Assembly (NCBI RefSeq): GCF_002252635.1 | Contig: NZ_NQKX01000004.1 | Location: 62,001-126,000 of the forward strand | From: Synechococcus sp. MW101C3 | Lineage (GTDB): Bacteria > Cyanobacteriota > Cyanobacteriia > PCC-6307 > Cyanobiaceae | Length of the DNA stretch: 64,000 nt | Reading direction: 5' to 3' | Shown here: in pieces, positions 1 through 64,000 of the stretch | Layout of the letters: each line of letters starts with the position of its first letter | Numbering within the stretch: the stretch's first letter is position 1 | Notes under the pieces: generated by a model | Databases searched by the model: none | Told to the model about the DNA's origin: nothing | The model's input: the letters and a program-made list of their open reading frames with translations, nothing else | Position numbers and translations under genes: made by a program

Positions 1-1071
1 TGGTTGGTGCGGGCAGGCCCGGCTGTGGCCGTGCTGCACCGCGGCAGCCTCATCCCGCTGTTCGTGTTGCTGGCCCTGTGGAGCGCCTTGGTGCGGCTGG
101 CGATCCGGCAGGTCTCCAGCCACCCCGGCAACGACCACTGGCGGGTGCTGGCGCTGCCGGAGGAAATCGCGGCGATCGAGCGGGAGTGGGGGCACCAGGC
201 GGGGAGACCGGCACTGGCCATCCAGGATGCGCGCGCCCAGGCGTCGCCGGTGGACGGCCATCCCATGGACCGTGAAAAGCTGCCGGGCGGGCTGGATGGC
301 ATCGCCCTCAGCCCGGGTGTGCAGGCCGACCCCGCCCTGATGCGGCAGGCGGAGCAGCTGGCCTGGCTGGGCGGGCCACTCACCACCCTGGCCGAGATGG
401 CCGAGCAGGAGCTGCAACGCATCCCGCCGCAGTGGGTGGGCCACCAATGGCTGCTGTTCTCCGGGCGGATCGAAGGGCGTCAGCCCACGGTGGAGAGGCA
501 GCTCAAGCGCTTCGCCGATGTGGCCATCAGCCTGCTGCTGCTGCTGCTGGCTGCGCCGCTGCTGCTGCCGGCTGCAGCCCTGATCCACCTGGGCGATGGC
601 GGACCTGTGTTCTACCGCCAGCGTCGCTCTGGCCTGATGGGCAAAGCCATTGAGGTGATCAAGCTGCGCTCGATGGTGCGACAGGCGGAACTGGGCGGGG
701 CCAGGTGGTCGGAGCCCAATGATCAACGCATCACCCCGGTGGGTGTGTGGCTGCGGCGCACCCGCCTCGATGAACTGCCCCAGCTGCTGAACGTGCTGCG
801 CGGCGAGATGAGCCTGATCGGCCCACGGCCGGAGCGGCCGGAGCTGGAAGGGGAGCTGGAGCAGCGCATCCCCCACTACCGGCTGCGGCACTGGATCCGC
901 CCGGGCCTGAGCGGCTGGGCCCAGGTGAACATGCCCTACAGCTCCAGCGTGGAAGATGCGCAGCTGAAGCTCAGCTACGACCTCTACTACCTGCGCAACG
1001 GCAGCATCTGGCTGGATCTGCTGATCCTCGCCAAAACGATCAAAACCGTGCTGAAGGCCTCCGGGCGTTGA
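1..1071 (+). CDS. Polyprenyl-phosphate sugar transferase (5' end cut by window)
   Basis: Membrane sugar transferase of the bacterial sugar transferase family (WbaP/PglC/EpsL type), which moves a sugar-1-phosphate onto undecaprenyl phosphate to start exopolysaccharide or O-antigen units. The frame is open to base 1, so the true start probably lies upstream. The first ~165 residues hold one hydrophobic segment and a soluble stretch. A second long hydrophobic helix (LLLLLLAAPLLL) leads into the catalytic domain, with GPVFYRQRRSG, the KLRSM variant of KxRSM, the acidic pair in TRLDELPQ, SLIGPRPERPE and the C-terminal RPGLSGWAQVN block. Family assignment is firm. The sugar and the final polymer cannot be read from the sequence. 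Confidence 0.9.
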   Translation, partial: WLVRAGPAVAVLHRGSLIPLFVLLALWSALVRLAIRQVSSHPGNDHWRVLALPEEIAAIEREWGHQAGRPALAIQDARAQASPVDGHPMDREKLPGGLDGIALSPGVQADPALMRQAEQLAWLGGPLTTLAEMAEQELQRIPPQWVGHQWLLFSGRIEGRQPTVERQLKRFADVAISLLLLLLAAPLLLPAAALIHLGDGGPVFYRQRRSGLMGKAIEVIKLRSMVRQAELGGARWSEPNDQRITPVGVWLRRTRLDELPQLLNVLRGEMSLIGPRPERPELEGELEQRIPHYRLRHWIRPGLSGWAQVNMPYSSSVEDAQLKLSYDLYYLRNGSIWLDLLILAKTIKTVLKASGR

Positions 1072-1091
1072 CCAGCTGATCGCAGCAGGGC

Positions 1092-3098
1092 TCAGTGATG
1101 ACCCACCAGTTTCTGACGCAACTGCTTGATGCGATCGCGCAGGTTGGCCGCTTCTTCGAAGTCGAGGTTCTTGGCGGCCGTTTTCATCTTTTCCTCCAGC
1201 TGGGTGATCAGCTCCGGAAGCGCTTCGAGCGGGGCTTCGTTGTGAACAGCCAGCTCCACAGCCTGCTCCAGCTGATCGTCGTTGAGGCGGCGGGACACCT
1301 CCAGGTAGGCCAGGATCGAGTTGCCGGCCCGCTTGCCGGCGGGGGTGGGGGTGATGCCGTGCTCTTCGTTGTAGGCATGCTGGATGGCACGCCGTCGCTC
1401 GGTTTCGGAAATAGCCTTCGCCATCGAATCCGTGAGGTTGTCGCCATAGAGCAACGCCACCCCACTCACATGGCGGGCGGCGCGGCCGATCGTCTGGATC
1501 AAGGAGCGTTCTGCCCGCAGGAAGCCTTCCTTATCGGCATCGAGAATCGCCACCAGCGACACTTCCGGAAGATCGAGCCCTTCGCGCAGCAGATTCACAC
1601 CCACCAGAGCATCGAACGCGCCATTGCGGAGATCCTGGATGATCTCGATGCGCTCGATCGAGTGGATCTCGGAGTGGAGATAGCGCACCCGCACCCCATT
1701 TTCGGCCAGGTAATCGGTGAGATCCTCCGCCATGCGCTTGGTGAGCGTGGTGATCAGGCTGCGCTCCGAGCGCTCCGCCCGCACCCGGATTTCAGCCAGC
1801 AGATCATCCACCTGCCCCTCGGTGGGGCGCACCTCCACGATCGGATCCAGCACGCCGGTGGGGCGAATCACCTGCTGGGCGATGTGGCCCTCGCTCTGCT
1901 GCATCTCCCATTGCCCCGGAGTGGCGGACACGAAGATGGTCTGGCGGGCCTTTTCCCAGAACTCCTCCGCCTTGAGCGGGCGGTTGTCAGCGGCGCTGGG
2001 CAGGCGAAAGCCGTGGTCGATCAGCACCTGCTTGCGTGCCTGGTCGCCGTTGTACATGGCATGCAGCTGGGAGCAGGTGACGTGGCTTTCATCCACCACC
2101 AGCAGCCAGTCGTCGGGGAAGTAATCGATCAGGCATTCGGGCGGAGTGCCGGCCTGGCGGCCCGCGAGGTGGCGGGCGTAGTTCTCCACGCCGTTGCAGT
2201 AGCCCACTTCCTTGAGCATTTCCAGGTCGTAGGTGGTGCGCTGCTCGAGGCGCTGGGCCTCCAGCAGCTTGCCCTGCGCATGCAGCACCTCGAGACGATC
2301 GCGTAGCTCCGTGCGGATCGCGTCGATCGCCACTTCGAGCCGATCTTTTGGGGTCACGAAGTGTTTGGCGGGGTAGATGTTCACCGCCTCCAGGCTCTGC
2401 AATATCTCACCGGTGGTGGGGTCCACGTAGCGGATCGCCTCCACCTCATCCCCGAACAGCTCAATCCGCACGAGCCTGTCTTCATAGGCGGGGCCGATCT
2501 CCAGCACATCGCCCTTCACCCGGAAGCGGCCGCGGCCCGCCTCCAGGTCATTGCGGGAATACTGGTTGTTCACCAGCTCCCGCAGCGAGCCGCGCAGATT
2601 GAGCGTCTCCCCCACCTGGAACTTCACCGCCGCCTTGAGGTATTCCGAGGGGATACCGAGGCCATAGATGCAGCTGATCGAGGCCACCACGATCACATCG
2701 CGGCGCTCGAACAGCGAACGGGTGGCGGAGTGCCGCAGCATGTCGATCTCTTCGTTGATCGAGGCCGTCTTGGCGATGTAGGTATCAGAAACAGGAACGT
2801 AGGCTTCGGGCTGGTAGTAGTCGTAATAGGAGATGAAATACTCAACGGCGTTCTCTGGAAAGAACTCGCGCAGTTCGTTGCACAGCTGCGCCGCCAATGT
2901 CTTGTTATGGGCCAGCACCAGGGCGGGTCTGCCGGTGCGGGCGATCACATTCGCGATCGAGAAGGTCTTGCCCGTTCCGGTGGCGCCCAGCAGGGTCTGA
3001 AAGCGCTGCCCCTGCTCCACGCCGCGGGTGAGGGTCTCGATGGCGGTCGGTTGATCCCCCTTGGGTTCGTAAGGGGCTGTGAGCTGATAACGGGGCAT
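1092..3098 (-). CDS. uvrB: Excinuclease ABC subunit B
   Basis: UvrB is the damage-verifying helicase-like subunit of nucleotide excision repair. It is loaded by UvrA and then recruits UvrC. The 668-residue product has the family length. It shows Walker A (GATGTGKT, about residue 40), the beta-hairpin tyrosines ([12 protein letters not shown]), the DESHV motif, helicase motif VI (QTIGRAARH) and a C-terminal UVR domain ([14 protein letters not shown]) that binds UvrC. The ATG at 3098 gives the usual MPRYQL start. An upstream in-frame extension of 12 residues is possible but looks non-native. The stop lies 20 bases from the stop of the converging sugar transferase. Confidence 0.97.
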
Positions 3099-3195
3099 GC
3101 CGCTCGGATGCCAGGCCAGGCCTGCCGGTAGCACCTGATCCTAAGGAAGCCGCAAGGGGTGAAGCGGCGGAGAGCCGCCCAGCGCCCGCCAGTTT

Positions 3196-3621
3196 TCAGC
3201 TGAGGCCGGCCCCGGCCAGCAGACCTGCACGGGTGAAGCTCACATTGAGGCCCAGCAGGCCGAGAATCAAGGTGCTGAGGATGCTGTAGGCCAGGGCGCC
3301 GAAGATCGCACTCACCGCTCCACCGCGCAGCCGGAAGCCCTGGATCAGCCACGCCGCCAAGGCGAACAGGATGATCGTGATCAGCCAGTTGAACAGGAAG
3401 GTCACCGGGGCGATCAATCCACCCAGGCTGGTGACCGCCCAGGGGAGAGCGAGCAGCAGTTTCAGCGGCCACACCAGCAGGGTGCCCAGCAGGCCGATCA
3501 CCACAGCAGAGAGCATGGCCGTCCCGAAGCTGGACATCTCCACCCCCAGGGGGAGAGCCGCCACGATCAGCAGGATGCCGGCGCGGATGGGCCACTGCAG
3601 CAGCCAGACAAAGGCTCCCAT
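3196..3621 (-). CDS. Holin-like four-helix membrane protein (phage holin IV family type)
   Basis: A 141-residue, almost wholly hydrophobic protein with about four membrane helices and little else. The spacing of the helices and the repeated GLL/GTLLVWPLKLLLALP pattern resemble the 'phage holin family' (superfamily IV) proteins that are common single genes in bacterial chromosomes with no phage nearby. The cellular role of these chromosomal copies is not established. It lies between DUF561 and uvrB on the same strand and may be co-transcribed with uvrB (97 bases apart). Confidence 0.7.
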   Translation of the reverse strand: MGAFVWLLQWPIRAGILLIVAALPLGVEMSSFGTAMLSAVVIGLLGTLLVWPLKLLLALPWAVTSLGGLIAPVTFLFNWLITIILFALAAWLIQGFRLRGGAVSAIFGALAYSILSTLILGLLGLNVSFTRAGLLAGAGLS

Positions 3622-3644
3622 GCGTCAAAGATGCGGACACTGAA

Positions 3645-3675
3645 CCCTATCCACCACACCAGGGGGTGGATAGGG
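3645..3675 (-). terminator. Perfect 11-bp inverted repeat behind DUF561 gene
   Basis: CCCTATCCACC (3645-3655) and GGTGGATAGGG (3665-3675) form an 11-bp perfect stem with a 9-base loop. It sits about 80 bases after the DUF561 stop and about 25 bases before the start of the holin-like gene on the same strand. There is no T-run, so it may be a terminator, an RNA-stabilising hairpin or a leader structure for the holin-like gene. Confidence 0.5.
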
Positions 3676-3757
3676 CGCTGGGCACATTCCTTCATGGCCC
3701 AGGAGACAGGCGAAGCAACCGTGGCGGCAACCAGCTTTGGCCAGACAGCCAATCGGA

Positions 3758-4513
3758 TCAATGAACGGCTGCCGGAACGCCGTTGAGCGCCTCGCGCAGG
3801 CTGCGCACCACCGCAACCATCGCCAGGTCGTCGTGGAGGCGGTTGATGGCCGAGCCCACGCCCACGCCGCTGGCGCCGGCGGCGATCGCCAGCGGCAGGC
3901 TGACGGCCGAGAGGCCGGAGGCGCACAGCACCGGCAGGGGGACGGCGCGGCTGATCGTGTGGGCCGCCGCCAGGGTGGGTGCCGCCTTCTCGATCAGGCC
4001 GAGGATGCCGGCGCTGTGGGGGAGGGCACTGGTGCCGCCTTCGGTCTGGATGATGTCAGCGCCTTCGGCGGCCAGGGCCACTGCCAGCTGCTCCTGCTGG
4101 TCCAGCGGCAGGATGTGCGGGACGGTGACAGACAGCACCACGTCGGGAAGTAACTGCCGGGTGCGGCGGGTGAGGGCGATCACCTCCTCGGCACCGAAGC
4201 GGCGGCCCAGCGGATAGAAGGCATCGAAATTGCCGATCTCCACCATGGCGGCGCCGGCGGCGACCACCGCGGGGAACAGCTCGGGGTCGACCGCCGAGGC
4301 GCAGATCGGCAGACCGGAGGCCGCCGTCGCCAGCCGGACCAGCTCGGGGTCACAGGCCACGTCGATCAGGTCGGCGCCGCCAGCGCCCGCCGCCCGGCTC
4401 ACCGCCGCCACCGAGGCCGTGTCGCGATTGGTGAGGCCCGCGATCACCTTCAGCATCCGCCGCGAGGCCAGCGAAGCTTGCAGAGCAGCGGGCAGACTGG
4501 CAAGACGGGACAT
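3758..4513 (-). CDS. DUF561 TIM-barrel-like protein
   Basis: A 251-residue protein of the cyanobacterial/plastid DUF561 family. The sequence runs as alternating strands and helices with glycine-rich turns (VIAGLTNRD, ADLIDVACDPE, MVEIGNFDAFY, IIQTEGGTS, VLCASGLS, GVGVGSAIN). This is typical of a phosphate-binding TIM barrel such as those of nucleotide- or thiamine-related enzymes. No function is proven for the family as far as I know. The ATG at 4513 was chosen because the family-like region starts there. The same frame stays open for more than 290 codons further upstream, but this is the shadow of tilS. Its start is only 15 bases from the tilS start, on the opposite strand. Confidence 0.85.
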   Translation of the reverse strand: MSRLASLPAALQASLASRRMLKVIAGLTNRDTASVAAVSRAAGAGGADLIDVACDPELVRLATAASGLPICASAVDPELFPAVVAAGAAMVEIGNFDAFYPLGRRFGAEEVIALTRRTRQLLPDVVLSVTVPHILPLDQQEQLAVALAAEGADIIQTEGGTSALPHSAGILGLIEKAAPTLAAAHTISRAVPLPVLCASGLSAVSLPLAIAAGASGVGVGSAINRLHDDLAMVAVVRSLREALNGVPAAVH

Positions 4514-4528
4514 CGGCGGGGGCAGCGG

Positions 4529-5605
4529 ATGACTGGCATTGTCCCACCCGCCATGCACGGGGAGCCGCCAGCTGCCGCCTCCCCGTGGAGCCCTCTTCAC
4601 CTGCGCCTGCACCGCACCCTGCTGCTGCAGCCCGAGCTGCTGCCACCGGGGGAGCGGCTGCTGCTGGCGGTTTCCGGCGGGCAGGATTCGATGGCGATGA
4701 CCGGGCTGCTGCTCGACCTGCGCCGCCTGCACCACTGGCAACTCCATCTCTGGCACGGCGATCACGGCTGGCGCCCCGAAGCCAGCAGCCAGGCCCGGGA
4801 GCTTGCCACCTGGGCCAGGCAGCAGCAGTTGCCGCTGGAGCTGGCCACCCCTGACCGAGCGCTGGCCTCGGAAGCGGAGGCACGGGAATGGCGTTACCAC
4901 TGCCTGCAGCACCAGGCGCTGGGGCTGGGTTGCCGCCGGGTGGCCACGGGCCACACCGCCAGCGACCGCGCCGAAACCATGCTTCTGCACCTGGCCCGCG
5001 GCACCCATCTGCGGGGCCTGGCGAGCCTGAGACGCCTGCGTCCCAGCAGCGGCACTGTTCAGATCGCCCGGCCGCTGCTGGGGCTGATGCGTCAAGAAAC
5101 GGAGCGGTTCTGCGCAGACCGTGGCCTGCCCGTGTGGCCCGACTCCAGCAACACGGATCCTCGCTTCAGCCGCAACCGCATCCGCCATCAGGTGCTGCCG
5201 GTGCTGGAGGAGCTGCATCCCGGGGCCAGCCGGCGCATGAACGCCCTGGCCGAACGGCTGGAGCACGGCCAGGCGCTGCAGAGCGAGCTGCTGGCCCTCA
5301 GCATCGCAGCGCTCAGCGAGCCTGACAGCCCCCGCACGCTCAGGCGTGCCGCCCTTGCCGGTCTGTCGGCGGCCACTCAGCGGGTGGTGCTGCACCACTG
5401 GATCGAGCGGGAAACGGGCTCCGGGCCGCTGAGCTCCCAGCTGGAGCGTCTGAGGCAGCGGTTGCCGCCGGAGCGCGGGGCTGGCAGCCTGGATCTTGCC
5501 GAGGGCTGGCGGCTGGTGTGGGGGCGCGCAACGCTCACACTGGAGCGGTCAGTCAGCCGCACCGATCCAGCATCGGCTTCGACCCTCCACGCCACCCCCC
5601 ACTGA
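4529..5605 (+). CDS. tilS: tRNA(Ile)-lysidine synthetase
   Basis: TilS adds lysine to C34 of the CAU-anticodon tRNA-Ile, which lets it read AUA. It is an N-type ATP pyrophosphatase: the PP-loop SGGQDS is near residue 48 and TGHTASDRAETMLLHLARG follows. DSSNTDPRFSRNRIRHQVLP, diagnostic of TilS, is near residue 215. At about 358 residues it is a short form with a reduced C-terminal part, as in other cyanobacteria. ATG 4529 is the first good start; ATG 4553 is an alternative. Its TGA overlaps the ATG of the next gene (TGATG), which suggests translational coupling. Confidence 0.93.
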   Translation: MTGIVPPAMHGEPPAAASPWSPLHLRLHRTLLLQPELLPPGERLLLAVSGGQDSMAMTGLLLDLRRLHHWQLHLWHGDHGWRPEASSQARELATWARQQQLPLELATPDRALASEAEAREWRYHCLQHQALGLGCRRVATGHTASDRAETMLLHLARGTHLRGLASLRRLRPSSGTVQIARPLLGLMRQETERFCADRGLPVWPDSSNTDPRFSRNRIRHQVLPVLEELHPGASRRMNALAERLEHGQALQSELLALSIAALSEPDSPRTLRRAALAGLSAATQRVVLHHWIERETGSGPLSSQLERLRQRLPPERGAGSLDLAEGWRLVWGRATLTLERSVSRTDPASASTLHATPH

Positions 5606-6315
5606 TGTCCGAAGTGTTCGATCAGGCCAGCTTCGATCGCAACTACGGCGTTGTGGAGCTGGCCTACAGCCAGGGTCGCTACGACGAAGCCCTGTCCGGC
5701 GCCGAAGCGTTGATGAAGGAAGTGGAGGGCACGGGGAACCGTCCCCAGGTGCTCCGCCTCAAGCTGCTGCTCGGTCACATCAATTTCTATGGGCTGCAGC
5801 AGCCGCTACGCGCCGGGCAGCTGTACCACAACGTGCTCGACAACGCCCTCGACCCCATCTACCGCGACCTGGCGGCGCAGGGGGTGGAGCTCACCGAGAA
5901 GGCGTTGCAACAACAGGCCAGTGAGTCCGAGCCGGGGCATGTTGCTGATCGACCGGCCAAGCCAAAGATCGGCGGCAACGCCGCCATGCCCTGGCTGAGC
6001 GGTAACGGGGACGACGAGGAGGCAGAGCTGCTCGACCTCGAGGCAAGCGCGTACAGCTCGCTGCCGTTCATGCCCACGACCCCGAAGGGCGGCTCTGCCC
6101 AGGGTGCGGCCTCCGGCAGCAGCAGACTGGCGATCGACACGGTGCTGCCGGTCCCGCCCCCCATCGAGACCGTGAACGTGCGGGTGGTGGAAGACACCAC
6201 GCCGGCAACCCGCTGGACCGCCGATGCGGGGCTCACGTCCCTGCCTCCGCTGGAAATCAGCCCCGAAGAGGAAGCGGAGCTGATGAAAGGACTGCTGCGG
6301 GTGGTGCTGGACTGA
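5605..6315 (+). CDS. Conserved cyanobacterial protein with helical (TPR-like) N-terminus
   Basis: A 236-residue protein. Residues 1-105 are helical and resemble one or two TPR units (FDRNYGVVELAYSQGRYDEALSGAEAL, LKLLLGHINFYGL). The rest is low-complexity and acidic, ending in EEEAELMKGLLRVVLD. I do not recognise a characterised function. The start overlaps the tilS stop, so the two are probably translated from one message. It may be a scaffold or assembly factor, but that is only inferred from the TPR-like helices. No signal peptide or membrane segment is seen. Confidence 0.75.
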   Translation: MSEVFDQASFDRNYGVVELAYSQGRYDEALSGAEALMKEVEGTGNRPQVLRLKLLLGHINFYGLQQPLRAGQLYHNVLDNALDPIYRDLAAQGVELTEKALQQQASESEPGHVADRPAKPKIGGNAAMPWLSGNGDDEEAELLDLEASAYSSLPFMPTTPKGGSAQGAASGSSRLAIDTVLPVPPPIETVNVRVVEDTTPATRWTADAGLTSLPPLEISPEEEAELMKGLLRVVLD

Positions 6316-6331
6316 GGCCCAGCACCACCCG
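6298..6331. terminator. Bidirectional hairpin containing a stop codon
   Basis: A 13-bp perfect stem (6298-6310 with 6319-6331) has an 8-base loop. The loop contains the TGA of the plus-strand gene. The hairpin ends 10 bases before the stop of the minus-strand RNase J gene. It is placed to end both converging transcripts. No T-run follows on either strand. Confidence 0.6.
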
Positions 6332-6340
6332 GCAGCGGCG

Positions 6341-8317
6341 TCAGCCCGCGGCGGTGGAACGGCGGCGGCGCACCCGGTTGGCGGGCATTTCAGGTTCCTC
6401 GCGGCGCTCTGCCTGAGGCTCCTCCTTGGCGACGGCGGCCGCTGGTGCGGCCACGGCGAGTTGACGAGCTGGCGTGGCGGCAGCCGCCGGGGCCGTGCGC
6501 ACCGCACCATCCCGCACCACCTCGCGGCTCTGGTGCCGCACCGTGCGGGGAGCCGGCCGGGTGTCGGGCTCGGCTTCGGCGCGGCCCTTGTAGGCGGGCG
6601 TGCCACCAGGAGCAGGCTGGACCAGACAGATGATCAGCGGCTCCACCTGCAGCTCGCGGCGCAGCCGGCGCTGCAGCCCCACTTCGATCTCGCGCTGCAC
6701 GCCCACCCAATCCACATCGGGTGCCTTGCCGCCGCTGTTGCGGGAGAGCTGATTCCAGCGGTTCTCCAGCACCCAGGTGATCTCACGCTCGGCCCAGACC
6801 GAGAGCTTGCGGGCATCGGCTGTGGTGACCACGCCGCGCAGGTTCACCCGCGGCGGGGCCGCCATCACGCCATCGGTGCTGATCACGGTGAGCAGGGTGA
6901 TCACCCCGTCTTCAGCCAGCTGCTGGCGCTCCTTGAGCACACGAGCGTCGACGATGCCGTTGCGGGAGGCATCGAGCAGCTCAATGCCGGCCTTCACCGG
7001 TTCCCCTTTGTGGATGCGGTCGGGGGTGAGTTCCACCACATCGCCGTTGTCGATGATGAGGATGTTGTCGGCGGGGACCCCCATCGACTGGGCCGTCCTG
7101 GAGTGGCATACGAGCATGCGGTGCTCACCGTGCACGGGCACGAAGAACTTCGGCCGGGTAAGCGCCAGCATCAACTTGTGATCCTCCTGGCAACCGTGTC
7201 CGGACACGTGGATGCCCTCGCCTTTGCCGTACACAACCTTCGCCCCCATCATCATCAGCCGGTCGATGGTGTTCACCACTGAGATGGTGTTGCCGGGGAT
7301 CGGGCTGGCCGAGAAGATGATCGTGTCGGTGGATTTCACCTGCACCTGCGGGTGCTCGCCACGGGAGATGCGGCTCAGGGCAGCGAGGGGTTCACCCTGG
7401 CTGCCGGTCATCAGCAGCAGGGTTTCACGGTCGGGCAGATCACGGATCTGCTTGATCGGTACGAACAGCTCATCGGGGCAGCGGATATAGCCCAGCTCGC
7501 GCGCCTTGGCGATCACGTTGAGCATGGAGCGGCCCAGCAGGCCCACCTTGCGGCCGTGCTTCATGGCCAGCTCCAGAATCATCGACACCCGATGCACCGA
7601 GCTGGCGAAGGTGGTGACGATCACCCGCCCTTCGGCATTGGCGAAGTGTCGGTCCAGATTCGGGAACACAGCCCGCTCGGGCGGGGTGAAGCCGGGAATC
7701 TCGGCATTGGTGGAGTCGCTGAACAGGCAGAGCACGCCCTGCTCGCCGTAATGGGCCATGCGCTGGATGTCGAAGTATTCGCCATCCACCGGGGTGTGGT
7801 CGAACTTGAAATCGCCGGTGAACACCACCACGCCCACGGGGGTTGTGATCGCAAGGCTGAAGCTGTCAGCGATCGAGTGGGTGTTGCGGATGAACTCCAC
7901 CTTGAAATGCTGCCCCACCTTCACCACATCGCGGGGGCTCACGGTTTGGATGACGGTGCGATCGGTGACCGCTGCCTCCTCCATTTTCCCCTGCAGCATG
8001 GACATCGCCAGCCGCGGCCCGTAGATCACGGGGATGTTGAAGTTCTTGAGGTGATGCGGAATGCCACCGATGTGATCTTCGTGACCGTGGGTCACGATCA
8101 TGCCGCGGATGCGCTTCTGGTTTTCGCGCAGATAGCTGGTGTCGGGGAGCACCACGTTCACGCCGTGCATGCCGTCGCTGGGGAAGGCGAGGCCGGCATC
8201 CACCAGCATCAGGTCATCGCCGTACTCGAACACGCAGGTGTTCTTGCCGATCTCGTGCAGGCCGCCGAGGGGAATCACTCGGAGACAGGGTTGTTTGCCG
8301 TTGGTGCTTGAGGTCAT
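6341..8317 (-). CDS. rnj: Ribonuclease J
   Basis: RNase J is a metallo-beta-lactamase/beta-CASP nuclease with endo- and 5'-exonuclease activity and is central to mRNA decay and rRNA maturation. The 658-residue protein has HGHEDH at residues 77-82 (zinc ligands), FTGDFKFDHTP, the beta-CASP motifs, and VPVHGEHRMLVCH near residue 395. An A/P/E/R-rich, poorly structured tail of about 90 residues (ending RRRRSTAAG) follows. This type of tail is seen in cyanobacterial RNase J. It is third in a likely asd-dapA-rnj unit, 126 bases after dapA. The ribosome-binding site lies within an inverted repeat (see separate entry). Confidence 0.96.
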   Translation of the reverse strand: MTSSTNGKQPCLRVIPLGGLHEIGKNTCVFEYGDDLMLVDAGLAFPSDGMHGVNVVLPDTSYLRENQKRIRGMIVTHGHEDHIGGIPHHLKNFNIPVIYGPRLAMSMLQGKMEEAAVTDRTVIQTVSPRDVVKVGQHFKVEFIRNTHSIADSFSLAITTPVGVVVFTGDFKFDHTPVDGEYFDIQRMAHYGEQGVLCLFSDSTNAEIPGFTPPERAVFPNLDRHFANAEGRVIVTTFASSVHRVSMILELAMKHGRKVGLLGRSMLNVIAKARELGYIRCPDELFVPIKQIRDLPDRETLLLMTGSQGEPLAALSRISRGEHPQVQVKSTDTIIFSASPIPGNTISVVNTIDRLMMMGAKVVYGKGEGIHVSGHGCQEDHKLMLALTRPKFFVPVHGEHRMLVCHSRTAQSMGVPADNILIIDNGDVVELTPDRIHKGEPVKAGIELLDASRNGIVDARVLKERQQLAEDGVITLLTVISTDGVMAAPPRVNLRGVVTTADARKLSVWAEREITWVLENRWNQLSRNSGGKAPDVDWVGVQREIEVGLQRRLRRELQVEPLIICLVQPAPGGTPAYKGRAEAEPDTRPAPRTVRHQSREVVRDGAVRTAPAAAATPARQLAVAAPAAAVAKEEPQAERREEPEMPANRVRRRRSTAAG

Positions 8318-8327
8318 CAGGGGTGTC

Positions 8328-8344
8328 TCCGGATCAGATCCGGA
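8328..8344 (-). promoter_or_regulatory. Inverted repeat overlapping the rnj ribosome-binding site
   Basis: TCCGGATCAGATCCGGA is a dyad of two 8-base arms around one base. It could fold in RNA as a 6-bp stem with a 5-base loop. On the minus strand its end contains most of the GGAG Shine-Dalgarno sequence that lies 9 bases before the rnj ATG. If it folds, it would hide the ribosome-binding site. It could equally be a DNA-binding operator. Confidence 0.45.
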
Positions 8345-8443
8345 ACGAAGGGGAATGGAGCCGTGGAGCAGATGTTGTGGTCTGGTGCGGTGAAGCTGAA
8401 GCAGGAGTTCCGGGCGAGGCCATGCCGGAGGGGAGCCTTGGCG

Positions 8444-9340
8444 TCACGTGGGACGCAGGGCGGCCAGGGCCGTGGTCAATCGTTCGCGCACATCGCTGTC
8501 GGCAGAAACAAGAGGAAGTCGGGGGGCGCCCACGGGCCAGCCTTCGAGCTGCAGGGCGGCCTTGACCGGGATCGGATTGGTACTGGAGAACAGCGCCCGG
8601 CACAGCGGCATCATCTGCTCGTGCAGCGCCTGGGCGGTGGCATGGTCGCCGGCATGGAAGGCGGTGATCATCTGCCGGATCCGGGGGCCCACCAGATGGC
8701 TGGCCACGCTCACCACACCCACAGCCCCGAGCGCCAGCATCGGCAGGGTGAGGGCATCGTCGCCGCTGTAGATCGCCAGGGCCGAGCCACAGCGGACCCT
8801 TAGCTGGGTGACTTCGTCGGTGCTGCCACTGGCGGCCTTGTAGCTCACCACGTTGGGCAGATCCATCAGCCGCTCGGTGGTCTCCGGGGCCAGGCTGCAG
8901 GAAGTGCGGCCGGGGATGTTGTAAAGCATGATCGGCAGCTCCGGCACGGCGCTGGCGACGGCCCGGAAGTGGGCCTCGAGCCCCTCCTGGGGCGGTTTGT
9001 TGTAGTAAGGCACCACCACCAGGGCACCGTCGGCACCGAGCGCGGCCGCCTGGGAGATCGCCTCCACGGCCTCGGCCGTGCAGTTGCTGCCGGTGCCGGC
9101 GAGCACCTTGGCGCCGGGTCCCACCGCCTCCTTCACAGCCTGGAACAGCTGATGCTGCTCATCCCAGCTGAGCGTGGGGGATTCGCCGGTGGTGCCGCAC
9201 ACCACCAGACCGTCGGAGCCATGGGCGACCAGGTGCACCGCCAGGCGGGCAGCCAGATCGAGATCAAGGGAGCCATCGGCCGCGAACGGCGTGACCATGG
9301 CGGTGAGCACCCGGCCGAAAGGCGCGGCAACCAGTGTCAA
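8444..9340 (-). CDS. dapA: 4-hydroxy-tetrahydrodipicolinate synthase
   Basis: DapA condenses pyruvate with aspartate semialdehyde in the first committed step of lysine and diaminopimelate synthesis. The 298-residue class I aldolase shows [38 protein letters not shown] and the Schiff-base lysine in SYKAASGS. The start appears to be TTG at 9340, overlapping the TGA of asd as TTGA. No in-frame ATG or GTG lies near the family start. The preceding step is encoded by asd directly upstream, so the two are almost certainly co-translated. Confidence 0.96.
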
Positions 9341-10455
9341 CCGGCACCTCCTGCAAGGGATTGCGCGCGGGATGGTGTTGCCGCGGAGGGCTCGGCCCTG
9401 CCACCTGGGGGCTGGCGGGACGGGTCGAACAGCAGCTCGGCGATCTGGATGGCGTTGAGCGCGGCCCCCTTGCGGATCTGATCACCACAGAGCCAGAGCT
9501 CCAGCGCATGTGGATCGCTGATGTCCTGGCGCAGCCGACCGATCGCCACAGGATCCCTGCCGGTCACATCGGTGGGCATGGGGAAACGGTTGGCATCGAA
9601 ATCCTCGATCAGCTCCACACCGGGTGCCGCCGCCAGCAGGGCACGGGCCTCCTCGGGGGGGAAGGGCTCTTCGAACTCGATGTTCACCGCCTCCGAATGG
9701 GCCCTGAGCACGGGCACGCGCACGCAGGTGGCGGTGAGGCGCAGCTGCGGCAGCTGCATGATCTTGCGGGTTTCATTGACCATCTTCAGCTCCTCCTCGC
9801 AGTAACCGTTGCCCTGCAGCGGCGAGTTGTGCAGGAAGAGGTTGAAGGCGAGCGAGTGGGGCAGCACCGTGCTCACGGGCTGGCCACCATCGAGCACGGT
9901 GCGGCTGAGCGCGCGCAGCTCCTCCATCGCCCGGGCTCCCGCGCCGCTGGCCGATTGGTAGGTGCTCACCACGACACGCCGGATCGGACGCCGGGCCTGA
10001 AGAGGAGCCAGGGCCAGGGTGAGCAGGATCGTGGTGCAGTTGGGGTTGGCCACGATGCCCCGGTGGGCGAACGCCGCCGCCGGATTCACTTCGGGCACCA
10101 CCAGCGGCACATCCTCATCCAGGCGGAACGCGCTGGAGTTGTCGATCACCACGGCGCCGGCCGCCACCGCCACTGGCGCCCACTGCCGGGAGATGGAGCC
10201 GCCCGCAGAGGCCAGGACCAGGTCCACCCCTTCGAAGGCGTCCGGGGCGACCGGCTGGACGGTGAGCGACTCGCCCCGCCAGGTGAGGCTGCGGCCAGCG
10301 GAGCGGGGGGAGGCCAGCAGGCGCAGCTCGGCCACCGGGAACTGGCGTTCCTCCAGCAGCTCAAGCAGTTCACAGCCCACCGCACCGGTGGCGCCGAGTA
10401 CGGCGACGGTGAGCGGCTGGCGGTTCAGGAAGGAGGCGGATGGTGCGGTGGACAA
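9337..10455 (-). CDS. asd: Aspartate-semialdehyde dehydrogenase
   Basis: Asd reduces aspartyl phosphate to aspartate semialdehyde, the branch point to lysine, threonine and methionine. The 372-residue protein has the NADP-binding [11 protein letters not shown] near the N-terminus, the active-site cysteine in NPNCTT and the [10 protein letters not shown] motif. The C-terminal ~25 residues after the conserved LFDPS are a low-complexity extension rich in P, A and S. The likely start is TTG at 10455, which gives a normal N-terminus. No in-frame ATG or GTG precedes the Rossmann motif. First gene of the asd-dapA-(rnj) run. Confidence 0.95.
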
Positions 10456-10490
10456 CGTGGCGGGGGAGAACGGAGCAGTAACGAAAATGG

Positions 10491-10679
10491 ATTCAGACGG
10501 GGTGGAGCCGAAACGGATCAGGAGGCAGCGGCCGGGCCTTGCAACGAGCGCTTGGAAAGAGAACGGAGTGGGCCGACCGACGAAGCGAGGGAAATGAAGA
10601 CAGACGAAAAGGGAACGGTGAGGGGAGCGGGGGGTGTGAAAACTCTGTGCAGCAAGCGCGGCGATTCAGACGGGGTGGA
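10491..10679 (+). repeat. 16-base direct repeat, two copies
   Basis: ATTCAGACGGGGTGGA occurs exactly at 10491-10506 and again at 10664-10679, 173 bases apart, in the asd/tig intergenic region. It could be two copies of a protein-binding site or the trace of a small duplication. Confidence 0.7.
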
Positions 10680-10718
10680 AACGGCCTGGACTCGGGCTTT
10701 ACGAGAAGAGCGTTTCCA
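10676..10718. promoter_or_regulatory. 8-bp inverted repeat with inner stem
   Basis: TGGAAACG (10676-10683) and CGTTTCCA (10711-10718) are perfect inverted arms 27 bases apart. Within them CTCG (10691) and CGAG (10702) can form a second short stem. It may be a structured leader or an operator in the divergent asd/tig region. Confidence 0.35.
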
Positions 10719-10903
10719 GCCGGCGTCGAACCGGATGGGGATATGGATCTGTTTGTCGTCCCGATCACCTTACCCGGACCCCATCGCTTTGGCGAACAAG
10801 GATGGGCCTGCCTGGGGCGGCCTCTGCACGGTCCATAGGGGGGGGAGAGGCGAGTTTCTAGTATCGGGAGCTGCCCTGCCCCGCCGGTCCAGCCGGTTCG
10901 TCC

Positions 10904-12286
10904 ATGAGCTCTGCTTTGAAGGTCAAGACCAGCCCCCTCCCCGGCAGCCGGTTGGCCCTGGAAGTGGAGATCCCTGGCGGCCGTTCCCAGGCCAGCTACG
11001 AAGCGGCGGTCAACAAGCTGAGCCGCAGCGTGCGCCTGCCGGGGTTCCGGCCCGGAAAGGTGCCGCGCCCAGTGCTGCTGCAGCAGATCGGTCCGCTGCG
11101 GATCCGCGCCACCGCCCTGGAAGACCTGGTCGACAGCGTCTGGCGCGATGCGCTCGCTCAGGAAAAGATCGAGGCACTCAGCAGCCCTGAACTGAGCGAA
11201 GGCTTCGAGGCGCTGCTGGAGCGCTTCAACCCCGGTGATGCCCTGGTGCTCACCCTGGAACTTGATGTGCAGCCCACCCCCAGCCTGAAGGCCACCACTG
11301 GCCTGACGGCCGAAGCGGAAGCGGTCAGTTTCGACCCGGCCCGCATCGATGAACTGATCGAGCAATCCCGCCGCCAGCGGGCCACCCTGGTGCCGGTGGA
11401 AGGCCGGCCCGCCGCCAACGGCGATGTGGCGATGGTGAGCTTCAGCGGCAGCTACGCCGACACCGGTGAGCCGATCGTGGGCGGTACCGCCGAAGCCCTG
11501 GAGGTGGAGCTCGACGATGGCCGCATGATCCCCGGATTCGTGGAAGGCATCCTCGGCATGACCATCGGCGAGGAGCGCCAGGTCAGCTGCCAGTTCCCCG
11601 ACGACTACCCCCAGGAAGACGCGCGCGGCCGGGCCGCCAGCTTCGCGATCACGCTCAGCGACCTCAAGACCCGCGAACTGCCCGCCCTCGACGACGCCTT
11701 CGCCCAGGAAGCCAGTGACAAGGCCACCGTGGCCGAGATGCGGGCCGACCTGGAGACCAGGCTGCGCGATGACGCCGAACGGCGCGCCCGCAACGGCCGC
11801 CAGGAAGCCCTGCTCAATGCACTGGTGGAGCAGCTGGAGGTGGAGCTGCCCGAAAGTCTGATCCAGCAGGAAGTGCGCTCCTTGATCGAGCAGACGGCCA
11901 GCCAGATCGCTCAGCAGGGCATGGACGTCAAGAAGCTGTTCACCCAGGAGCTGGTGCGCAGCCTGATGGACACCTCCCGTCCTGAGGCGGTGCAGCGGCT
12001 GAAGCGCACCTTCGCCCTGCAGGCTCTGGCCGAGGCCGAAGCGATCGCGGTGGAGCCGGCCGTCATTGACGCCAAGGTGAAGGAGGTGAGCAAGGGCTTC
12101 AGCGACACCAGCAAGATCGACCCCGAGCGGCTGCGGCTGGCCGTGGCCGACGACCTGCTGCGCGAGAAGCTGCTGGAGTGGCTGGAGGCGAACAGCACCG
12201 TCACCGAGAAGGCGCCGGAGCCGGCCGCACAAGCCAGCGAGGGAGCTGACAAAGCCGCCACCGAACCTCCTGCCGCAGCGGGCTGA
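10904..12286 (+). CDS. tig: Trigger factor
   Basis: Ribosome-bound chaperone and prolyl isomerase that receives nascent chains. At 460 residues it has the ribosome-docking signature GFRPGKVP (about residue 46). An FKBP-type domain follows at about 165-250 ([31 protein letters not shown]), then a helical C-terminal cradle and a short A/E/P-rich tail. It starts the tig-clpP-clpX order that is conserved in many bacteria. Confidence 0.96.
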
Positions 12287-12394
12287 AGCGCAGCGGCCAT
12301 AGATTGACTCCATCTCCCCTTGCATCCCCACGGCCGCGTGATCGACGCCTTCCGCCCCCATCCGATCCAGAACCGCTGGCAGGGTCAACCACCC

Positions 12395-13018
12395 ATGGCC
12401 CTCAGCGGCGCGGGGCCCCAGGCCGCTCCGGGGGTGCTCCCCACGGTGGTGGAGCAATCCGGCAGGGGCGAGCGGGCGTTTGACATCTACTCGCGTCTGC
12501 TGCGCGAGCGGATCATCTTCCTCGGCACCGGCATCGACGACGCCGTGGCCGATTCGCTGGTGGCCCAGTTGCTCTTCCTGGAGGCGGAAGATCCCGACAA
12601 GGACATCCAGATCTACGTCAACTCGCCCGGCGGTTCGGTCACCGCAGGTCTGGCCATCTACGACACCATGCAGCAGGTGGCCCCCGATGTGGTCACCATC
12701 TGCTACGGACTGGCCGCGAGCATGGGGGCCTTCCTGCTCTCCGGTGGCACCAAGGGCAAGCGCATGGCGCTGCCAAGCGCCCGGATCATGATTCACCAAC
12801 CGTTGGGCGGAGCCCAGGGCCAGGCGGTGGACATCGAAATCCAGGCGAAGGAGATCCTTTTCCTCAAAGACACCTTGAACGGACTGATGGCCGAACACAC
12901 CGGCCAGCCCTTGGCAAAGATTGCCGAAGACACCGACCGCGACTACTTTTTGTCTCCACACGAAGCCGTGACCTACGGGCTGATCGACCGTGTCGTCACT
13001 GACACCATGCCGGCCTGA
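12395..13018 (+). CDS. clpP: ATP-dependent Clp protease proteolytic subunit
   Basis: Serine protease ring that degrades substrates unfolded by ClpX or ClpC. With ATG 12395 the product is 207 residues. The catalytic serine is Ser109 in YGLAASMGA and the histidine is His134 in IMIHQPLGG; the aspartate lies further on. [18 protein letters not shown] at the N-terminus is typical. An in-frame TTG at 12320 would add 25 poorly conserved residues and is less likely. The gene lies between tig and clpX. Cyanobacteria usually carry several clpP genes, and this is the clpX-linked one. Confidence 0.95.
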
Positions 13019-13116
13019 GCCGCGCCAGTGCGGCCTCCTTCGTCTGACCCCGTCATTCCGGCCCCATCTGGAGTTCCGGCCTCCAGCGTTCCTCCTCCGC
13101 TCCCGGATCCCACGCG

Positions 13117-14463
13117 ATGGCAAAGTTCGACGCCCATCTGAAGTGCTCGTTCTGCGGAAAATCGCAGGAACAGGTGCGGAAGCTGATCGCCGGACCAGGC
13201 GTTTACATCTGCGACGAATGCATCGATCTCTGCAACGAGATTCTCGATGAAGAGCTGGTGGACACGGCCGGAAGCCCCCGCACCCACCACGACAGCGGCC
13301 GCAAGCCTGCGCCCAGGAAGGGCACAAAACCGGCCCCCACCCTTGCCACCGTCCCCAAGCCGCGGGAGATCAAGGCCTACCTCGACCGGCAGGTGGTGGG
13401 GCAGGACGAAGCCAAGAAAGTGCTGTCGGTGGCGGTCTACAACCACTACAAACGCCTCGCCTGGCAGGGAGATGGGCAGGGCGAAACCGACCATCTCGCC
13501 ACCCGTCTGCACAAATCCAACATCCTGCTGATCGGCCCCACCGGCTCCGGCAAGACCCTCCTGGCCCAGACGCTCGCCGAGCTTCTTGATGTGCCCTTCG
13601 CGGTGGCCGACGCCACCACGCTCACCGAAGCCGGCTACGTGGGCGAAGACGTGGAGAACATCCTGCTGCGGCTGCTGCAGAAGGCCGACCTGGATGTGGA
13701 GCAGGCCCAGCGAGGCATCATCTATATCGACGAGATCGACAAGATCGCCCGCAAGAGCGAGAACCCCTCGATCACGCGGGATGTCTCGGGCGAAGGGGTG
13801 CAGCAGGCCCTGCTCAAGATGCTGGAGGGAACGGTGGCCAACGTTCCGCCGCAGGGCGGCCGCAAGCACCCCTACCAAGACTGCATCCAGATCGACACCA
13901 GCCAGATCCTGTTCGTCTGCGGCGGCGCCTTCACCGGCCTCGAGGATGTGGTGCAGCGGCGGCTGGGTCGCAATTCGATCGGCTTTCTGCCCAGCGACGG
14001 CCGCGGCCGCAGCCGCGTCCAGAAGGAGCAGCAGGCGGCCCACGTGCTGCGCCACCTCGAACCCGACGACCTGGTGCGCTACGGCCTGATCCCCGAATTC
14101 ATCGGCCGGCTGCCGGTGAGCGCCGTGCTCGAACCGCTCGACATCCGCTCCCTCGAAGCCATCCTCACCGAGCCGCGCGACGCGCTGGTGAAGCAGTTCC
14201 AGACCCTGATGAGCATGGACAACGTGCGGCTGGAGTTCGAGGCCGGCGCCATCGAGGCGATCGCCCAGGAGGCCCACCGCCGCCGCACCGGCGCCCGGGC
14301 GCTGCGGGGCATCGTCGAGGAACTGATGCTCGATGTGATGTACGACATCCCCTCCAACGACGCGATCACCACCTTCACGATCACCCGTGAGCTGGTGGAG
14401 CAGCGCTCGCGCGCCAAGATTCTTCCCTACCCCGGCCTGGTCGACAAACAGGAATCCGCTTGA
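13117..14463 (+). CDS. clpX: Clp protease ATP-binding subunit ClpX
   Basis: AAA+ unfoldase that feeds ClpP. The 448-residue protein has an N-terminal zinc-binding domain (CSFC at residues 10-13, CDEC at 32-35). Walker A (GPTGSGKT) is near 138, Walker B (IIYIDEID) near 201, and the GYVGEDVEN and sensor-2 (GARALRGI) motifs are present. A low-complexity linker at about 46-80 joins the zinc domain to the ATPase. It follows clpP by 98 bases. Confidence 0.97.
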
Positions 14464-14475
14464 GGCACAGCCGCC

Positions 14476-15147
14476 ATGGCAACGGCTGACCATCTGCAGG
14501 TGCCGCGCCAGCACGGCCTGTTCGACCACCACGGCATCGATCTGGGCGACGGTACGGTGGCCCACTACCTGGAGGGCCGCCAGATCCTGCGCAGCCCGCT
14601 CGCCGACTTCTCCCGTGGCGAAGCGGTCAGCGTGGTGAGCTACCCGGAAGGGGAGGTGTCGCCGGTGGGCGTGACCCTGCGGCGCGCCATGGGCCGCTTG
14701 GGCGAGCAGCGCTACAACCTGGTGTTCAACAACTGCGAGCATTTCGCCAGCTGGTGCAAGACCGGGCGGCACCGCAGCTCCCAGGTAGAGGGATGGCTGG
14801 GCACCGGCAGCCTCGGCGCCCTGGCCCTGGGTCAGTTCATCCCCGCCGCCCTGCTGGTGGCCGTGCGCCTGCTGCTGCGCCAGGGTCTGACCATCGACGG
14901 CACCCAGCTGGAGCGCGGCCGCGAGCTGGCCCGCCGCAGCCTGGAGCAGCTCGATGCCCTGCGGCTGAAGCTGCAGCAGCGGCTGGAGCTGGAGCTGGAG
15001 CAGGCCGAAGCCCGCTGGAATGGCGGCAGCAGCGACCAGTTCGACCGCCTCCGGCTGCAGGCCCAGAACCTGGCCGATCAGCTGGAAGCGGTGGAGGAAC
15101 TGGAAGGCCGGCTGGAGCGTCTGCTGGGCACCGGGAGCCCCCAGTAA
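14476..15147 (+). CDS. LRAT-domain (NlpC/P60-like) acyltransferase-type protein
   Basis: A 223-residue protein of the lecithin retinol acyltransferase fold. It has an N-terminal histidine motif (FDHHGIDLGDGTVAHY) and the diagnostic NNCEHFASWC (about 84-93), whose Asn-Cys-Glu-His-Phe core holds the catalytic cysteine. A membrane helix follows at about 113-134 (GALALGQFIPAALLVAV), then a charged coiled coil to about residue 218. Family members are thiol acyltransferases or phospholipases acting at membranes. The substrate here is unknown. It starts 12 bases after clpX and ends 31 bases before dnaX, so it probably shares their transcript. Confidence 0.82.
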   Translation: MATADHLQVPRQHGLFDHHGIDLGDGTVAHYLEGRQILRSPLADFSRGEAVSVVSYPEGEVSPVGVTLRRAMGRLGEQRYNLVFNNCEHFASWCKTGRHRSSQVEGWLGTGSLGALALGQFIPAALLVAVRLLLRQGLTIDGTQLERGRELARRSLEQLDALRLKLQQRLELELEQAEARWNGGSSDQFDRLRLQAQNLADQLEAVEELEGRLERLLGTGSPQ

Positions 15148-15178
15148 CCTCGCTGATCAGGCCGTCGGGGACCCCGCC

Positions 15179-17170
15179 ATGACCCAGGCCAGCGCCTACC
15201 AGCCGCTCCATCACAAGTACCGTCCCCAGCGCTTCGACCAGCTGGTGGGGCAGCAGGCGATCGTGGCCACCCTCAGCAACGCCCTGCGGCAGGGGCGGAT
15301 CGCGCCCGCCTATCTGTTCAGCGGTCCACGCGGCACCGGCAAGACCTCCAGCGCGCGGATCCTGGCCCGCTCGCTCAACTGCATCGCCGCCGACGGCCCC
15401 ACCCCCGAACCCTGCGGCGTCTGCGAGCTGTGCCGTTCAATCACGGCGGGCAATGCCCTTGATGTGATCGAGATCGATGCGGCCTCCAACACCGGGGTCG
15501 ACAACATCCGGGAACTGATCGAACGCTCGCGCTTCGCGCCGGTGCAGGCCCGCTGGAAGGTCTACGTGATCGACGAGTGCCACATGCTCTCGACCGCCGC
15601 CTTCAATGCGCTGCTCAAGACCCTGGAGGAGCCACCGCCGCGGGTGGTGTTCGTGCTGGCCACCACCGATCCGCAGCGGGTGCTGCCCACAATCCTGTCC
15701 CGTTGCCAGCGCTTCGATTTCCGCCGCATTCCGCTGGAAGCGATCGAAACCCACTTGGGCGAGATCGCCCGGCTTGAAGCGATCAGCATCACGCCCGAGG
15801 CCCTGCATGTGGTGGCCCAGCGGGCCCAGGGCGGCCTGCGCGATGCCGAAAGCCTGCTCGACCAGCTCAGCCTGCTGCCGGCCCCGGTGGAGGCCAGCGC
15901 CGTCTGGGAGCTGCTCGGGGCGGTGCCGGAGCAGGAGTTGCTCTCCCTGGCCGCGGCTCTCGCCGGCACTGAGCCATTGGCCGTGGTGGAAACCTGCCGC
16001 GAGCTGCTGGAGCGGGGCCGCGACCCGGGGGCGGTGCTGCAGGGGTTGGCCTCGGTCTTGCGCGACCTCACAGTGGCCGCGGCCGCGCCCGGGCGCCTGG
16101 AGTTGAGCAGCCTTTCCCCCCAGTTCCGGCCGCAGCTGCCGGAGCTGGCAGCCCGCATCTCCACCCCCCGGCTGCTGAGCTGGCAGGCCGGCCTCAAGGG
16201 CAGCGAACAGCAACTGCGCCAGAGCGTGCAGCCGCGCCTGTGGCTGGAAGTTCTGCTGCTGGGCCTGCTGGCCGAAGCGTCGACGGGCAGCGCCGCCGCG
16301 CCGGTTTCTGTTTCGCCGGGAGCTGCTGCGCCCGCCCAGGCCCCAGCCGTTCCCAGCGCGCCAGCTGCGCATGCGCATGGCCCTACAGCCGCAGAGCCCG
16401 GCGTGCCTGGGCCCGCAGCCCAGGTTCCTCCAGACCCAGTGCCCTCCAGCCCAGGGGGCGGCAGCGACCTCACCGAGCTGTGGCAACAGATCCTGGCCAG
16501 CCTGGAGCTTCCCTCCACCCGCATGCTCCTGTCCCAGCAGGCGGCACTGGTGCGCCTCGACGGCCAGCGCGCGGTGGTGCGGGTCAGCGGCAACTGGGTG
16601 GCGATGGTGCAGAGCCGCCTGCCGCTGCTGGAGAAGGCCCTGCAAAGTGCGCTGGGCTCCCCCCGCCAGCTCGTGCTGGAGAGCGCCGACGCCCCAGGTC
16701 CACCGCGTGCCACCGTTAACGCTTCAGGGGCACCCGCTGGGGCCGTGCCGGGCGGAGGGGCGCCAACGCCAGCACCAGCGGCACCGGGACTGGGCCAGGG
16801 ACCGGACCAGGCACAGCGAGCGGAAGCCGCCACGGCGATGCCGTTGCGAACGGTCTCCCCGCCAGCTGCTGTGACACCGCCTGTACCGGGGCTGCAGCCG
16901 GCTCAGGCGTCCTCCGCCGCCGGTTCAGGGCCTGGGGCTGCTGTGACGGCCATGGCTGGGGCTGCCACTGCCATGGCTGCCGTTGCTGCAGCTGGCCTTC
17001 CAGCACCCGCGGTGGCCGCAGGCCTCACCACGGCCACACCTCCCGGTCCACCTGTACCCCCCGTGCCACTCGACGACAAGGCGCGGCGCCTGGCGGACTT
17101 CTTCAACGGTGAGGTGGTTGCGTTCGACGGGCCGGTGCCAGGGCAGCAGGATGGGGCGAACCAGCCCTAG
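15179..17170 (+). CDS. dnaX: DNA polymerase III subunit gamma/tau
   Basis: Clamp-loader ATPase. The 663-residue protein begins YQPLHHKYRPQRF. It has Walker A (GPRGTGKT, about 48-55), a four-cysteine zinc module between about 67 and 85 (CGVCELC), Walker B with DECHM (about 131) and the sensor-1 block VFVLATTDP. Residues ~420-470 and ~510-640 are A/P/G-rich linkers, separated by a small conserved tau-like domain (LTELWQQILASLELPSTRMLL). No intein interrupts it, although some cyanobacterial dnaX genes carry one. Its TAG overlaps the TAG of the facing gene in the palindrome CTAG. Confidence 0.95.
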   Translation: MTQASAYQPLHHKYRPQRFDQLVGQQAIVATLSNALRQGRIAPAYLFSGPRGTGKTSSARILARSLNCIAADGPTPEPCGVCELCRSITAGNALDVIEIDAASNTGVDNIRELIERSRFAPVQARWKVYVIDECHMLSTAAFNALLKTLEEPPPRVVFVLATTDPQRVLPTILSRCQRFDFRRIPLEAIETHLGEIARLEAISITPEALHVVAQRAQGGLRDAESLLDQLSLLPAPVEASAVWELLGAVPEQELLSLAAALAGTEPLAVVETCRELLERGRDPGAVLQGLASVLRDLTVAAAAPGRLELSSLSPQFRPQLPELAARISTPRLLSWQAGLKGSEQQLRQSVQPRLWLEVLLLGLLAEASTGSAAAPVSVSPGAAAPAQAPAVPSAPAAHAHGPTAAEPGVPGPAAQVPPDPVPSSPGGGSDLTELWQQILASLELPSTRMLLSQQAALVRLDGQRAVVRVSGNWVAMVQSRLPLLEKALQSALGSPRQLVLESADAPGPPRATVNASGAPAGAVPGGGAPTPAPAAPGLGQGPDQAQRAEAATAMPLRTVSPPAAVTPPVPGLQPAQASSAAGSGPGAAVTAMAGAATAMAAVAAAGLPAPAVAAGLTTATPPGPPVPPVPLDDKARRLADFFNGEVVAFDGPVPGQQDGANQP

Positions 17171-18549
17171 GAGACCTGGGTGGTGAGGTCAGCCTCACCG
17201 GTGAGATCGTCGCTTTCCTCGTGGCTGTCCTCGCCGGATGCCTCGCCCACGTGAAGCGTCTTGGCCCAGACGAGACGTTTCGGCAGCAGGGCCATGCGCA
17301 GCGCCACCCAGGGAATCACCACGAACCAGTGGGCCAGATAGGCGATGCCCAGGGCGGCAGTGAAGGGATTGATGTTGGGCAGGGGTGGGCCTTCGCTGCT
17401 GCGCCGGCAGCCGGCCACGATCGCCGCCCCGGAGAGGCCGAAGGCCACGATCGACAGCGGCCAGATCGATGGCAGCGTGCGGGTGGCCAGGGCTGTGAGC
17501 AGATCGGCGATCGACACCACCGGCAGGGCGTACTGGAGCAGAAAGAACGCCGCCAGATCCAGCTTGCGGGAAGGGGCCAGCGGGCCTGCCACGAGGCTGG
17601 GCCAATAGTCGAAGAAGCGTTGCAGGCCCCCCTCGGCCCACCGCTGCCGCTGCCGCCAGAGGGCGGGCAGGGTGCGCACCGCCTCCTCCTCCACCGGCGG
17701 ATCCCAGAGCACGCCAATGCCGCAATCGCCCAGCAGCAGGCGGAAGCTCAGGTCGAGGTCGTCGGTGACGGTGGCTTCGTTGAAGCCGCCACAGGCTTCC
17801 AGGGCATCACGCCGCAGCAACTGGCCATTGCCACGCAGTTCGGGGACACCGCCGGAGGCCAGCCGTCCCTGCTGGATCACGGTGTCGAGGGCCATCTCCA
17901 TCGCCTGGGCCTGGGTGAGCAGGTTGCGATCGGCTTCCACCACCGCCTTGCGCAGCTGCACCGCCGCCCAGCTGCCCGCTTCTGCGTAGGGAATCAGCCG
18001 CTGCAGCAGATCCCGCGGCATGCCGGCATCGGCATCCAGCACCAGCATCCAGCGGCCGCGCAGCTGGGGCAGCACGGCATTGAGCGCCCCCGACTTGCCG
18101 CCACCGGCATCGCGCGGACGGCGCAGCACCGTGAGCAGGGAGTGGCGGCTGCCGATCTCCTCCAACAGCGCGGCTGTGCGGTCTTCGCTGCCGTCGTCCA
18201 CCACCCAGAGACGCAGCTGGCCTTCGGGGTAGCTCAGCTGCGCCACCCGCTCCACCAGGCGCCCGATCACCGCCTCCTCGTCCCGCGCCGCCACCACCAC
18301 ATCAACGTCGGGCCAGTGGTCCAAGGCCTCGGGGAGGGCCACCGGCGGCTGGGGTTTCCAGAGCCGGAACAGCACGGTGCGGATCACATAGGCGCCCAGC
18401 AGCAAGGTGAGGCTGATCGCCGGCAGCAGGTTGCGGGGCGGCTCCACCCAGTGGGGCGCCGCGCCGGCACAACCGCACAGGAGCACAAACAGCGCCGCTT
18501 TGCCACGCCGAGGACGAGAGGCGGTCTTCGCAGCGGTCAGGCCTGGCAT
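17167..18549 (-). CDS. Membrane glycosyltransferase, family 2 (BcsA/HAS-like)
   Basis: A processive-type GT2 enzyme of 460 residues. Two hydrophobic helices lie near the N-terminus (about 19-60). The GT-A catalytic domain has VVVAARDEE, WVVDDGSEDRT, the metal-binding VLDADAG, TDDLDLSF and the product-binding RQRQRWAEGG (Q/R-x-x-R-W). Three or four further helices follow at about 315-425. Such proteins polymerise sugars at the membrane (cellulose, hyaluronan, poly-GlcNAc) or make glycolipids. The product cannot be told from sequence. No PilZ domain or partner subunit lies next to it. The C-terminal ~25 residues are acidic. Confidence 0.88.
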   Translation of the reverse strand: MPGLTAAKTASRPRRGKAALFVLLCGCAGAAPHWVEPPRNLLPAISLTLLLGAYVIRTVLFRLWKPQPPVALPEALDHWPDVDVVVAARDEEAVIGRLVERVAQLSYPEGQLRLWVVDDGSEDRTAALLEEIGSRHSLLTVLRRPRDAGGGKSGALNAVLPQLRGRWMLVLDADAGMPRDLLQRLIPYAEAGSWAAVQLRKAVVEADRNLLTQAQAMEMALDTVIQQGRLASGGVPELRGNGQLLRRDALEACGGFNEATVTDDLDLSFRLLLGDCGIGVLWDPPVEEEAVRTLPALWRQRQRWAEGGLQRFFDYWPSLVAGPLAPSRKLDLAAFFLLQYALPVVSIADLLTALATRTLPSIWPLSIVAFGLSGAAIVAGCRRSSEGPPLPNINPFTAALGIAYLAHWFVVIPWVALRMALLPKRLVWAKTLHVGEASGEDSHEESDDLTGEADLTTQVS

Positions 18550-18625
18550 GAATGAACGCTCTCCGTGATGCCACGCCGCACGCGACAGGGTCCCGGTCGT
18601 GGCAGGGCTCGAACTGGGCCGAACT

Positions 18626-20218
18626 CTAAAGGCCCTGACCGAGCGCCTCCAGCGGCTGGAGCTGGGTCCCCGGGTAGTACCGACTCAGCAGCTGTGGCAG
18701 GGTCCAGCCACGACCGGCCAGATCAATCGCACCCGCCTGAGAGAGGCCGGCGCCATGGCCGAAGCCGCCGCCGTTGAAGCGCCAGCGGCCGGCTCCCTCC
18801 GCTCTCAGCTCAAACAGGGTGCTGGGCAGCTGCCGGAAGGTGCGGCGGATGGCATCGCGGCGCAGCACCTGGCGACCTTCGCTCCCCTCGATGGCCAGCG
18901 CCATCACGCGGCCGCTCGGTCCCCGCTCCAGCACGCTGAGCTTCAAGGGGGTGCCCACCGGCAACCGGGCCGTGGTGAGGGCCTGCTGCACCTGAGCGGT
19001 CGTCAGCAGGCGCTGCCAGCGGAAGCGCGGGTGGTAGGCGCCATAGGCGGAACCGCCGTTGGCCAGCAGCGCCGGCAGCGACGACGCCGCCAGGGGCACG
19101 GCAAACCGCGCGTTGAAAGCGGGTGGGCCATCCGGCGCCGCCTGCAGATAGGGCAGCGGCGAGCCGCTCCACACCTCCTCAAAGCCGGCGGCCATTCCCC
19201 CGTTGGTGGCGTGATAGACGGCATGGATGGGCTGTCCCTGCCAGGTGAGCACCTGGCCCCGGGTGGCCTGGATCGCAGACCGGACCGCCGCCCCCGCCTG
19301 CCGCGGATCGGCGTAGACCTGGCACTGGGTGTCAGCGCAGAGGTGGTAGCCATCGGTGGCATAGCGGTGCTTGTTGCGCAGCGACCAGGTGCGGGCCAGC
19401 ACCGCCTGGGCGGCAAGGGCGGCCGGCGGTGATCCGGCGCCGATCTCATGGGGCACCACCCCCAGCAGGTAGCGCTCCAGCGGCACCTCCTCGATCAGAG
19501 TCCAACCGCCGTAGGCGTTGCTCGCCAGGCGGAACGGCCCCTGGAACACACCGCCCTCCCAGCGCAGCCCTCCCGGCGCCGTGATCCGCAGCGGACCTTT
19601 CAATGCCGCACCGGCAGCTCCCGGCTCCCCGGACGTCAGCACCAGCCGCTGGCTGAACCGCTGCTCCACCTGCCGGGCCTGCAGGCCGGCCGGAGCCTGG
19701 GTGGCGACAGGCGCCCATACCTCCCATTCGGCGGGATGAGCGATCACCGGAGTCACGCCGAGCTCCCGCCAGGCCGTCGCCGCCTGTTCCGCACTCTCGA
19801 AGCTGGCGAACGGGCCCAGCACGGTGCGGGCGAGCTGGAACGGCTCCGCCAGGGGCACCTCCTGCCAGCGCAGGCGAACGCTGGACCCCGAGAGCCGCTG
19901 GCCGTCGGCGTCGGTGACCACCAGCTCACCCGCCGCCGCCTGGAGCACCAGTGGAGCGGCCTTGGCCACCCCGCCAGGAGCAGGGCCCAGGCGTGGGCCG
20001 AGCGACACCCACAACACAGGCTGGGCGGGCTGCACCGGCGGCGGCGCACTGGTGGGCCAGTGCAGGGGCAGAGGGGCCGGGAGGGGGTCGAGAGCGGGGA
20101 CAGCACGGCAGCCGGGTGCCGCCAGCAGGGTGAGCGCCAGCCCGAGGGCCACCGGCGCCAGGGCAGACCCGGGCTGCAGGGAGAGGGGGGCGGAAGGACG
20201 CAACAGCTGGCGGAGCAT
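18626..20218 (-). CDS. SpoIID/LytB domain protein (putative exported murein-modifying factor)
   Basis: A 530-residue exported protein. The N-terminal ~40 residues are a signal peptide or lipoprotein-like leader ending near LLAAPGC. The SpoIID domain in the C-terminal half has [15 protein letters not shown] with the conserved Glu, [14 protein letters not shown], two cysteines in [20 protein letters not shown] and the terminal [19 protein letters not shown]. In Bacillus SpoIID is a lytic transglycosylase acting on denuded glycan. Cyanobacterial members are widespread but little studied. ATG 20218 was chosen because it directly precedes the leader; an upstream in-frame extension of 55 residues runs over the rpmI promoter region. 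Confidence 0.86.
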
Positions 20219-20294
20219 GGGCAAAGCGGACGGGGGGAGTTGGCAGCCGGCACTACCAAGTCGTAGTTTGGTTGTTTGTGAAGTCGCGCAGGAC

Positions 20295-20495
20295 ATGCCG
20301 AAGCTCAAGACCCGCAAAGCTGCCGCGAAGCGGTTCAAGCTGACCGGCAGCGGAAAATTCATGCGCCGGCATGCGTTCCGCAACCACCTGCTCGATCACA
20401 AGAGCCCCAAGCGCAAGCGTTTTCTGGGCACGATGGCGGTGGTCGACGAACGCGACGCCGACAACGTCAGCCGCATGCTTCCTTACGCCGGCTGA
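20295..20495 (+). CDS. rpmI: Ribosomal protein bL35
   Basis: A 66-residue basic protein ([20 protein letters not shown]) matching bL35 over its full length, including the [12 protein letters not shown] segment. It is paired with rplT 55 bases downstream, the standard order. The infC gene that often precedes this pair is not here. Only 76 bases separate its start from the divergent SpoIID gene, so both promoters must lie there. Confidence 0.97.
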
Positions 20496-20550
20496 CCTCT
20501 CGCCAGGTCGCCCACTCCTTTTCCTTTCCATTTCGCCCTGAGAACTCACC

Positions 20551-20898
20551 ATGGCCCGCGTCAAGAGGGGCAACGTCGCCCGTAAACGCCGTAACAAGAT
20601 CCTCCGCCTGGCCCGTGGCTTCCAGGGCAGCAACGGCAGCCTGTTCCGCACCGCCAACCAGCGGGTGATGAAGGCGCTGTGCAACGCCTACCGCGACCGT
20701 CGCCGCCGGAAACGCGATTTCCGCCGTCTCTGGATCGCCCGCATCAACGCCGCCGCCCGCATGAACGGGCTGAGCTACAGCCGGCTGATGGGCGGCATGA
20801 AAAAAGCCGACATGCTGCTGAACCGCAAGATGCTGGCCCAGCTCGCCGTGGCTGATCCCGCCAGTTTCACCAGCGTGGTTTCGGCCGCTACGCGCTGA
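20551..20898 (+). CDS. rplT: Ribosomal protein bL20
   Basis: A 115-residue basic protein of the large subunit, required early in 50S assembly. It starts [21 protein letters not shown] and contains [21 protein letters not shown] and [17 protein letters not shown], all diagnostic. It follows rpmI and probably shares its transcript. No autoregulatory L20 leader structure was recognised. Confidence 0.98.
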
Positions 20899-20924
20899 TC
20901 ACCACCGCACTGCGGGGAGGCCCG

Positions 20925-21584
20925 ATGGACATTCTCCTGCCTCAGGCCTATCTGATCGGCCTGATCCTTCTGCTCGGCGGTGCAGCCGTGGTCATCGCCC
21001 TGCAGGTGATGCGGGTCCGCCGCGATGAAGCGGCGCTGGCACGGCTTGAGGGGCAAGCCAAGGGAGGGGACGGCAAGGACCCTGCCGTTCTCTACGAACT
21101 CGGCTCTGTGCAGCTGCGCAAGCGCCTCTACGCCCAGGCGGTGGACACCCTTCGCCTGGCCCAGAAGAAGAGTGGCGGTGAGCCCCCCGAGGCGCAGGCG
21201 CTGATTCAGAACGCGCTTGGCTTTTCCCTGGCGGCCCAGAGCAACTACGCCAGTGCGATCCGCCACTACAAGGCAGCTCTTCAGGCCAAACCCGATTACC
21301 CGGTAGCACTCAACAACCTGGGCTACGCCTTCGAGCGACAGGGCAAACCGGATGAGGCGCGGGACACCTATGCCAAGGCCCTCAGCCTCGATCCCACCAA
21401 CAAAACAACCCTCAAGCGCCTGAAGCTGCTCGATCGTCGCTTTCCAGCTGAACTGAAAGCCCCGGCGACCAGCGGCCAGGGGATGGCTGCGGGCACTGGC
21501 GAGCCAGGCTCATCATCAGCTGGGTCCAGCAGCACAGGCAGCAAATCGTCCCCAAAACCCTCGCCCACCAACACACCGGTCTGA
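20925..21584 (+). CDS. Membrane-anchored TPR protein (Ycf37/Pyg7-like)
   Basis: A 219-residue protein with an N-terminal membrane helix (about 7-28, YLIGLILLLGGAAVVIAL). Three TPR units follow (about 50-150: LYELGSVQLRKRLYAQAVD, IQNALGFSLAAQSNYASAI, ALNNLGYAFERQGKPDEAR), then a low-complexity S/G/P tail. This layout resembles Ycf37/Pyg7, a thylakoid protein that helps assemble photosystem I. The assignment rests on layout only, since TPRs are generic. It is 26 bases after rplT and may be co-transcribed. Confidence 0.72.
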   Translation: MDILLPQAYLIGLILLLGGAAVVIALQVMRVRRDEAALARLEGQAKGGDGKDPAVLYELGSVQLRKRLYAQAVDTLRLAQKKSGGEPPEAQALIQNALGFSLAAQSNYASAIRHYKAALQAKPDYPVALNNLGYAFERQGKPDEARDTYAKALSLDPTNKTTLKRLKLLDRRFPAELKAPATSGQGMAAGTGEPGSSSAGSSSTGSKSSPKPSPTNTPV

Positions 21585-21661
21585 CCACAGGGCGTCAGGC
21601 TCCCGGCTGATCCGCTTAAAGCGACAGCGGGAACCGAACACATGGCCTGGAGAGGGCCCGC

Positions 21662-21690
21662 CGCCCCTGAGGTTCGCTGCCTCAGGGGCG
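21662..21690. terminator. 11-bp stem between converging genes
   Basis: CGCCCCTGAGG (21662-21672) and CCTCAGGGGCG (21680-21690) form a perfect GC-rich stem with a 7-base loop. It lies 12 bases past the stop of the minus-strand gene ending at 21702 and about 78 bases past the plus-strand TPR gene. It is well placed as a bidirectional terminator. No T-run follows it. Confidence 0.65.
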
Positions 21691-21701
21691 CTCGCTTGTC
21701 G

Positions 21702-22250
21702 TCACCACAGCCCGCGGACCGGCGCCACCTGGCCGGCTGGCCGGGAAGCGGGTGGGCTGAAACTCACGGGATCAAGCACCAGCCGACCGCCGGAATTGGT
21801 GAGCCGCGGTGCATTCCAGCCCATCAGCGAGAAGCCCTGCAGGCCGAGAAAATCACCGCCTGGTTCGAGGCCCAAGGTGAGGGTGTCGATCAGGGGGATG
21901 AGCTCCAGCTGATCAGACTTGGCATTGAGGTTGCCCTGCACCGGCGAGGAGGTGCCGCCCACCGTGAGCGTGCCGCGCAGATCGATCATCTGACCCATGG
22001 CCGTCACGGTGTCGAGGCGCAGCTCCACAGGGGTGGGGACGCCGCCGCCAAAGGCCTGGTAACTGCCGCGCCACTGCCGCGGCAACTGGGCGGCAAGCAG
22101 CACGGCCCGGCCTACCGGATCGAAGGTTTCCACCGGACCGGTCTCACTGAAGGAGGTGTCCAGCGGCGAGGCGGGCGGCAGGGTGAACGGGACAAAACTG
22201 CCCACCGGCACCGCACTGGCGGCGAGCAGCAGGGGGAGAACCGGTGTCAT
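21702..22250 (-). CDS. Secreted cyanobacterial protein of unknown function
   Basis: A 182-residue protein with an N-terminal signal-peptide-like stretch (MTPVLPLLLAASAVPVGSF). It is followed by a beta-rich body (WRGSYQAFGGG, VELRLDTVTAMGQMIDLRGTLTVGG, QGNLNAKSDQLELIPL). The alternation of strands suggests a small beta-barrel or sandwich in the periplasm or thylakoid lumen. I do not recognise a characterised family. The start lies 54 bases from the thiG start on the opposite strand. Confidence 0.7.
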   Translation of the reverse strand: MTPVLPLLLAASAVPVGSFVPFTLPPASPLDTSFSETGPVETFDPVGRAVLLAAQLPRQWRGSYQAFGGGVPTPVELRLDTVTAMGQMIDLRGTLTVGGTSSPVQGNLNAKSDQLELIPLIDTLTLGLEPGGDFLGLQGFSLMGWNAPRLTNSGGRLVLDPVSFSPPASRPAGQVAPVRGLW

Positions 22251-22304
22251 GGAACCAAGCGGGCTTGCGCGAAGGTTAGGAGGCGTGCGCTGTAACTTCT
22301 CCCC

Positions 22305-23153
22305 ATGGTGCAGATTCCGGCTTCGGATCCGTCCGCCCTCGCCGACGACACGCTGGTGATCGGCGGTCGCCGCTTCCGCAGCCGCCTGATGACCGGCACG
22401 GGCAAATACCCCTCGCTAGCGGCGATGCAGGCCAGCCTGGCGGCCAGCCGCTGCGACATCGTCACCGTGGCGGTGCGGCGGGTGCAGGCGGCGGCGGCAG
22501 GCCATCAGGGCCTGATTGAGGCGATCGACTGGAGCACGATCTGGATGCTGCCCAACACCGCCGGCTGCGCCACCGCAGATGAGGCCGTGCGGGTGGCGCG
22601 GCTGGGCCGCGAGCTGGCCAAGCTCGCCGGACAGGAAGACAACACCTTCGTGAAGCTGGAGGTGATCCCCGACGGCCGCCATCTGCTGCCCGATCCATTC
22701 GGCACCCTCGAGGCGGCCGAGCGGCTCGTGAAGGAGGGTTTCACCGTGTTGCCCTATATCAACGCCGATCCGCTGCTCGCCCGTCGACTCGAGGAGGTGG
22801 GCTGCGCCACCGTGATGCCGCTGGGCTCTCCGATCGGCTCCGGCCAGGGCATTCGCAACGCCGCCAACATCGCCTTGATCATCGAGTCGGCGGGGGTGCC
22901 GGTGGTGGTGGATGCGGGGTTGGGCGTACCCAGCGAAGCGGCCCAGGCCATGGAGATGGGGGCTGACGCCCTGCTGATCAACAGCGCCATCGCCATGGCA
23001 GGCGATCCACCGGCCATGGCCTGGGCGATGGCTCAGGCCACGGAGGCGGGCCGGTGCGCCTGGAAGGCCGGGCGCCTTCCGCAGCGACAGGACGCCCAGG
23101 CCAGCTCACCCCAGTGGGGACGGGTTGGCAACACCGAGGCTCCGCGCCTGTGA
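22305..23153 (+). CDS. thiG: Thiazole synthase
   Basis: ThiG builds the thiazole phosphate of thiamine from deoxyxylulose phosphate, the ThiS thiocarboxylate and an imine. The 282-residue TIM barrel has [10 protein letters not shown], the Schiff-base lysine in [35 protein letters not shown] and the phosphate-binding [22 protein letters not shown]. The last ~20 residues are a non-conserved tail. No TPP riboswitch was seen in the 54-base upstream gap. No thiS or thiO lies beside it, so the other thiazole genes are elsewhere. Confidence 0.95.
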
Positions 23154-23227
23154 CATTCCCTTTCGGCCTCGATGGCGGCGCCGAAGGACATCGTTAAGGT
23201 TCGCTTTCTGAATCGGGCCACCCCACC

Positions 23228-23395
23228 ATGTCGGTCACCAAGGAGGACGGGGGCAGGCTCAACGCCTTTGCCAGAGAACCGCGGATGCAGGTGGTCGAAG
23301 CCGGCGGTGAACGCAGCCGCAGCACCACCGTCCTGCTGATCGCAGGTGGGCTGCTGGTGCTGGCCATGGTGGGCGTGGCGGTCGGCATCAGCTGA
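23228..23395 (+). CDS. psb34: Psb34 / ssl1498-family photosystem II assembly peptide
   Basis: A 55-residue protein, MSVTKEDGGRLNAFAREP at the N-terminus, then a short hydrophilic linker and one membrane helix (about 32-54, TTVLLIAGGLLVLAMVGVAV). The EDGGRLNxFAxEP signature and single helix match the ssl1498-family 'light-harvesting-like' proteins. Members of this family were identified as Psb34, which binds the CP47 side of photosystem II assembly intermediates. The assignment rests on motif memory, not a database search. It lies 74 bases after thiG and 82 bases before sqdB. The symbol is likely rather than certain. Confidence 0.8.
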   Translation: MSVTKEDGGRLNAFAREPRMQVVEAGGERSRSTTVLLIAGGLLVLAMVGVAVGIS

Positions 23396-23477
23396 CGCCA
23401 CTGCTGCACGAGGGGGGCGGAATGCCTGTAGTAGCTTGCCCCAAGAGAGCAATCGCTCGTTCAGCAGGAGTTCAGAC

Positions 23478-24674
23478 GTGAAGGTTCTCGTTCTCGGCGG
23501 CGACGGCTTCTGCGGCTGGCCCTGCGCTGTGAACCTGGCCGACGCCGGTCACGACGTCGTGATCGTCGACAACCTGAGCCGCCGCAAGATCGACATCGAC
23601 CTTGGGGTCGAATCGCTCACTCCGATCGCCACGATCAACGACCGCCTGCGTGCCTGGGAGGAAACCGGAGGCCGGCCCATCCGTTTCGTGGCACTCGACA
23701 TCGCCCAGCACTACGACCTGCTGCTGGGGCTGCTGCGCAGTGAGCGCCCCAGTGCCGTGGTGCACTTCGCCGAACAACGGGCCGCCCCTTATTCGATGAA
23801 GTCGAGCGCCACCAAGCGCTACACGGTCGATAACAACGTGAATGGCACGCACAATCTTCTTTGTGCAATTGTTGAAAGCGGTCTCGACATTCATATCGTT
23901 CACCTCGGAACGATGGGGGTGTACGGCTATGGATCCCACCGTGGCGCCACCATCCCCGAGGGCTATCTCACGGTGGAAGTTCCCCAGCCCGATGGCACCC
24001 GCTTCCAGGAGAAAATCCTTCACCCCACCGATCCAGGCAGCGTCTACCACATGACGAAAACGCTGGATCAGCTGTTGTTCTTCTACTACAACAAGAACGA
24101 CGGCATCCGCGTCACCGACCTGCACCAAGGCATCGTCTGGGGCACCAACACTGACCTCACTGACAGGGATCCGCGCCTGGTCAACCGTTTTGACTACGAC
24201 GGTGATTACGGCACCGTGCTCAATCGCTTCCTGATGCAGGCGGCGATCGGCTATCCGCTCACGGTGCATGGCACCGGCGGCCAGACCCGCGCCTTCATCC
24301 ACATCCGCGATTCGGTGAAATGCGTGGAGCTGGCGATCGACAATCCCCCCGCCTCAGGGGAGAAGGTGCGCATCTACAACCAGATGACCGAAAGCCACAA
24401 GGTCAAGGATCTGGCCGAAAAGGTGGCGGCCGTCACCGGGGCCAAGCTCAACCACCTCCCCAACCCCCGCAAGGAGGCCATCGAAAACGACCTGATCGTC
24501 GACAACCGCTGCCTGATCGAGCTGGGGCTCAAGCCCACCACCCTCGACGACGGCCTACTGGGCGAAGTTGTGGATGTGGCACGCCGCTGGGCCGATCGCT
24601 GCGATCGCTCCCGCATTCCCTGCGTGTCCACATGGACCCACAGCCAGGCGGCCGCGCTCCAACCGGTGGTTTGA
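23478..24674 (+). CDS. sqdB: UDP-sulfoquinovose synthase
   Basis: SqdB makes UDP-sulfoquinovose from UDP-glucose and sulfite, the head-group donor for the thylakoid sulfolipid SQDG. The 398-residue SDR enzyme has the NAD-binding VLVLGGDGFCGWP, the UDP-sulfoquinovose-specific FAEQRAAPYSMKS, the catalytic Thr in LGTMGVYG and YHMTK (Y-x3-K). It starts with GTG at 23478 (VKVLVLGG). It overlaps nothing and is followed 28 bases later by sqdX, the partner enzyme. Confidence 0.97.
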   Translation: MKVLVLGGDGFCGWPCAVNLADAGHDVVIVDNLSRRKIDIDLGVESLTPIATINDRLRAWEETGGRPIRFVALDIAQHYDLLLGLLRSERPSAVVHFAEQRAAPYSMKSSATKRYTVDNNVNGTHNLLCAIVESGLDIHIVHLGTMGVYGYGSHRGATIPEGYLTVEVPQPDGTRFQEKILHPTDPGSVYHMTKTLDQLLFFYYNKNDGIRVTDLHQGIVWGTNTDLTDRDPRLVNRFDYDGDYGTVLNRFLMQAAIGYPLTVHGTGGQTRAFIHIRDSVKCVELAIDNPPASGEKVRIYNQMTESHKVKDLAEKVAAVTGAKLNHLPNPRKEAIENDLIVDNRCLIELGLKPTTLDDGLLGEVVDVARRWADRCDRSRIPCVSTWTHSQAAALQPVV

Positions 24675-24702
24675 ACGGACCGTCCGCAGGCACGCCGTCC
24701 AC

Positions 24703-25836
24703 GTGAAGATCGCACTGTTCACCGAAACCTTCCTTCCCAAGGTCGACGGCATCGTCACGCGGCTCACCAAAACGGTGACCCACCTGGTGGATGCGGGCGA
24801 CGAGGTGCTGCTGTTCTGCCCCGAAGGAGCCCCGGATACCTTCATGGGCGCACGGGTGATCGGCGTGCCGGCCCTGCCCCTGCCGCTCTACCCCGAGCTG
24901 AAGCTGGCGCTGCCGCGGCCCTTGGTGGCCGAGGCGCTTGACGCCTTCAAACCCGACCTGGTGCACGTGGTGAACCCAGCGGTGCTCGGCCTGGGCGGGA
25001 TCTGGCTGGCGCGTACCCGGGGCGTGCCCCTGGTGGCCAGCTATCACACCCACCTGCCCAAGTACCTCGAGCACTACGGCATGGGCATGTTTGAACCGCT
25101 GCTGTGGGAGCTGCTAAAGGCGGCCCACAATCAGGCGGCCCTCAACCTCTGCACCTCCACGGCGATGGTGGAGGAACTCAGCCAGCACGGCATCCAGCAC
25201 ACCGCCTTGTGGCAGCGCGGAGTCGACACCGATCTGTTCCGACCGGAATGGCGCAATCAGACCATGCGCAGCAAACTCACCGGCGTGCACGGCGACAGCG
25301 ACAGCCTGCTGCTCTACGTGGGCAGGCTCTCGGCGGAGAAGCAGATCGAGCGGATCCGGCCGGTGCTCGATGCCCTGCCCCAGGCCAGGCTGGCGCTGGT
25401 GGGTGATGGCCCACACCGCCAGCAGCTTGAGAAGGTGTTCGCCGGCAGCGCCACCACGTTCGTGGGCTACCTGGGCGGCGAGGATCTGGCCAGCGCCTAT
25501 GCCAGCGCCGATGCCTTCCTGTTCCCCTCCTCCACCGAAACGCTTGGGCTGGTGCTGCTGGAGGCGATGGCGGCCGGTTGCCCGGTGGTGGGCGCCAACC
25601 GCGGCGGCATCCCCGACATCGTCACCGACGGAGTGAACGGCTGCCTCTACGATCCCGACAGCCCGGCCAGCCTCACCGCCGCCACCGAAAGGCTGCTGGC
25701 CAGCACCGAACGGCGCCAGGCCCTGCGGCTGGCGGCACGAGCAGAAGCAGAGCGCTGGGGCTGGGCGGGCGCCACCCAGCAACTGCGGCGCTTCTACAGC
25801 GAGGTGGTGCGCCCCCCTCTGCAACTGGTGGCCTGA
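24703..25836 (+). CDS. sqdX: SQDG synthase (sulfoquinovosyltransferase)
   Basis: SqdX transfers sulfoquinovose from UDP to diacylglycerol, the last step of sulfolipid synthesis. The 377-residue GT4 glycosyltransferase starts with GTG (VKIALFTETFLPKVDGIV). It has SYHTHLPKYLEHYGMG, VGRLSAEKQIE, and the E-x7-E donor-binding motif in SSTETLGLVLLEAMAAG. Its position directly after sqdB supports SqdX over other GT4 enzymes. SQDG lets cyanobacteria replace phosphatidylglycerol when phosphate is scarce. Confidence 0.95.
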   Translation: MKIALFTETFLPKVDGIVTRLTKTVTHLVDAGDEVLLFCPEGAPDTFMGARVIGVPALPLPLYPELKLALPRPLVAEALDAFKPDLVHVVNPAVLGLGGIWLARTRGVPLVASYHTHLPKYLEHYGMGMFEPLLWELLKAAHNQAALNLCTSTAMVEELSQHGIQHTALWQRGVDTDLFRPEWRNQTMRSKLTGVHGDSDSLLLYVGRLSAEKQIERIRPVLDALPQARLALVGDGPHRQQLEKVFAGSATTFVGYLGGEDLASAYASADAFLFPSSTETLGLVLLEAMAAGCPVVGANRGGIPDIVTDGVNGCLYDPDSPASLTAATERLLASTERRQALRLAARAEAERWGWAGATQQLRRFYSEVVRPPLQLVA

Positions 25837-25884
25837 AGCCCCCCGTAGCAGCTTGAAGCCATCCGATGTCACCTGCTGGCGGCT

Positions 25885-27642
25885 TCAGTTGCGCAGCTGG
25901 GGCAGGGTGTCACGGAACCAGGTGGTGAGCAGGGCCTTCACCATCGGTGCGGCAACGGTGCCGCCGTAGCCGCCACTGTTCTCGCCGAAGGCAATGATCA
26001 CCAGGTTGGGCTTGCCCGCCGGCGCATAGCCGCCGAACCAGGCATGGTCTGGCCGGGGGGGATCCTCGGCGGTGCCTGTCTTGCCGGCCACGGCGGGCAG
26101 CGAAGGGTCGTTCAGCAGGGTGGCCGTGCCGCTGGTGACCGCATCGCGCAGGCCCTCCCGCAACACTTTCAAGGTGCTGGGTTTGAGGCCGATCCAGCGG
26201 CGCTCCACCGGCCGCTCCGCCAGGTGGGGCGTCACCAGCCAGCCGCCGTTGGCGATTGCCGCATACAGGCGGGCCATCTGCAGCGGCGTCACGGTGACGG
26301 CCCCCTGGCCGATCGAGGAGGTGATCGTGTCCACCGAGGTCCACGGCTCATCGAGCACCTGGCGCTTCCAGGCGGGATCGCCCAGCAAGCCGGGGCTCTC
26401 CTCCCCCTTGAGTTCGACACCGGTGAGACTGCCGTAGCCCAGGCGGCGGGCCGCTCTGAACAGTTCATCGGGGCCGGTCTTGAGGCCCAGCCGGTAGAAG
26501 AAGCTGTTGCTGCTCACCGCCATGGCCAGGCGGAAACCGATGCTGCCGAAGCTGCCGTGATCCGCGTAGCACTGGCCGTCGTAGCAGAAGGAGCCTGAGG
26601 TGAGGATGGTGGAGGCGGGATTGAACAAGCCCGATTCCAGCCCCGCGATCGCGGTGATCACCTTGAAGGTGCTGGCGGGCGGGAACCCGCGCAGCGCCCG
26701 GTTGAGCATGGGGGCTTCCGGGCGGTTGAGCTCGTTCCACTGCGCTGTGGTGGGGCCCTCCGAGAAGATGTTGGGATCGAAGTTCGGGCGGCTGGCCATG
26801 GCCCGGATCGCGCCGGTCTGGGGATCCATCGCCACGATCGCCCCCTTGCTCACCCCGCTGAGGGCCTTCTCGGCCGCCTTCTGCAGCTCCAGATCGAGGG
26901 TGAGGCGCAGATCGTTGCCGGCCCGCGACGGCTTGTCGCCCAGCACCCGCTGCACCTGCCCATCGGCGTTCACTTCCAGCTGCTGTCCCCCCCACTCGCC
27001 GCGCAGGTGGTTCTCGTAGACGCGCTCCAGGCCGGTGCGACCGATACGGTCCTGCAGGCGGTAGCCCGTTTCAGACAGCTCCTTGTATTCCTCCTCCGTG
27101 ATGCTGCTCGTGTAGCCGAGCACGTGGGCGCCGAGCCGTCCGTGCGGGTAGGCGCGCAGCACGTCGACATCCACATCAGCCCCTTTGAGCGACTCGGCCT
27201 GCTCGCGAAAACGCAACACCTGCTCGGTGCTGAGGGGGCCCGCCAGTTCAATGCGGAAGCCGTCCACGGCTCTGCCGTCCTTGCGTTTGGCATCGAGCTG
27301 CGCCGGGTCGAGCGCCAGCAGCGCAGCCAACTGCACCCGCAGCGACGGCCAGGCTGCGTCATCGACAAGCCGGGGCTGGATGTAGAGGTTGTAGGTGAGG
27401 CGGCTGCTGGCCAGCACCTGGCCGTTGCGATCAAGCAGACGGCCGCGCATCGGATGGCGCGGCAGCAGGCGAATGCGGTTCTGATCCGCCAGCAGCTTGT
27501 TCTCTGCCCCCTGCGCGAGCTGCAGCCACACGAGCCGGGCGCCCATCGCCCCCAGCACCAGCACGATCAGCCCGAGCAGCCAGGCCGGCTGGTGCCGCAT
27601 GCCCGCGTGGCGGGCCTGTCCGTGCAGATGCCCAGCGGCCAT
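25885..27642 (-). CDS. mrdA: Penicillin-binding protein 2 (class B transpeptidase)
   Basis: Membrane-anchored peptidoglycan DD-transpeptidase of cell elongation. The 585-residue protein has one N-terminal membrane helix (about 19-40). The PBP dimerisation domain contains RGRLLDRNGQVLA and RIGRTGLERVYENHLRG. The transpeptidase domain has the three active-site motifs: S-x-x-K (STFK), S-x-N (SSN) and KTG (GKTGTAEDPP). It lies at the end of a minus-strand run, 5 bases after the preceding orphan gene, with which it may be co-transcribed. Confidence 0.94.
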   Translation of the reverse strand: MAAGHLHGQARHAGMRHQPAWLLGLIVLVLGAMGARLVWLQLAQGAENKLLADQNRIRLLPRHPMRGRLLDRNGQVLASSRLTYNLYIQPRLVDDAAWPSLRVQLAALLALDPAQLDAKRKDGRAVDGFRIELAGPLSTEQVLRFREQAESLKGADVDVDVLRAYPHGRLGAHVLGYTSSITEEEYKELSETGYRLQDRIGRTGLERVYENHLRGEWGGQQLEVNADGQVQRVLGDKPSRAGNDLRLTLDLELQKAAEKALSGVSKGAIVAMDPQTGAIRAMASRPNFDPNIFSEGPTTAQWNELNRPEAPMLNRALRGFPPASTFKVITAIAGLESGLFNPASTILTSGSFCYDGQCYADHGSFGSIGFRLAMAVSSNSFFYRLGLKTGPDELFRAARRLGYGSLTGVELKGEESPGLLGDPAWKRQVLDEPWTSVDTITSSIGQGAVTVTPLQMARLYAAIANGGWLVTPHLAERPVERRWIGLKPSTLKVLREGLRDAVTSGTATLLNDPSLPAVAGKTGTAEDPPRPDHAWFGGYAPAGKPNLVIIAFGENSGGYGGTVAAPMVKALLTTWFRDTLPQLRN

Positions 27643-27647
27643 GGGCG

Positions 27648-28052
27648 TCAGGCCTCCAGGCGGTGCTGGAGCAGCGCCAGGCGCTCGGAGATCCGCGCCA
27701 GGGTGGTCTGCAGCGCCTCCCGCTCCCGCTGCGGGTCTGCGGCCTCTGAGAATCCGGTGGCGGCCGGATCGCCCGCCTGCGGCGACCAGGGCGGTGGCGG
27801 GGCCACATCGTGCACCTCCACCTTCATCACGGGATTGCCCAGACCGGGCTGGATCTGATCAAGGCTCTGGCGCACGGCCCGCGCCGCTGGATCGCCTTCC
27901 TGCTTCAGCTGGGCGAGCGGGTCGGGCGAAGCGGTGAACGCTTCCACCACCTCGCGCGGGCCCCCCTTGCGCGCCCGCTCGACCACCGCCATACCTACCG
28001 GCAATACCTCCTGCATCAGCGCGAGCCGAAGGGAATCGAGAGGATCAGCCAT
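27648..28052 (-). CDS. Conserved small cyanobacterial protein, function unknown
   Basis: A 134-residue soluble protein. The N-terminal half is helical (LDSLRLALMQEVLPVGMAVVERARKG). The middle is proline-rich (VAPPPPWSP) and the last ~35 residues form a predicted coiled coil (EREALQTTLARISERLALLQHRLE). I recognise no characterised family. It is 5 bases upstream of mrdA on the same strand, which suggests one transcript and possibly a link to wall growth (inference). Confidence 0.7.
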   Translation of the reverse strand: MADPLDSLRLALMQEVLPVGMAVVERARKGGPREVVEAFTASPDPLAQLKQEGDPAARAVRQSLDQIQPGLGNPVMKVEVHDVAPPPPWSPQAGDPAATGFSEAADPQREREALQTTLARISERLALLQHRLEA

Positions 28053-28133
28053 GCCGAAGCAACCGAGGCAGCACCACCCGCGCAGGCGAGCGGCTTTGCC
28101 CCCAGTTTGCCGCCCTCCGGAGGTGGCAGGGAC

Positions 28134-28742
28134 TCAGGGCAGCCGCTGCACGCCGGGATCGACGATCATCTGGCGGCAGAACTCGCGCGAGCCCACCATC
28201 CAACCGGCCCCCACTGCCAGCACCAGCAACGCGGTGAACGGCAGCACGGCCTGTCGGGTGACGTCCAGCCCTGCCCACTCTCCCCAGCTGCGCAGCAGCC
28301 GCTCGCGATCGAAGCGGCGGCGCTCCTGCCGCTCCAACGTCTGCCGGCGGCGCAATGACTTCTCCACCCAGCGCTCGAAGGAGCGTTTCTTGGTCACGGC
28401 CATCTTGCGCTCCACCTCCAGCAGGTGGCCGGCGCTGAGCTCGGGGTTGAAGGTGCTGATCAGTTCCAGGGTCTTGAGGAACATCTCCACGGCGCCATCC
28501 TTGATCTGCGCCTCCTGCTCGGGGATCTCCTCCCACAGCACCTCGGGGTAGAAGCGACCCCGGTTGGCGAGAATCTGCTCCTCCTGCAGCTGACCGGGTT
28601 CGCGCAACCAGCGGTCGGTATTGGCATCGAAGCGCCGCCAATAGAGAAAGGGATTGAGGTAGATCACCTTTCCGGCCAGCTGGATGCTGTCCTGCTGGAG
28701 GCGGCGCTGCAGCTGCGGGTCCTGCTCAAGGGCGACAGTCAA
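28134..28742 (-). CDS. Conserved protein with C-terminal membrane anchor, function unknown
   Basis: A 202-residue protein. The body is soluble, with recognisable blocks such as VIYLNPFLYWRRFDAN, ILANRGRFYPEVLWEEIPEQEAQI and a basic helical region (KKRSFERWVEKSLRRRQTLERQERRRFD). A single membrane helix lies near the C-terminus (about 165-185, AVLPFTALLVLAVGAGWMV). No named domain was recognised. It lies 81 bases upstream of the 134-residue orphan and in the same direction as guaA and mrdA. Confidence 0.72.
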   Translation of the reverse strand: MTVALEQDPQLQRRLQQDSIQLAGKVIYLNPFLYWRRFDANTDRWLREPGQLQEEQILANRGRFYPEVLWEEIPEQEAQIKDGAVEMFLKTLELISTFNPELSAGHLLEVERKMAVTKKRSFERWVEKSLRRRQTLERQERRRFDRERLLRSWGEWAGLDVTRQAVLPFTALLVLAVGAGWMVGSREFCRQMIVDPGVQRLP

Positions 28743-28805
28743 GAGAGGAAGGCCGGGCCCCGATGGTATCGAAGCTGTCCCGGGCGGGCCAGACCAGACC
28801 CAGAC

Positions 28806-28843
28806 CAGACAAAAGAACGCCGCCGGAGGCGCCTTCAGCCGGC
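28806..28843 (-). terminator. Possible terminator behind guaA
   Basis: Just after the guaA stop, the minus strand reads a GC-rich foldable segment (GCCGG paired with CCGGC, with an inner CGCC-TCC-GGCG) followed by TTCTTTT. The stems are short, so this is only a moderate candidate. On the plus strand the adjacent bases carry a short CAGACCAGAC repeat. Confidence 0.4.
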
Positions 28844-28845
28844 TG

Positions 28846-30444
28846 TCACTCCCACTCGATCGTGCCGGGAGGCTTGCTGGTGATGTCGTACACCACCCGG
28901 TTCACGCCCCGCACCTCATTGACGATGCGGTTGGAGATCTTCTCCAGCAGGTCGTAGGGCAAGCGCGACCAATCGGCGGTCATGCCGTCTTCGCTGGACA
29001 CGCAACGGAGAACGATCGGATAGGCGTAGGTGCGCTTGTCGCCCATCACACCAACGCTGCGCACCGGCAGCAGCACCGCAAACGCCTGCCAGATGTCGTG
29101 GTAGAGCCCTGCATCCCGCACCTCCTCGCGCACCACCAGATCGGCATCGCGCAGGATGTTGAGGTTCTCGGCCGTGACCTCGCCCAGGATGCGGATCGCC
29201 AGGCCAGGCCCCGGGAAGGGATGGCGGCGCACGATCTCTTCGGGCAGGCCGAGGCTGCGGCCCACCTTGCGCACCTCATCTTTGAACAGACGCCGCAGCG
29301 GCTCCACCAGCTTGAACTGCAGATCCTTGGGTAGGCCACCCACGTTGTGGTGGCTCTTGATTTTCACAGCCACCCGTTCGCCGGTCTTGGGATCCACGCC
29401 GGTGCCGGCCGATTCGATCACATCGGGATAGAGGGTGCCCTGGGCGAGGTAATCGAAGGGGCCGAGTCGCTTGCTCTCCTCCTCGAACACACGGATGAAC
29501 TCGGCACCGATAATTTTGCGCTTTTCCTCCGGATCGGTGATGCCCTTGAGCTTGGCGATGAAACGATCACGGGCATTGATATATTCCACGCGAATATGAA
29601 ACTGGCGATCGAAGAACTCCATCAGGAATTCAGGCTCCCCTTTGCGCATGAAGCCCTGGTCGATGAACATGCAGGTGAGCTGGTCCCCGATCGCCCTGTG
29701 CAGCAGAAAGGCGAGGCTGGAGGAATCCACGCCACCGGAGAGGGCGAGCAGTACCCGTTTGCTGCCGACACGGGCCTGAACATCGGCCACGGCTTCTTCA
29801 ATGAAGGCGCTGGTGGTCCAATCTGGCTCGCAGCCGCAGATGTGATAAACGAAGTTCCGGATCATCACCATGCCACCGGTGGAGTGCACCACTTCGGGAT
29901 GGAACTGCACGCCATAAAGATGGCGGCGATGATCCGCCACTGCCGCTTCCGGCGTGTTCCTGGTATGGGCCAGCCGCGCGAATCCAGGCGGCAGAGTCTC
30001 CACCGAATCGCCATGGCTCATCCACATCGTGGCGCCGTTTTCCACGTTGGTGAGCAGATCGGTGGGATCGTCCACCTGAAGCGGTGCCTTGCCGTATTCT
30101 CCGCGGCCCGCCGCCACCACGTTGCCGCCCAGCTGCTGCACCATCAGCTGCATGCCGTAGCAGACCCCGAGCACCGGAATGCCCAGATCCCAGAGGCCCG
30201 GATCGCACACAGGCGCCCCTTCGGCATACACCGAGCTGGGGCCACCGCTGAGGATGATGCCTTTGGGGGCCAGCTCGCGCAGCTCATCGGCGCTGGTGGC
30301 GTAGCCCATCACCAGGGAATACACCTCGGTTTCCCGCACACGGCGCGCGATCAGCTCCGAATACTGGGATCCGAAATCGAGGATCACGATCGCCGGGTGG
30401 CGCTGGCTCTCCGGCTGTTCCAGCGACTGTGAAGCTTGAGACAT
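28846..30444 (-). CDS. guaA: GMP synthase (glutamine-hydrolysing)
   Basis: GuaA converts XMP to GMP with glutamine and ATP. The 532-residue protein begins with a class I glutamine amidotransferase domain (nucleophile cysteine in GVCYGMQ; His and Glu in FHPEVVHS). The ATP-pyrophosphatase domain follows (PP-loop SGGVDSS) and then the dimerisation domain ending NPPGTIEWE-like (here [10 protein letters not shown]). ATG 30444 gives the usual short lead before [11 protein letters not shown]. The in-frame upstream extension runs into non-conserved sequence. Confidence 0.97.
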
Positions 30445-30530
30445 ACGACCGGAACGCTTCTTGATCGGCGGCTGGCCGGATGCGTTGCCCCCGGAGCAAG
30501 GCCCCGCATGGGCCGCCAGGCCTGAGGGAC

Positions 30531-31676
30531 TCACCCTAGAGGGTGCCGGAATGCCTCCAGCAACTCCTGGCCTTGAGGTCCGCACACACGCAGCTGGCGC
30601 CGGCGGTCGAACAGCGCGGCCCCCACGCGCATGGGGAAACTGCCGTAGCGGGCCAGATAGGCCATGCTGCGTTGCTCAATGGCCGCGGCGATGCGCCGCT
30701 CCAGCCGCTGGGCCAGGGCAGGGTCCACCGCCACCAGTTCGCTCAGCGCTGCCTCCACGGTGGCGGCACCATGCAGGCGGCCGAGGGCCTCACCGCTGAG
30801 ACCTTCAAGGGCCGCCAGGGCGGTCAGCACCTCGGCGCGGCCATCGGCGAGATGGTGATGGGTGTGGAAGATCCCACCGGCCAGCTTGATCAACTTGCCG
30901 TGGTAGCCGAACAGCAGCAGGCGGCGCACTCCCGCTTCCGCCGCCGCCACCAGCACCGGCCCCAGCCAGTTGCCGGCCTTGAGCAGCAGCCCGGCGGGGA
31001 GCCCCAGGCTGGGCGCCAGATCGAGGCCATTTTCGCCGATCACAAGCACGAGATCACCGTTGAAGCCGGCCGTGGCGGTGCGCGCCGCCAGGGCCGCCAG
31101 GCAGGCCTGCAGTTGATCGGGAGCGGCGCTGCGCTGCACCTCCGCCTGGGTGCCGATCAGCGCCAGTCCGTCAACCACGCCGAAGGCCGCGTTGCTGGTG
31201 CGCAGCGCCAGGGCCCGGCCCTCAGGCAGCACGAGCCGCAGGCACACCGCCCGGCCGGCACCGACCAAGGGCCGCAGGTTCGTCTCCAGCAGGGCACGGG
31301 CATAGGCGGAGGCGCACAGGTCGCCCGTCGCGCCATGCACCCCCACCCCTTCGCCGGCCTCCAGCACGAAGCACGAGCCGCCGGCCGGCGGCGGCTGGAT
31401 CCAGCAGGCCACCACCCACACCGCCAGGCCACGGGTGAGATCCAGGCCGGCGCCGGGGTCGCAGCGACTGATGCCGAGAGCTCGGCCTGGCCCGATCGGA
31501 GCCGCCGCTTCCACCGGCACCGGCCGCAGCCCGGGCGGCTCGAGCAACTCCAGTGTCTGCAGGCCCTCGAAGGCAGCCGCAGGGCCAGCTTCCGCCCGTT
31601 GGAGCGCCTGCACGGCGGCACACGCCGCCGCCGTCACCCACACCGGCAGGGTGTAGCCGGGTGAAGCGTTCACCAT
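30531..31676 (-). CDS. cbiD: Cobalt-precorrin-5B (C1)-methyltransferase
   Basis: CbiD methylates C1 of the corrin ring in anaerobic-type (early cobalt insertion) cobamide synthesis. The 381-residue protein has the family's N-terminal [41 protein letters not shown]-type blocks and the highly diagnostic [21 protein letters not shown] near residue 265. Start ATG 31676. It faces the aminotransferase gene with 53 bases between the starts. No cobalamin riboswitch was seen. Other cbi/cob genes are not in this window. Confidence 0.92.
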
Positions 31677-31729
31677 CCGTTTTTTAAGGTGGTTGATTGT
31701 GCCGCTGCGCCCCCGCGTTTCCACTCCCC

Positions 31730-32881
31730 ATGCAGGACAAGCTCACCCTGATGATTCCCGGTCCCACACCGGTGCCGGAGACCGTCCTGCTGGCGATGAG
31801 CCGCCACCCGATCGGCCATCGCAGCGCCGATTTCCAGGCGATCGTGAAGCGCACCACCGCGCAGCTCAAGTGGCTGCATCAGACCAGCAGCGATGTGCTG
31901 GTGCTCGCCGGCAGCGGCACGGCGGCGATGGAGGCGGGGATCATCAACATCCTCAGCCGCGGCGACAAGGTGATCTGCGGCGACAACGGCAAGTTCGGTG
32001 AGCGCTGGGTCAAGGTGGCGAAGGCCTACGGGCTGGATGTGCAGGTGATCAAGGCCGAATGGGGCCAGCCTCTGGATCCGGACGCCTTCCGTGTGGCGCT
32101 GGAGGCGGATACGGACAAAGCGATCCGTGCGGTGATCCTCACCCACTCGGAAACCTCGACGGGCGTGATCAACGACCTGGAAACGATCGCCCGGCACGTG
32201 CATGCCCACGGCCAGGCCTTGATTGTGGCCGACTGTGTCACCAGCCTGGGGGCCTGCAACGTGCCCATGGACGCCTGGGGCCTCGACGTGGTGGGCTCGG
32301 GCTCCCAGAAGGGCTACATGATGCCGCCCGGCCTGGGCTTCGTGGGCATGAGCGAGCGGGCCTGGCAGGCACAGCAGCGCTCCGACCTGCCCAAGTTCTA
32401 TCTGAACCTCGGCGCCTATCGAAAAGCGGCCGCCCAGGACAGCAATCCGTTCACCCCTCCGGTGAACCTCTACTTCGCGCTCGAGGCCGCCCTCGACATG
32501 ATGCAGAGCGAAGGCCTGGAAGCGATCTTCACCCGGCATGAACGCCACCGGCGCGCGGTGAGCGCGGCCATGAAGGCGATCGGCCTGCCGCTGTACGCGG
32601 CGGAGGGCCACGGCAGCCCCTCGATCACCGCCGTGGCACCCAGCGGCATCGATGCCGAAGTGCTGCGCAAGAAAGTGAAGGCCCGCTACGACATCCTGCT
32701 GGCCGGCGGCCAGGACCACCTGAAGGGCTCGGTGTTCCGCATCGGCCACCTCGGCTTCGTCTGCGACCGGGATGTGCTCACGGCGGTGGCGGCGATCGAA
32801 GCCACCCTGCAGGAGATGGGCATGGCCACAGCCACCGTGGGAGCCGGCATGGCAGCCGCTGCCACCGAGCTGGCCCGCTGA
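31730..32881 (+). CDS. Class V PLP-dependent aminotransferase (alanine/serine-glyoxylate type)
   Basis: A 383-residue fold-type I PLP enzyme beginning MIPGPTPVPETVLLAMSRHPIGHRS, the typical start of the alanine-glyoxylate/serine-glyoxylate aminotransferase group. The PLP lysine is in GSGSQKGYMMPPG. ILTHSETSTGVIND and ADCVTSLGA line the active site. In cyanobacteria it probably acts in photorespiration, turning glyoxylate into glycine. Cyanobacterial entries are sometimes named 'soluble hydrogenase 42 kDa subunit', which is a historical name. ATG 31730 was chosen over an upstream in-frame start. Confidence 0.9.
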   Translation: MQDKLTLMIPGPTPVPETVLLAMSRHPIGHRSADFQAIVKRTTAQLKWLHQTSSDVLVLAGSGTAAMEAGIINILSRGDKVICGDNGKFGERWVKVAKAYGLDVQVIKAEWGQPLDPDAFRVALEADTDKAIRAVILTHSETSTGVINDLETIARHVHAHGQALIVADCVTSLGACNVPMDAWGLDVVGSGSQKGYMMPPGLGFVGMSERAWQAQQRSDLPKFYLNLGAYRKAAAQDSNPFTPPVNLYFALEAALDMMQSEGLEAIFTRHERHRRAVSAAMKAIGLPLYAAEGHGSPSITAVAPSGIDAEVLRKKVKARYDILLAGGQDHLKGSVFRIGHLGFVCDRDVLTAVAAIEATLQEMGMATATVGAGMAAAATELAR

Positions 32882-32895
32882 GGCGCAGCGCGCGG

Positions 32896-32917
32896 GGCGG
32901 CCTTCCAGGAGGCCGCC
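32896..32917 (+). terminator. 7-bp GC hairpin behind the aminotransferase
   Basis: GGCGGCC (32896-32902) and GGCCGCC (32911-32917) with an 8-base loop, 14 bases after the stop codon, followed by TTCC. Probable terminator separating the aminotransferase from tRNA-Gly. Confidence 0.55.
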
Positions 32918-32945
32918 TTCCGGCACCTTGCTACATTGCGGGAAT

Positions 32946-33017
32946 GCGGGTGTAATTCAGTGGTAGAATGTCAGCTTCCCAAGCTGAACGTCGCCGGTTC
33001 GAATCCGGTCACCCGCT
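32946..33017 (+). tRNA. tRNA-Gly (anticodon CCC)
   Basis: A 72-base cloverleaf. The acceptor arms GCGGGTG and CACCCGC pair fully. The D arm is ATTC/GAAT. The anticodon stem TCAGC/GCTGA encloses the loop TTCCCAA (anticodon CCC at 32979-32981). The T arm holds TTCGAAT. The discriminator base is T and CCA is not encoded. TACATT about 9 bases upstream may be its -10 box. It is the only tRNA found in the window and borders the gene-poor stretch downstream. Confidence 0.93.
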
Positions 33018-33491
33018 TGAAAGATTTTCAATTTGAATTGGTTTTGAGCTGCCTTAGCACTTAGCTGCTGAAGCAGCTTCAGCTCCAAGCACATCGCCCA
33101 ATGATGGGGCATTGAAGTGAAGCGTGTGCAGCGAATGAATCGCACCCCTGGCTGATCGGAAGCCACCCAACTGCCTGGCAGCACTTGGATTGAGGGTCTC
33201 AAGCACTCTCCGCCTTCCCCCTAACGACCTGCAGGGTGCCCGTCTGCGGATCAGGACTGGTTCCTCACATCTGCCGGTCCTATCCAGCATCGCCGGAACC
33301 CTTGTGGCATCTGCCGGATCTGATAACGCTGCGCAGGGGCGGTGCGGCATTGACCCTTGCGCGGCAGGCCGTGAGGCCGTCACACCAGGCAGGCAGCGCG
33401 AGGGCGTTGGCTCAACACCTGCCTGGGGAAGGCCAGGCCGGATGAGGCCGTGATCGGCAGGGTGCCCGCTGACCCAGGCGGGGGTGCAGGC
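33018..33491. other. Gene-poor stretch downstream of tRNA-Gly
   Basis: About 470 bases with no convincing gene. Short open frames exist on both strands, but none shows conserved-looking protein. The first ~100 bases are clearly richer in A and T than the rest of the window and include a palindromic CAATTTGAATTG and a 6-bp hairpin (AGCTGC-TGAA-GCAGCT, 33063-33078). The rest is GC-rich with several GGCAGG/CCTGCC-type short repeats. It could hold a small RNA or decayed mobile DNA, but neither is shown. Confidence 0.5.
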
Positions 33492-33692
33492 TCAGGCGCG
33501 GGGTTTGATCAGTTGCAACACCTGGGGGCCAAGGCCACCCACACGACGCTCGCAGTCGAGGAGCAGCAGAATGCAGCGCGCAGATTCAGCCAGATCGCCC
33601 TCTTGCGCTGCCGCTTTGGCAGCAGACTCATGGCGGCTGATCTCTTGAAGGAGGGCAGAACGCTGCTCGTGCGAAACTGCTTTCACCGCCAT
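33492..33692 (-). CDS. Small conserved helical protein, function unknown
   Basis: A 66-residue protein (ATG 33692; a TTG at 33713 would add 7 residues). It is helical and charged: HEQRSALLQEISRHESAAKAAA, then GDLAESARCILLLLDCERRVG and the end GPQVLQLIKPR. This looks like a real, evolutionarily constrained sequence and resembles short orphan proteins of marine Synechococcus, but I cannot name a family. No good Shine-Dalgarno site is visible. Confidence 0.6.
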   Translation of the reverse strand: MAVKAVSHEQRSALLQEISRHESAAKAAAQEGDLAESARCILLLLDCERRVGGLGPQVLQLIKPRA

Positions 33693-33833
33693 GCTTTTAG
33701 CGACGACTGTCAAAACCGGAGATCATCAATAGCGCAAGTGTATGGGGTTTCGAGCAGAGCTGCCTGAGTTCTTGCCGCAGCGAAAAGTAACAGCTTTGCC
33801 GACCGCCATACGGCTGGGCCTGCCGCCAAACGC

Positions 33834-34088
33834 TCATGTTCCAGGCTCTTCTCCCTCGTCGACAAGATCGGCAATCTGCGATCTCAGGGCTTCCACGCGA
33901 GACTGATCACCCCGGCTCACCGCCACAGCAAGGGCGAATTCAAGCTTTTCGCGTTGGTGACCCCGCTCCACATAAGCGGAAGGGGGTGTGCAGGAAGGGA
34001 ACGTGCGGGAGGCGGAGGTTCCGGTGGCGTTCAGCCCAGCCGACCCGAGGGGCCGTGGCAGGGGGCAAGCGGGATAGGTGAAAGCCAT
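33834..34088 (-). CDS. Small orphan protein with helical C-terminus
   Basis: Up to 84 residues. The first ~35 are proline- and serine-rich and probably not conserved. The last ~45 (ERGHQREKLEFALAVAVSRGDQSRVEALRSQIADL, then an acidic end EEGPGT-like: DEGEEPGT) look like a genuine two-helix protein. A later start than 34088 is possible. Similar short 'SRGD..RVEALR..I' proteins occur in picocyanobacteria as far as I recall. Function unknown. Confidence 0.5.
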   Translation of the reverse strand: MAFTYPACPLPRPLGSAGLNATGTSASRTFPSCTPPSAYVERGHQREKLEFALAVAVSRGDQSRVEALRSQIADLVDEGEEPGT

Positions 34089-34142
34089 GTTCGCTTTCTT
34101 TTCATTCTGCCACCCCTGGCCAGTGCATCGAGAGAAGGTGAG

Positions 34143-34439
34143 CTATGCGGCGTCCCGGTAGCTCTGCGGCTCGGGTGCCGATGACAGGAACACTTCGGCC
34201 ACCGGCTCCGCCTGGGGACCTGGCTCATCCAGCAGCTGCCGGCAGTCCTGAAGCAGCGCTTCCACGTGGTCGAGGGCATCGAGCTGAGCCTGGTCTGGCG
34301 ACTCAGGCCGCTGGATCGCCGTTTCAAGGGCGCCAAGCCGCTGTTCCAGCTTCACCAGCCGATGGGAAAGGGCGGCCACCGTCTGGGCAAGATCCTCGGC
34401 GGTTCGCGTGATCCGGAAAGACACCGATTCGGTCGTCAT
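34143..34439 (-). CDS. Small coiled-coil protein, function unknown
   Basis: A 98-residue protein starting MTTESVSFRITRTAEDL (ATG 34439). A long helix with heptad pattern (LAQTVAALSHRLVKLEQRLGALETAI) occupies about 13-45, and another (QLDALDHVEALLQDCRQLL) about 52-70. The tail is acidic. No family recognised. Its start is 94 bases from the AbrB-like gene on the other strand. Confidence 0.55.
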   Translation of the reverse strand: MTTESVSFRITRTAEDLAQTVAALSHRLVKLEQRLGALETAIQRPESPDQAQLDALDHVEALLQDCRQLLDEPGPQAEPVAEVFLSSAPEPQSYRDAA

Positions 34440-34533
34440 CGCAGGCAAAGTCGGTAACGCCGATGACAACACACATCCCCGGCGGGCTCAAGTCGTCTTT
34501 CAGACTGAGGGATCCCACCAGCGGATCTTCTTC

Positions 34534-35055
34534 ATGGCTGCACCAGCGACTTTGGTGCTCTATCTGCTGTGCGGGACGGCCGGGGGCCTACTGGCTCTGC
34601 GTACCGGAATTCCTGCTGCCCCTTTGGCCGGCGCGCTGCTTGGAGCGGCCGTGGCGAGCATGAGCGGGCGCCTCGAAGTGGCCCAATGGCCCACCGGAAC
34701 CCGCACCCTGCTGGAGATCGGCATCGGCACGGTGATCGGCACTGGGCTCACGAGTGCCGCGCTGGCGGAGCTGCGTGTGTTGTGGCGGCCGGCGATCCTG
34801 ATCACCGTGGCCCTGGTGGCCACCGGCCTGGTGGTGGGGTTGTGGTCGAGCCGTTTGCTGGGCGTGGATCCGGTCATCACCCTGCTGGGCGCAGCACCGG
34901 GGGGCATCAGCGGCATGAGCCTGGTGGGAGCGCAGTTCGGTGTAGGGGCGGCCGTGGCGGCCCTGCATGCCGTGCGGTTGATCACCGTGCTGCTGGTGCT
35001 GCCTGTGATCGTGCGCCTGGTGCTCGGCAGCACGGGCGGTTCGTCATCGGGCTGA
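34534..35055 (+). CDS. AbrB-duplication-type membrane protein, half length
   Basis: A 173-residue protein with about five membrane helices. It resembles one unit of the AbrB/'ammonia monooxygenase-like' membrane family (PF05145 type): RTGIPAAPLAGALLGAAV, EIGIGTVIGTGLTSAALAEL, and the characteristic LLGAAPGGISGMSLVGAQFG followed by ALHAVRLITVLLVLPVIVR. Family members are usually about twice as long with two such units; this gene has one. The transported substrate, if any, is unknown. It is named after AbrB of E. coli and is not the AbrB DNA-binding regulator. Confidence 0.75.
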   Translation: MAAPATLVLYLLCGTAGGLLALRTGIPAAPLAGALLGAAVASMSGRLEVAQWPTGTRTLLEIGIGTVIGTGLTSAALAELRVLWRPAILITVALVATGLVVGLWSSRLLGVDPVITLLGAAPGGISGMSLVGAQFGVGAAVAALHAVRLITVLLVLPVIVRLVLGSTGGSSSG

Positions 35056-35152
35056 GCCCGGCCCTGGCCATAACCGCCACAGAGGCCCCTCGACAGCCGA
35101 AGCACGGCCGATACGTTGGGCCCAGCAGCCTCGGGCCCGCCTCCACCCTTCC

Positions 35153-35719
35153 ATGCAGCACCCCACTGTTCGCCGCGCCACTGTTCACCACGACACTGTT
35201 CGCCAAGACATTGTTCGGGCCGGCACTCTGCAAACCAGCGCCGCCGAGTCCGGCCTTGCTCCAGCCGGTGCTCTGCGAGCCAGCTCCTTTCGCCGCATCC
35301 GCACCGCCCTCACAGCAGGTCTGTTCACGCTGGCTGGTTCCCTGCTGACGGCCGGGGCGATCCCACAGCCCGCCTTGAGCCAGGCCACCACAGCGCTGCC
35401 TGCCGATCAAGGCAGCAAGGGCGCGCAGGTGTACTGCTTCATGCGCAAGGCGGGCAACAACCACGAGGTGAGCTGGACGGCGGCCTATGCCCTGATCCGG
35501 CGGCAATCCGCGAGCCTGTTCAAGACATCTCCGCAGCACGGCGCCGTGATGATCACCGAGGCGGTGGTCAACAACCCGGACGCCTTCCCCGATTGCGGCC
35601 AGTACCTGGGGGCGCTGTTCGGCAGCGAGAACCCTGCCCCTGCGGCTCCTGCCGTCACCTCCAGCGGGCCGGTACCGATCCAGGGGGGCATGACCCGCGA
35701 GGAGCGCTACAACAATTGA
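35153..35719 (+). CDS. Secreted DUF6554-type cyanobacterial protein with repeated 5' end
   Basis: A 188-residue frame. Residues ~48-76 are a typical signal peptide (basic RRIR, hydrophobic ALTAGLFTLAGSLLTAGA, then PALSQA). The mature part has two cysteines (VYCFMRKAG, PDCGQYLG) and ends GGMTREERYNN. This end and the small size fit the cyanobacterial DUF6554 family as I recall it. The ~47 residues before the signal peptide include five-residue repeats (xxTVR) encoded by a 15-bp tandem repeat and are unusual. ATG 35153 is the only in-frame ATG. A shorter product from a non-ATG start is possible. Confidence 0.65.
   Translation: MQHPTVRRATVHHDTVRQDIVRAGTLQTSAAESGLAPAGALRASSFRRIRTALTAGLFTLAGSLLTAGAIPQPALSQATTALPADQGSKGAQVYCFMRKAGNNHEVSWTAAYALIRRQSASLFKTSPQHGAVMITEAVVNNPDAFPDCGQYLGALFGSENPAPAAPAVTSSGPVPIQGGMTREERYNN
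35164..35223 (+). repeat. 15-bp tandem repeat, four imperfect copies
   Basis: Four 15-base units, each beginning CACTGTTC or CATTGTTC (35164, 35179, 35194, 35209), lie within the 5' end of the secreted orphan gene and keep its frame. A fifth, more diverged unit may start at 35224. They encode five-residue repeats with the pattern TVxxx. Confidence 0.8.
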
Positions 35720-35735
35720 AGGTGTTGCACTGCAC

Positions 35736-36131
35736 TTGAGCAGGAACCGGCTGCAGGGGATCCGCCTGCTCACCACGGTCGCCCTGGCCGGCTTGGCGTT
35801 GATCGGCTGTGCGGCGGCTCCGCCGCCGGAGCTGGGCGACGCGCCAGCCAACGACGACTGCCTGCGCGAGGTGAAACTGGCGGAATTGCCGGCGGCGCTG
35901 CAGCGCTGTGACGCATCGGTGCAGGCCTTCCCCACCGATCCCCGCCCCTTGAGCGAGCGCTCCGTGCTGCACAGCCTGGGGGGCGATCAGGAGGCCGCCT
36001 GCCGGGACATCGAACGGGCCGCCCAGCTGCTGCGGCAACAGGGCAACCAAGCGGAGGACTCCCAGCTGACCATCGACATCCGCATCCGGCTGGAGGGCTG
36101 CCAGGAGAAGGCACCGCTGCCTGGCACCTGA
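35736..36131 (+). CDS. Small lipoprotein with TPR-like helices
   Basis: A 131-residue protein with a basic N-terminus, a hydrophobic core (LLTTVALAGLALIG) and a lipobox-like LALIGC, so it is probably a lipoprotein. The rest is helical with paired small-residue positions (LPAALQRCDASVQAFPTDPRPLSERSVLHSLGGDQEAACRDIERAA), reminiscent of a degenerate TPR pair. The start is TTG at 35736, 16 bases after the preceding secreted orphan, so the two are probably co-transcribed. Function unknown. Confidence 0.7.
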   Translation: MSRNRLQGIRLLTTVALAGLALIGCAAAPPPELGDAPANDDCLREVKLAELPAALQRCDASVQAFPTDPRPLSERSVLHSLGGDQEAACRDIERAAQLLRQQGNQAEDSQLTIDIRIRLEGCQEKAPLPGT

Positions 36132-36134
36132 TCA

Positions 36135-36153
36135 GGGCGGTGCTGACCCGCCC
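36135..36153 (+). terminator. Short GC hairpin behind the lipoprotein gene
   Basis: GGGCGG (36135-36140) pairs with CCGCCC (36148-36153) across a 7-base loop, 3 bases after the stop. No T-run follows. It lies between converging genes and may serve as a terminator. Confidence 0.45.
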
Positions 36154-36234
36154 CACGCTGACGAATCACGGTCGTTGGGCACGGCTCGCGGGGCACGGGG
36201 CAGCCATCACTGGAAACCGAGGACTGCGCCGTGA

Positions 36235-37779
36235 TCACCAGCGCTCGATCAGCTGCCGCACCATCGCCGGCAGCGCCTGGCGCCGCAGAGCCGTCTGACG
36301 GCCTTCCAGCAGCAGCGTGATGCGCTCGGCCTTGCTGGCGATGATCCCGTCCACGAGCTGATCGGCCACGCCCAGCTGCAGCCAATGGCTGGTGAGCGGT
36401 CCGGCCATGCCGATGCGGTGGCAGCGGTCCTCCGCCTGCTCCGCGTCCCCCGGCGTCCAGGGGCGCTCCAACAGCACCACATGGGCGGCCCTGTGCAGCG
36501 TGAAGCCCAAGCCACCAGCCCCGAAAGTGGCCACCAGGCAGGGCGTCGCCCCGGCCTGGAAGCGATCCACCTGTGCCTGGCGCTCCAACGCCTTCAGCCG
36601 ACCCGTGAGCAGCGCGCCACCCAGGCGGGCCTGCAGCTGTTCGGCACTGGCCACGAAGGCGGTGAACAGCACCACGGCCTCCCCCTGGCGCAGAAGGGCC
36701 TCCACCAGCTGGATGGCGGCAGGCAGCTTGTGCTGGGCACCGATCCGGCGCAGGGCGGTGAGCATGGCGAGGGGCTCGGCGTCGCGGCGCACCTCGCCCC
36801 TGGCGGCCCGGCAGCGGTAGTCGTCCAGCCTGGCGGCCAGTTCCTGCTCGAACGCCATCGCCTGGGACTCCCCGAGCGCCACCGGGAGCATGCGGCGGCA
36901 CTTTGGAGGCAGATCGAGGCAATCCTGCTTGCGGCGGTGGAGCACGAGCGGCCTTGTCAGCCGCTGGAGTTCATCGAGCCGCTCGGCTCCGACTGCCTGC
37001 CACTGGCGCCGTCCACCCCGTTCGCTCCAGTGCCCCTGACAGAACCGCTCCTCGTAGGCATGCCGGTCTTGGGCGAGGGGATGGCCGATTGCCGCCAGCA
37101 GCGGAAACAGCTGAACCGGGCGGCCGTTCTTCATCGGGGTGCCGGTGAGCAACCAGATCGCCCGCAGCCGCGGATGTCTGGCCAGCCGCAGCAGGGCCTG
37201 GGTGCGCGCCGCCTGGATGTTCTGGGCGAAATGGGCCTCATCCACGATCAACACCGTGGCGGCCGGCGGCAACGAGCGCGGCAGGGCCGCCCAGCTGATC
37301 AGCTCCAGATCAAGGGCGAGGGAGAGGCCCTCCTGCCGCCAGTGGGGATGGAGGGCGGTTGGAGCCACCACGGCGATGCGGCAATCCGCCGCCCGGACCA
37401 TGGCCCGGGCCGCCACCAACGCCGTGAGCGTCTTGCCCAGGCCCATGGCGTGGGCCAGCAGGGCACCGCGACGAGCCAGCAGCCAACGCGCCGCCAGCCG
37501 CTGATGGGCGAACAGACGGCGCCCATCGGCCAGAGGCTGATCCAGGGCGGCCTGGGCCACGAGGGTGCGGTGAGGCGGCAGGGGCGGCAGGGGCTGCTCC
37601 AGCCATTCCATCCACTGCGCCAGCTCCGGATCGATCCGAAAGCGCTGGCCAAGCAGCTGGCGCAAGGCCAGCGAGGCCTCGAGCGGAAAGGCCCAGCAAC
37701 CACGCCGCGCCTGCCACTGGCCCCGGGGCCGCACGGCGCGCAACTGGGCCTGAGTGACGGGATCAAAGGGGGAGACCAC
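36235..37779 (-). CDS. SNF2-family helicase with HARP-like N-terminus
   Basis: A 514-residue DEAH-type SNF2 ATPase. Motifs: Walker A in HAMGLGKTLTA (about residue 112), DEAH (IVDEAHFAQN), TGTPMKN, and in the second lobe FGAGGLGFTLHRA and QAEDRCHRIGM. The first ~60 residues (VSPFDPVTQAQLRAVRPRGQWQARRGCWAFPLE) resemble the HARP domain of SMARCAL1-type annealing helicases, which rewind DNA at forks. The start is GTG at 37779; the frame is open upstream (LRLGPSGQIE) but has no ATG, GTG or TTG. The stop at 36235 faces the lipoprotein gene. An HNH nuclease gene starts 261 bases away on the other strand. Confidence 0.85.
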   Translation of the reverse strand: MVSPFDPVTQAQLRAVRPRGQWQARRGCWAFPLEASLALRQLLGQRFRIDPELAQWMEWLEQPLPPLPPHRTLVAQAALDQPLADGRRLFAHQRLAARWLLARRGALLAHAMGLGKTLTALVAARAMVRAADCRIAVVAPTALHPHWRQEGLSLALDLELISWAALPRSLPPAATVLIVDEAHFAQNIQAARTQALLRLARHPRLRAIWLLTGTPMKNGRPVQLFPLLAAIGHPLAQDRHAYEERFCQGHWSERGGRRQWQAVGAERLDELQRLTRPLVLHRRKQDCLDLPPKCRRMLPVALGESQAMAFEQELAARLDDYRCRAARGEVRRDAEPLAMLTALRRIGAQHKLPAAIQLVEALLRQGEAVVLFTAFVASAEQLQARLGGALLTGRLKALERQAQVDRFQAGATPCLVATFGAGGLGFTLHRAAHVVLLERPWTPGDAEQAEDRCHRIGMAGPLTSHWLQLGVADQLVDGIIASKAERITLLLEGRQTALRRQALPAMVRQLIERW

Positions 37780-38040
37780 CTCGATCTGTCCCGATGGGCC
37801 GAGACGCAGCAGACAGGTGGCGGCGGAAACCGTGCGGGGTCCGAGGGAGCGGCTGACCGAGGGAGAGCTGCTGACGGCGGGAGAGCGGCTGGCGACGGGG
37901 GCGCTGCAAGCGGGCCGAAGGCAAATTTAGTCGAATCGGGGCGACGGGCAACCGTTGGCGCTGAAGGCTGAAAAAAGCAATCCTCGACACATTGACATCT
38001 GTTGAGGTGGGGGCAAACTCTCCGCAACTGAGCCATCAGG

Positions 38041-38457
38041 ATGCACGCGAGAGATGCGGTGTTCCTTGAAGATCTCTGCCCCAAACTTCGCGTCAGGCGC
38101 TGGCGTCAATCTCTCCACAAACACACTGACAATCGTTGTATTTACTGCGGCAATCGCTCCGAATCCATTGATCATCTGATGCCCCGCTGCCGTGGTGGCC
38201 TGAGCGTGACAGCAAACTGCGTGCCGGCCTGCCTGGCCTGCAACGGCCACAAAAGCGATGCCGATCCCTTCGATTGGTACCGGCGTCAGCGCTTCTACGA
38301 CCCGCGGCGGGCCATGGCGATCCGTGCCTGGATGGATGGGGATCTACGCCTGGCGGTGCGGCTGCTCCAGTGGGCCAACCCGGAGCCCAGCTCCAGCCCG
38401 CCGCTCCATGCCGGAGCCACTCCAGCGGGGACGGACTGGGCCTTTCAGGCGGCCTGA
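38041..38457 (+). CDS. HNH endonuclease family protein
   Basis: A 138-residue protein with the HNH fold: CIYC (zinc knuckle), SIDHLMPRCRGG with the metal-binding His, TANCVPACLACN with the Asn and second CxxC, then GHKSDADPFDWYRRQRFYDPRRAMAIRAWMDGD. This arrangement is shared by the stand-alone HNH genes common in picocyanobacteria, whose targets are unknown. There is no intein, intron or methylase beside it. The upstream ~100 bases are less GC-rich than the surroundings. ATG 38041. Confidence 0.88.
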   Translation: MHARDAVFLEDLCPKLRVRRWRQSLHKHTDNRCIYCGNRSESIDHLMPRCRGGLSVTANCVPACLACNGHKSDADPFDWYRRQRFYDPRRAMAIRAWMDGDLRLAVRLLQWANPEPSSSPPLHAGATPAGTDWAFQAA

Positions 38458-38472
38458 GCGCGCCTCGCCGGT

Positions 38473-38718
38473 TCACCAGACCCGGCAGGCCACCGGGCCG
38501 TTGTGGCGGACGCAGATCCCCTCTTCCCGCTCCGGGGCTTCCGGGGCGAGCAAGGAGACGACCAGCACCAGGCTGAGGGCGAGCACGGCCGGAGCCCAGG
38601 CCAGAGCGGTGTTCCAGGTGGCCGCGCGGGCAGAGGGAAGCGCGGCGGGGCGCTGACTCCGGGCCACGAAGGGGCCGGCGGGCACCCTGCGGGAGCTAGA
38701 GAGAGAGGAGGCGGTCAT
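38473..38718 (-). CDS. Small single-pass membrane protein, function unknown
   Basis: An 81-residue protein with one membrane helix (about 36-55, NTALAWAPAVLALSLVLVV) and a short C-terminal tail ending EGICVRHNGPVACRVW, whose two cysteines may form a disulfide. The ending ICxxHNGxxACRV looks like a conserved cyanobacterial motif. ATG 38718 was chosen. The gene converges on the HNH gene and diverges from the SDR gene with 34 bases between starts. Confidence 0.6.
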   Translation of the reverse strand: MTASSLSSSRRVPAGPFVARSQRPAALPSARAATWNTALAWAPAVLALSLVLVVSLLAPEAPEREEGICVRHNGPVACRVW

Positions 38719-38752
38719 CAACGAAAGCCATGAATGTGATACAGGTGTACTC

Positions 38753-39709
38753 ATGACGGTCGGTGATGTCAATGGCCGGCCGGCCAGCGTGCTGGTGCTG
38801 GGCGGTGGCTACAGCGGACTGCGGTTCGCCCAGGCCCTCACCGAACACGCGCTGCCGGTAGCGGTCACCTCCCGCCGCCAGCCGGCCCAGCCGGAGGCGC
38901 TCACCCCCTGGGGATCCGCTGGCAGCGCGCTGCCGCTGCGCTGGCTGAGCTTTGACCCCGACAACGGCGCGTTGCCCGATGCCGAGGCGCTCGACGGCAT
39001 CACCCATGTGCTGGTGACGATCCCGCCCGACGGGCAGGGAAAGGATCCGGTGCTCGAACATCTGGCCCCGCTGCTGGCCCAGCTGCCGCTGCAGTGGATC
39101 GGCTACCTCTCCACCACCGGCGTCTACGGCGACCATGGCGGTCGCTGGGTGGACGAGACCACTCCTCCCGCGCCAGGGGCGTCGCGCAGTCGCGCCCGGC
39201 TGGCCTGTGAGCAGGCGTGGGATTGCAGTGGCCTGCCGGTGCAGATCTTTCGCCTGCCGGCGATCTACGGGCCCGGTCGCTGCCCCTTCCAGAACCTGCT
39301 GCAGGGCACCAGCAGGCTCGTGCACAAGCCGGGTCAGGTGTTCAGCCGCGTCCATGTCGATGACATCGTGGGAGCGCTGATCCACTGCATCGGCCTGCCG
39401 CCCCAGCGGCGCCCGCGGATCGTCAACCTCTCCGACGACCGCCCCTGCCCCTCAACGGAAAGCCTGGGCTACGCCGCCCATCTGCTCAACTGCAAACTGC
39501 CGGCCGTGGAGCGGTTTGAGGACATCTGCGGTGGCATGAGCCCGATGGCACTCAGCTTCTGGGTGGAAAATCGCCGCGCCAGCAACCATCGGCTCTGCCA
39601 TGACCTGGGCTACACCCTGCGCTACCCCAGCTACCGCGAGGGTTTTCGCGAGGCCCTCGCCGAAGAGCGCCGGACGGCCGCGCGCGGCAACGGCGATCAG
39701 GCCGCATGA
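38753..39709 (+). CDS. NAD(P)-dependent epimerase/dehydratase-like SDR protein
   Basis: A 318-residue extended SDR. It has the nucleotide-binding VLVLGGGYSGLRFA, YLSTTGVYGDHGG in place of the catalytic YxxxK region, LPAIYGPGR and FSRVHVDDIV. This pattern is typical of the YeeZ/'SDR a5'-like atypical group rather than true sugar epimerases. The substrate is not predictable. Start ATG 38753. Confidence 0.85.
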   Translation: MTVGDVNGRPASVLVLGGGYSGLRFAQALTEHALPVAVTSRRQPAQPEALTPWGSAGSALPLRWLSFDPDNGALPDAEALDGITHVLVTIPPDGQGKDPVLEHLAPLLAQLPLQWIGYLSTTGVYGDHGGRWVDETTPPAPGASRSRARLACEQAWDCSGLPVQIFRLPAIYGPGRCPFQNLLQGTSRLVHKPGQVFSRVHVDDIVGALIHCIGLPPQRRPRIVNLSDDRPCPSTESLGYAAHLLNCKLPAVERFEDICGGMSPMALSFWVENRRASNHRLCHDLGYTLRYPSYREGFREALAEERRTAARGNGDQAA

Positions 39710-39742
39710 GCCCAGGTCTCCGGCCGACTCCGCCGGGCCCGT

Positions 39743-39961
39743 TCAGCGGCGGGTGAACACCCGTTCGATGCTTTGGCTGTCGGCGGGGGAGGCGTCAGCG
39801 CCGGGCTCGGGGCAGACTCCGGCCGCATCCGGTTGAAGGCTCTTGAGGGTGGGGAGCTTCGTGTCCTGCATGAAGCGGCAGCCATCCACGGTGACCCAGC
39901 CCCGCTCCAGACCGACGGCTGTTCCGACCACCGCCAATCCGATCAGAAACCACCGAAACAT
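39743..39961 (-). CDS. Small exported or membrane protein, function unknown
   Basis: A 72-residue frame: a hydrophobic N-terminus (MFRWFLIGLAVVGTAVGL), then GWVTVDGCRFMQDTKLPTLKSLQPD and a hydrophilic tail. It could be a membrane-tethered peptide or carry an uncleaved signal. Its ATG shares two bases with the pdxA ATG on the opposite strand, so the two frames diverge from the same spot. It looks coding from its N-terminal hydrophobic pattern, but a chance frame cannot be excluded. Confidence 0.5.
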   Translation of the reverse strand: MFRWFLIGLAVVGTAVGLERGWVTVDGCRFMQDTKLPTLKSLQPDAAGVCPEPGADASPADSQSIERVFTRR

Positions 39962-40976
39962 GTCGTCACTCTCCCATCAGCGCGAGACTAAGCCCGCTGC
40001 CATTGCCGTCTCCCTCGGTGACCCGGCTGGCATCGGCGCGGAAGTGGCTCTCAAGGCTCTGGCCCTGCTCGGCGATCGGCAAGCGGAGGTGGTGCTGGTG
40101 GGTTGCCGCCGCTGGCTGGAAGACACCCACCGGCGCCTGGAGCCGCTGAGCAGCGTTCCCCTGGCCGACCCCGGCGGCCTGGAGGTGCTGGACCTGCCGC
40201 TGGAGGTAGCGCCACAGCCCGGCCAGGGTTCAGCGGCCAGTGGTGCCGCCAGCTTCGCCTGGCTCACCGCCGCCACAGCGCTGGTGACGAGCGGCCGCTG
40301 CCGCGCCATCACCACAGCGCCGATCGCGAAGCACGCCTGGCATGCAGCGGGCCATCACTACCCCGGCCAGACCGAACGGCTGGCGGAACTGGCCGGCGGC
40401 GTGGAGGCCTCGATGCTGTTCACAGCCCGCTCCCCCCTGACCGCCTGGCGTCTGAACACGCTGCTGGCCACCACGCACATCCCGCTGGCGGCCATGCCGC
40501 GCTGTCTCGATGGGGCGCTGGTGGAGCGCAAGCTCGACGTTCTGCTGGCTTTCTGCCAGCGGTTCAAGCCCTATCCGCGGCTGTCAGTGGCGGGCCTGAA
40601 CCCCCATGCCGGCGAAGCAGGCCAGCTCGGGAAGGAGGAGGTCGAGTGGCTGGTGCCTGCACTGGACCGCTGGCGGCGACGCCATCCGGACGTGGAGCTG
40701 GTGGGGCCGGTGCCGCCCGACACCTGCTGGCTGGGTGCCGCCGCCGCCTGGCGTGGTGACGGTGAGGGATCGGACGGCTATCTGGCTCTGTATCACGATC
40801 AGGGCCTGATTCCGGTGAAGCTGCTCGCCTTCGATGCGGCCGTGAATGTGACCCTGGGGCTGCCCTTCCTACGCACCTCCCCCGATCACGGCACCGCCTT
40901 CGATATCGCCGGACTTGGCATCGCCCGCGCCGACAGCATGGTGGCGGCGCTCACCGCCGCCTGGGACCTGGGCTGA
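39960..40976 (+). CDS. pdxA: 4-hydroxythreonine-4-phosphate dehydrogenase
   Basis: PdxA oxidises 4-phosphohydroxy-L-threonine in the DXP-dependent route to pyridoxal phosphate. The 338-residue protein has VSLGDPAGIGAEVALKAL, the metal and substrate histidines in KHAWHAAGHHYPGQTE, GLNPHAGEAGQLG and YHDQGLIPVKLLAFD. ATG 39960 is the first start before the conserved block; an upstream in-frame start would overlap the divergent small gene entirely. Products of PLP enzymes such as the class V aminotransferase at 31.7 kb depend on this pathway. Confidence 0.94.
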   Translation: MSSLSHQRETKPAAIAVSLGDPAGIGAEVALKALALLGDRQAEVVLVGCRRWLEDTHRRLEPLSSVPLADPGGLEVLDLPLEVAPQPGQGSAASGAASFAWLTAATALVTSGRCRAITTAPIAKHAWHAAGHHYPGQTERLAELAGGVEASMLFTARSPLTAWRLNTLLATTHIPLAAMPRCLDGALVERKLDVLLAFCQRFKPYPRLSVAGLNPHAGEAGQLGKEEVEWLVPALDRWRRRHPDVELVGPVPPDTCWLGAAAAWRGDGEGSDGYLALYHDQGLIPVKLLAFDAAVNVTLGLPFLRTSPDHGTAFDIAGLGIARADSMVAALTAAWDLG

Positions 40977-41024
40977 TCGGCAGCCGCGCGGGTAGGGAGC
41001 GGGGCTGCTGGACACCAGCGCGGA

Positions 41025-41513
41025 TCAGCCGGGCTTGACGCGCATCAGCACCTGGCCGAACTCCACCGGGGTGCCGTTCTCCACCAGGATTTCCACCACC
41101 TGGCCGGTCATTTCCGCCTCCAGCTCATTCATCAGCTTCATCGCTTCGAGAATGCAGACGGTCTGGCCGACCGAAATGACACTGCCGAGCTCCACGAAGG
41201 GGGGATCTCCCGGTGAAGCTGCCCGGTAGAAGGTGCCCACCATCGGTGCGGTGACCTCCACCAGATCGGCCCGCAGGGCGGCGGCGGCAGGCGGCGCGCT
41301 GGAGGGCTGGGGGGCGACTGGGGCTGGCGCAGCCTGCGCGGGGGCTGCCATCGCCACCGGGGCGTAGGCGGCAGGCGCAGGAACGGGGTTGGGGGCCGGC
41401 AGGTTGCGGCGCACCTCAAGACGAAAATCCTCCCCCTCCAGCTTCAACTCCTGGATGTCGCTGCCTTCAAGGAAGGTGAGCAGGGCGTGGAGCTGGTTGT
41501 TGTCGAGTTGCAT
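41025..41513 (-). CDS. accB: Biotin carboxyl carrier protein of acetyl-CoA carboxylase
   Basis: AccB carries biotin between the carboxylase and carboxyltransferase parts of acetyl-CoA carboxylase, the first step of fatty-acid synthesis. At 162 residues it has an N-terminal helix, an A/P-rich linker (about 40-85) and the biotinyl domain with the biotin-accepting lysine in LEAMKLMNE. It is 6 bases after efp on the same strand, the efp-accB order usual in cyanobacteria. Confidence 0.96.
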   Translation of the reverse strand: MQLDNNQLHALLTFLEGSDIQELKLEGEDFRLEVRRNLPAPNPVPAPAAYAPVAMAAPAQAAPAPVAPQPSSAPPAAAALRADLVEVTAPMVGTFYRAASPGDPPFVELGSVISVGQTVCILEAMKLMNELEAEMTGQVVEILVENGTPVEFGQVLMRVKPG

Positions 41514-41519
41514 GGCGCT

Positions 41520-42080
41520 TCAGGACTCCCGACCCAGGTAGCTGTCGGTGCGGGTATCGATCTTGATCTTTTCACCGATCGAGATGAACAGCGGCACCAT
41601 CACCTGGGCGCCCGTTTCCACGATCGCCGGCTTGGTACCGCCGGTAGCGGTGTCACCCTTGACGCCGGGGTCGGTCTGGGTGACTTCCAGCACCACGGAG
41701 TTGGGCAGCTCCACCTCAAGTGGGGAACCATTCCACGACACCACATTGACCTCCATGCCCTCCTTGAGGTACTTGCGCCCATCGCCGATCTGGTTGGCGG
41801 TAAGGCGGGTTTCCTCGTAGCTGCCCATGTCCATAAACACGTAGTCGTCGCCTTCCATGTAGGTGTGCTGAAGGGTGGACTTCTCCAGCAGGGCCTGAGG
41901 AACGGTTTCGCCGGCGCGGAAGGTTTTCTCCACCACGCTGCCGCTCTGCACACCTTTGAGCTTGGTGCGCACGAACGCGGAACCCTTACCGGGCTTTACA
42001 TGCAGAAACTCGACGACCCTCCAGACCTGACCATCCAGCTCGATCGTGGTGCCTGTACGAAAGTCGTTGCTGGAGATCAT
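41520..42080 (-). CDS. efp: Elongation factor P
   Basis: EF-P rescues ribosomes stalled at polyproline motifs. The 186-residue protein has the KOW-like first domain with the tip lysine in [12 protein letters not shown], then two OB-like domains ending [10 protein letters not shown]. No modifying enzyme (EpmA, EarP or YmfI) lies nearby. It heads an efp-accB pair. Confidence 0.97.
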
Positions 42081-42211
42081 TCCGAGGGAACGGGTCAGCG
42101 GGATTGTACGGCTGCCCTTCGGCCCCTCCCCGCCGTGCGGCTGCAGCGACCGCGCCGGATGGAACGGGACCGGCCGGCTGTGCCAAAGTCCGGAAAACGG
42201 CAGACGGACAG

Positions 42212-43300
42212 ATGCGGAGGACCCGGGTCGGTGGTTTGTGGGCCCTGCTCCTGGCCGTGGTGCTTTGCGCAGCGACGGGGCTGACGGCGCCCCGACCTGT
42301 CGCTGCAGCCCTACCCCCAGGCAATGCCGTCACCGATCCCGCTGCCCTGCTGCGGGATGCGCTGCCGATCGAAGCCACCGATCTGCAGGATCTCCAGCAC
42401 CGGCTCGAAAGCACCAGCGACGACCTGCGCGCCAAGCGCTGGAGCGCCCTGACCAATGTGGTGCGCCGCTCCCAGTCGCTGCTGGGTACCCGTCGTGTGG
42501 GTCTGCTCGACAGCTTCGACCCGGCGGACCGCGACAAAGCGGAAGCCCTGCTCGAACAGTTGCAAGGATCCCTCCAGGACATGGCGACAGCAGCTGAGCG
42601 CCAGGACCGGGAGGCCTTCCTGGATGCCCGCCGCGAGGCACTCAGCCGGATCGGCGCCGCCGAGGCCGAGCTGGTGGGTCCGTTCCCGTTCACCATTCCT
42701 GCCGCCTTCGACGACCTGCCGCGGCTGCTGGGCCGGGCCACCGTGAGACTCACCACCACCAAGGGCGATCTCACTGCCGTGGTGGATGGCTACAACGCGC
42801 CGATCACCGCGGGGGCCTTCGTGGATCTTGTGCAGCGGGGCTTCTATGACGCTCTGCCCTTCATCCGGGCCGAAGACTTCTATGTGCTCCAGACCGGCGA
42901 TCCCGCCGGTCCCGCCGACGGCTTCGTGGATCCCAGGACACAGCACAACCGCCCGGTGCCCCTGGAGATCAAGGTACCCGGCGAAGCGGCCCCCTTCTAC
43001 AACCAGACCTTCGAGGACCTGGGCCTGTTCAAGGCCACCCCGACCCTGCCCTTCGCCACCAAGGGCACCCTGGGCTGGGCCCATTCCGATGAAGCCCTCG
43101 ACGACGGCTCCTCCCAGTTCTTCCTCTTCCTGTTCGAAGCCGAGCTGACCCCCGCTGGGCTGAACCTGATCGATGGGCGCTATGCCGCCTTCGGCTACGT
43201 CACCGACGGCTTTGATGTGCTCGAAGAACTCACCGCCGATGACGGCATCGTCAAGGCCACGGTGCTGGAGGGGGCCGAGAACCTGCGGCCCCATGCCTGA
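42212..43300 (+). CDS. Thylakoid-lumen cyclophilin (CYP38/TLP40-like)
   Basis: A 362-residue protein with a signal peptide (about 1-32, [23 protein letters not shown]). An N-terminal helical domain (about 40-165, [24 protein letters not shown]) is followed by a cyclophilin-type domain from about 175 ([45 protein letters not shown]). This layout matches CYP38/TLP40, which assists photosystem II assembly in the lumen. Several canonical isomerase residues are replaced, as in CYP38, so isomerase activity is doubtful. It overlaps thiL by 8 bases. Confidence 0.88.
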
Positions 43301-44336
43301 GCCACCGGCCGCCTGCGGCGAGGGCTCCACGCCCACGCTCGGCGATCTGGGCGAATGGCGACTGCTCGAGCGTCTGCGGGCCTTCGCGCCGCCGGGCCAG
43401 TTCGATGACGATGCCGCCCTGATCGAGGAGCGCGCTGGCGGGGTGCTGGTGGTCAATACCGATGTGCTGGTGGAGGGGGTGCACTTCAACGACGCCACCA
43501 TGGGCCCTGGCGATCTGGGCTGGCGTGCCGCCGCCGCCAACCTGTCGGATCTGGCCGCCATGGGCTGCCGTGAGGTGGTGGGGCTCACCGTGGGCCTGGT
43601 GGCCCCACCCCGCACCCCCTGGGCCTGGGTGGAAGGGGTGTACGGCGGCCTGACCGCGGCGCTGGCCACCACCGGCGCGCCGCTGCTCGGGGGCGACTGC
43701 AGCAGCGGCAGCGAGCGCCTGCTGGCGGTGACGGCCCTGGGCCGGCTGGGGCCGCAGGGGCCGATCCGGCGGCAGGACGGCCGTGCCGGTGACGTGCTGG
43801 TGTGCAGTGGTCTCCACGGGCTCAGCCGCCTAGGCCTGGCGCTGCTGCTGGAGCAGCCGCTGCACGGGCTCATCACCGGCAGCATCGCCGCCACCGACCT
43901 GCCTGAAGACCTGCGGCAGCGGGCGATCGCAGCACACCGGCGCCCTCAGGCGCGTCTTGATGTGGTGGCGGCTATGGAGCAAAGCCAGCCCCCCGGGGAT
44001 CCCTGGCGGGTGGGCGGCACCGATAGCAGCGATGGGCTTGCGGCGGCACTCACTGCCATCGCCGGCACCAGCGGCTGTGATGCGCTGCTGGATCGCTCAG
44101 CCCTGCCGATCGATCCGGCCATGGCGCCGTTGCGGGAGGCCACCGACTGGTGCCTCGGCGGCGGAGAAGATTTCGAGCTGGTGCTGGCCCTGCCGGAGCG
44201 GTGGGCCCAGCGCCTGCAAGCCTGCCTGCCGGGGGTGCACTGCCTCGGCCGGCTGGTGGCCGGCACGGGACGGCTGCTCTGGCAGGGAACAGAGGAGCCA
44301 CTGCAGGGCCCAGCCGGGTTCCGGCACTTCGGCTGA
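43293..44336 (+). CDS. thiL: Thiamine-monophosphate kinase
   Basis: ThiL phosphorylates thiamine monophosphate to the active cofactor TPP. The 347-residue PurM/AIRS-fold protein shows FDDDAALIEE, VLVVNTDVLVEGVHF, DLGWRAAAANLSDLAAMG, GGDCSSGSE, GTDSSDGL and the C-terminal GGGEDFELVLAL. It starts inside the end of the cyclophilin gene (8-base overlap), so translation is coupled. With thiG at 22.3 kb it is the second thiamine gene of the window. Confidence 0.94.
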   Translation: MPEPPAACGEGSTPTLGDLGEWRLLERLRAFAPPGQFDDDAALIEERAGGVLVVNTDVLVEGVHFNDATMGPGDLGWRAAAANLSDLAAMGCREVVGLTVGLVAPPRTPWAWVEGVYGGLTAALATTGAPLLGGDCSSGSERLLAVTALGRLGPQGPIRRQDGRAGDVLVCSGLHGLSRLGLALLLEQPLHGLITGSIAATDLPEDLRQRAIAAHRRPQARLDVVAAMEQSQPPGDPWRVGGTDSSDGLAAALTAIAGTSGCDALLDRSALPIDPAMAPLREATDWCLGGGEDFELVLALPERWAQRLQACLPGVHCLGRLVAGTGRLLWQGTEEPLQGPAGFRHFG

Positions 44337-44385
44337 AGCGTGCCGGAGCACGTGGCCGGGCAAACCAGCGTGGCGGCGGCCCCAC

Positions 44386-44425
44386 AAAAAAGGGCCTCCC
44401 TGCGCCCCCCCCCTCAGGAGAGGCC
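44386..44425 (-). terminator. Rho-independent terminator for gap2
   Basis: On the minus strand a GC-rich stem (plus-strand 44417-44425 with 44393-44400, GGCCTC... pairing with ...GAGGCC) is followed by six T residues (plus-strand A-run 44386-44391). It sits about 80 bases after the gap2 stop and is the best classical terminator in the window. It may also block read-through from thiL. Confidence 0.7.
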
Positions 44426-44503
44426 GTGCAGGAAGACCCGATTCAGTTGGCAATACGGCCCGATTCGGAAGAGGGCGATCCGGGCGAACGAGGAACGGGA
44501 GGA

Positions 44504-45526
44504 TCAGACCCAGTTGCGGGCCACCACTTCGGCCAGATCAACAACGCGTTGGCTGTAGCCCCACTCGTTGTCGTACCAGGAGATCACCTTCACCATGTTG
44601 TCGCCCATCACCAGGGTGAGGTCAGCGTCCACGATCGTGGATTCATCAGTGCCGGCATGGTCAGAGGACACCAGCGGCAGATCGGAATACTTGATGATTC
44701 CCTTCATGCCGTTCCGTGACGATTCCTCAAGCACCGCATTCACTTCTTCGCGGGTTGTTCCGCGGCTCACCTCCAGCACCAGGTCGACCACCGACACGTT
44801 CGGGGTGGGCACCCGCAGGGCGATGCCGTTGAGCTTTCCTTTCATCGGGGGATACACCAGAGCCACAGCCTTGGCAGCGCCAGTGGAGGTAGGAACGATG
44901 TTGATGGCAGCAGCGCGGGCCCGGCGCAGATCACGGTGGCTGGCATCGAGGATGCGCTGGTCACCGGTGTAGCTGTGGGTGGTGGTCATCGTGCCTTTGA
45001 CGATGCCGAAGGCCTGATCGAGCACCTTGACGATCGGCGCCATGCAGTTGGTGGTGCAACTGGCATTGCTGATGATGTCGAAGCCGTCATGGGTGTATTG
45101 ATCGGCGTTCACACCCACCACGAAGGTGCCGATGCCATCACCTTTCCCGGGAGCGGTGATCAGCACTTTGCGGGCACCGGCCTGAATGTGCTTTCCTGCC
45201 CCTTCCTTGTCGATGAACACGCCGGTGGCTTCGATCACCAGATCCACACCCCATTCCTTCCAAGGAAGGTTCAGGGGGTTGCGGTCAGAGAAGCACTTGA
45301 TGGTGCGTCCATTGACGATCAGGGCGTCATCGGTGTGGCTCACCTTGGCGTCCCGGATCTTTCCGAGCATGGAGTCGTACTGAAGCAGGTGTGCGTTAGT
45401 GCGCGGATCGGAGGTGTCGTTGAGGCCGACAATTTCGATGCCGGTGTTCTCGCCGCGGCTCAGCCAGCAACGCATGAAGTTGCGACCAATCCGGCCAAAT
45501 CCATTGATCGCAACACGCAAAGCCAT
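44504..45526 (-). CDS. gap2: Glyceraldehyde-3-phosphate dehydrogenase, Calvin-cycle (Gap2) type
   Basis: Reduces 1,3-bisphosphoglycerate with NADPH (or NADH) in the Calvin cycle and gluconeogenesis. The 340-residue protein has [15 protein letters not shown], the active-site cysteine in SNASCTTNC, the histidine in [10 protein letters not shown], and the C-terminal [16 protein letters not shown]. The Gap2 assignment over the glycolytic Gap1 follows from the sequence style ([17 protein letters not shown]) and cyanobacterial context. The same frame stays open for 577 codons upstream, a shadow of murC. A terminator follows it. Confidence 0.95.
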
Positions 45527-45625
45527 GGCAACAGCGGGCAAACCCGCTAACAAGGGAGGTTTTGGCTGCCGATCATACAGAAATGGCGCCCCTGCCCCCA
45601 CGGAAGCCATGCCGGGTGCCACAAG

Positions 45626-47131
45626 GTGTCTCAGCAGGGACAAGCGGGGATCCTGCCGCTTAAGTTTCGGTTCATCCTGGAGACGCCGTTGGGACTGCTG
45701 GTCGATCGCGGGCAGCCTTTGCACTTCATCGGTGTCGGCGGGATCGGCATGTCCGCCCTGGCCGAGATCCTGGTGGAGCGGGGCTTTTCCGTCAGCGGCT
45801 CCGACCCCCGCGACAACAGCGTGCTGCAGGCCCTGCGCCGCCGGGGTGTGCGGGTGTTTCAGGAGCAGAGCGCCGCCACCATCGAGGCGATCCGCACCAC
45901 AGCCGCGGCCGATCCGCAGATCGTGGTGAGCTCCGCCGTTCCCCAGAGCAATCCCGAGCTGGTCGAAGCCCGCCGCGTGGGTCTGTCGGTGGTGCACCGC
46001 TCCGATGTGCTGGCGGCCCTGATCAACAGCCAGGACGCGATCGCGATCGCCGGCAGCCACGGCAAGACCACCACCAGCACCATGGTCGCCACCCTGCTGG
46101 CCGCCACCGCGAACGACCCCACGGCCGTGATCGGCGGCATCGTTCCAGGCTTCGGCAGCAACGCCCGGGTGGGCAACGGCAGGCTGCTGGTGGCGGAAGC
46201 CGACGAATCCGACGGTTCGCTCGTCAAGTTTCGGCCCAGCCTGGGGGTGATCACCAACCTCGAACTCGACCACACCGACCATTACGCCGACCTGGAGGCC
46301 CTGATCGGCACCCTGCAGCAATTCGCCTCCGGCTGCGGCCGGCTGCTGACCAACCGGGACTGCCCGGTGCTGCACCAGCATTTCCAGCCCAGTGCCTGCT
46401 GGTCGATCGAGAGCGCGGACGGAGCCGACTTCGCCTCCATCGCAGTGGCAGAAGAGGGGGACGGCACCCTGGCCGCGTTCTACGAGCAGGGCACAGAGGT
46501 GGGGCAGTTCAGGCTGCCGCTGCCCGGGCGTCACAACCTCAGCAACGCCACCGGCGCCCTGGCCGCCTGCCGGCTGGAAGGGGTGCCGTTCGAAGCGCTC
46601 AGCCAGGCCATTCCCTCCCTGAGCGCCCCCGGCCGCCGCTTCGATTTCCGCGGCAGCTGGCAGGGGCGTCTGGTGGTCGACGACTACGCCCACCATCCCA
46701 GCGAAGTGAATGCCACCCTGACCATGGCGCGGCTGATGGTGAGCACCGGCCGCAGCCCGCTGCCGGCGGTGCCGCGGCGGGTGGTGGCGGTGTTCCAGCC
46801 CCATCGCTACAGCCGCACGGCGGAATTCGGCGAAGCGTTTGCCCAGGCCCTCGGCCAGGCCGATGCTGTGCTGCTGGCGCCCTTGTATGCCGCCGGCGAA
46901 GCGCCACTCCCTGGGGTGTCGAGCGGATCGCTGGCGGAGCGCATCGCCGCGCTGCACCCCTCCCTTGAGGTGCGTGTGGCAGCCGACATGCAGCACCTTG
47001 CCCAGGACGTGGCGACGCTGAGCCTGGACGGTGACCTGGTGCTGGCGATGGGGGCCGGGGACGTCAACGGGCTGTGGGACCGGCTCAAGGCCCTGCCCGG
47101 CGCCGCTGTCGTCACACCCCTGGCTGCCTGA
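45626..47131 (+). CDS. murC: UDP-N-acetylmuramate--L-alanine ligase
   Basis: MurC adds the first amino acid of the peptidoglycan stem peptide. About 501 residues: [17 protein letters not shown] near the N-terminus, the ATP-binding [25 protein letters not shown] and the C-terminal [10 protein letters not shown] and [11 protein letters not shown] motifs. The likely start is GTG 45626; a later start close to [13 protein letters not shown] would also give a normal protein. It diverges from gap2 (99 bases) and is followed 3 bases later by murB. Confidence 0.95.
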
Positions 47132-47134
47132 GGG

Positions 47135-48055
47135 ATGGCGGGCGGCGAACCACCGGCCAACCTGAGCGCCCAGCTGCCGCTCGCCGCTCACACCACCTGG
47201 AAGGTGGGCGGCCCCGCCGAATGGTTCGGGGAACCCTCCAGTGAGGAAGAGCTGCACGCCATGGCCCGCTGGGCCTGGGAGCGCGGTCTGCCCTGGCGCC
47301 TGATCGGCGCGGGCTCCAATCTGCTGATCAGCGACAGCGGCCTGGCGGGCCTGACCCTCTGCTCACGCCGCCTCCAGGGCAGCCAGCTGGACGCCAGCAC
47401 GGGCCTGGTGGAAGCCAGAGCGGGAGAGCCGATTCCCACCCTGGCGCGCCGGGCGGCCCGGGCGGGCCTGAGCGGGCTGGAATGGGCCGTGGGCATCCCG
47501 GGCACCGTGGGGGGTGCTGTGGCGATGAACGCCGGTGCACAGGGAGGCTGCACGGCAGAAGTGCTGCGCGACGTCACCGTGGTGGCGCCTGATCCGGGCA
47601 GCGTTCCCTTCATCCTGCCGGCGTCGAGCCTGGAGTTCGCCTACCGCCACAGCCGCCTGCAGGAGGAGCCGCTGCTGGTGCTCTCAGCCCGGTTCCAGCT
47701 GAGCGCCGGCCATGATCCGCGTGCGATCGACCGGCGCACAAGCGCCAATCTGCAGAGCCGCACCGGAACGCAGCCTTACCACCTGCCCAGCTGCGGAAGC
47801 GTGTTCCGCAACCCGGAACCGCTCAAGGCCGGCCGGCTGATCGAGGAACTCGGCCTCAAGGGATGCACGGTGGGCGGCGCCATGGTGTCGCCCATGCACG
47901 CCAACTTCATCGTCAACACGGGGGAGGCCACCGCCGCGCAGATCAACCGCCTGATCGAACGGGTGCAGGAGCGGGTGCGTCAGGCCCATGGCCTGGAGCT
48001 CCACCCGGAAGTGAAGCGTCTGGGCAGCTTCGATCGGGCAACGATGTCCGATTGA
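47135..48055 (+). CDS. murB: UDP-N-acetylenolpyruvoylglucosamine reductase
   Basis: MurB reduces the enolpyruvyl group to make UDP-MurNAc, the substrate of MurC. The 306-residue flavoprotein has [13 protein letters not shown], the FAD-binding [36 protein letters not shown] and the catalytic serine in SCGSVFRNP. The C-terminal Glu region ([10 protein letters not shown]) is present. Together with murC, 3 bases upstream, it forms a two-gene wall-synthesis unit. Confidence 0.95.
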
Positions 48056-48146
48056 ACAGGGTGTCGGCGGGGGGCAAGCCGTTCCAGTGGTGCTGCTGAA
48101 CGACCGTGGCGGCCCACGTACGCTGTGGCCCCACGACATCGTCCCC

Positions 48147-48482
48147 ATGGCAGGCTTCGGTCTTCCCAACTTCGGCCAGCTCACCGAAGCGTTCCGCAAG
48201 GCGCAGCAGATCCAGCAGGACGCCCAGAAACTGCAGGACGAACTGGATGCCATGGAGTTGGAGGGCACCAGTGAGGACGGCCGCGCCAGCGTGTGGCTCT
48301 CGGGCAATCAACAGCCCCTGCGGGTCAGGCTGGCTCCCGAACTTGTGGCCTGCGGCGCCGAAGCCACCGAAGCCGCCGCCCTCGAAGCGCTGCGGGCCGC
48401 CTACGAAAAATCCACCGCGACCATGAAGGAGCGGATGGAAGAGCTCACCGGTGGGCTCAATCTGACGGGGATGGGGGGCTGA
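48147..48482 (+). CDS. YbaB/EbfC nucleoid-associated protein
   Basis: A 111-residue DNA-binding protein of the YbaB/EbfC family, which forms tweezer-like dimers on [28 protein letters not shown] forms the first helix; the beta strands ([19 protein letters not shown]) and the final helix ([20 protein letters not shown]) follow. ATG 48147 was chosen as the family start. Its last 26 bases overlap the end of rsgA on the opposite strand. Confidence 0.88.
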
Positions 48483-49491
48483 GCCCTTCCTGCTGGCTCT
48501 GCCGCAGCCGGCGGCGAGAGGGCTGGCGCTGCCGGCGATCCAGCCGCACCTCGGTCCGCTGTGCCTGAACATCCGGCTCCTGCGTACGGCGTGCTGGCCC
48601 TGAGCCACCGGCCGCCAACAACTCCTCCAAGGCCTGCAGGTAGTGGGGGTAACGGTCCCAGTCGGTGCCGACGCAGCAACCGGGATCGCCGCGGTGCAAG
48701 CAGTTGCGGTACCGGCACGCACCCGAGCGCAGCGCCTCTCGCATTTCAGGAAACAACGCGGCCAGCCGGATGGGATCGAGCGGCAGATCCGGCCGGTTGA
48801 ATCCCGGCGTATCGGCGAGCAGGGCCTCGGATCCCAGCGCGAACAGCTCCACGTGCCGCGTTGTATGGCGGCCACGCTGCAACCGCCCCGACACTGCAGC
48901 CACCCGCAGCTGAAGCGCTGGAATCAGGGCGTTCAGCAGGCTGCTCTTGCCCACGCCGGAAGGGCCGCACAGCACGGTGATACCCGGTGTCACCAGCCGC
49001 TGCCGCAACAGCTCGAGCCCCTCACCTGTGGCCACGCTCAGGCCGATCGGGTCATACCCCCAGCCCTTCAGGCGAACCAGCCACGCCTCCAGGACGGGGC
49101 GGGGCACCAGGTCAACCTTGCTGAGCACCAGCTCCACCTGCAGGTCGGTGGCCTCTGCCGCCAGGAGAAAGCGGGTGATCTGGACGGGATCCGGCTCCGG
49201 CTGCGCCAGCGCCACCACCACCAGCAACCGGCTGCAGTTGGCCACGGCGGGCCGCTCCAGCCGGCTGCCGCGAGGAAACAGGCGGCTCACCGCAGCGCGA
49301 CCGGCGGCCCAGTCGATTCCATCGAGGCTCACCTGATCCCCGACATGGACCTGCTGGCCGCTCTTGCCCAGCCGGGTGCGCCGCACGCACAGCAGTTCGA
49401 GCTGATGGTCAGGGCCGGCCCGATCGAGCCAAACCCTGCAGAAATTGGCCTGCAGAGCCACGACCCGGCCGGTGACCGGCTCCTGCTCCAC
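48457..49491 (-). CDS. rsgA: Small ribosomal subunit biogenesis GTPase
   Basis: RsgA (YjeQ) is a circularly permuted GTPase that checks late 30S maturation. The 344-residue protein has an OB-fold N-terminus ([16 protein letters not shown]), G4 (LSKVDL) before G1 ([12 protein letters not shown]), G3 (DTPGF) and the C-terminal zinc module ([16 protein letters not shown]). The last ~45 residues are a basic, Q/R-rich tail that may contact RNA. It converges on and overlaps the ybaB gene by 26 bases, and it is 2 bases after the TusA-like gene. Confidence 0.94.
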
Positions 49492-49493
49492 GC

Positions 49494-49757
49494 TCAGGCC
49501 CCGTCGCGGCAGATCAGCAGACGCGCCCCGGCGCCATCGGTGGGCTTCATGCTCAGCACCTCATGCCCCTCTTCGCGAATGCCCTCGCTCACCAGTAACT
49601 CAGGGGCGCCTGCGTCAAGATCGACCTGAAGCCAGGCACCGGGCGGCAGCTTTTCAAGCGCCAGCCTCGTGCGCACGAAATTGACGGGGCAAGGTGTGCC
49701 GCGCAGGTCAAGGCACTGGGCCGGCGCGGGAGCAGTGGAGGCATCAGCGGGCTTCAT
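49494..49757 (-). CDS. TusA-like sulfur-carrier family protein
   Basis: An 87-residue protein with the compact TusA/SirA fold: CLDLRGTPCPVNFVRTRLALEKLPPGAWL, then LLVSEGIREEGHEVLS. TusA proteins carry sulfur as a persulfide on the cysteine of CPxP. Here the motif reads CPVN, with Asn in place of the second proline, as in some cyanobacterial members. Whether it still carries sulfur is unknown. It lies between dnaJ (22 bases) and rsgA (2 bases) on the same strand, so a grpE-dnaJ-tusA-like-rsgA operon is likely. Confidence 0.85.
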   Translation of the reverse strand: MKPADASTAPAPAQCLDLRGTPCPVNFVRTRLALEKLPPGAWLQVDLDAGAPELLVSEGIREEGHEVLSMKPTDGAGARLLICRDGA

Positions 49758-49779
49758 GGTGATGGGCAGGCGGCGGCCC

Positions 49780-50892
49780 TCACCCGAACAGTCCCCCGAA
49801 AAGACCGCTCTTGTGCGGGTGTTCCTTGCCGGAATGGTGACCGGCGAGCTGATCGAGCAACTCCCGCTCGTGGCTGGAGAGCTTGGTGGGAATATGCACC
49901 TTCACGGTGACGTGATGGTTCCCCCTGGCCACGGGATTCCCCAGCCGCGGCACCCCTTTGTTGTTGAGCGTGAGCGTGGCACCGGGCTGGGTGCCAGCAG
50001 GAATCTCCAGGGTTTCCGGACCATCAACGGTGTCGACTTCGATCTTGTCGCCGAGGATCGCCTGGAGATAGCTGATCGTGACATCCGATTGGATGTGGAT
50101 GCCTTCACGGCGCAGGTGGTCGTGGGCCTGAACGAACAGGTAGACGTAAAGGTCACCGGCCGGACCGCCCCGCTGGCCCGCGTTGCCCTCGCCCGTCACC
50201 CGTAGCCGGGTGCCTGAATCGACGCCGGCTGGAATGGTGATGCGCAGCTTCTTGCGCACCTGCTGCACCCCCTGGCCGCCACAATCGCCGCAGGGATCGG
50301 CGATCACCTGGCCGGTGCCTTCGCAGGTGGGGCATGGCGCCACCTGCGTGAAACTGCCGAATGGGGTGCGGGTGGCACGGCGCACCTGGCCGGATCCGGA
50401 GCAGGTGCCGCAGGTGGTGGGCCCGCTGCCCCGTTTGGCGCCGCTGCCCTCGCAGGTGGCGCAGGTTTCCAGGTGGCGGATCTGGACATCGCGCTCCTGC
50501 CCGAACACGGCCTCGCTGAAACCGATCGTGAGATCAAGGCGCAGATCATCGCCTTGGCGCGGGCCACGGCGGCGTGGGCCACTGGCACCGCCGGCCCCCC
50601 CGAAACCGCTGAAGAAGGTCTCGAACAGGTCGGCGAAGCCGCCCATATCCGTCATGTCGGGGCCGCCGCTGGCGCCGGACACACCCGCTTCACCAAACTG
50701 GTCGTAGCGAGCGCGGGTCTGGGGGTCGCTCAGAACCTCATAGGCGCGCCCGATCTCCTTGAAGCGCTCCTCGGCGCCGGGATCCTTGTTGATGTCCGGG
50801 TGGAACTGCCGCGCCAGCCGGCGGTAGGAACGTTTGAGGGTGTCGGCGTCGGCATCACGGCTGACACCCAGAAGGTCGTAGTAATCGGCCAT
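49780..50892 (-). CDS. dnaJ: Chaperone DnaJ
   Basis: Hsp40 co-chaperone of DnaK. The 370-residue class I protein has a J domain with HPD (QFHPDIN, about residue 35), a G/F-rich region (about 75-115) and four CxxCxGxG zinc motifs ([32 protein letters not shown]). The C-terminal substrate-binding domains follow. ATG 50892 shares its first base with the grpE TGA, which couples the two genes. dnaK is not in this window. Confidence 0.96.
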
Positions 50893-51641
50893 CAACTCGG
50901 ATCCGCGCCGGCCATGGGTTCAGTGTCCCCGTGCGGGGCGTTGGCGGCGTTGGGCCCACCGGCAGGACCGGGGCCCATCGACACCTTCACGAGAGCATGA
51001 CGGATCACCCGGCCTTCCAGCTGGTAACCGCGCTGCAGTTCGGCGATCACCACGTCCTCCATCACCTCGTCGCTGGGCTCCCGCAGCACGGCTTCGTGCA
51101 GGTTGGGGTCGAACGGCTCTCCCTCCACGCGCATCGGCGAGACGCCCAGATTCTTGAACACATCGACCAGCTGTTTGTAGAGCCCCTGGTAGCTGCGATG
51201 CACGTCCTGGGCTTCGGGGTTCTGGGGGTCCAGCTGCTGGCGCGCCCGGTCGAAATTGTCGACCACCGGCAGGATCTCCGCGAGCGTGGAGCAGGTGATC
51301 TTCAGGCGCAGCTCGTCCTGATCGCGGCTCTGGCGCTTGCGGAAGTTATCGAAGTCGGCGGCGATGCGCATGTATTGGCTGCGCACGCCCTCGTGCTCGG
51401 CCTGGAGGCTGCTGAGCGTCGCCTCCAGTTCCTGAATCCGCTGCTCGGGACCACCGGCCTCCGAACCGATGGCATCGGCCTGGGCGGAGGCGTCGGCCGA
51501 GGCCGCGGAGGCTTCGAGCTGCGTGATCAATTCATTCGCCTCGCTGGCAAGACCCTCGACATTGGCCTCCGTGGAGGCCGCTTGAGGTGCCTCCGCAGGG
51601 GCCTCAGAATCCTGGGAGAAGGAAGAGGCTTCGCCACTCAT
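50892..51641 (-). CDS. grpE: Nucleotide exchange factor GrpE
   Basis: GrpE releases ADP from DnaK. The 249-residue protein has a long acidic, Ala/Glu-rich N-terminal segment (about 1-70), then the long coiled coil ([37 protein letters not shown]) and a beta domain ([34 protein letters not shown]). It heads the grpE-dnaJ unit. A 12-bp palindrome lies 24 bases upstream of its ATG. No CIRCE element was found. Confidence 0.94.
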
Positions 51642-51665
51642 GCCGGCTGGATCGCAGATCTGACA

Positions 51666-51677
51666 CCAACATGTTGG
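51666..51677. promoter_or_regulatory. 12-bp perfect palindrome upstream of grpE
   Basis: CCAACATGTTGG lies in the 218-base divergent region between grpE and pilB, 24 bases before the grpE ATG. It could be an operator or, in the transcript, a small hairpin. It is not a CIRCE (TTAGCACTC-N9-GAGTGCTAA) element. Confidence 0.4.
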
Positions 51678-51859
51678 AGGGTGACGCGTGCCTCCCACAA
51701 GCGGCGGAAGCCCGCACCTCGGCATCCGTCACTCACCAGGTGCGCCATGATCGCGGCAAACAAGCAGCCCTTCAGCGGGAATCTGGTCTAGAAAGGGGGC
51801 CTTGGGTGCGTGAAATCTCAGCCCCACATAGGCATTTCCCCCTAGAGCCGCGTCCTGCC

Positions 51860-53707
51860 ATGACCCTTTCGGCAACCCGTCCGGTGCCGGATGCCATCAC
51901 ACCCACCCAGCAGCGCTTGGAGGTGGAGTTGTTGCTTGGGGAACGTGTGCTCCGTCCGCAGGAGCTGGAGCAGGCGGATCCAAAAGCGTTTGAGGCCTGC
52001 CCTTCGATCGGCAGTGAGAGGTGGCGCGGCTTGGCGAGCTTGCCGATTCGGCGCATCGGGAACCGGCTCGTGTTGGCCGTGCCCACCTTCTGGGGATCGG
52101 ACCAGCGTCACGAGCTGATGGAGACGATCGCTGGCGACGGATTGGAACCCGATTTGCGTCTTGCTCTAAAGGGCGAAATCGAGGTTGTGCTCAAGGCGAG
52201 GCTTGAGGAGCTGGATGCTGCTGTCGCTCGTGATGGTGACGGCTCAGGTGATTCCTTGCCGAACCCCGAAGAGACGCAGCAGGAGGCCCGTGTGGAGCGG
52301 GTCTCTTTGCTGGAGAACCTGAGCCTCGAACGGCAGCTCGACGAAGCGCCAGCCGAAGACGATGCCTATATGAATCTTGATGAGGGCATTGCCGCCTCGA
52401 GTGCTTCGCCGGTGGTGAGTCTTGTGAATCGGATTCTGATCAAGGCGATCGACAGTGACTCCAGCGATGTGCACGTTGAACCTCAGGAAGAGGGCCTGCA
52501 GATCCGCTTCCGCCAGGACGGCGTGCTGCAACCTCTGGAACTCCTGCCAAGAAGCCTCATCCCTGCAATCACCTCACGGCTGAAGATCATGGCCGATCTG
52601 GACATCTCCGAACGGAGGATGCCGCAGGACGGCCGCATTCGACGGGTTTATAACGGGCGGACAATTGAACTGAGAGTAAGCACCCTGCCCAGCCGCTGGG
52701 GTGAAAAGGTGGTGATGCGGCTGCTGGACAGCTCCGCCACAAAGCTTGGTCTTGACAAGCTGATCAGCTCTCCAGCGATCCTCAATCTGGTGCGCACGCT
52801 GGGGTCACGCCCCTTCGGGATGATCCTGGTGACCGGACCAACCGGATCCGGCAAATCCACCACGCTTTACTCCCTGCTGTCGGAGCGTAACGTCCCGGGC
52901 ATCAACATCTCCACAGTTGAAGACCCGATTGAATACATGCTCAAGGGCATCACCCAGACCCAGGTGAACCGCGACAAGGGCTACGACTTCAGCAATGCCC
53001 TGCGGGCCTTCATGCGGCAGGACCCCGACGTTCTGCTGGTAGGTGAAACCCGCGACGGAGAAACGGCCAAGACTGCGATTGAGGCCGCCTTGACCGGACA
53101 CCTCGTGCTCACCACCCTCCATTGCAACGATGCCCCCAGTGCGATCGCCCGCCTCAACGAAATGGGCGTGGAGCCCTTTCTGATCAGTGCCTCCCTGTTG
53201 GGAATCGTGTCGCAGCGTTTGCTGCGGCACGTTTGCACGAAGTGCCGGGTGGGCTATCACCCCGGCCCTGAAGAGCTCGGCCACTTTGGCCTCCTATCCA
53301 GCCCTGATACAAAGGTCACTTTCTACAAAGCCTTTCGGCCTGAACCTGATGCCACCCACGTCTGCAGCACCTGCCAGGGAAGGGGCTACAAAGGCCGCAT
53401 CGGCGTTTACGAGGTGCTCCAGTTCAATGAAACCATCGCTTCAGCTGTGGCACAGGGGGCGAGCACCGATGTGATCCGCAAGCTGGCCCTGGAAGCTGGG
53501 ATGAAAACCCTGCTCGGCTACGGCCTGGATCTGGTGCGGGAGGGGCACACCACACTGGAGGAGGTGGAGCGCATGCTGCTCACCGACACGGAGCTTGAAT
53601 CGGAACGCCGTGCCAGAGCCCTCACCACCTTGAGCTGCAGCGGCTGCGGGGCCGGGCTCAAGGATGAATGGCTGGAATGCCCCTACTGCCTGACAGAGAG
53701 GGCCTGA
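51860..53707 (+). CDS. pilB: Type IV pilus extension ATPase PilB
   Basis: Hexameric ATPase that drives pilin assembly. The 615-residue protein has an N1-like domain (about 1-130), a second domain with SDVHVEPQEEGLQIRFRQDG, Walker A (GPTGSGKSTT, near 328), the Asp box, Walker B (PDVLLVGETRDGETA), the His box (LTTLHCNDA) and the tetracysteine zinc module (CTKC, CSTCQGRG). The C-terminus carries an extra cysteine pair module (CSGCGAGLKDEWLECPYC), a second zinc ribbon. It heads pilB-pilT-pilC. In other cyanobacteria these proteins power twitching and DNA uptake. Confidence 0.93.
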   Translation: MTLSATRPVPDAITPTQQRLEVELLLGERVLRPQELEQADPKAFEACPSIGSERWRGLASLPIRRIGNRLVLAVPTFWGSDQRHELMETIAGDGLEPDLRLALKGEIEVVLKARLEELDAAVARDGDGSGDSLPNPEETQQEARVERVSLLENLSLERQLDEAPAEDDAYMNLDEGIAASSASPVVSLVNRILIKAIDSDSSDVHVEPQEEGLQIRFRQDGVLQPLELLPRSLIPAITSRLKIMADLDISERRMPQDGRIRRVYNGRTIELRVSTLPSRWGEKVVMRLLDSSATKLGLDKLISSPAILNLVRTLGSRPFGMILVTGPTGSGKSTTLYSLLSERNVPGINISTVEDPIEYMLKGITQTQVNRDKGYDFSNALRAFMRQDPDVLLVGETRDGETAKTAIEAALTGHLVLTTLHCNDAPSAIARLNEMGVEPFLISASLLGIVSQRLLRHVCTKCRVGYHPGPEELGHFGLLSSPDTKVTFYKAFRPEPDATHVCSTCQGRGYKGRIGVYEVLQFNETIASAVAQGASTDVIRKLALEAGMKTLLGYGLDLVREGHTTLEEVERMLLTDTELESERRARALTTLSCSGCGAGLKDEWLECPYCLTERA

Positions 53708-53778
53708 CCCTTGATGCTCTCCCTCAAGCCGTGCAGAATTGCGCAACGTCACGAAGCTTGCTCAACGCCGCGAAGCCC

Positions 53779-54858
53779 ATGGAACTCGTGATTGAAGATT
53801 TCATGCGCGAGCTGGTGGAAGCACGCGGCAGCGACTTGCACCTGGCCGCCGGACAACGTCCCTATGGACGGTTCAACGGCGAACTGCGACCGATGCATGA
53901 AGAAATTCTCACGGAAGAAACGTGCAACCGGCTGATCTTCTCGATCCTGAACAATGCCCAGAGGAAACATCTGGAGCAAACCTGGGAACTTGATTGCTCC
54001 TATGCGCTACGAGGTCTGGCCCGTTTTCGTGTGAATGTCTACAGCCAACGTGGCACCTACGCGGCCTGCCTACGAGCACTCAGCAGCAAGATACCCACCC
54101 CTGAGGACCTCCGCCTGCCCGAGGTGGTTGTGGACATTACGGACAGGCCCTCAGGGCTCGTGCTTGTGACGGGACCTACCGGATCCGGCAAAAGCACCAC
54201 CCTGGCCAGCCTCCTGGATCACATCAATCGCACCAAGGCCTTGCATGTGATCACGATTGAAGATCCAATTGAGTTTACCTATCGAAACAATCTCAGCCTG
54301 GTGCATCAGCGCCAGCTGAACGACGACACCAAGAGCTTCAGCAACGCCCTACGTGCCGCTCTGCGAGAAGACCCTGATGTGATTCTGGTTGGTGAGATGC
54401 GCGACCTGGAAACGATCCAGCTGGCGATCACGGCCGCAGAAACCGGCCATCTGGTTTTTGCCACCCTGCATACGAGCTCCGCCGCTCAAACAGTCGATCG
54501 GATGGTGGATGTGTTTCCCGCCAACCAGCAGACTCAGGTCCGCGCGCAGCTCAGCGGCAGTCTTGCTGCCATCTTTGCTCAGACTCTGTGCAAGCGATTG
54601 AATCCTGACCAGCACTCCTGGGGCCGAGTGATGGCGCAAGAAATCATGATCAACACCCCAGCCATCGCCAATCTGATTCGGGAGGGAAAAACGGCGCAGG
54701 TTTACTCCCAGATTCAGACCGGGGCTCAACTGAGCATGCAGACCATGGAAAAAGCACTCAGCGAGCTTGTCATGCACGGAGAGATCAGCCTAGAAGAAGC
54801 CCGCTCAAAATCCGTCAAACCAGAGGAGCTCAACCGCCTGCTCAGCACCCTTTCCTAA
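53779..54858 (+). CDS. pilT: Type IV pilus retraction ATPase PilT
   Basis: Hexameric ATPase that depolymerises pili. The 359-residue protein has SDLHLAAGQRPYGRFNG, Walker A (GPTGSGKSTT, near 137), the Asp box (IEDPIEFTY), Walker B (EDPDVILVGEMRDLETI), the His box (VFATLHTSSA) and the PilT-specific AIRNLIRE-like motif (AIANLIREGKT). These features separate it from PilB. It is 71 bases after pilB and 10 bases before pilC. Confidence 0.94.
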   Translation: MELVIEDFMRELVEARGSDLHLAAGQRPYGRFNGELRPMHEEILTEETCNRLIFSILNNAQRKHLEQTWELDCSYALRGLARFRVNVYSQRGTYAACLRALSSKIPTPEDLRLPEVVVDITDRPSGLVLVTGPTGSGKSTTLASLLDHINRTKALHVITIEDPIEFTYRNNLSLVHQRQLNDDTKSFSNALRAALREDPDVILVGEMRDLETIQLAITAAETGHLVFATLHTSSAAQTVDRMVDVFPANQQTQVRAQLSGSLAAIFAQTLCKRLNPDQHSWGRVMAQEIMINTPAIANLIREGKTAQVYSQIQTGAQLSMQTMEKALSELVMHGEISLEEARSKSVKPEELNRLLSTLS

Positions 54859-54868
54859 TCGTTCCCGA

Positions 54869-56317
54869 ATGGCCTCGTTTCTCGCCACTTACACCACCAG
54901 CCGAGGGAACACCAAGGAGCTTCGCGTCAGCGCAGTGGATCTGGCAACCGCACGGCGTGACCTGAGGAAGCGCGGCATCCTCCCGACCACCCTCCAGGCT
55001 GTGGGCAGCTCCAGCCCATCTCCGCTCGCAAAGGCAAAGACTCGATCAACACCAACAGTCCAGTTCATCGCCACCTATAGCGGTAGAGATGGCAAGCCCA
55101 AGAAACTAAAACTGGCCGCAGTCGATATGACAGCAGCGCGCAGTGAGTTGAGGCGTCGCGGGATCACAGCAACCAAGCTTGTCCAGGATTTCGCAAGAGC
55201 GGCTAGCCAGGGAGGCGAGAAACAGCAGGACGGCAGCTTGCTGAACAAGGAAATCAACCTAGGGCCGCTGTTTGAACAGTCACCCGGAGTCAAGGACAAG
55301 GCCCTGTTCGCTAGCAAGCTCGCGGCCTTGGTGGATTCCGGCGTTCCGATTGTGCGCAGCCTGACTCTGCTCGCTGCTCAGCAGAAGAATCCAATCTTCA
55401 AGCGCGCTCTACAGGCCATCAGTGTCGAAGTCAGTCAGGGTGAAACCCTGGGCAGCTCCATGCGCAAATGGCCAAAGGTGTTCGATCGTTTGAGCATTGC
55501 CTTGATCGAAGCGGGTGAGGTCGGGGGTGTGCTTGATGAATCACTGAAGCGATTGTCACTCTTGCTTGAGCAGACCTCCAGACTCCAGAACCAGGTGAAG
55601 GGGGCCCTGGGATACCCAGTTGCGGTGCTGGTGATCGCTATAGCTGTTTTTCTGGGGATGACTATCTTCTTAATCCCAACATTTGCGGGCATCTTCGATC
55701 AGCTGGGTGCCGATTTACCGCCATTCACCCAATTCATGGTGGACCTCAGCGCTTTACTGCGCTCGCCTTTCTCGATTTACTTGACGGGAATCATCATTCT
55801 TGCTGTCATCCTTTTTAGCAAATACTACACAACTCCGCTAGGTAGACGGCAAGTAGATGCAGCCATTCTGAAGATTCCCCTGTTTGGTGATCTCATCCAA
55901 AAAACGTCAACGGCGCAATTTTGCCGCACCTTCAGCTCCCTCAGCCGTGCCGGAGTTCCCATCCTCCAGTCACTTGAAATCGTGCGCGACACCGTGGGGA
56001 ACAGCATTCTCTCTGACGCTATTGACAATTGCCGCGGGGAGCTTCAGAACGGCGTCCTGCTGAGTACCGCCCTCTCCCGCAAGCGCGTCTTCCCCGAAAT
56101 GGCGTTGAGCATGCTGGTGGTGGGAGAAGAAACTGGTGAGATGGATTCCATGCTCGCCAAAGTAGCTGACTTCTATGAAGATGAGGTTTCAGCTGCGGTA
56201 AAAGCGCTCACCTCCCTACTAGAGCCCGCCATGATCGTGCTCGTTGGCATCATCGTGGCTTCGATTCTGCTGGCCATGTATCTGCCAATGTTCTCCATTT
56301 TTGAAAAGATCAGATAG
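54869..56317 (+). CDS. pilC: Type IV pilus inner-membrane platform protein PilC (GspF family)
   Basis: Platform protein on which PilB and PilT act. The 482-residue protein has two GspF domains: the first (about 150-265) begins LFASKLAALVDSGVPIVRSL, the second (about 345-465) begins FCRTFSSLSRAGVPILQSL. There are three membrane segments (about 245-275, 290-320, 450-475). The N-terminus carries two copies of a small module (ATYTTSRGNTKELRVSAVDL and ATYSGRDGKPKKLKLAAVDM), each about 45 residues, instead of one. Codon use is visibly less GC-rich than its neighbours. Confidence 0.92.
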   Translation: MASFLATYTTSRGNTKELRVSAVDLATARRDLRKRGILPTTLQAVGSSSPSPLAKAKTRSTPTVQFIATYSGRDGKPKKLKLAAVDMTAARSELRRRGITATKLVQDFARAASQGGEKQQDGSLLNKEINLGPLFEQSPGVKDKALFASKLAALVDSGVPIVRSLTLLAAQQKNPIFKRALQAISVEVSQGETLGSSMRKWPKVFDRLSIALIEAGEVGGVLDESLKRLSLLLEQTSRLQNQVKGALGYPVAVLVIAIAVFLGMTIFLIPTFAGIFDQLGADLPPFTQFMVDLSALLRSPFSIYLTGIIILAVILFSKYYTTPLGRRQVDAAILKIPLFGDLIQKTSTAQFCRTFSSLSRAGVPILQSLEIVRDTVGNSILSDAIDNCRGELQNGVLLSTALSRKRVFPEMALSMLVVGEETGEMDSMLAKVADFYEDEVSAAVKALTSLLEPAMIVLVGIIVASILLAMYLPMFSIFEKIR

Positions 56318-56436
56318 ATCATTACAAGAGGAAGATCAGCCGTTGGCCATAGGGGTGGGCAAGCTGATTGCAGGCTCTCTCAATGTTTCTCATTCAGAAG
56401 AAGTGGCCCTAGCCAGGAACGCTGGATGATCAACGC

Positions 56437-57702
56437 CTAGTTCGCAGCTGTCGCAAGCTTCGCCTGCTGGGCGATCGCCTGTCCCGCCAGCCAACCGGAT
56501 GTCCAGCAGTGCTGGAAGTTGAAACCGCCGGTCACCCCATCCACATCCAGCAGTTCGCCGGCAAGGAACAGGCCTGGCTGCTTACGGCTCTCCATCGTGG
56601 CCAGGTTCACCTCGCCCAGGGCCACTCCGCCTGCGGTGACGAACTCTTCACCGAACGGGCCCCGGCCACTGACCGCATACCGACTGGCCCGCAGCCCCTC
56701 CAGCAGCCGGCGCTGGTCGGCCTTGCCGAAATCCGCCCAGCGCTTCTGCCCGTCCACCCCATGCCGCTCAAGCAGATGCAGCCACAGGCGCCGGCTCAAC
56801 TCCGGCCAGGGTCTGCAGGCCGCCAGCTGCCGGCGGGGCTGGTCCCGGCGGCAGGCCGCCAGCAGCGCCTCCACATCCGCGGCGGAGCGGCCTCCGCACC
56901 AGTTCACCGTCAAGCTGGCCTGGTAGCGATGGTCCTTGAGGGCACGGGCCGCAAAGGCGGTGAGGCGCAGGGTGGCAGGGCCGCTGAGCCCCCAGTGCGT
57001 GAGCAGCACGATGCCGCCCTGGCGAAAGCGTTCCCCTCCCGGCACGTCCAGCTCCAGTTCCACCGGATCCATCACCACGCCACTGAGCGCCGCCAGGGGA
57101 TTGGCCTCCAGCGCGAGGGTGAACAGCGAGGGCACCGGGGGCACCAATTGATGGCCAAGCCCGGCGGCCAGCTGGCGTCCGCTGGGGTGGCCGCCGGTGG
57201 CCAGCAGCAACCTCTGGCACCGCAAGGGCTGCTCGCGGTGGCGCACCTGCAGGGCGAAGCCGCCCGCCGCTGAGGCCTCAGCCCCCCGCAGCGCGGCGCC
57301 ACGCCAGACCGTGACACCGGCCGCCGCCGCCGCCGTTTCCAGGGTTCTGACCACGGAGCTGGAGCGGTTGCTGCGGGGAAACAGCCGCCCATCGGGCTCC
57401 TCCACCAGCTCAAGGCCATGGTCTGAGAACCAGCGCAGCGTGTCACCGGTGGCGAAGCGGCTGAAGGGCCCCAGCAGCGCCCGCGCCCCGCGGGGGTAGT
57501 GACCCACCAGGGCGCGCGGATCCCAGCAGGCATGGGTGACATTGCAGCGGCCGCCGCCGCTGATCAGCACCTTGCCGAGGGGTTGATCGGTGGCCTCCAG
57601 CAGCAGCACCCCCACCAGTCCGGCCTCCGCGGCCGTGATCGCGGCCATGTAGCCGGCCGGGCCACCACCGGCCACCACCAGGGGGCACTCAGAAGGCAGC
57701 AT
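56437..57702 (-). CDS. BaiN/HI0933-type NAD(P)/FAD-dependent oxidoreductase
   Basis: A 421-residue flavoprotein of the HI0933/BaiN group. It has the FAD-binding VAGGGPAGYMAAITAAEAG near the N-terminus, the family signature LISGGGRCNVTHA, a second lobe and the C-terminal PGLFLAGELLDVDGVTGGFNFQHCWTSGWLAG that closes the FAD site. Its substrate in cyanobacteria is unknown. ATG 57702 was chosen; the upstream frame is the shadow of dus. The starts of this gene and of dus are 6 bases apart on opposite strands. Confidence 0.9.
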   Translation of the reverse strand: MLPSECPLVVAGGGPAGYMAAITAAEAGLVGVLLLEATDQPLGKVLISGGGRCNVTHACWDPRALVGHYPRGARALLGPFSRFATGDTLRWFSDHGLELVEEPDGRLFPRSNRSSSVVRTLETAAAAAGVTVWRGAALRGAEASAAGGFALQVRHREQPLRCQRLLLATGGHPSGRQLAAGLGHQLVPPVPSLFTLALEANPLAALSGVVMDPVELELDVPGGERFRQGGIVLLTHWGLSGPATLRLTAFAARALKDHRYQASLTVNWCGGRSAADVEALLAACRRDQPRRQLAACRPWPELSRRLWLHLLERHGVDGQKRWADFGKADQRRLLEGLRASRYAVSGRGPFGEEFVTAGGVALGEVNLATMESRKQPGLFLAGELLDVDGVTGGFNFQHCWTSGWLAGQAIAQQAKLATAAN

Positions 57703-57708
57703 GGGGAG

Positions 57709-58719
57709 ATGGCAGAGGGTGAGTTGCAGGTGGGGCGGAAGCTGCCCGCGCACCGGTTCAGTGTGGCGCCGATGATGGACTGCACCGACCGGCACTTCCG
57801 GGTGCTGATGCGGCAGATCACCCGCTGCAGCCTGCTCTACACCGAGATGGTGGTCGCCCAGGCGCTCCACCATGGCCGGCGGGAACGGCTGCTGGATTTC
57901 GACCCCAGCGAAAAGCCGCTGGCCCTGCAGGTGGGCGGGGATGACCCCACGCTGCTGGCGGAGGCCGCCGGCCTGGCCGCCGCCTGGGGCTACGACGAGA
58001 TCAATCTGAATGTGGGCTGCCCCAGCGAGAAGGTGCAGAAAGGCCGCTTCGGGGCCTGTCTGATGGCGGACCCTGAGCAGGTGGCCCGTTGTGTGGAGGC
58101 GATGGCCGCGGCCAGCCCCTTGCCCGTCACGGTGAAGCACCGGATCGGCATCGATGAGCGCGACAGCTACGCGGAGCTGCTGGCCTTTGTGGAGCAGCTG
58201 GCCGGGGCCGGCGCCGCCCGGTTTTCCGTGCATGCCCGCAAGGCCTGGCTGACGGGGCTCGACCCCAAGCAGAACCGCACCGTGCCGCCCCTGCGCTACG
58301 ACCGGGTGCACCAGCTCAAGCAGGAACGGCCCGACCTGACGATCGAGCTCAATGGAGGGCTGCAGGATCTGGAGGCATGCCGGCCCCACCTCCAGCACCT
58401 CGACGGCGTGATGGTGGGGCGGGCGGCCTATGAGCATCCGCTGCGCTGGACCAGGGTCGACGCGGACCTGTTTGCCGACGGCACAGCGCCGATCGCCACG
58501 TCCTCAAGCGTGGTGCGCGGTCTGGTTCCCTACGCAGAGCGGTGGTGCACCGGCGGTGGCCGCCTGTGGCCGATCGCCCGGCACCTGGTGCACCTGGTGG
58601 AGGGCGTTCCAGGAGCCAGGCACTGGCGCCGGCGGCTGGGGGAAGCCGCCGGCCAGGCCACTGCCGGGGCCGAGGTGCTGGAGCAGGCCTGCCGTGAACT
58701 GGAGGATCAGGGGCTCTGA
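57709..58719 (+). CDS. dus: tRNA-dihydrouridine synthase (DusA type)
   Basis: Reduces uridines in the D-loop of tRNA with FMN. The 336-residue protein has RFSVAPMMDCTDRHFRVL, EMVVAQALHHG, LNVGCPSEKVQKGRFG with the catalytic cysteine, VKHRIGID and HARKAWLTGLDPKQNR, all diagnostic of DusA. The start ATG 57709 leaves almost no upstream leader because the divergent gene starts 6 bases away. Its promoter must overlap that gene's coding sequence. Confidence 0.92.
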   Translation: MAEGELQVGRKLPAHRFSVAPMMDCTDRHFRVLMRQITRCSLLYTEMVVAQALHHGRRERLLDFDPSEKPLALQVGGDDPTLLAEAAGLAAAWGYDEINLNVGCPSEKVQKGRFGACLMADPEQVARCVEAMAAASPLPVTVKHRIGIDERDSYAELLAFVEQLAGAGAARFSVHARKAWLTGLDPKQNRTVPPLRYDRVHQLKQERPDLTIELNGGLQDLEACRPHLQHLDGVMVGRAAYEHPLRWTRVDADLFADGTAPIATSSSVVRGLVPYAERWCTGGGRLWPIARHLVHLVEGVPGARHWRRRLGEAAGQATAGAEVLEQACRELEDQGL

Positions 58720-58825
58720 GGGCTCCTGTCTCCCCGACGGTCCGGAGTGAGGCGTTGCAGTTCCAGGGGCTGAGGCTCCAGGCGCTGCGCTATCGCGCGC
58801 TGGGGTTCAGGCAGGGCACGGGCGC

Positions 58826-59263
58826 TTATTGAAAGCGGCTGCGATCTTCCCAGCCACGGCTGCCACGCTCTGAAGCGCCACGGTCGGAGCTGCCGCGGTC
58901 GGAGGAACCCCGGTCAGAGCCGCCCCGATCGCCGTAGCCCCCCCCTCCATAGCCGCCACCGCCATATCCACCACCACCACCGCCACCGGCATAGCCGCCG
59001 CTGCGACGCGGCCCGCCGCTGCCGCGGGGCTCGGCCTTGTTGATGCGCAACGGGCGGCCCATGAGCTCCACGTTCTGCAGGCCGTCGATGGCCTTGCTTT
59101 CCGTGGCCTCATCAGCCATCTCCACAAAGGCAAAGCCGCGTTTACGTCCTGTGTCCCGCTCGAGGGGGAGAGAACAGCTCACGACTTCGCCGAAAGGCGC
59201 AAACAATTCAGCCACATCTTCCTGCTCAGCGCGGAAGGGGAGGTTGCCGACGAAAATGCTCAC
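58826..59263 (-). CDS. Glycine-rich RRM RNA-binding protein (Rbp type)
   Basis: A 145-residue protein: one RRM (about 1-80) with RNP2 IFVGNLP and RNP1 RKRGFAFVEM, then a glycine-rich tail (GGYGGGGYGG repeats) and a run of DRGSS repeats (about 112-135). This is the cyanobacterial Rbp family, in which several members respond to cold. It is GTG-started (59263). Tails of this kind are expected to be disordered and to bind RNA non-specifically. The tail is encoded by near-identical 15-bp units and may vary in length between strains (inference). Confidence 0.9.
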   Translation of the reverse strand: MSIFVGNLPFRAEQEDVAELFAPFGEVVSCSLPLERDTGRKRGFAFVEMADEATESKAIDGLQNVELMGRPLRINKAEPRGSGGPRRSGGYAGGGGGGGYGGGGYGGGGYGDRGGSDRGSSDRGSSDRGASERGSRGWEDRSRFQ

Positions 59264-59378
59264 TGACCGTAGAAACCGATTGGACCGAGAACAGGGGCCT
59301 TGATGGCATCAACCTCGACGGCCTCGGAAAGAACCCATCGGAGGTGACAGCCCAACCCTAGGACCGCCATTCTCTGCT

Positions 59379-60827
59379 TCAAGGGTTTTCCGCTGGAATC
59401 GGATCGAGCCGCTGGCGCATCAGGGCGAGTTGTTCACGCACCCGATCGAAGCCCGTGCCCCCTTCGCTGCGACGTGCGCGCACCACCTGCCGCGGCTCGA
59501 TCGCGGCATACACATCCGCCTCAAAGGCGGGATGCAACGCCTGCCAGCGCTCCAGCGGCAGCTCTCGCAGCAGCAGGCCTTCCGCAAGGCAGCGCTTCAC
59601 CAACCCGCCCACCAGCTGGTAAGCCTCGCGGAAGGGAACATCGCGAGCCACCAGATAGTCGGCCACATCGGTGGCGTTGGAAAAATCAGCGGCCACTGCC
59701 TGCTCCAGGCGCTCCGGGCGAAACCGGATGCCTTCCTCCAGCAGGATCGCCATCGCCTCGAGGCAGTCTTCGGTGGTGCGCACCACATCGAAGAGCGCTT
59801 CCTTGTCTTCCTGAAAGTCTTTGTTGTAGGCCAGGGGCAATCCTTTGATCATCGTGAGCAGGGCCTGAAGATGGCCGAACACGCGGCCCGCCTTGCCCCG
59901 CACCAGTTCCGGTACATCCGGATTCTTCTTCTGAGGCATGAGGCTGCTGCCGGTGGCACAGCGGTCGGTGAGGGCCACGAAGCCGAATTCCTCGCTGGCC
60001 CAGAGAATCACCTCCTCCGCCAGGCGGCTGAGGTGGGCCAGGATCAGGCTGGCCGCCGCACTGAATTCCACGGCGAAGTCGCGGTCGCTGACGGCATCGA
60101 GGCTGTTGGCATAGATCGCCTCAAAGCCCAGCTCTGCGGCCGTCTGGCGGCGATCGATCGGCACGGGGGTGCCCGCCAGGGCCGCCGCCCCCAGCGGGCA
60201 GATGTTCACTCGACGCCGCACATCTCCCAGGCGTTGCCGGTCACGCGCCGCCATCTCCACGTAGGCGAGCAGATGGTGAGCGAGGGAGAGCGGCTGGGCC
60301 CGCTGCAGGTGGGTGTAGCCGGGGATGAGCGTGTCAACGTGCTGCTCCGCCTGGGCCAGCAGCGCATGCTGGAACCGCAGCAGAGCCAGATCGAGCCCGT
60401 CGATCTTCTGCCGCAACCAGAGCCGCAGATCGGTGCCCACTTGATCGTTGCGGCTGCGGCCGGTGTGCAGCTTCTTGCCGAGCGGACCGATCAGGGCGAT
60501 CAGCCGGCGCTCGACGGCGAAGTGGACATCCTCCGCCTCCAGGCCGGGATTGAAGCCGCCCGCGGCCGCTTCCGCCCGCACCAGTTCCAACCCCTCGATC
60601 AGCCGCTCCGCCTCCGCCGTGGTGATCACGCCGCAGCGACCGAGCATGCGGGCATGGGCCACCGAACCGTCCAGATCCTGCGGCAGCAGCGCGATATCAA
60701 AGCCGATCGAGGCATTGAAGCGCTCGATCGACGGGTGCAGGCCCTCCTCGAAACGGTCGCTCCAGCTGCCGTCGGCACCGCCGGACACCCCCCGACCGCG
60801 CGCTGAAGGGGAAGACTCTGTGGCCAT
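59379..60827 (-). CDS. argH: Argininosuccinate lyase
   Basis: Last step of arginine synthesis, splitting argininosuccinate into arginine and fumarate. The 482-residue protein of the fumarase/aspartase superfamily has [26 protein letters not shown] and the signature [12 protein letters not shown] with the catalytic serine loop. The N-terminal ~20 residues are non-conserved. The gene lies between the RRM gene (115 bases) and the phosphatase gene (52 bases), all on the minus strand. Confidence 0.97.
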
Positions 60828-60879
60828 GTCCGCCGAGGCTTGTCGTCAGGCAAAGCTTTGCACCCGGCGGCCAGGGGCT

Positions 60880-62283
60880 TCAGCCCGGCAGTGCCGGCAG
60901 CATCACCTCATCGCGCACCTTCAGCACCACCATCGAGGCGTCGTCCTGGAGCTGACGATCGGAGCCCACAAAACGATCCAGACGGGTGAACAGCTGATCG
61001 AGAATCCCCTGCGCTCCCAACCCGGAGCGGCAGGAGCGATCGAAGGCCCGCATCAGCCGGGTTTCATCGAAACGTTCATTGCCGACTCCCGCCGCCTCGG
61101 TAACGCCATCGGTGTAATACAGGAGCACGTCGCCCGGCTCCAGCACCAGGCGCTCGCAGCCGTATTCGGCCTCGGGCTGCAGGCCGATCAGCAGGCCAGG
61201 GGCATCGAGGCGTTCGAGCGTGTGGCCCTGGCGGCGCCAGATCAGCGGCGGGTTGTGCGCCGCATTGGCGTAGCGCAGCACGTGGGTGCGCGGGTCGTAG
61301 TCGGAATAGAAGAGCGTCACGAACCGGTGCGAATGGGCCAGGTCTTCCTGCGCCAGCTGGTTGAGATCCCGCAGGATCCGGTCCGGCGCGTGGCCGCTCA
61401 GCACCTCCGACCGCAGCATGCCCCTCAGCAGGGTCATCAGCAGGCCGGCCGGGATCCCCTTGCCCATCACATCGCCCATCACCAGCGCCCAGCGCTCGGT
61501 TTCACGGCGCCGTCCCACCAGCTCGGGGCGGGTGGGGATGAAGTCGTAGTAGTCGCCGCCGACGCGGAAGGCCGGCCGGCAGCGGGCTGCCAGGTCCACC
61601 CCTTCGATCACGGGGCACTGATCGGGCAGCAGCTGGGACTGGATCTCGGCGCCGGTGCTGAGCTGGCGATCAAGGCGCTCATGCAGGCGCATGTCCTCCT
61701 GCAGCACCTCGTTTTCAATCGCGACGCCGGTGAGATCGGCCACCAGCTGCACATGGCGCCGGTGCACATCGCTCCAGCTGGGCCCATCGCCCTGACTGGA
61801 GCCGAACACATAAAGCCGGCCGCGCTGATGGTTGCGGGCCACCACCGAAGTGCCGAACATCGGCACCTGGCCCAGCAGGCGGCGCATCTCCAGATCCAGC
61901 TGGGCCACCACCGCGTCATCGCCGGCGCCGGCGGCCAGATCCTGATCGCTGAGCCCGGCCAGATGGCTCACCAGATGCCGGCAGCGCTCCGGTGGCGAGG
62001 CATGCAGTTGCTCGCGCCAGAGGCGGCCATCGGCGTGAAACACCACCAACAGGCTGCCCTCCGCCTCCACCAGCCGGGAGCAGACCAGGGGCACCAGCTC
62101 CAGAAAGCGGTTGAAATTGGTGAAACTGCGCAGGGCAAAAGCCAGCGACGCCAGCAGCTCCTGGTTGCGCCGCTGCTCCCGGCTGAGGCTGTCGAGCAGC
62201 TGCCTCAGCGAAGCGGATGCCGACAGGGTGCCATGGGCCCGCGGAGGGGGCGGAGGCACACGGGAGGGCGGCGTACTGCTCAC
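60880..62283 (-). CDS. GAF-like plus PP2C/SpoIIE-type serine phosphatase
   Basis: A 467-residue RsbU-like protein phosphatase. The N-terminal region (about 1-40) is proline-rich and leads into a helix. A GAF-like sensor domain follows (about 45-210), then a linking helix, and the SpoIIE/PP2C domain from about 225: GGDYYDF, ALVMGDVMGKGIPAG, YANAAHNPPLIW, LYYTDGVTEA and the final DDASMVVLKV, which supply the metal-binding aspartates. Such proteins dephosphorylate anti-sigma antagonists. No antagonist or kinase gene lies next to it, so the target is unknown. Confidence 0.9.
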   Translation of the reverse strand: MSSTPPSRVPPPPPRAHGTLSASASLRQLLDSLSREQRRNQELLASLAFALRSFTNFNRFLELVPLVCSRLVEAEGSLLVVFHADGRLWREQLHASPPERCRHLVSHLAGLSDQDLAAGAGDDAVVAQLDLEMRRLLGQVPMFGTSVVARNHQRGRLYVFGSSQGDGPSWSDVHRRHVQLVADLTGVAIENEVLQEDMRLHERLDRQLSTGAEIQSQLLPDQCPVIEGVDLAARCRPAFRVGGDYYDFIPTRPELVGRRRETERWALVMGDVMGKGIPAGLLMTLLRGMLRSEVLSGHAPDRILRDLNQLAQEDLAHSHRFVTLFYSDYDPRTHVLRYANAAHNPPLIWRRQGHTLERLDAPGLLIGLQPEAEYGCERLVLEPGDVLLYYTDGVTEAAGVGNERFDETRLMRAFDRSCRSGLGAQGILDQLFTRLDRFVGSDRQLQDDASMVVLKVRDEVMLPALPG

Positions 62284-62428
62284 GGGAGCGGCCGGGGGAA
62301 CGAAGAGTAGCAGTGGTGCGCGTTAATCGCTGAGCGCTCGTGATGCGTCTAACCGGGTGGCTGGCATCACCGGTTGAAGCGCAGAGAAGCCGCCCCCGAG
62401 CGGAGGGGCAGTCACCGCCACCTCCGGC

Positions 62429-64000
62429 TCAGACAGCCAGCAGCGCCTCGACGAACTCGAAGCTGTTGAACGGCCTGAGGTCGCGGATGCCCTCGCCCGC
62501 ACCCACGAAGCGGATCGGCAAGCCGGCCTCGGAGGCCACCGCCAGGGCCACGCCCCCGCGGGAACTGCCGTCGAGCTTGGTGAGCACCACGCCGGTGAGG
62601 CCGGCGGCACTGGCGAAGGCCATGGCCTGCCGCAGGCCGTTCTGGCCCTGGCTGGCATCGAGCACCAGCAGCGATTCCACGCTGGCCTGGGGCGCCAGGC
62701 GATCGACGATGCGGCGCACCTTGCTGAGTTCCTCCATGAGGTTGTGCTTGGTCTGCAGGCGACCGGCGGTGTCGACCAGCACCAGTTCGGTGCCCTTGGC
62801 ACTGGCGGCACCGATGGCATCGAACACCACGGCTGCCGGATCGGCGTTGGCGCTCGGGTTGGCGATCACTGGAACCCCGCTGCGTTCCCCCCACACCGTG
62901 ACCTGCTGCACGGCAGCGGCCCGGAAGGTGTCGGCCGCGGCGATCAGGCAGCTGTAGCCACTGCGCACCGCCAGGTTGGCCAGCTTGCCGAGGGTGGTGG
63001 TCTTGCCGACGCCGTTGACTCCCACCAGCAACCACACGTTCAGGCGATCGCGCTGCGGGGCCAGCAACGCCGTGCCGCTGGCCTGGATCGGTGCCTCCAG
63101 CACCCCCCGCAGCTGTTCCTTGAGAAAGCGCAGCCCCTCGCCCGGATCCATCACCTCCTGGTTGAGACGCTGCCGCAGGGCCTCGAGCACCTGATCGGTG
63201 GCCTTCACCCCCACATCGGCACGCAGCAGCAGGGTTTCGAGCTGCTCAAGCACCTCCGGGGTGAGCGGATCATCCCCGAGGGTTTCCAGCATCTGGCTGA
63301 CAAAGCCCTGGCGGGTCTTCTCCAGACCGCGCCGCAGCCGGCCCAGCCAGTCGATCTCCTCGAGCGACACCTGATCGGCGCGCACGCCCTGGGCCGCCAG
63401 CACCTCCACCGACCAGGTGAAGGCTTCATCGAACGCTCCCAGCTGGGGAGCGGCGGTGTCGGCAGCCGGGGCAGCAGCGGCGCTGGCAACCGTGGCGCCG
63501 GTGGAGGCGGCGGTGGCACTCTCCGGCTCCGGCCGTTCCAGCAACTCCTGCTGGCGCTCGCGGCGCTGGGCCGCAGCCTGCTCAAGCAGCGACAGTGCGG
63601 GCGCCGGCTGTGGAGCGGCAGGGGCTGCGGGCGGGGCCGGGGCCTGGAGCCTGGCCTCAGGTTGAGGCTGAGGGGGCACCGCTTCAGGAGCGGGCGCGGG
63701 TTCCTCCTGCGCAGGCGGGGCAGCGGAGGGTAGAGCCCCAGACCCTTGCTCGGCCGCAACCGCCTGCAACTCGGCGGGGGGCTCCTTTTGCCTGGCCGCA
63801 TCCTGCTGGGCCTTCAGCCGGGCATAGGCCTCGCGCGCCCAGGCAAGAGCGTCCTGATCGACGGCGGGTGCTGCAGGGGCGCCGGTTTGGGCCGGGGCAG
63901 AAGGGGCAGGGGCTGGAGCAGCAGAAGCGGAGCCAGCCTCAGCAACTTCAGATGCTGAGCCGGCGCTCTCCTGGCTGGCGGATGACCCGCCCTCAGAAGG
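62429..64000 (-). CDS. ftsY: Signal recognition particle receptor FtsY (5' end cut by window)
   Basis: GTPase that docks the SRP-ribosome complex at the membrane for co-translational insertion. The frame is open to the window edge, so the N-terminus is missing. The visible part begins with an A/P/E/S/Q-rich segment that contains WAREAYARLKAQQ, then the NG domain (about 290 residues): GVNGVGKTTTLGKLA, DTAGRLQTKHNL, LVLDASQGQNG and TKLDGSSRGGVAL. It is 145 bases before the phosphatase gene on the same strand. The long low-complexity N-terminal region replaces the acidic domain of E. coli FtsY. Confidence 0.95.
   Translation of the reverse strand, partial: PSEGGSSASQESAGSASEVAEAGSASAAPAPAPSAPAQTGAPAAPAVDQDALAWAREAYARLKAQQDAARQKEPPAELQAVAAEQGSGALPSAAPPAQEEPAPAPEAVPPQPQPEARLQAPAPPAAPAAPQPAPALSLLEQAAAQRRERQQELLERPEPESATAASTGATVASAAAAPAADTAAPQLGAFDEAFTWSVEVLAAQGVRADQVSLEEIDWLGRLRRGLEKTRQGFVSQMLETLGDDPLTPEVLEQLETLLLRADVGVKATDQVLEALRQRLNQEVMDPGEGLRFLKEQLRGVLEAPIQASGTALLAPQRDRLNVWLLVGVNGVGKTTTLGKLANLAVRSGYSCLIAAADTFRAAAVQQVTVWGERSGVPVIANPSANADPAAVVFDAIGAASAKGTELVLVDTAGRLQTKHNLMEELSKVRRIVDRLAPQASVESLLVLDASQGQNGLRQAMAFASAAGLTGVVLTKLDGSSRGGVALAVASEAGLPIRFVGAGEGIRDLRPFNSFEFVEALLAV

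Follow-up and report, generated by a model that had tools for sequence, protein, structure and literature searches.

The genome of Synechococcus sp. MW101C3 contains a gene for a SNF2-family helicase next to a gene for an HNH endonuclease, and this raises the question of whether the two proteins form a functional module or are independent genes that have remained neighbors. The stretch of DNA analyzed, hereafter the window, comprises 64,000 nucleotides (contig NZ_NQKX01000004.1, positions 62,001 to 126,000). Open reading frames and Pfam matches bear out the preliminary description of a SNF2 helicase with an HNH nuclease 261 bases away on the opposite strand; the genes are divergent, and both are real (Table 1). 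Neither the SNF2 subfamily nor the HNH superfamily is new, and we recognized no paper describing the pair in the literature searched. The reading we favor, with a probability of roughly 60%, is that a SNF2 translocase of the mobile-element type adjoins a core HNH gene that has a promoter to itself, and that the two are independent genes held together by synteny.

Table 1. Features of the helicase-HNH locus, in window positions
Feature	Coordinates	Strand	Details
SNF2-family helicase/translocase gene	36235..37779	minus	514 aa from GTG at 37779; Pfam matches, family alignments, AlphaFold2
Helicase N-terminal small domain	37588..37812	minus	Strand-strand-helix-strand-strand-helix-helix; starts ~11 codons upstream of GTG; conserved residues and predicted elements E2-4 to H62-72
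Gap between helicase GTG and HNH ATG	37780..38040	none	Helicase-proximal part probably coding
Probable HNH promoter	37992..38019	plus	TTGACA, 16-base spacer, CAAACT
HNH endonuclease gene	38041..38457	plus	138 aa; PF01844 match, invariant alignment columns

The flanks consist of housekeeping genes, and there is no defense island. According to Pfam, one side carries GMP synthase, CbiD, an AbrB-like membrane protein, DUF6554, and a weak TPR match, and the other side an epimerase-like protein (labeled SDR), PdxA, a biotinyl protein (accB), and EF-P, followed further out, past EF-P, by an AIRS-domain protein, glyceraldehyde-3-phosphate dehydrogenase, and MurB. The flank gene labels thiL, ppi, and murC are presumed assignments of ours.

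The helicase matched SNF2-rel_dom PF00176 with an E value of 4.6e-22 and 78.9 bits (gathering cut-off 24.9), which makes it a SNF2 family ATPase, and Helicase_C PF00271 with 7.2e-14 and 52.4 bits (gathering cut-off 23.5). It also matched phrog_62 (DNA helicase; E 1.7e-67). The window helicase was aligned with 50 of 80 helicases of other loci. Its AlphaFold2 model was confident (mean pLDDT 89.5), and the solved structures closest to it in a fold search were SNF2 remodelers, among them INO80, SRCAP, Mot1, and CSB (Z 26 to 28), with ZorD also among the matches listed. Ahead of the motor, the model confidently predicted the small unit of Table 1 at residues 2 to 72. This unit may resemble the HARP domain. 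By sequence, the HARP label that the N terminus had initially been given is rejected: no match to HARP PF07443 was listed for the window helicase or across the whole genome, and all 51 members of the helicase family were unmatched, in searches whose HMMER filters conceal most matches weaker than ~0.1, so that a very remote HARP relation could escape them. A profile of the N-terminal region did not find SMARCAL1 among PDB sequences at an E of ≤10, and the matches listed in the fold searches, which were taken up by the motor, included no HARP or SMARCAL1 chain, an absence that carries no weight. The helicase coding frame does not end at the only GTG but stays open beyond it, and residues are conserved ~12 codons further out (minus strand, 37779 to 37850). 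Since the open frame of this extension contains no ATG, GTG, or TTG in four relatives (L045, L056, L065, and L086), the true helicase start is perhaps non-canonical.

The HNH protein matched PF01844 over residues 33 to 73 with an E value of 2.5e-6 and 28 bits (gathering cut-off 21.4) and is thus a member of the HNH superfamily; the 3.03-Mb genome contains four PF01844 matches. Alignments of 25 and 36 sequences (the window protein with 24 of 69 references and with 35 of 73 HNH proteins, respectively) revealed as invariant two CxxC pairs, D44-H45, N59, N68, and K71, which include the presumed catalytic residues, as well as the tail WYRxQxFYDPRR. Modeling of the structure gave a poor result (mean pLDDT of 59.9). 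Eight PDB sequences matched at an E of ≤0.01, namely, the HNH endonuclease 4h9d and larger HNH proteins; ZRANB3 was absent from these eight. The NCBIfam model Cas9d was matched with an E value of 2e-12; this match was confined to the HNH region, and the scores lay far below the NCBIfam cut-offs (25.6 versus 175 bits for IscB and 46.6 versus 375 bits for Cas9d). Related HNH genes were present in 243 phage records, all with <60% identity and <80% coverage, and the best ten phage rows showed 37 to 42% identity over 58 to 73%. Second HNH copies, 56 to 61% identical, were observed elsewhere in genomes of genus g18 (G017, G067, G135, G219, and others; loci L089 to L091) and often carried one in-frame TAA or TAG, and a further copy, with 70% identity, is present at 1.35 Mb in G151. 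In Prochlorococcus, PMM1528 is reported to be a UV-responsive HNH gene (PMC2921402); judged by gene number versus position, it is probably the other core HNH gene and was left out of account here.

How constant the arrangement is was assessed in two collections. Adjacency was counted on fetched loci only, and in all 53 of the 80 fetched loci that contained both genes, these were at most 700 bases apart and divergent in the gene map. The other collection retained 80 of 300 relatives; 75 of the 80 loci belonged to the family, identified by record titles as the picocyanobacteria (Synechococcus, Cyanobium, Vulcanococcus, and relatives), and the HNH orthologue lay divergently beside the helicase in 74 of them, whereas the 75th, L204, had 29 HNH residues at a contig end. 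Contig ends cut the HNH gene in both L051 and L204, L136 duplicates L143, and L089 to L091 represent the extra g18 copies. The neighborhood analysis that the preliminary description had called for thus placed the pair together in picocyanobacterial loci beyond chance, yet other gene pairs proved equally constant. At the same distance of ≤700 bases, adjacency was found for duf6554-helicase in 53/53 loci, accB-efp in 68/68, pdxA-accB in 68/69, SDR-pdxA in 68/70, HNH-SDR in 64/66, and guaA-cbiD in 54/55. Because the whole block from guaA to murB is equally syntenic, adjacency of helicase and HNH within the family is weak evidence for a module. The SDR-pdxA exceptions occurred in g9, where helicase and HNH are absent. 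Both HNH-SDR exceptions were in genus g19, where a gene has been inserted between HNH and SDR and the helicase-HNH pair is still intact, which we counted against a reading based on synteny only. In one g19 locus (L111, 7363 to 8643), the intervening gene encodes 426 aa and reads like an antiporter. Fused versions, another check that had been proposed, were not found: no open reading frame in 174 loci matched both profiles. A locus titled as a Bifidobacterium breve metagenome-assembled genome (L166) carries the efp-to-abrB part of the picocyanobacterial block and comes from a mislabeled or contaminated bin.

The distribution of the two genes separates them more clearly than their position. Among the matches listed for 251 family genomes (strong helicase, E ≤1e-100; strong HNH, E <1e-40), the helicase was present in 165 and HNH in 219; 164 genomes had both, 55 HNH only, 31 neither, and a single genome, G183, which is 55% complete, the helicase only. 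Helicase matches between 1e-37 and 4e-55 (G106, G119, and G218, all <90% complete) were scored as absent. When the 168 genomes with a completeness of ≥90% were considered (including G193, 6% contaminated), again among the matches listed, 123 had both genes, 36 HNH only, 9 neither, and none the helicase only. HNH, present in 159 of the 168, is therefore a near-universal picocyanobacterial gene, and the nine genomes with neither gene were seven of g9, G025, and G049. Absence of HNH from close relatives, which would have spoken against the initial idea, was not seen, as both same-genus genomes carry it.

In a rapid phylogeny based on five flanking proteins (LG+G4, SH-aLRT only; 79 of 81 rows, g9 being represented by the two pdxA-bearing loci out of eight fetched), the twelve HNH-bearing, helicase-free rows grouped in a single clade, which points to one probable loss of the helicase; a contig-edge row stood apart. 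In helicase-free genomes, duf6554 now adjoins HNH, and the small genomes of this kind appear to be Prochlorococcus-like. Family rows with neither gene were found in two places, g9 plus g49 on the one hand and G025 on the other, with the other contig-edge row apart. Both contig-edge loci, L035 (G001) and L102 (G040), are uninformative on the helicase or the pair, and their tree labels (HNH-only and none) are artifacts. The tpr and SDR flanks of G025 are intact and 375 bases apart, and neither gene was found between them. With so few independent events, co-loss is indistinguishable from a single two-gene deletion, and early absence from loss.

A strongly conserved element precedes the HNH gene. 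TTGAC was present in 117 of 118 distinct HNH upstream regions, in 109 of them at -49 from the ATG, and the sole exception, L054, reads TTGCC; in the second, CAAACT-like hexamer, the second base was A and the sixth T, each with a frequency of 1.00 after rounding. The element was retained in all 12 distinct upstream regions of helicase-free genomes, and for this reason the HNH gene most likely relies on a promoter of its own that does not depend on the helicase. A stock consensus scan called no sigma-70 promoter at 37700 to 38500, the conserved element included. An AACCGAG-type conserved sequence precedes the HNH start in the window (38020 to 38040) and in relatives. A start-codon hairpin at this site (CCGAG...CTCGG) was unconvincing, with 287 of 415 paired cells versus a mean of 275 and a maximum of 289 after shuffling (132 of 133 upstream regions, those with ATG starts, 83 distinct).

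Outside the family, the two genes part company. Among 388 genomes of the class, HNH was found at an E of <1e-40 in 64, all of family f1, with only 4e-18 to 9e-13 in six others, and the helicase at an E of ≤1e-30 in 40, namely, 39 of f1 plus G422, in which it lies on a contig of plasmid size that matches pSYN7502.01 of Synechococcus sp. PCC 7502. Helicase homologues are encoded on five cyanobacterial plasmids (PCC 7502, two Microcystis, and two Nostoc; 38 to 45% identity) and in five further non-family cyanobacterial loci (Laspinema, two Nostoc, Amazonocrinis, and Desmonostoc). The HNH orthologue was present in none of these ten plasmid or chromosomal loci within ≤6 kb, or less at contig ends; the search used a narrow model and a motif pattern, and the absence concerns the orthologue only. 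The expectation that homologues of the helicase have an HNH neighbor thus holds in picocyanobacteria and fails beyond them. On the plasmid of Nostoc sp. PCC 7524, an annotated HNH endonuclease starts ~5.9 kb from the helicase and is cut by the end of the fetched stretch. Four plasmid helicases have 671 to 801 aa, with ~130 or more extra N-terminal residues that the window helicase lacks. In L143 to L146, the N-terminal region contains a motif like DGxGFNxxDxxxGHWL and has no good Pfam match, and the helicase of the Microcystis NIES-2481 plasmid is split by a transposase gene.

Relatives of the helicase are also encoded in at least 577 viral stretches. In 50 of 80 kept viral loci that were examined, PF01844 HNH genes occurred in 9 records, 2 of them (G597 and G598) within 1 kb of the helicase. 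Our own generic HNH model found none in the 80 viral loci, a null result that is unreliable because Pfam detected HNH in the fetched stretches of G597 and G598. VRR_NUC was rejected as a partner of these relatives, having matched in 1 of 50 records with a score below the cut-off. The sole viral contig carrying the HNH orthologue (L242; IMG/VR, 4,160 bases) contains abrB and duf6554 as well and has no helicase; given its host neighbors abrB and duf6554, we take it to be a host fragment, probably misfiled as virus. The SNF2 family to which the chromosomal window helicase belongs was otherwise found on plasmids of cyanobacteria, in a few further cyanobacteria, and in viral contigs.

Considering these data, the two-gene module proposed in the preliminary description stands in part. 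Constant co-location and the lack of helicase-only genomes at ≥90% completeness agree with it, whereas the 36 of 168 genomes with HNH alone and the equal synteny of neighboring genes do not. In its strongest form, the pair would be a split ZRANB3-like module acting in trans, in which a recombination intermediate or stalled fork is remodeled by the SNF2 motor and nicked by HNH, which the motor loads or activates. We regard this as possible but unlikely. The joint absence of both genes in g9, g49, and G025 is in line with it, and the HNH nuclease activity of human ZRANB3 is reported to require ATP hydrolysis by the helicase core (PMC5481773). Against it stand the HNH genes that keep their promoter element without the helicase, the missing orthologue in the ten other cyanobacterial helicase loci, the lack of fusions, the unmatched HARP profile, and the absence of ZRANB3 from the PDB matches of HNH. 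HNH survives without the helicase, so its strict dependence on the helicase motor is unlikely; the retained promoter and the equally conserved neighboring pairs weaken the module idea further. A related scenario, which we judge to be distinctly unlikely, is that a phage- or plasmid-derived SNF2 fork remodeler was captured beside a core HNH that it came to use, a split counterpart of ZRANB3 whose loss is tolerated and whose presence requires HNH. The absence of helicase-only genomes next to 123 carriers of both genes (among the matches listed) and the joint absence in G025 with intact flanks speak against the synteny reading and fit a partnership.

It is improbable that the two are separate repair genes under a shared divergent control region, responding to the same stress with no physical partnership. 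From the aligned helicase start, the distance to the HNH start is 116 to 128 bases in 40 of 74 loci, which would allow a shared control region, and the HNH element is strongly conserved; but the starts lie further apart in the remaining 34 loci, the consensus scan was negative, and no helicase promoter was identified. A LexA-type site before HNH was rejected, since no LexA-like GTAC-N4-6-GTAC site was present in the HNH upstream regions scanned. We consider a two-gene antiphage defense system very improbable. PADLOC gave partial matches for the helicase (DpdE, 2.7e-29; ZorD, 1.2e-25) and HNH (PDC-M01B, 1.3e-8; PtuB, 1.5e-4), but these were limited to the motor and HNH regions, NCBIfam equivalog cut-offs were far off (ZorD, 43.7 versus 1500 bits; DrmD, 37.5 versus 950 bits), and a conserved housekeeping block with a near-universal HNH gene does not fit such a system. 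The defense genes listed for an Antarctic Synechococcus-like species include HNH-family endonucleases and a SNF2 helicase of the drmD type (PMC9716671), which may or may not correspond to the window genes. Pure chance adjacency of two common gene types, which the preliminary description had allowed for and which the four PF01844 matches in the genome might suggest, is refuted within the family by the recurrence of the same arrangement in fetched loci on uncut contigs.

Under the favored reading of independent neighbors, HNH would nick or cut DNA at a particular structure or modification, using its putative metal-binding site, during repair or recombination, and the helicase would translocate on double-stranded DNA and remodel branched DNA. 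The pair was probably fixed divergently inside the syntenic housekeeping block early in the family, the helicase presumably having come from mobile elements. Any coupling would be one-way, in that the helicase may use HNH and HNH has no need of the helicase. A fork-repair role of the pair would be plausible. If the proteins cooperate, they offer a bacterial two-gene system for direct tests of the way in which an HNH nuclease is driven by a SNF2 motor at forks; the cells are photosynthetic and abundant, and genomes that naturally lack the helicase could serve as controls. If they do not, the locus is a clear case of perfect family-wide adjacency explained by synteny, and it draws attention to an HNH nuclease gene that even small streamlined genomes retain.

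Among known systems, the SNF2 helicases of phages and plasmids resemble the window helicase in sequence, as judged by the identities with the five plasmid copies and the phrog_62 match; the four intact, aligned plasmid copies differ from it by their extra N-terminal region and by having no adjoining HNH orthologue. Stand-alone HNH endonucleases of cyanophages and the HNH domain of IscB/Cas9d share the aligned HNH core with the window protein, which, unlike these, is chromosomal and near-universal, has a conserved tail, and scores far under the IscB and Cas9d cut-offs. In the annealing helicase SMARCAL1/HARP, a small alpha-beta domain directly precedes the SNF2 motor, as the model predicts for the window helicase, although the family of the latter is unmatched by PF07443. 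A close parallel to the pair as a whole is ZRANB3 (AH2), a eukaryotic structure-specific endonuclease in which a SNF2 motor and an HNH nuclease are likewise encoded together. ZRANB3 is a single polypeptide, whereas the window pair consists of two divergent genes, and, unlike in ZRANB3, the HNH of the window type also occurs without the motor.
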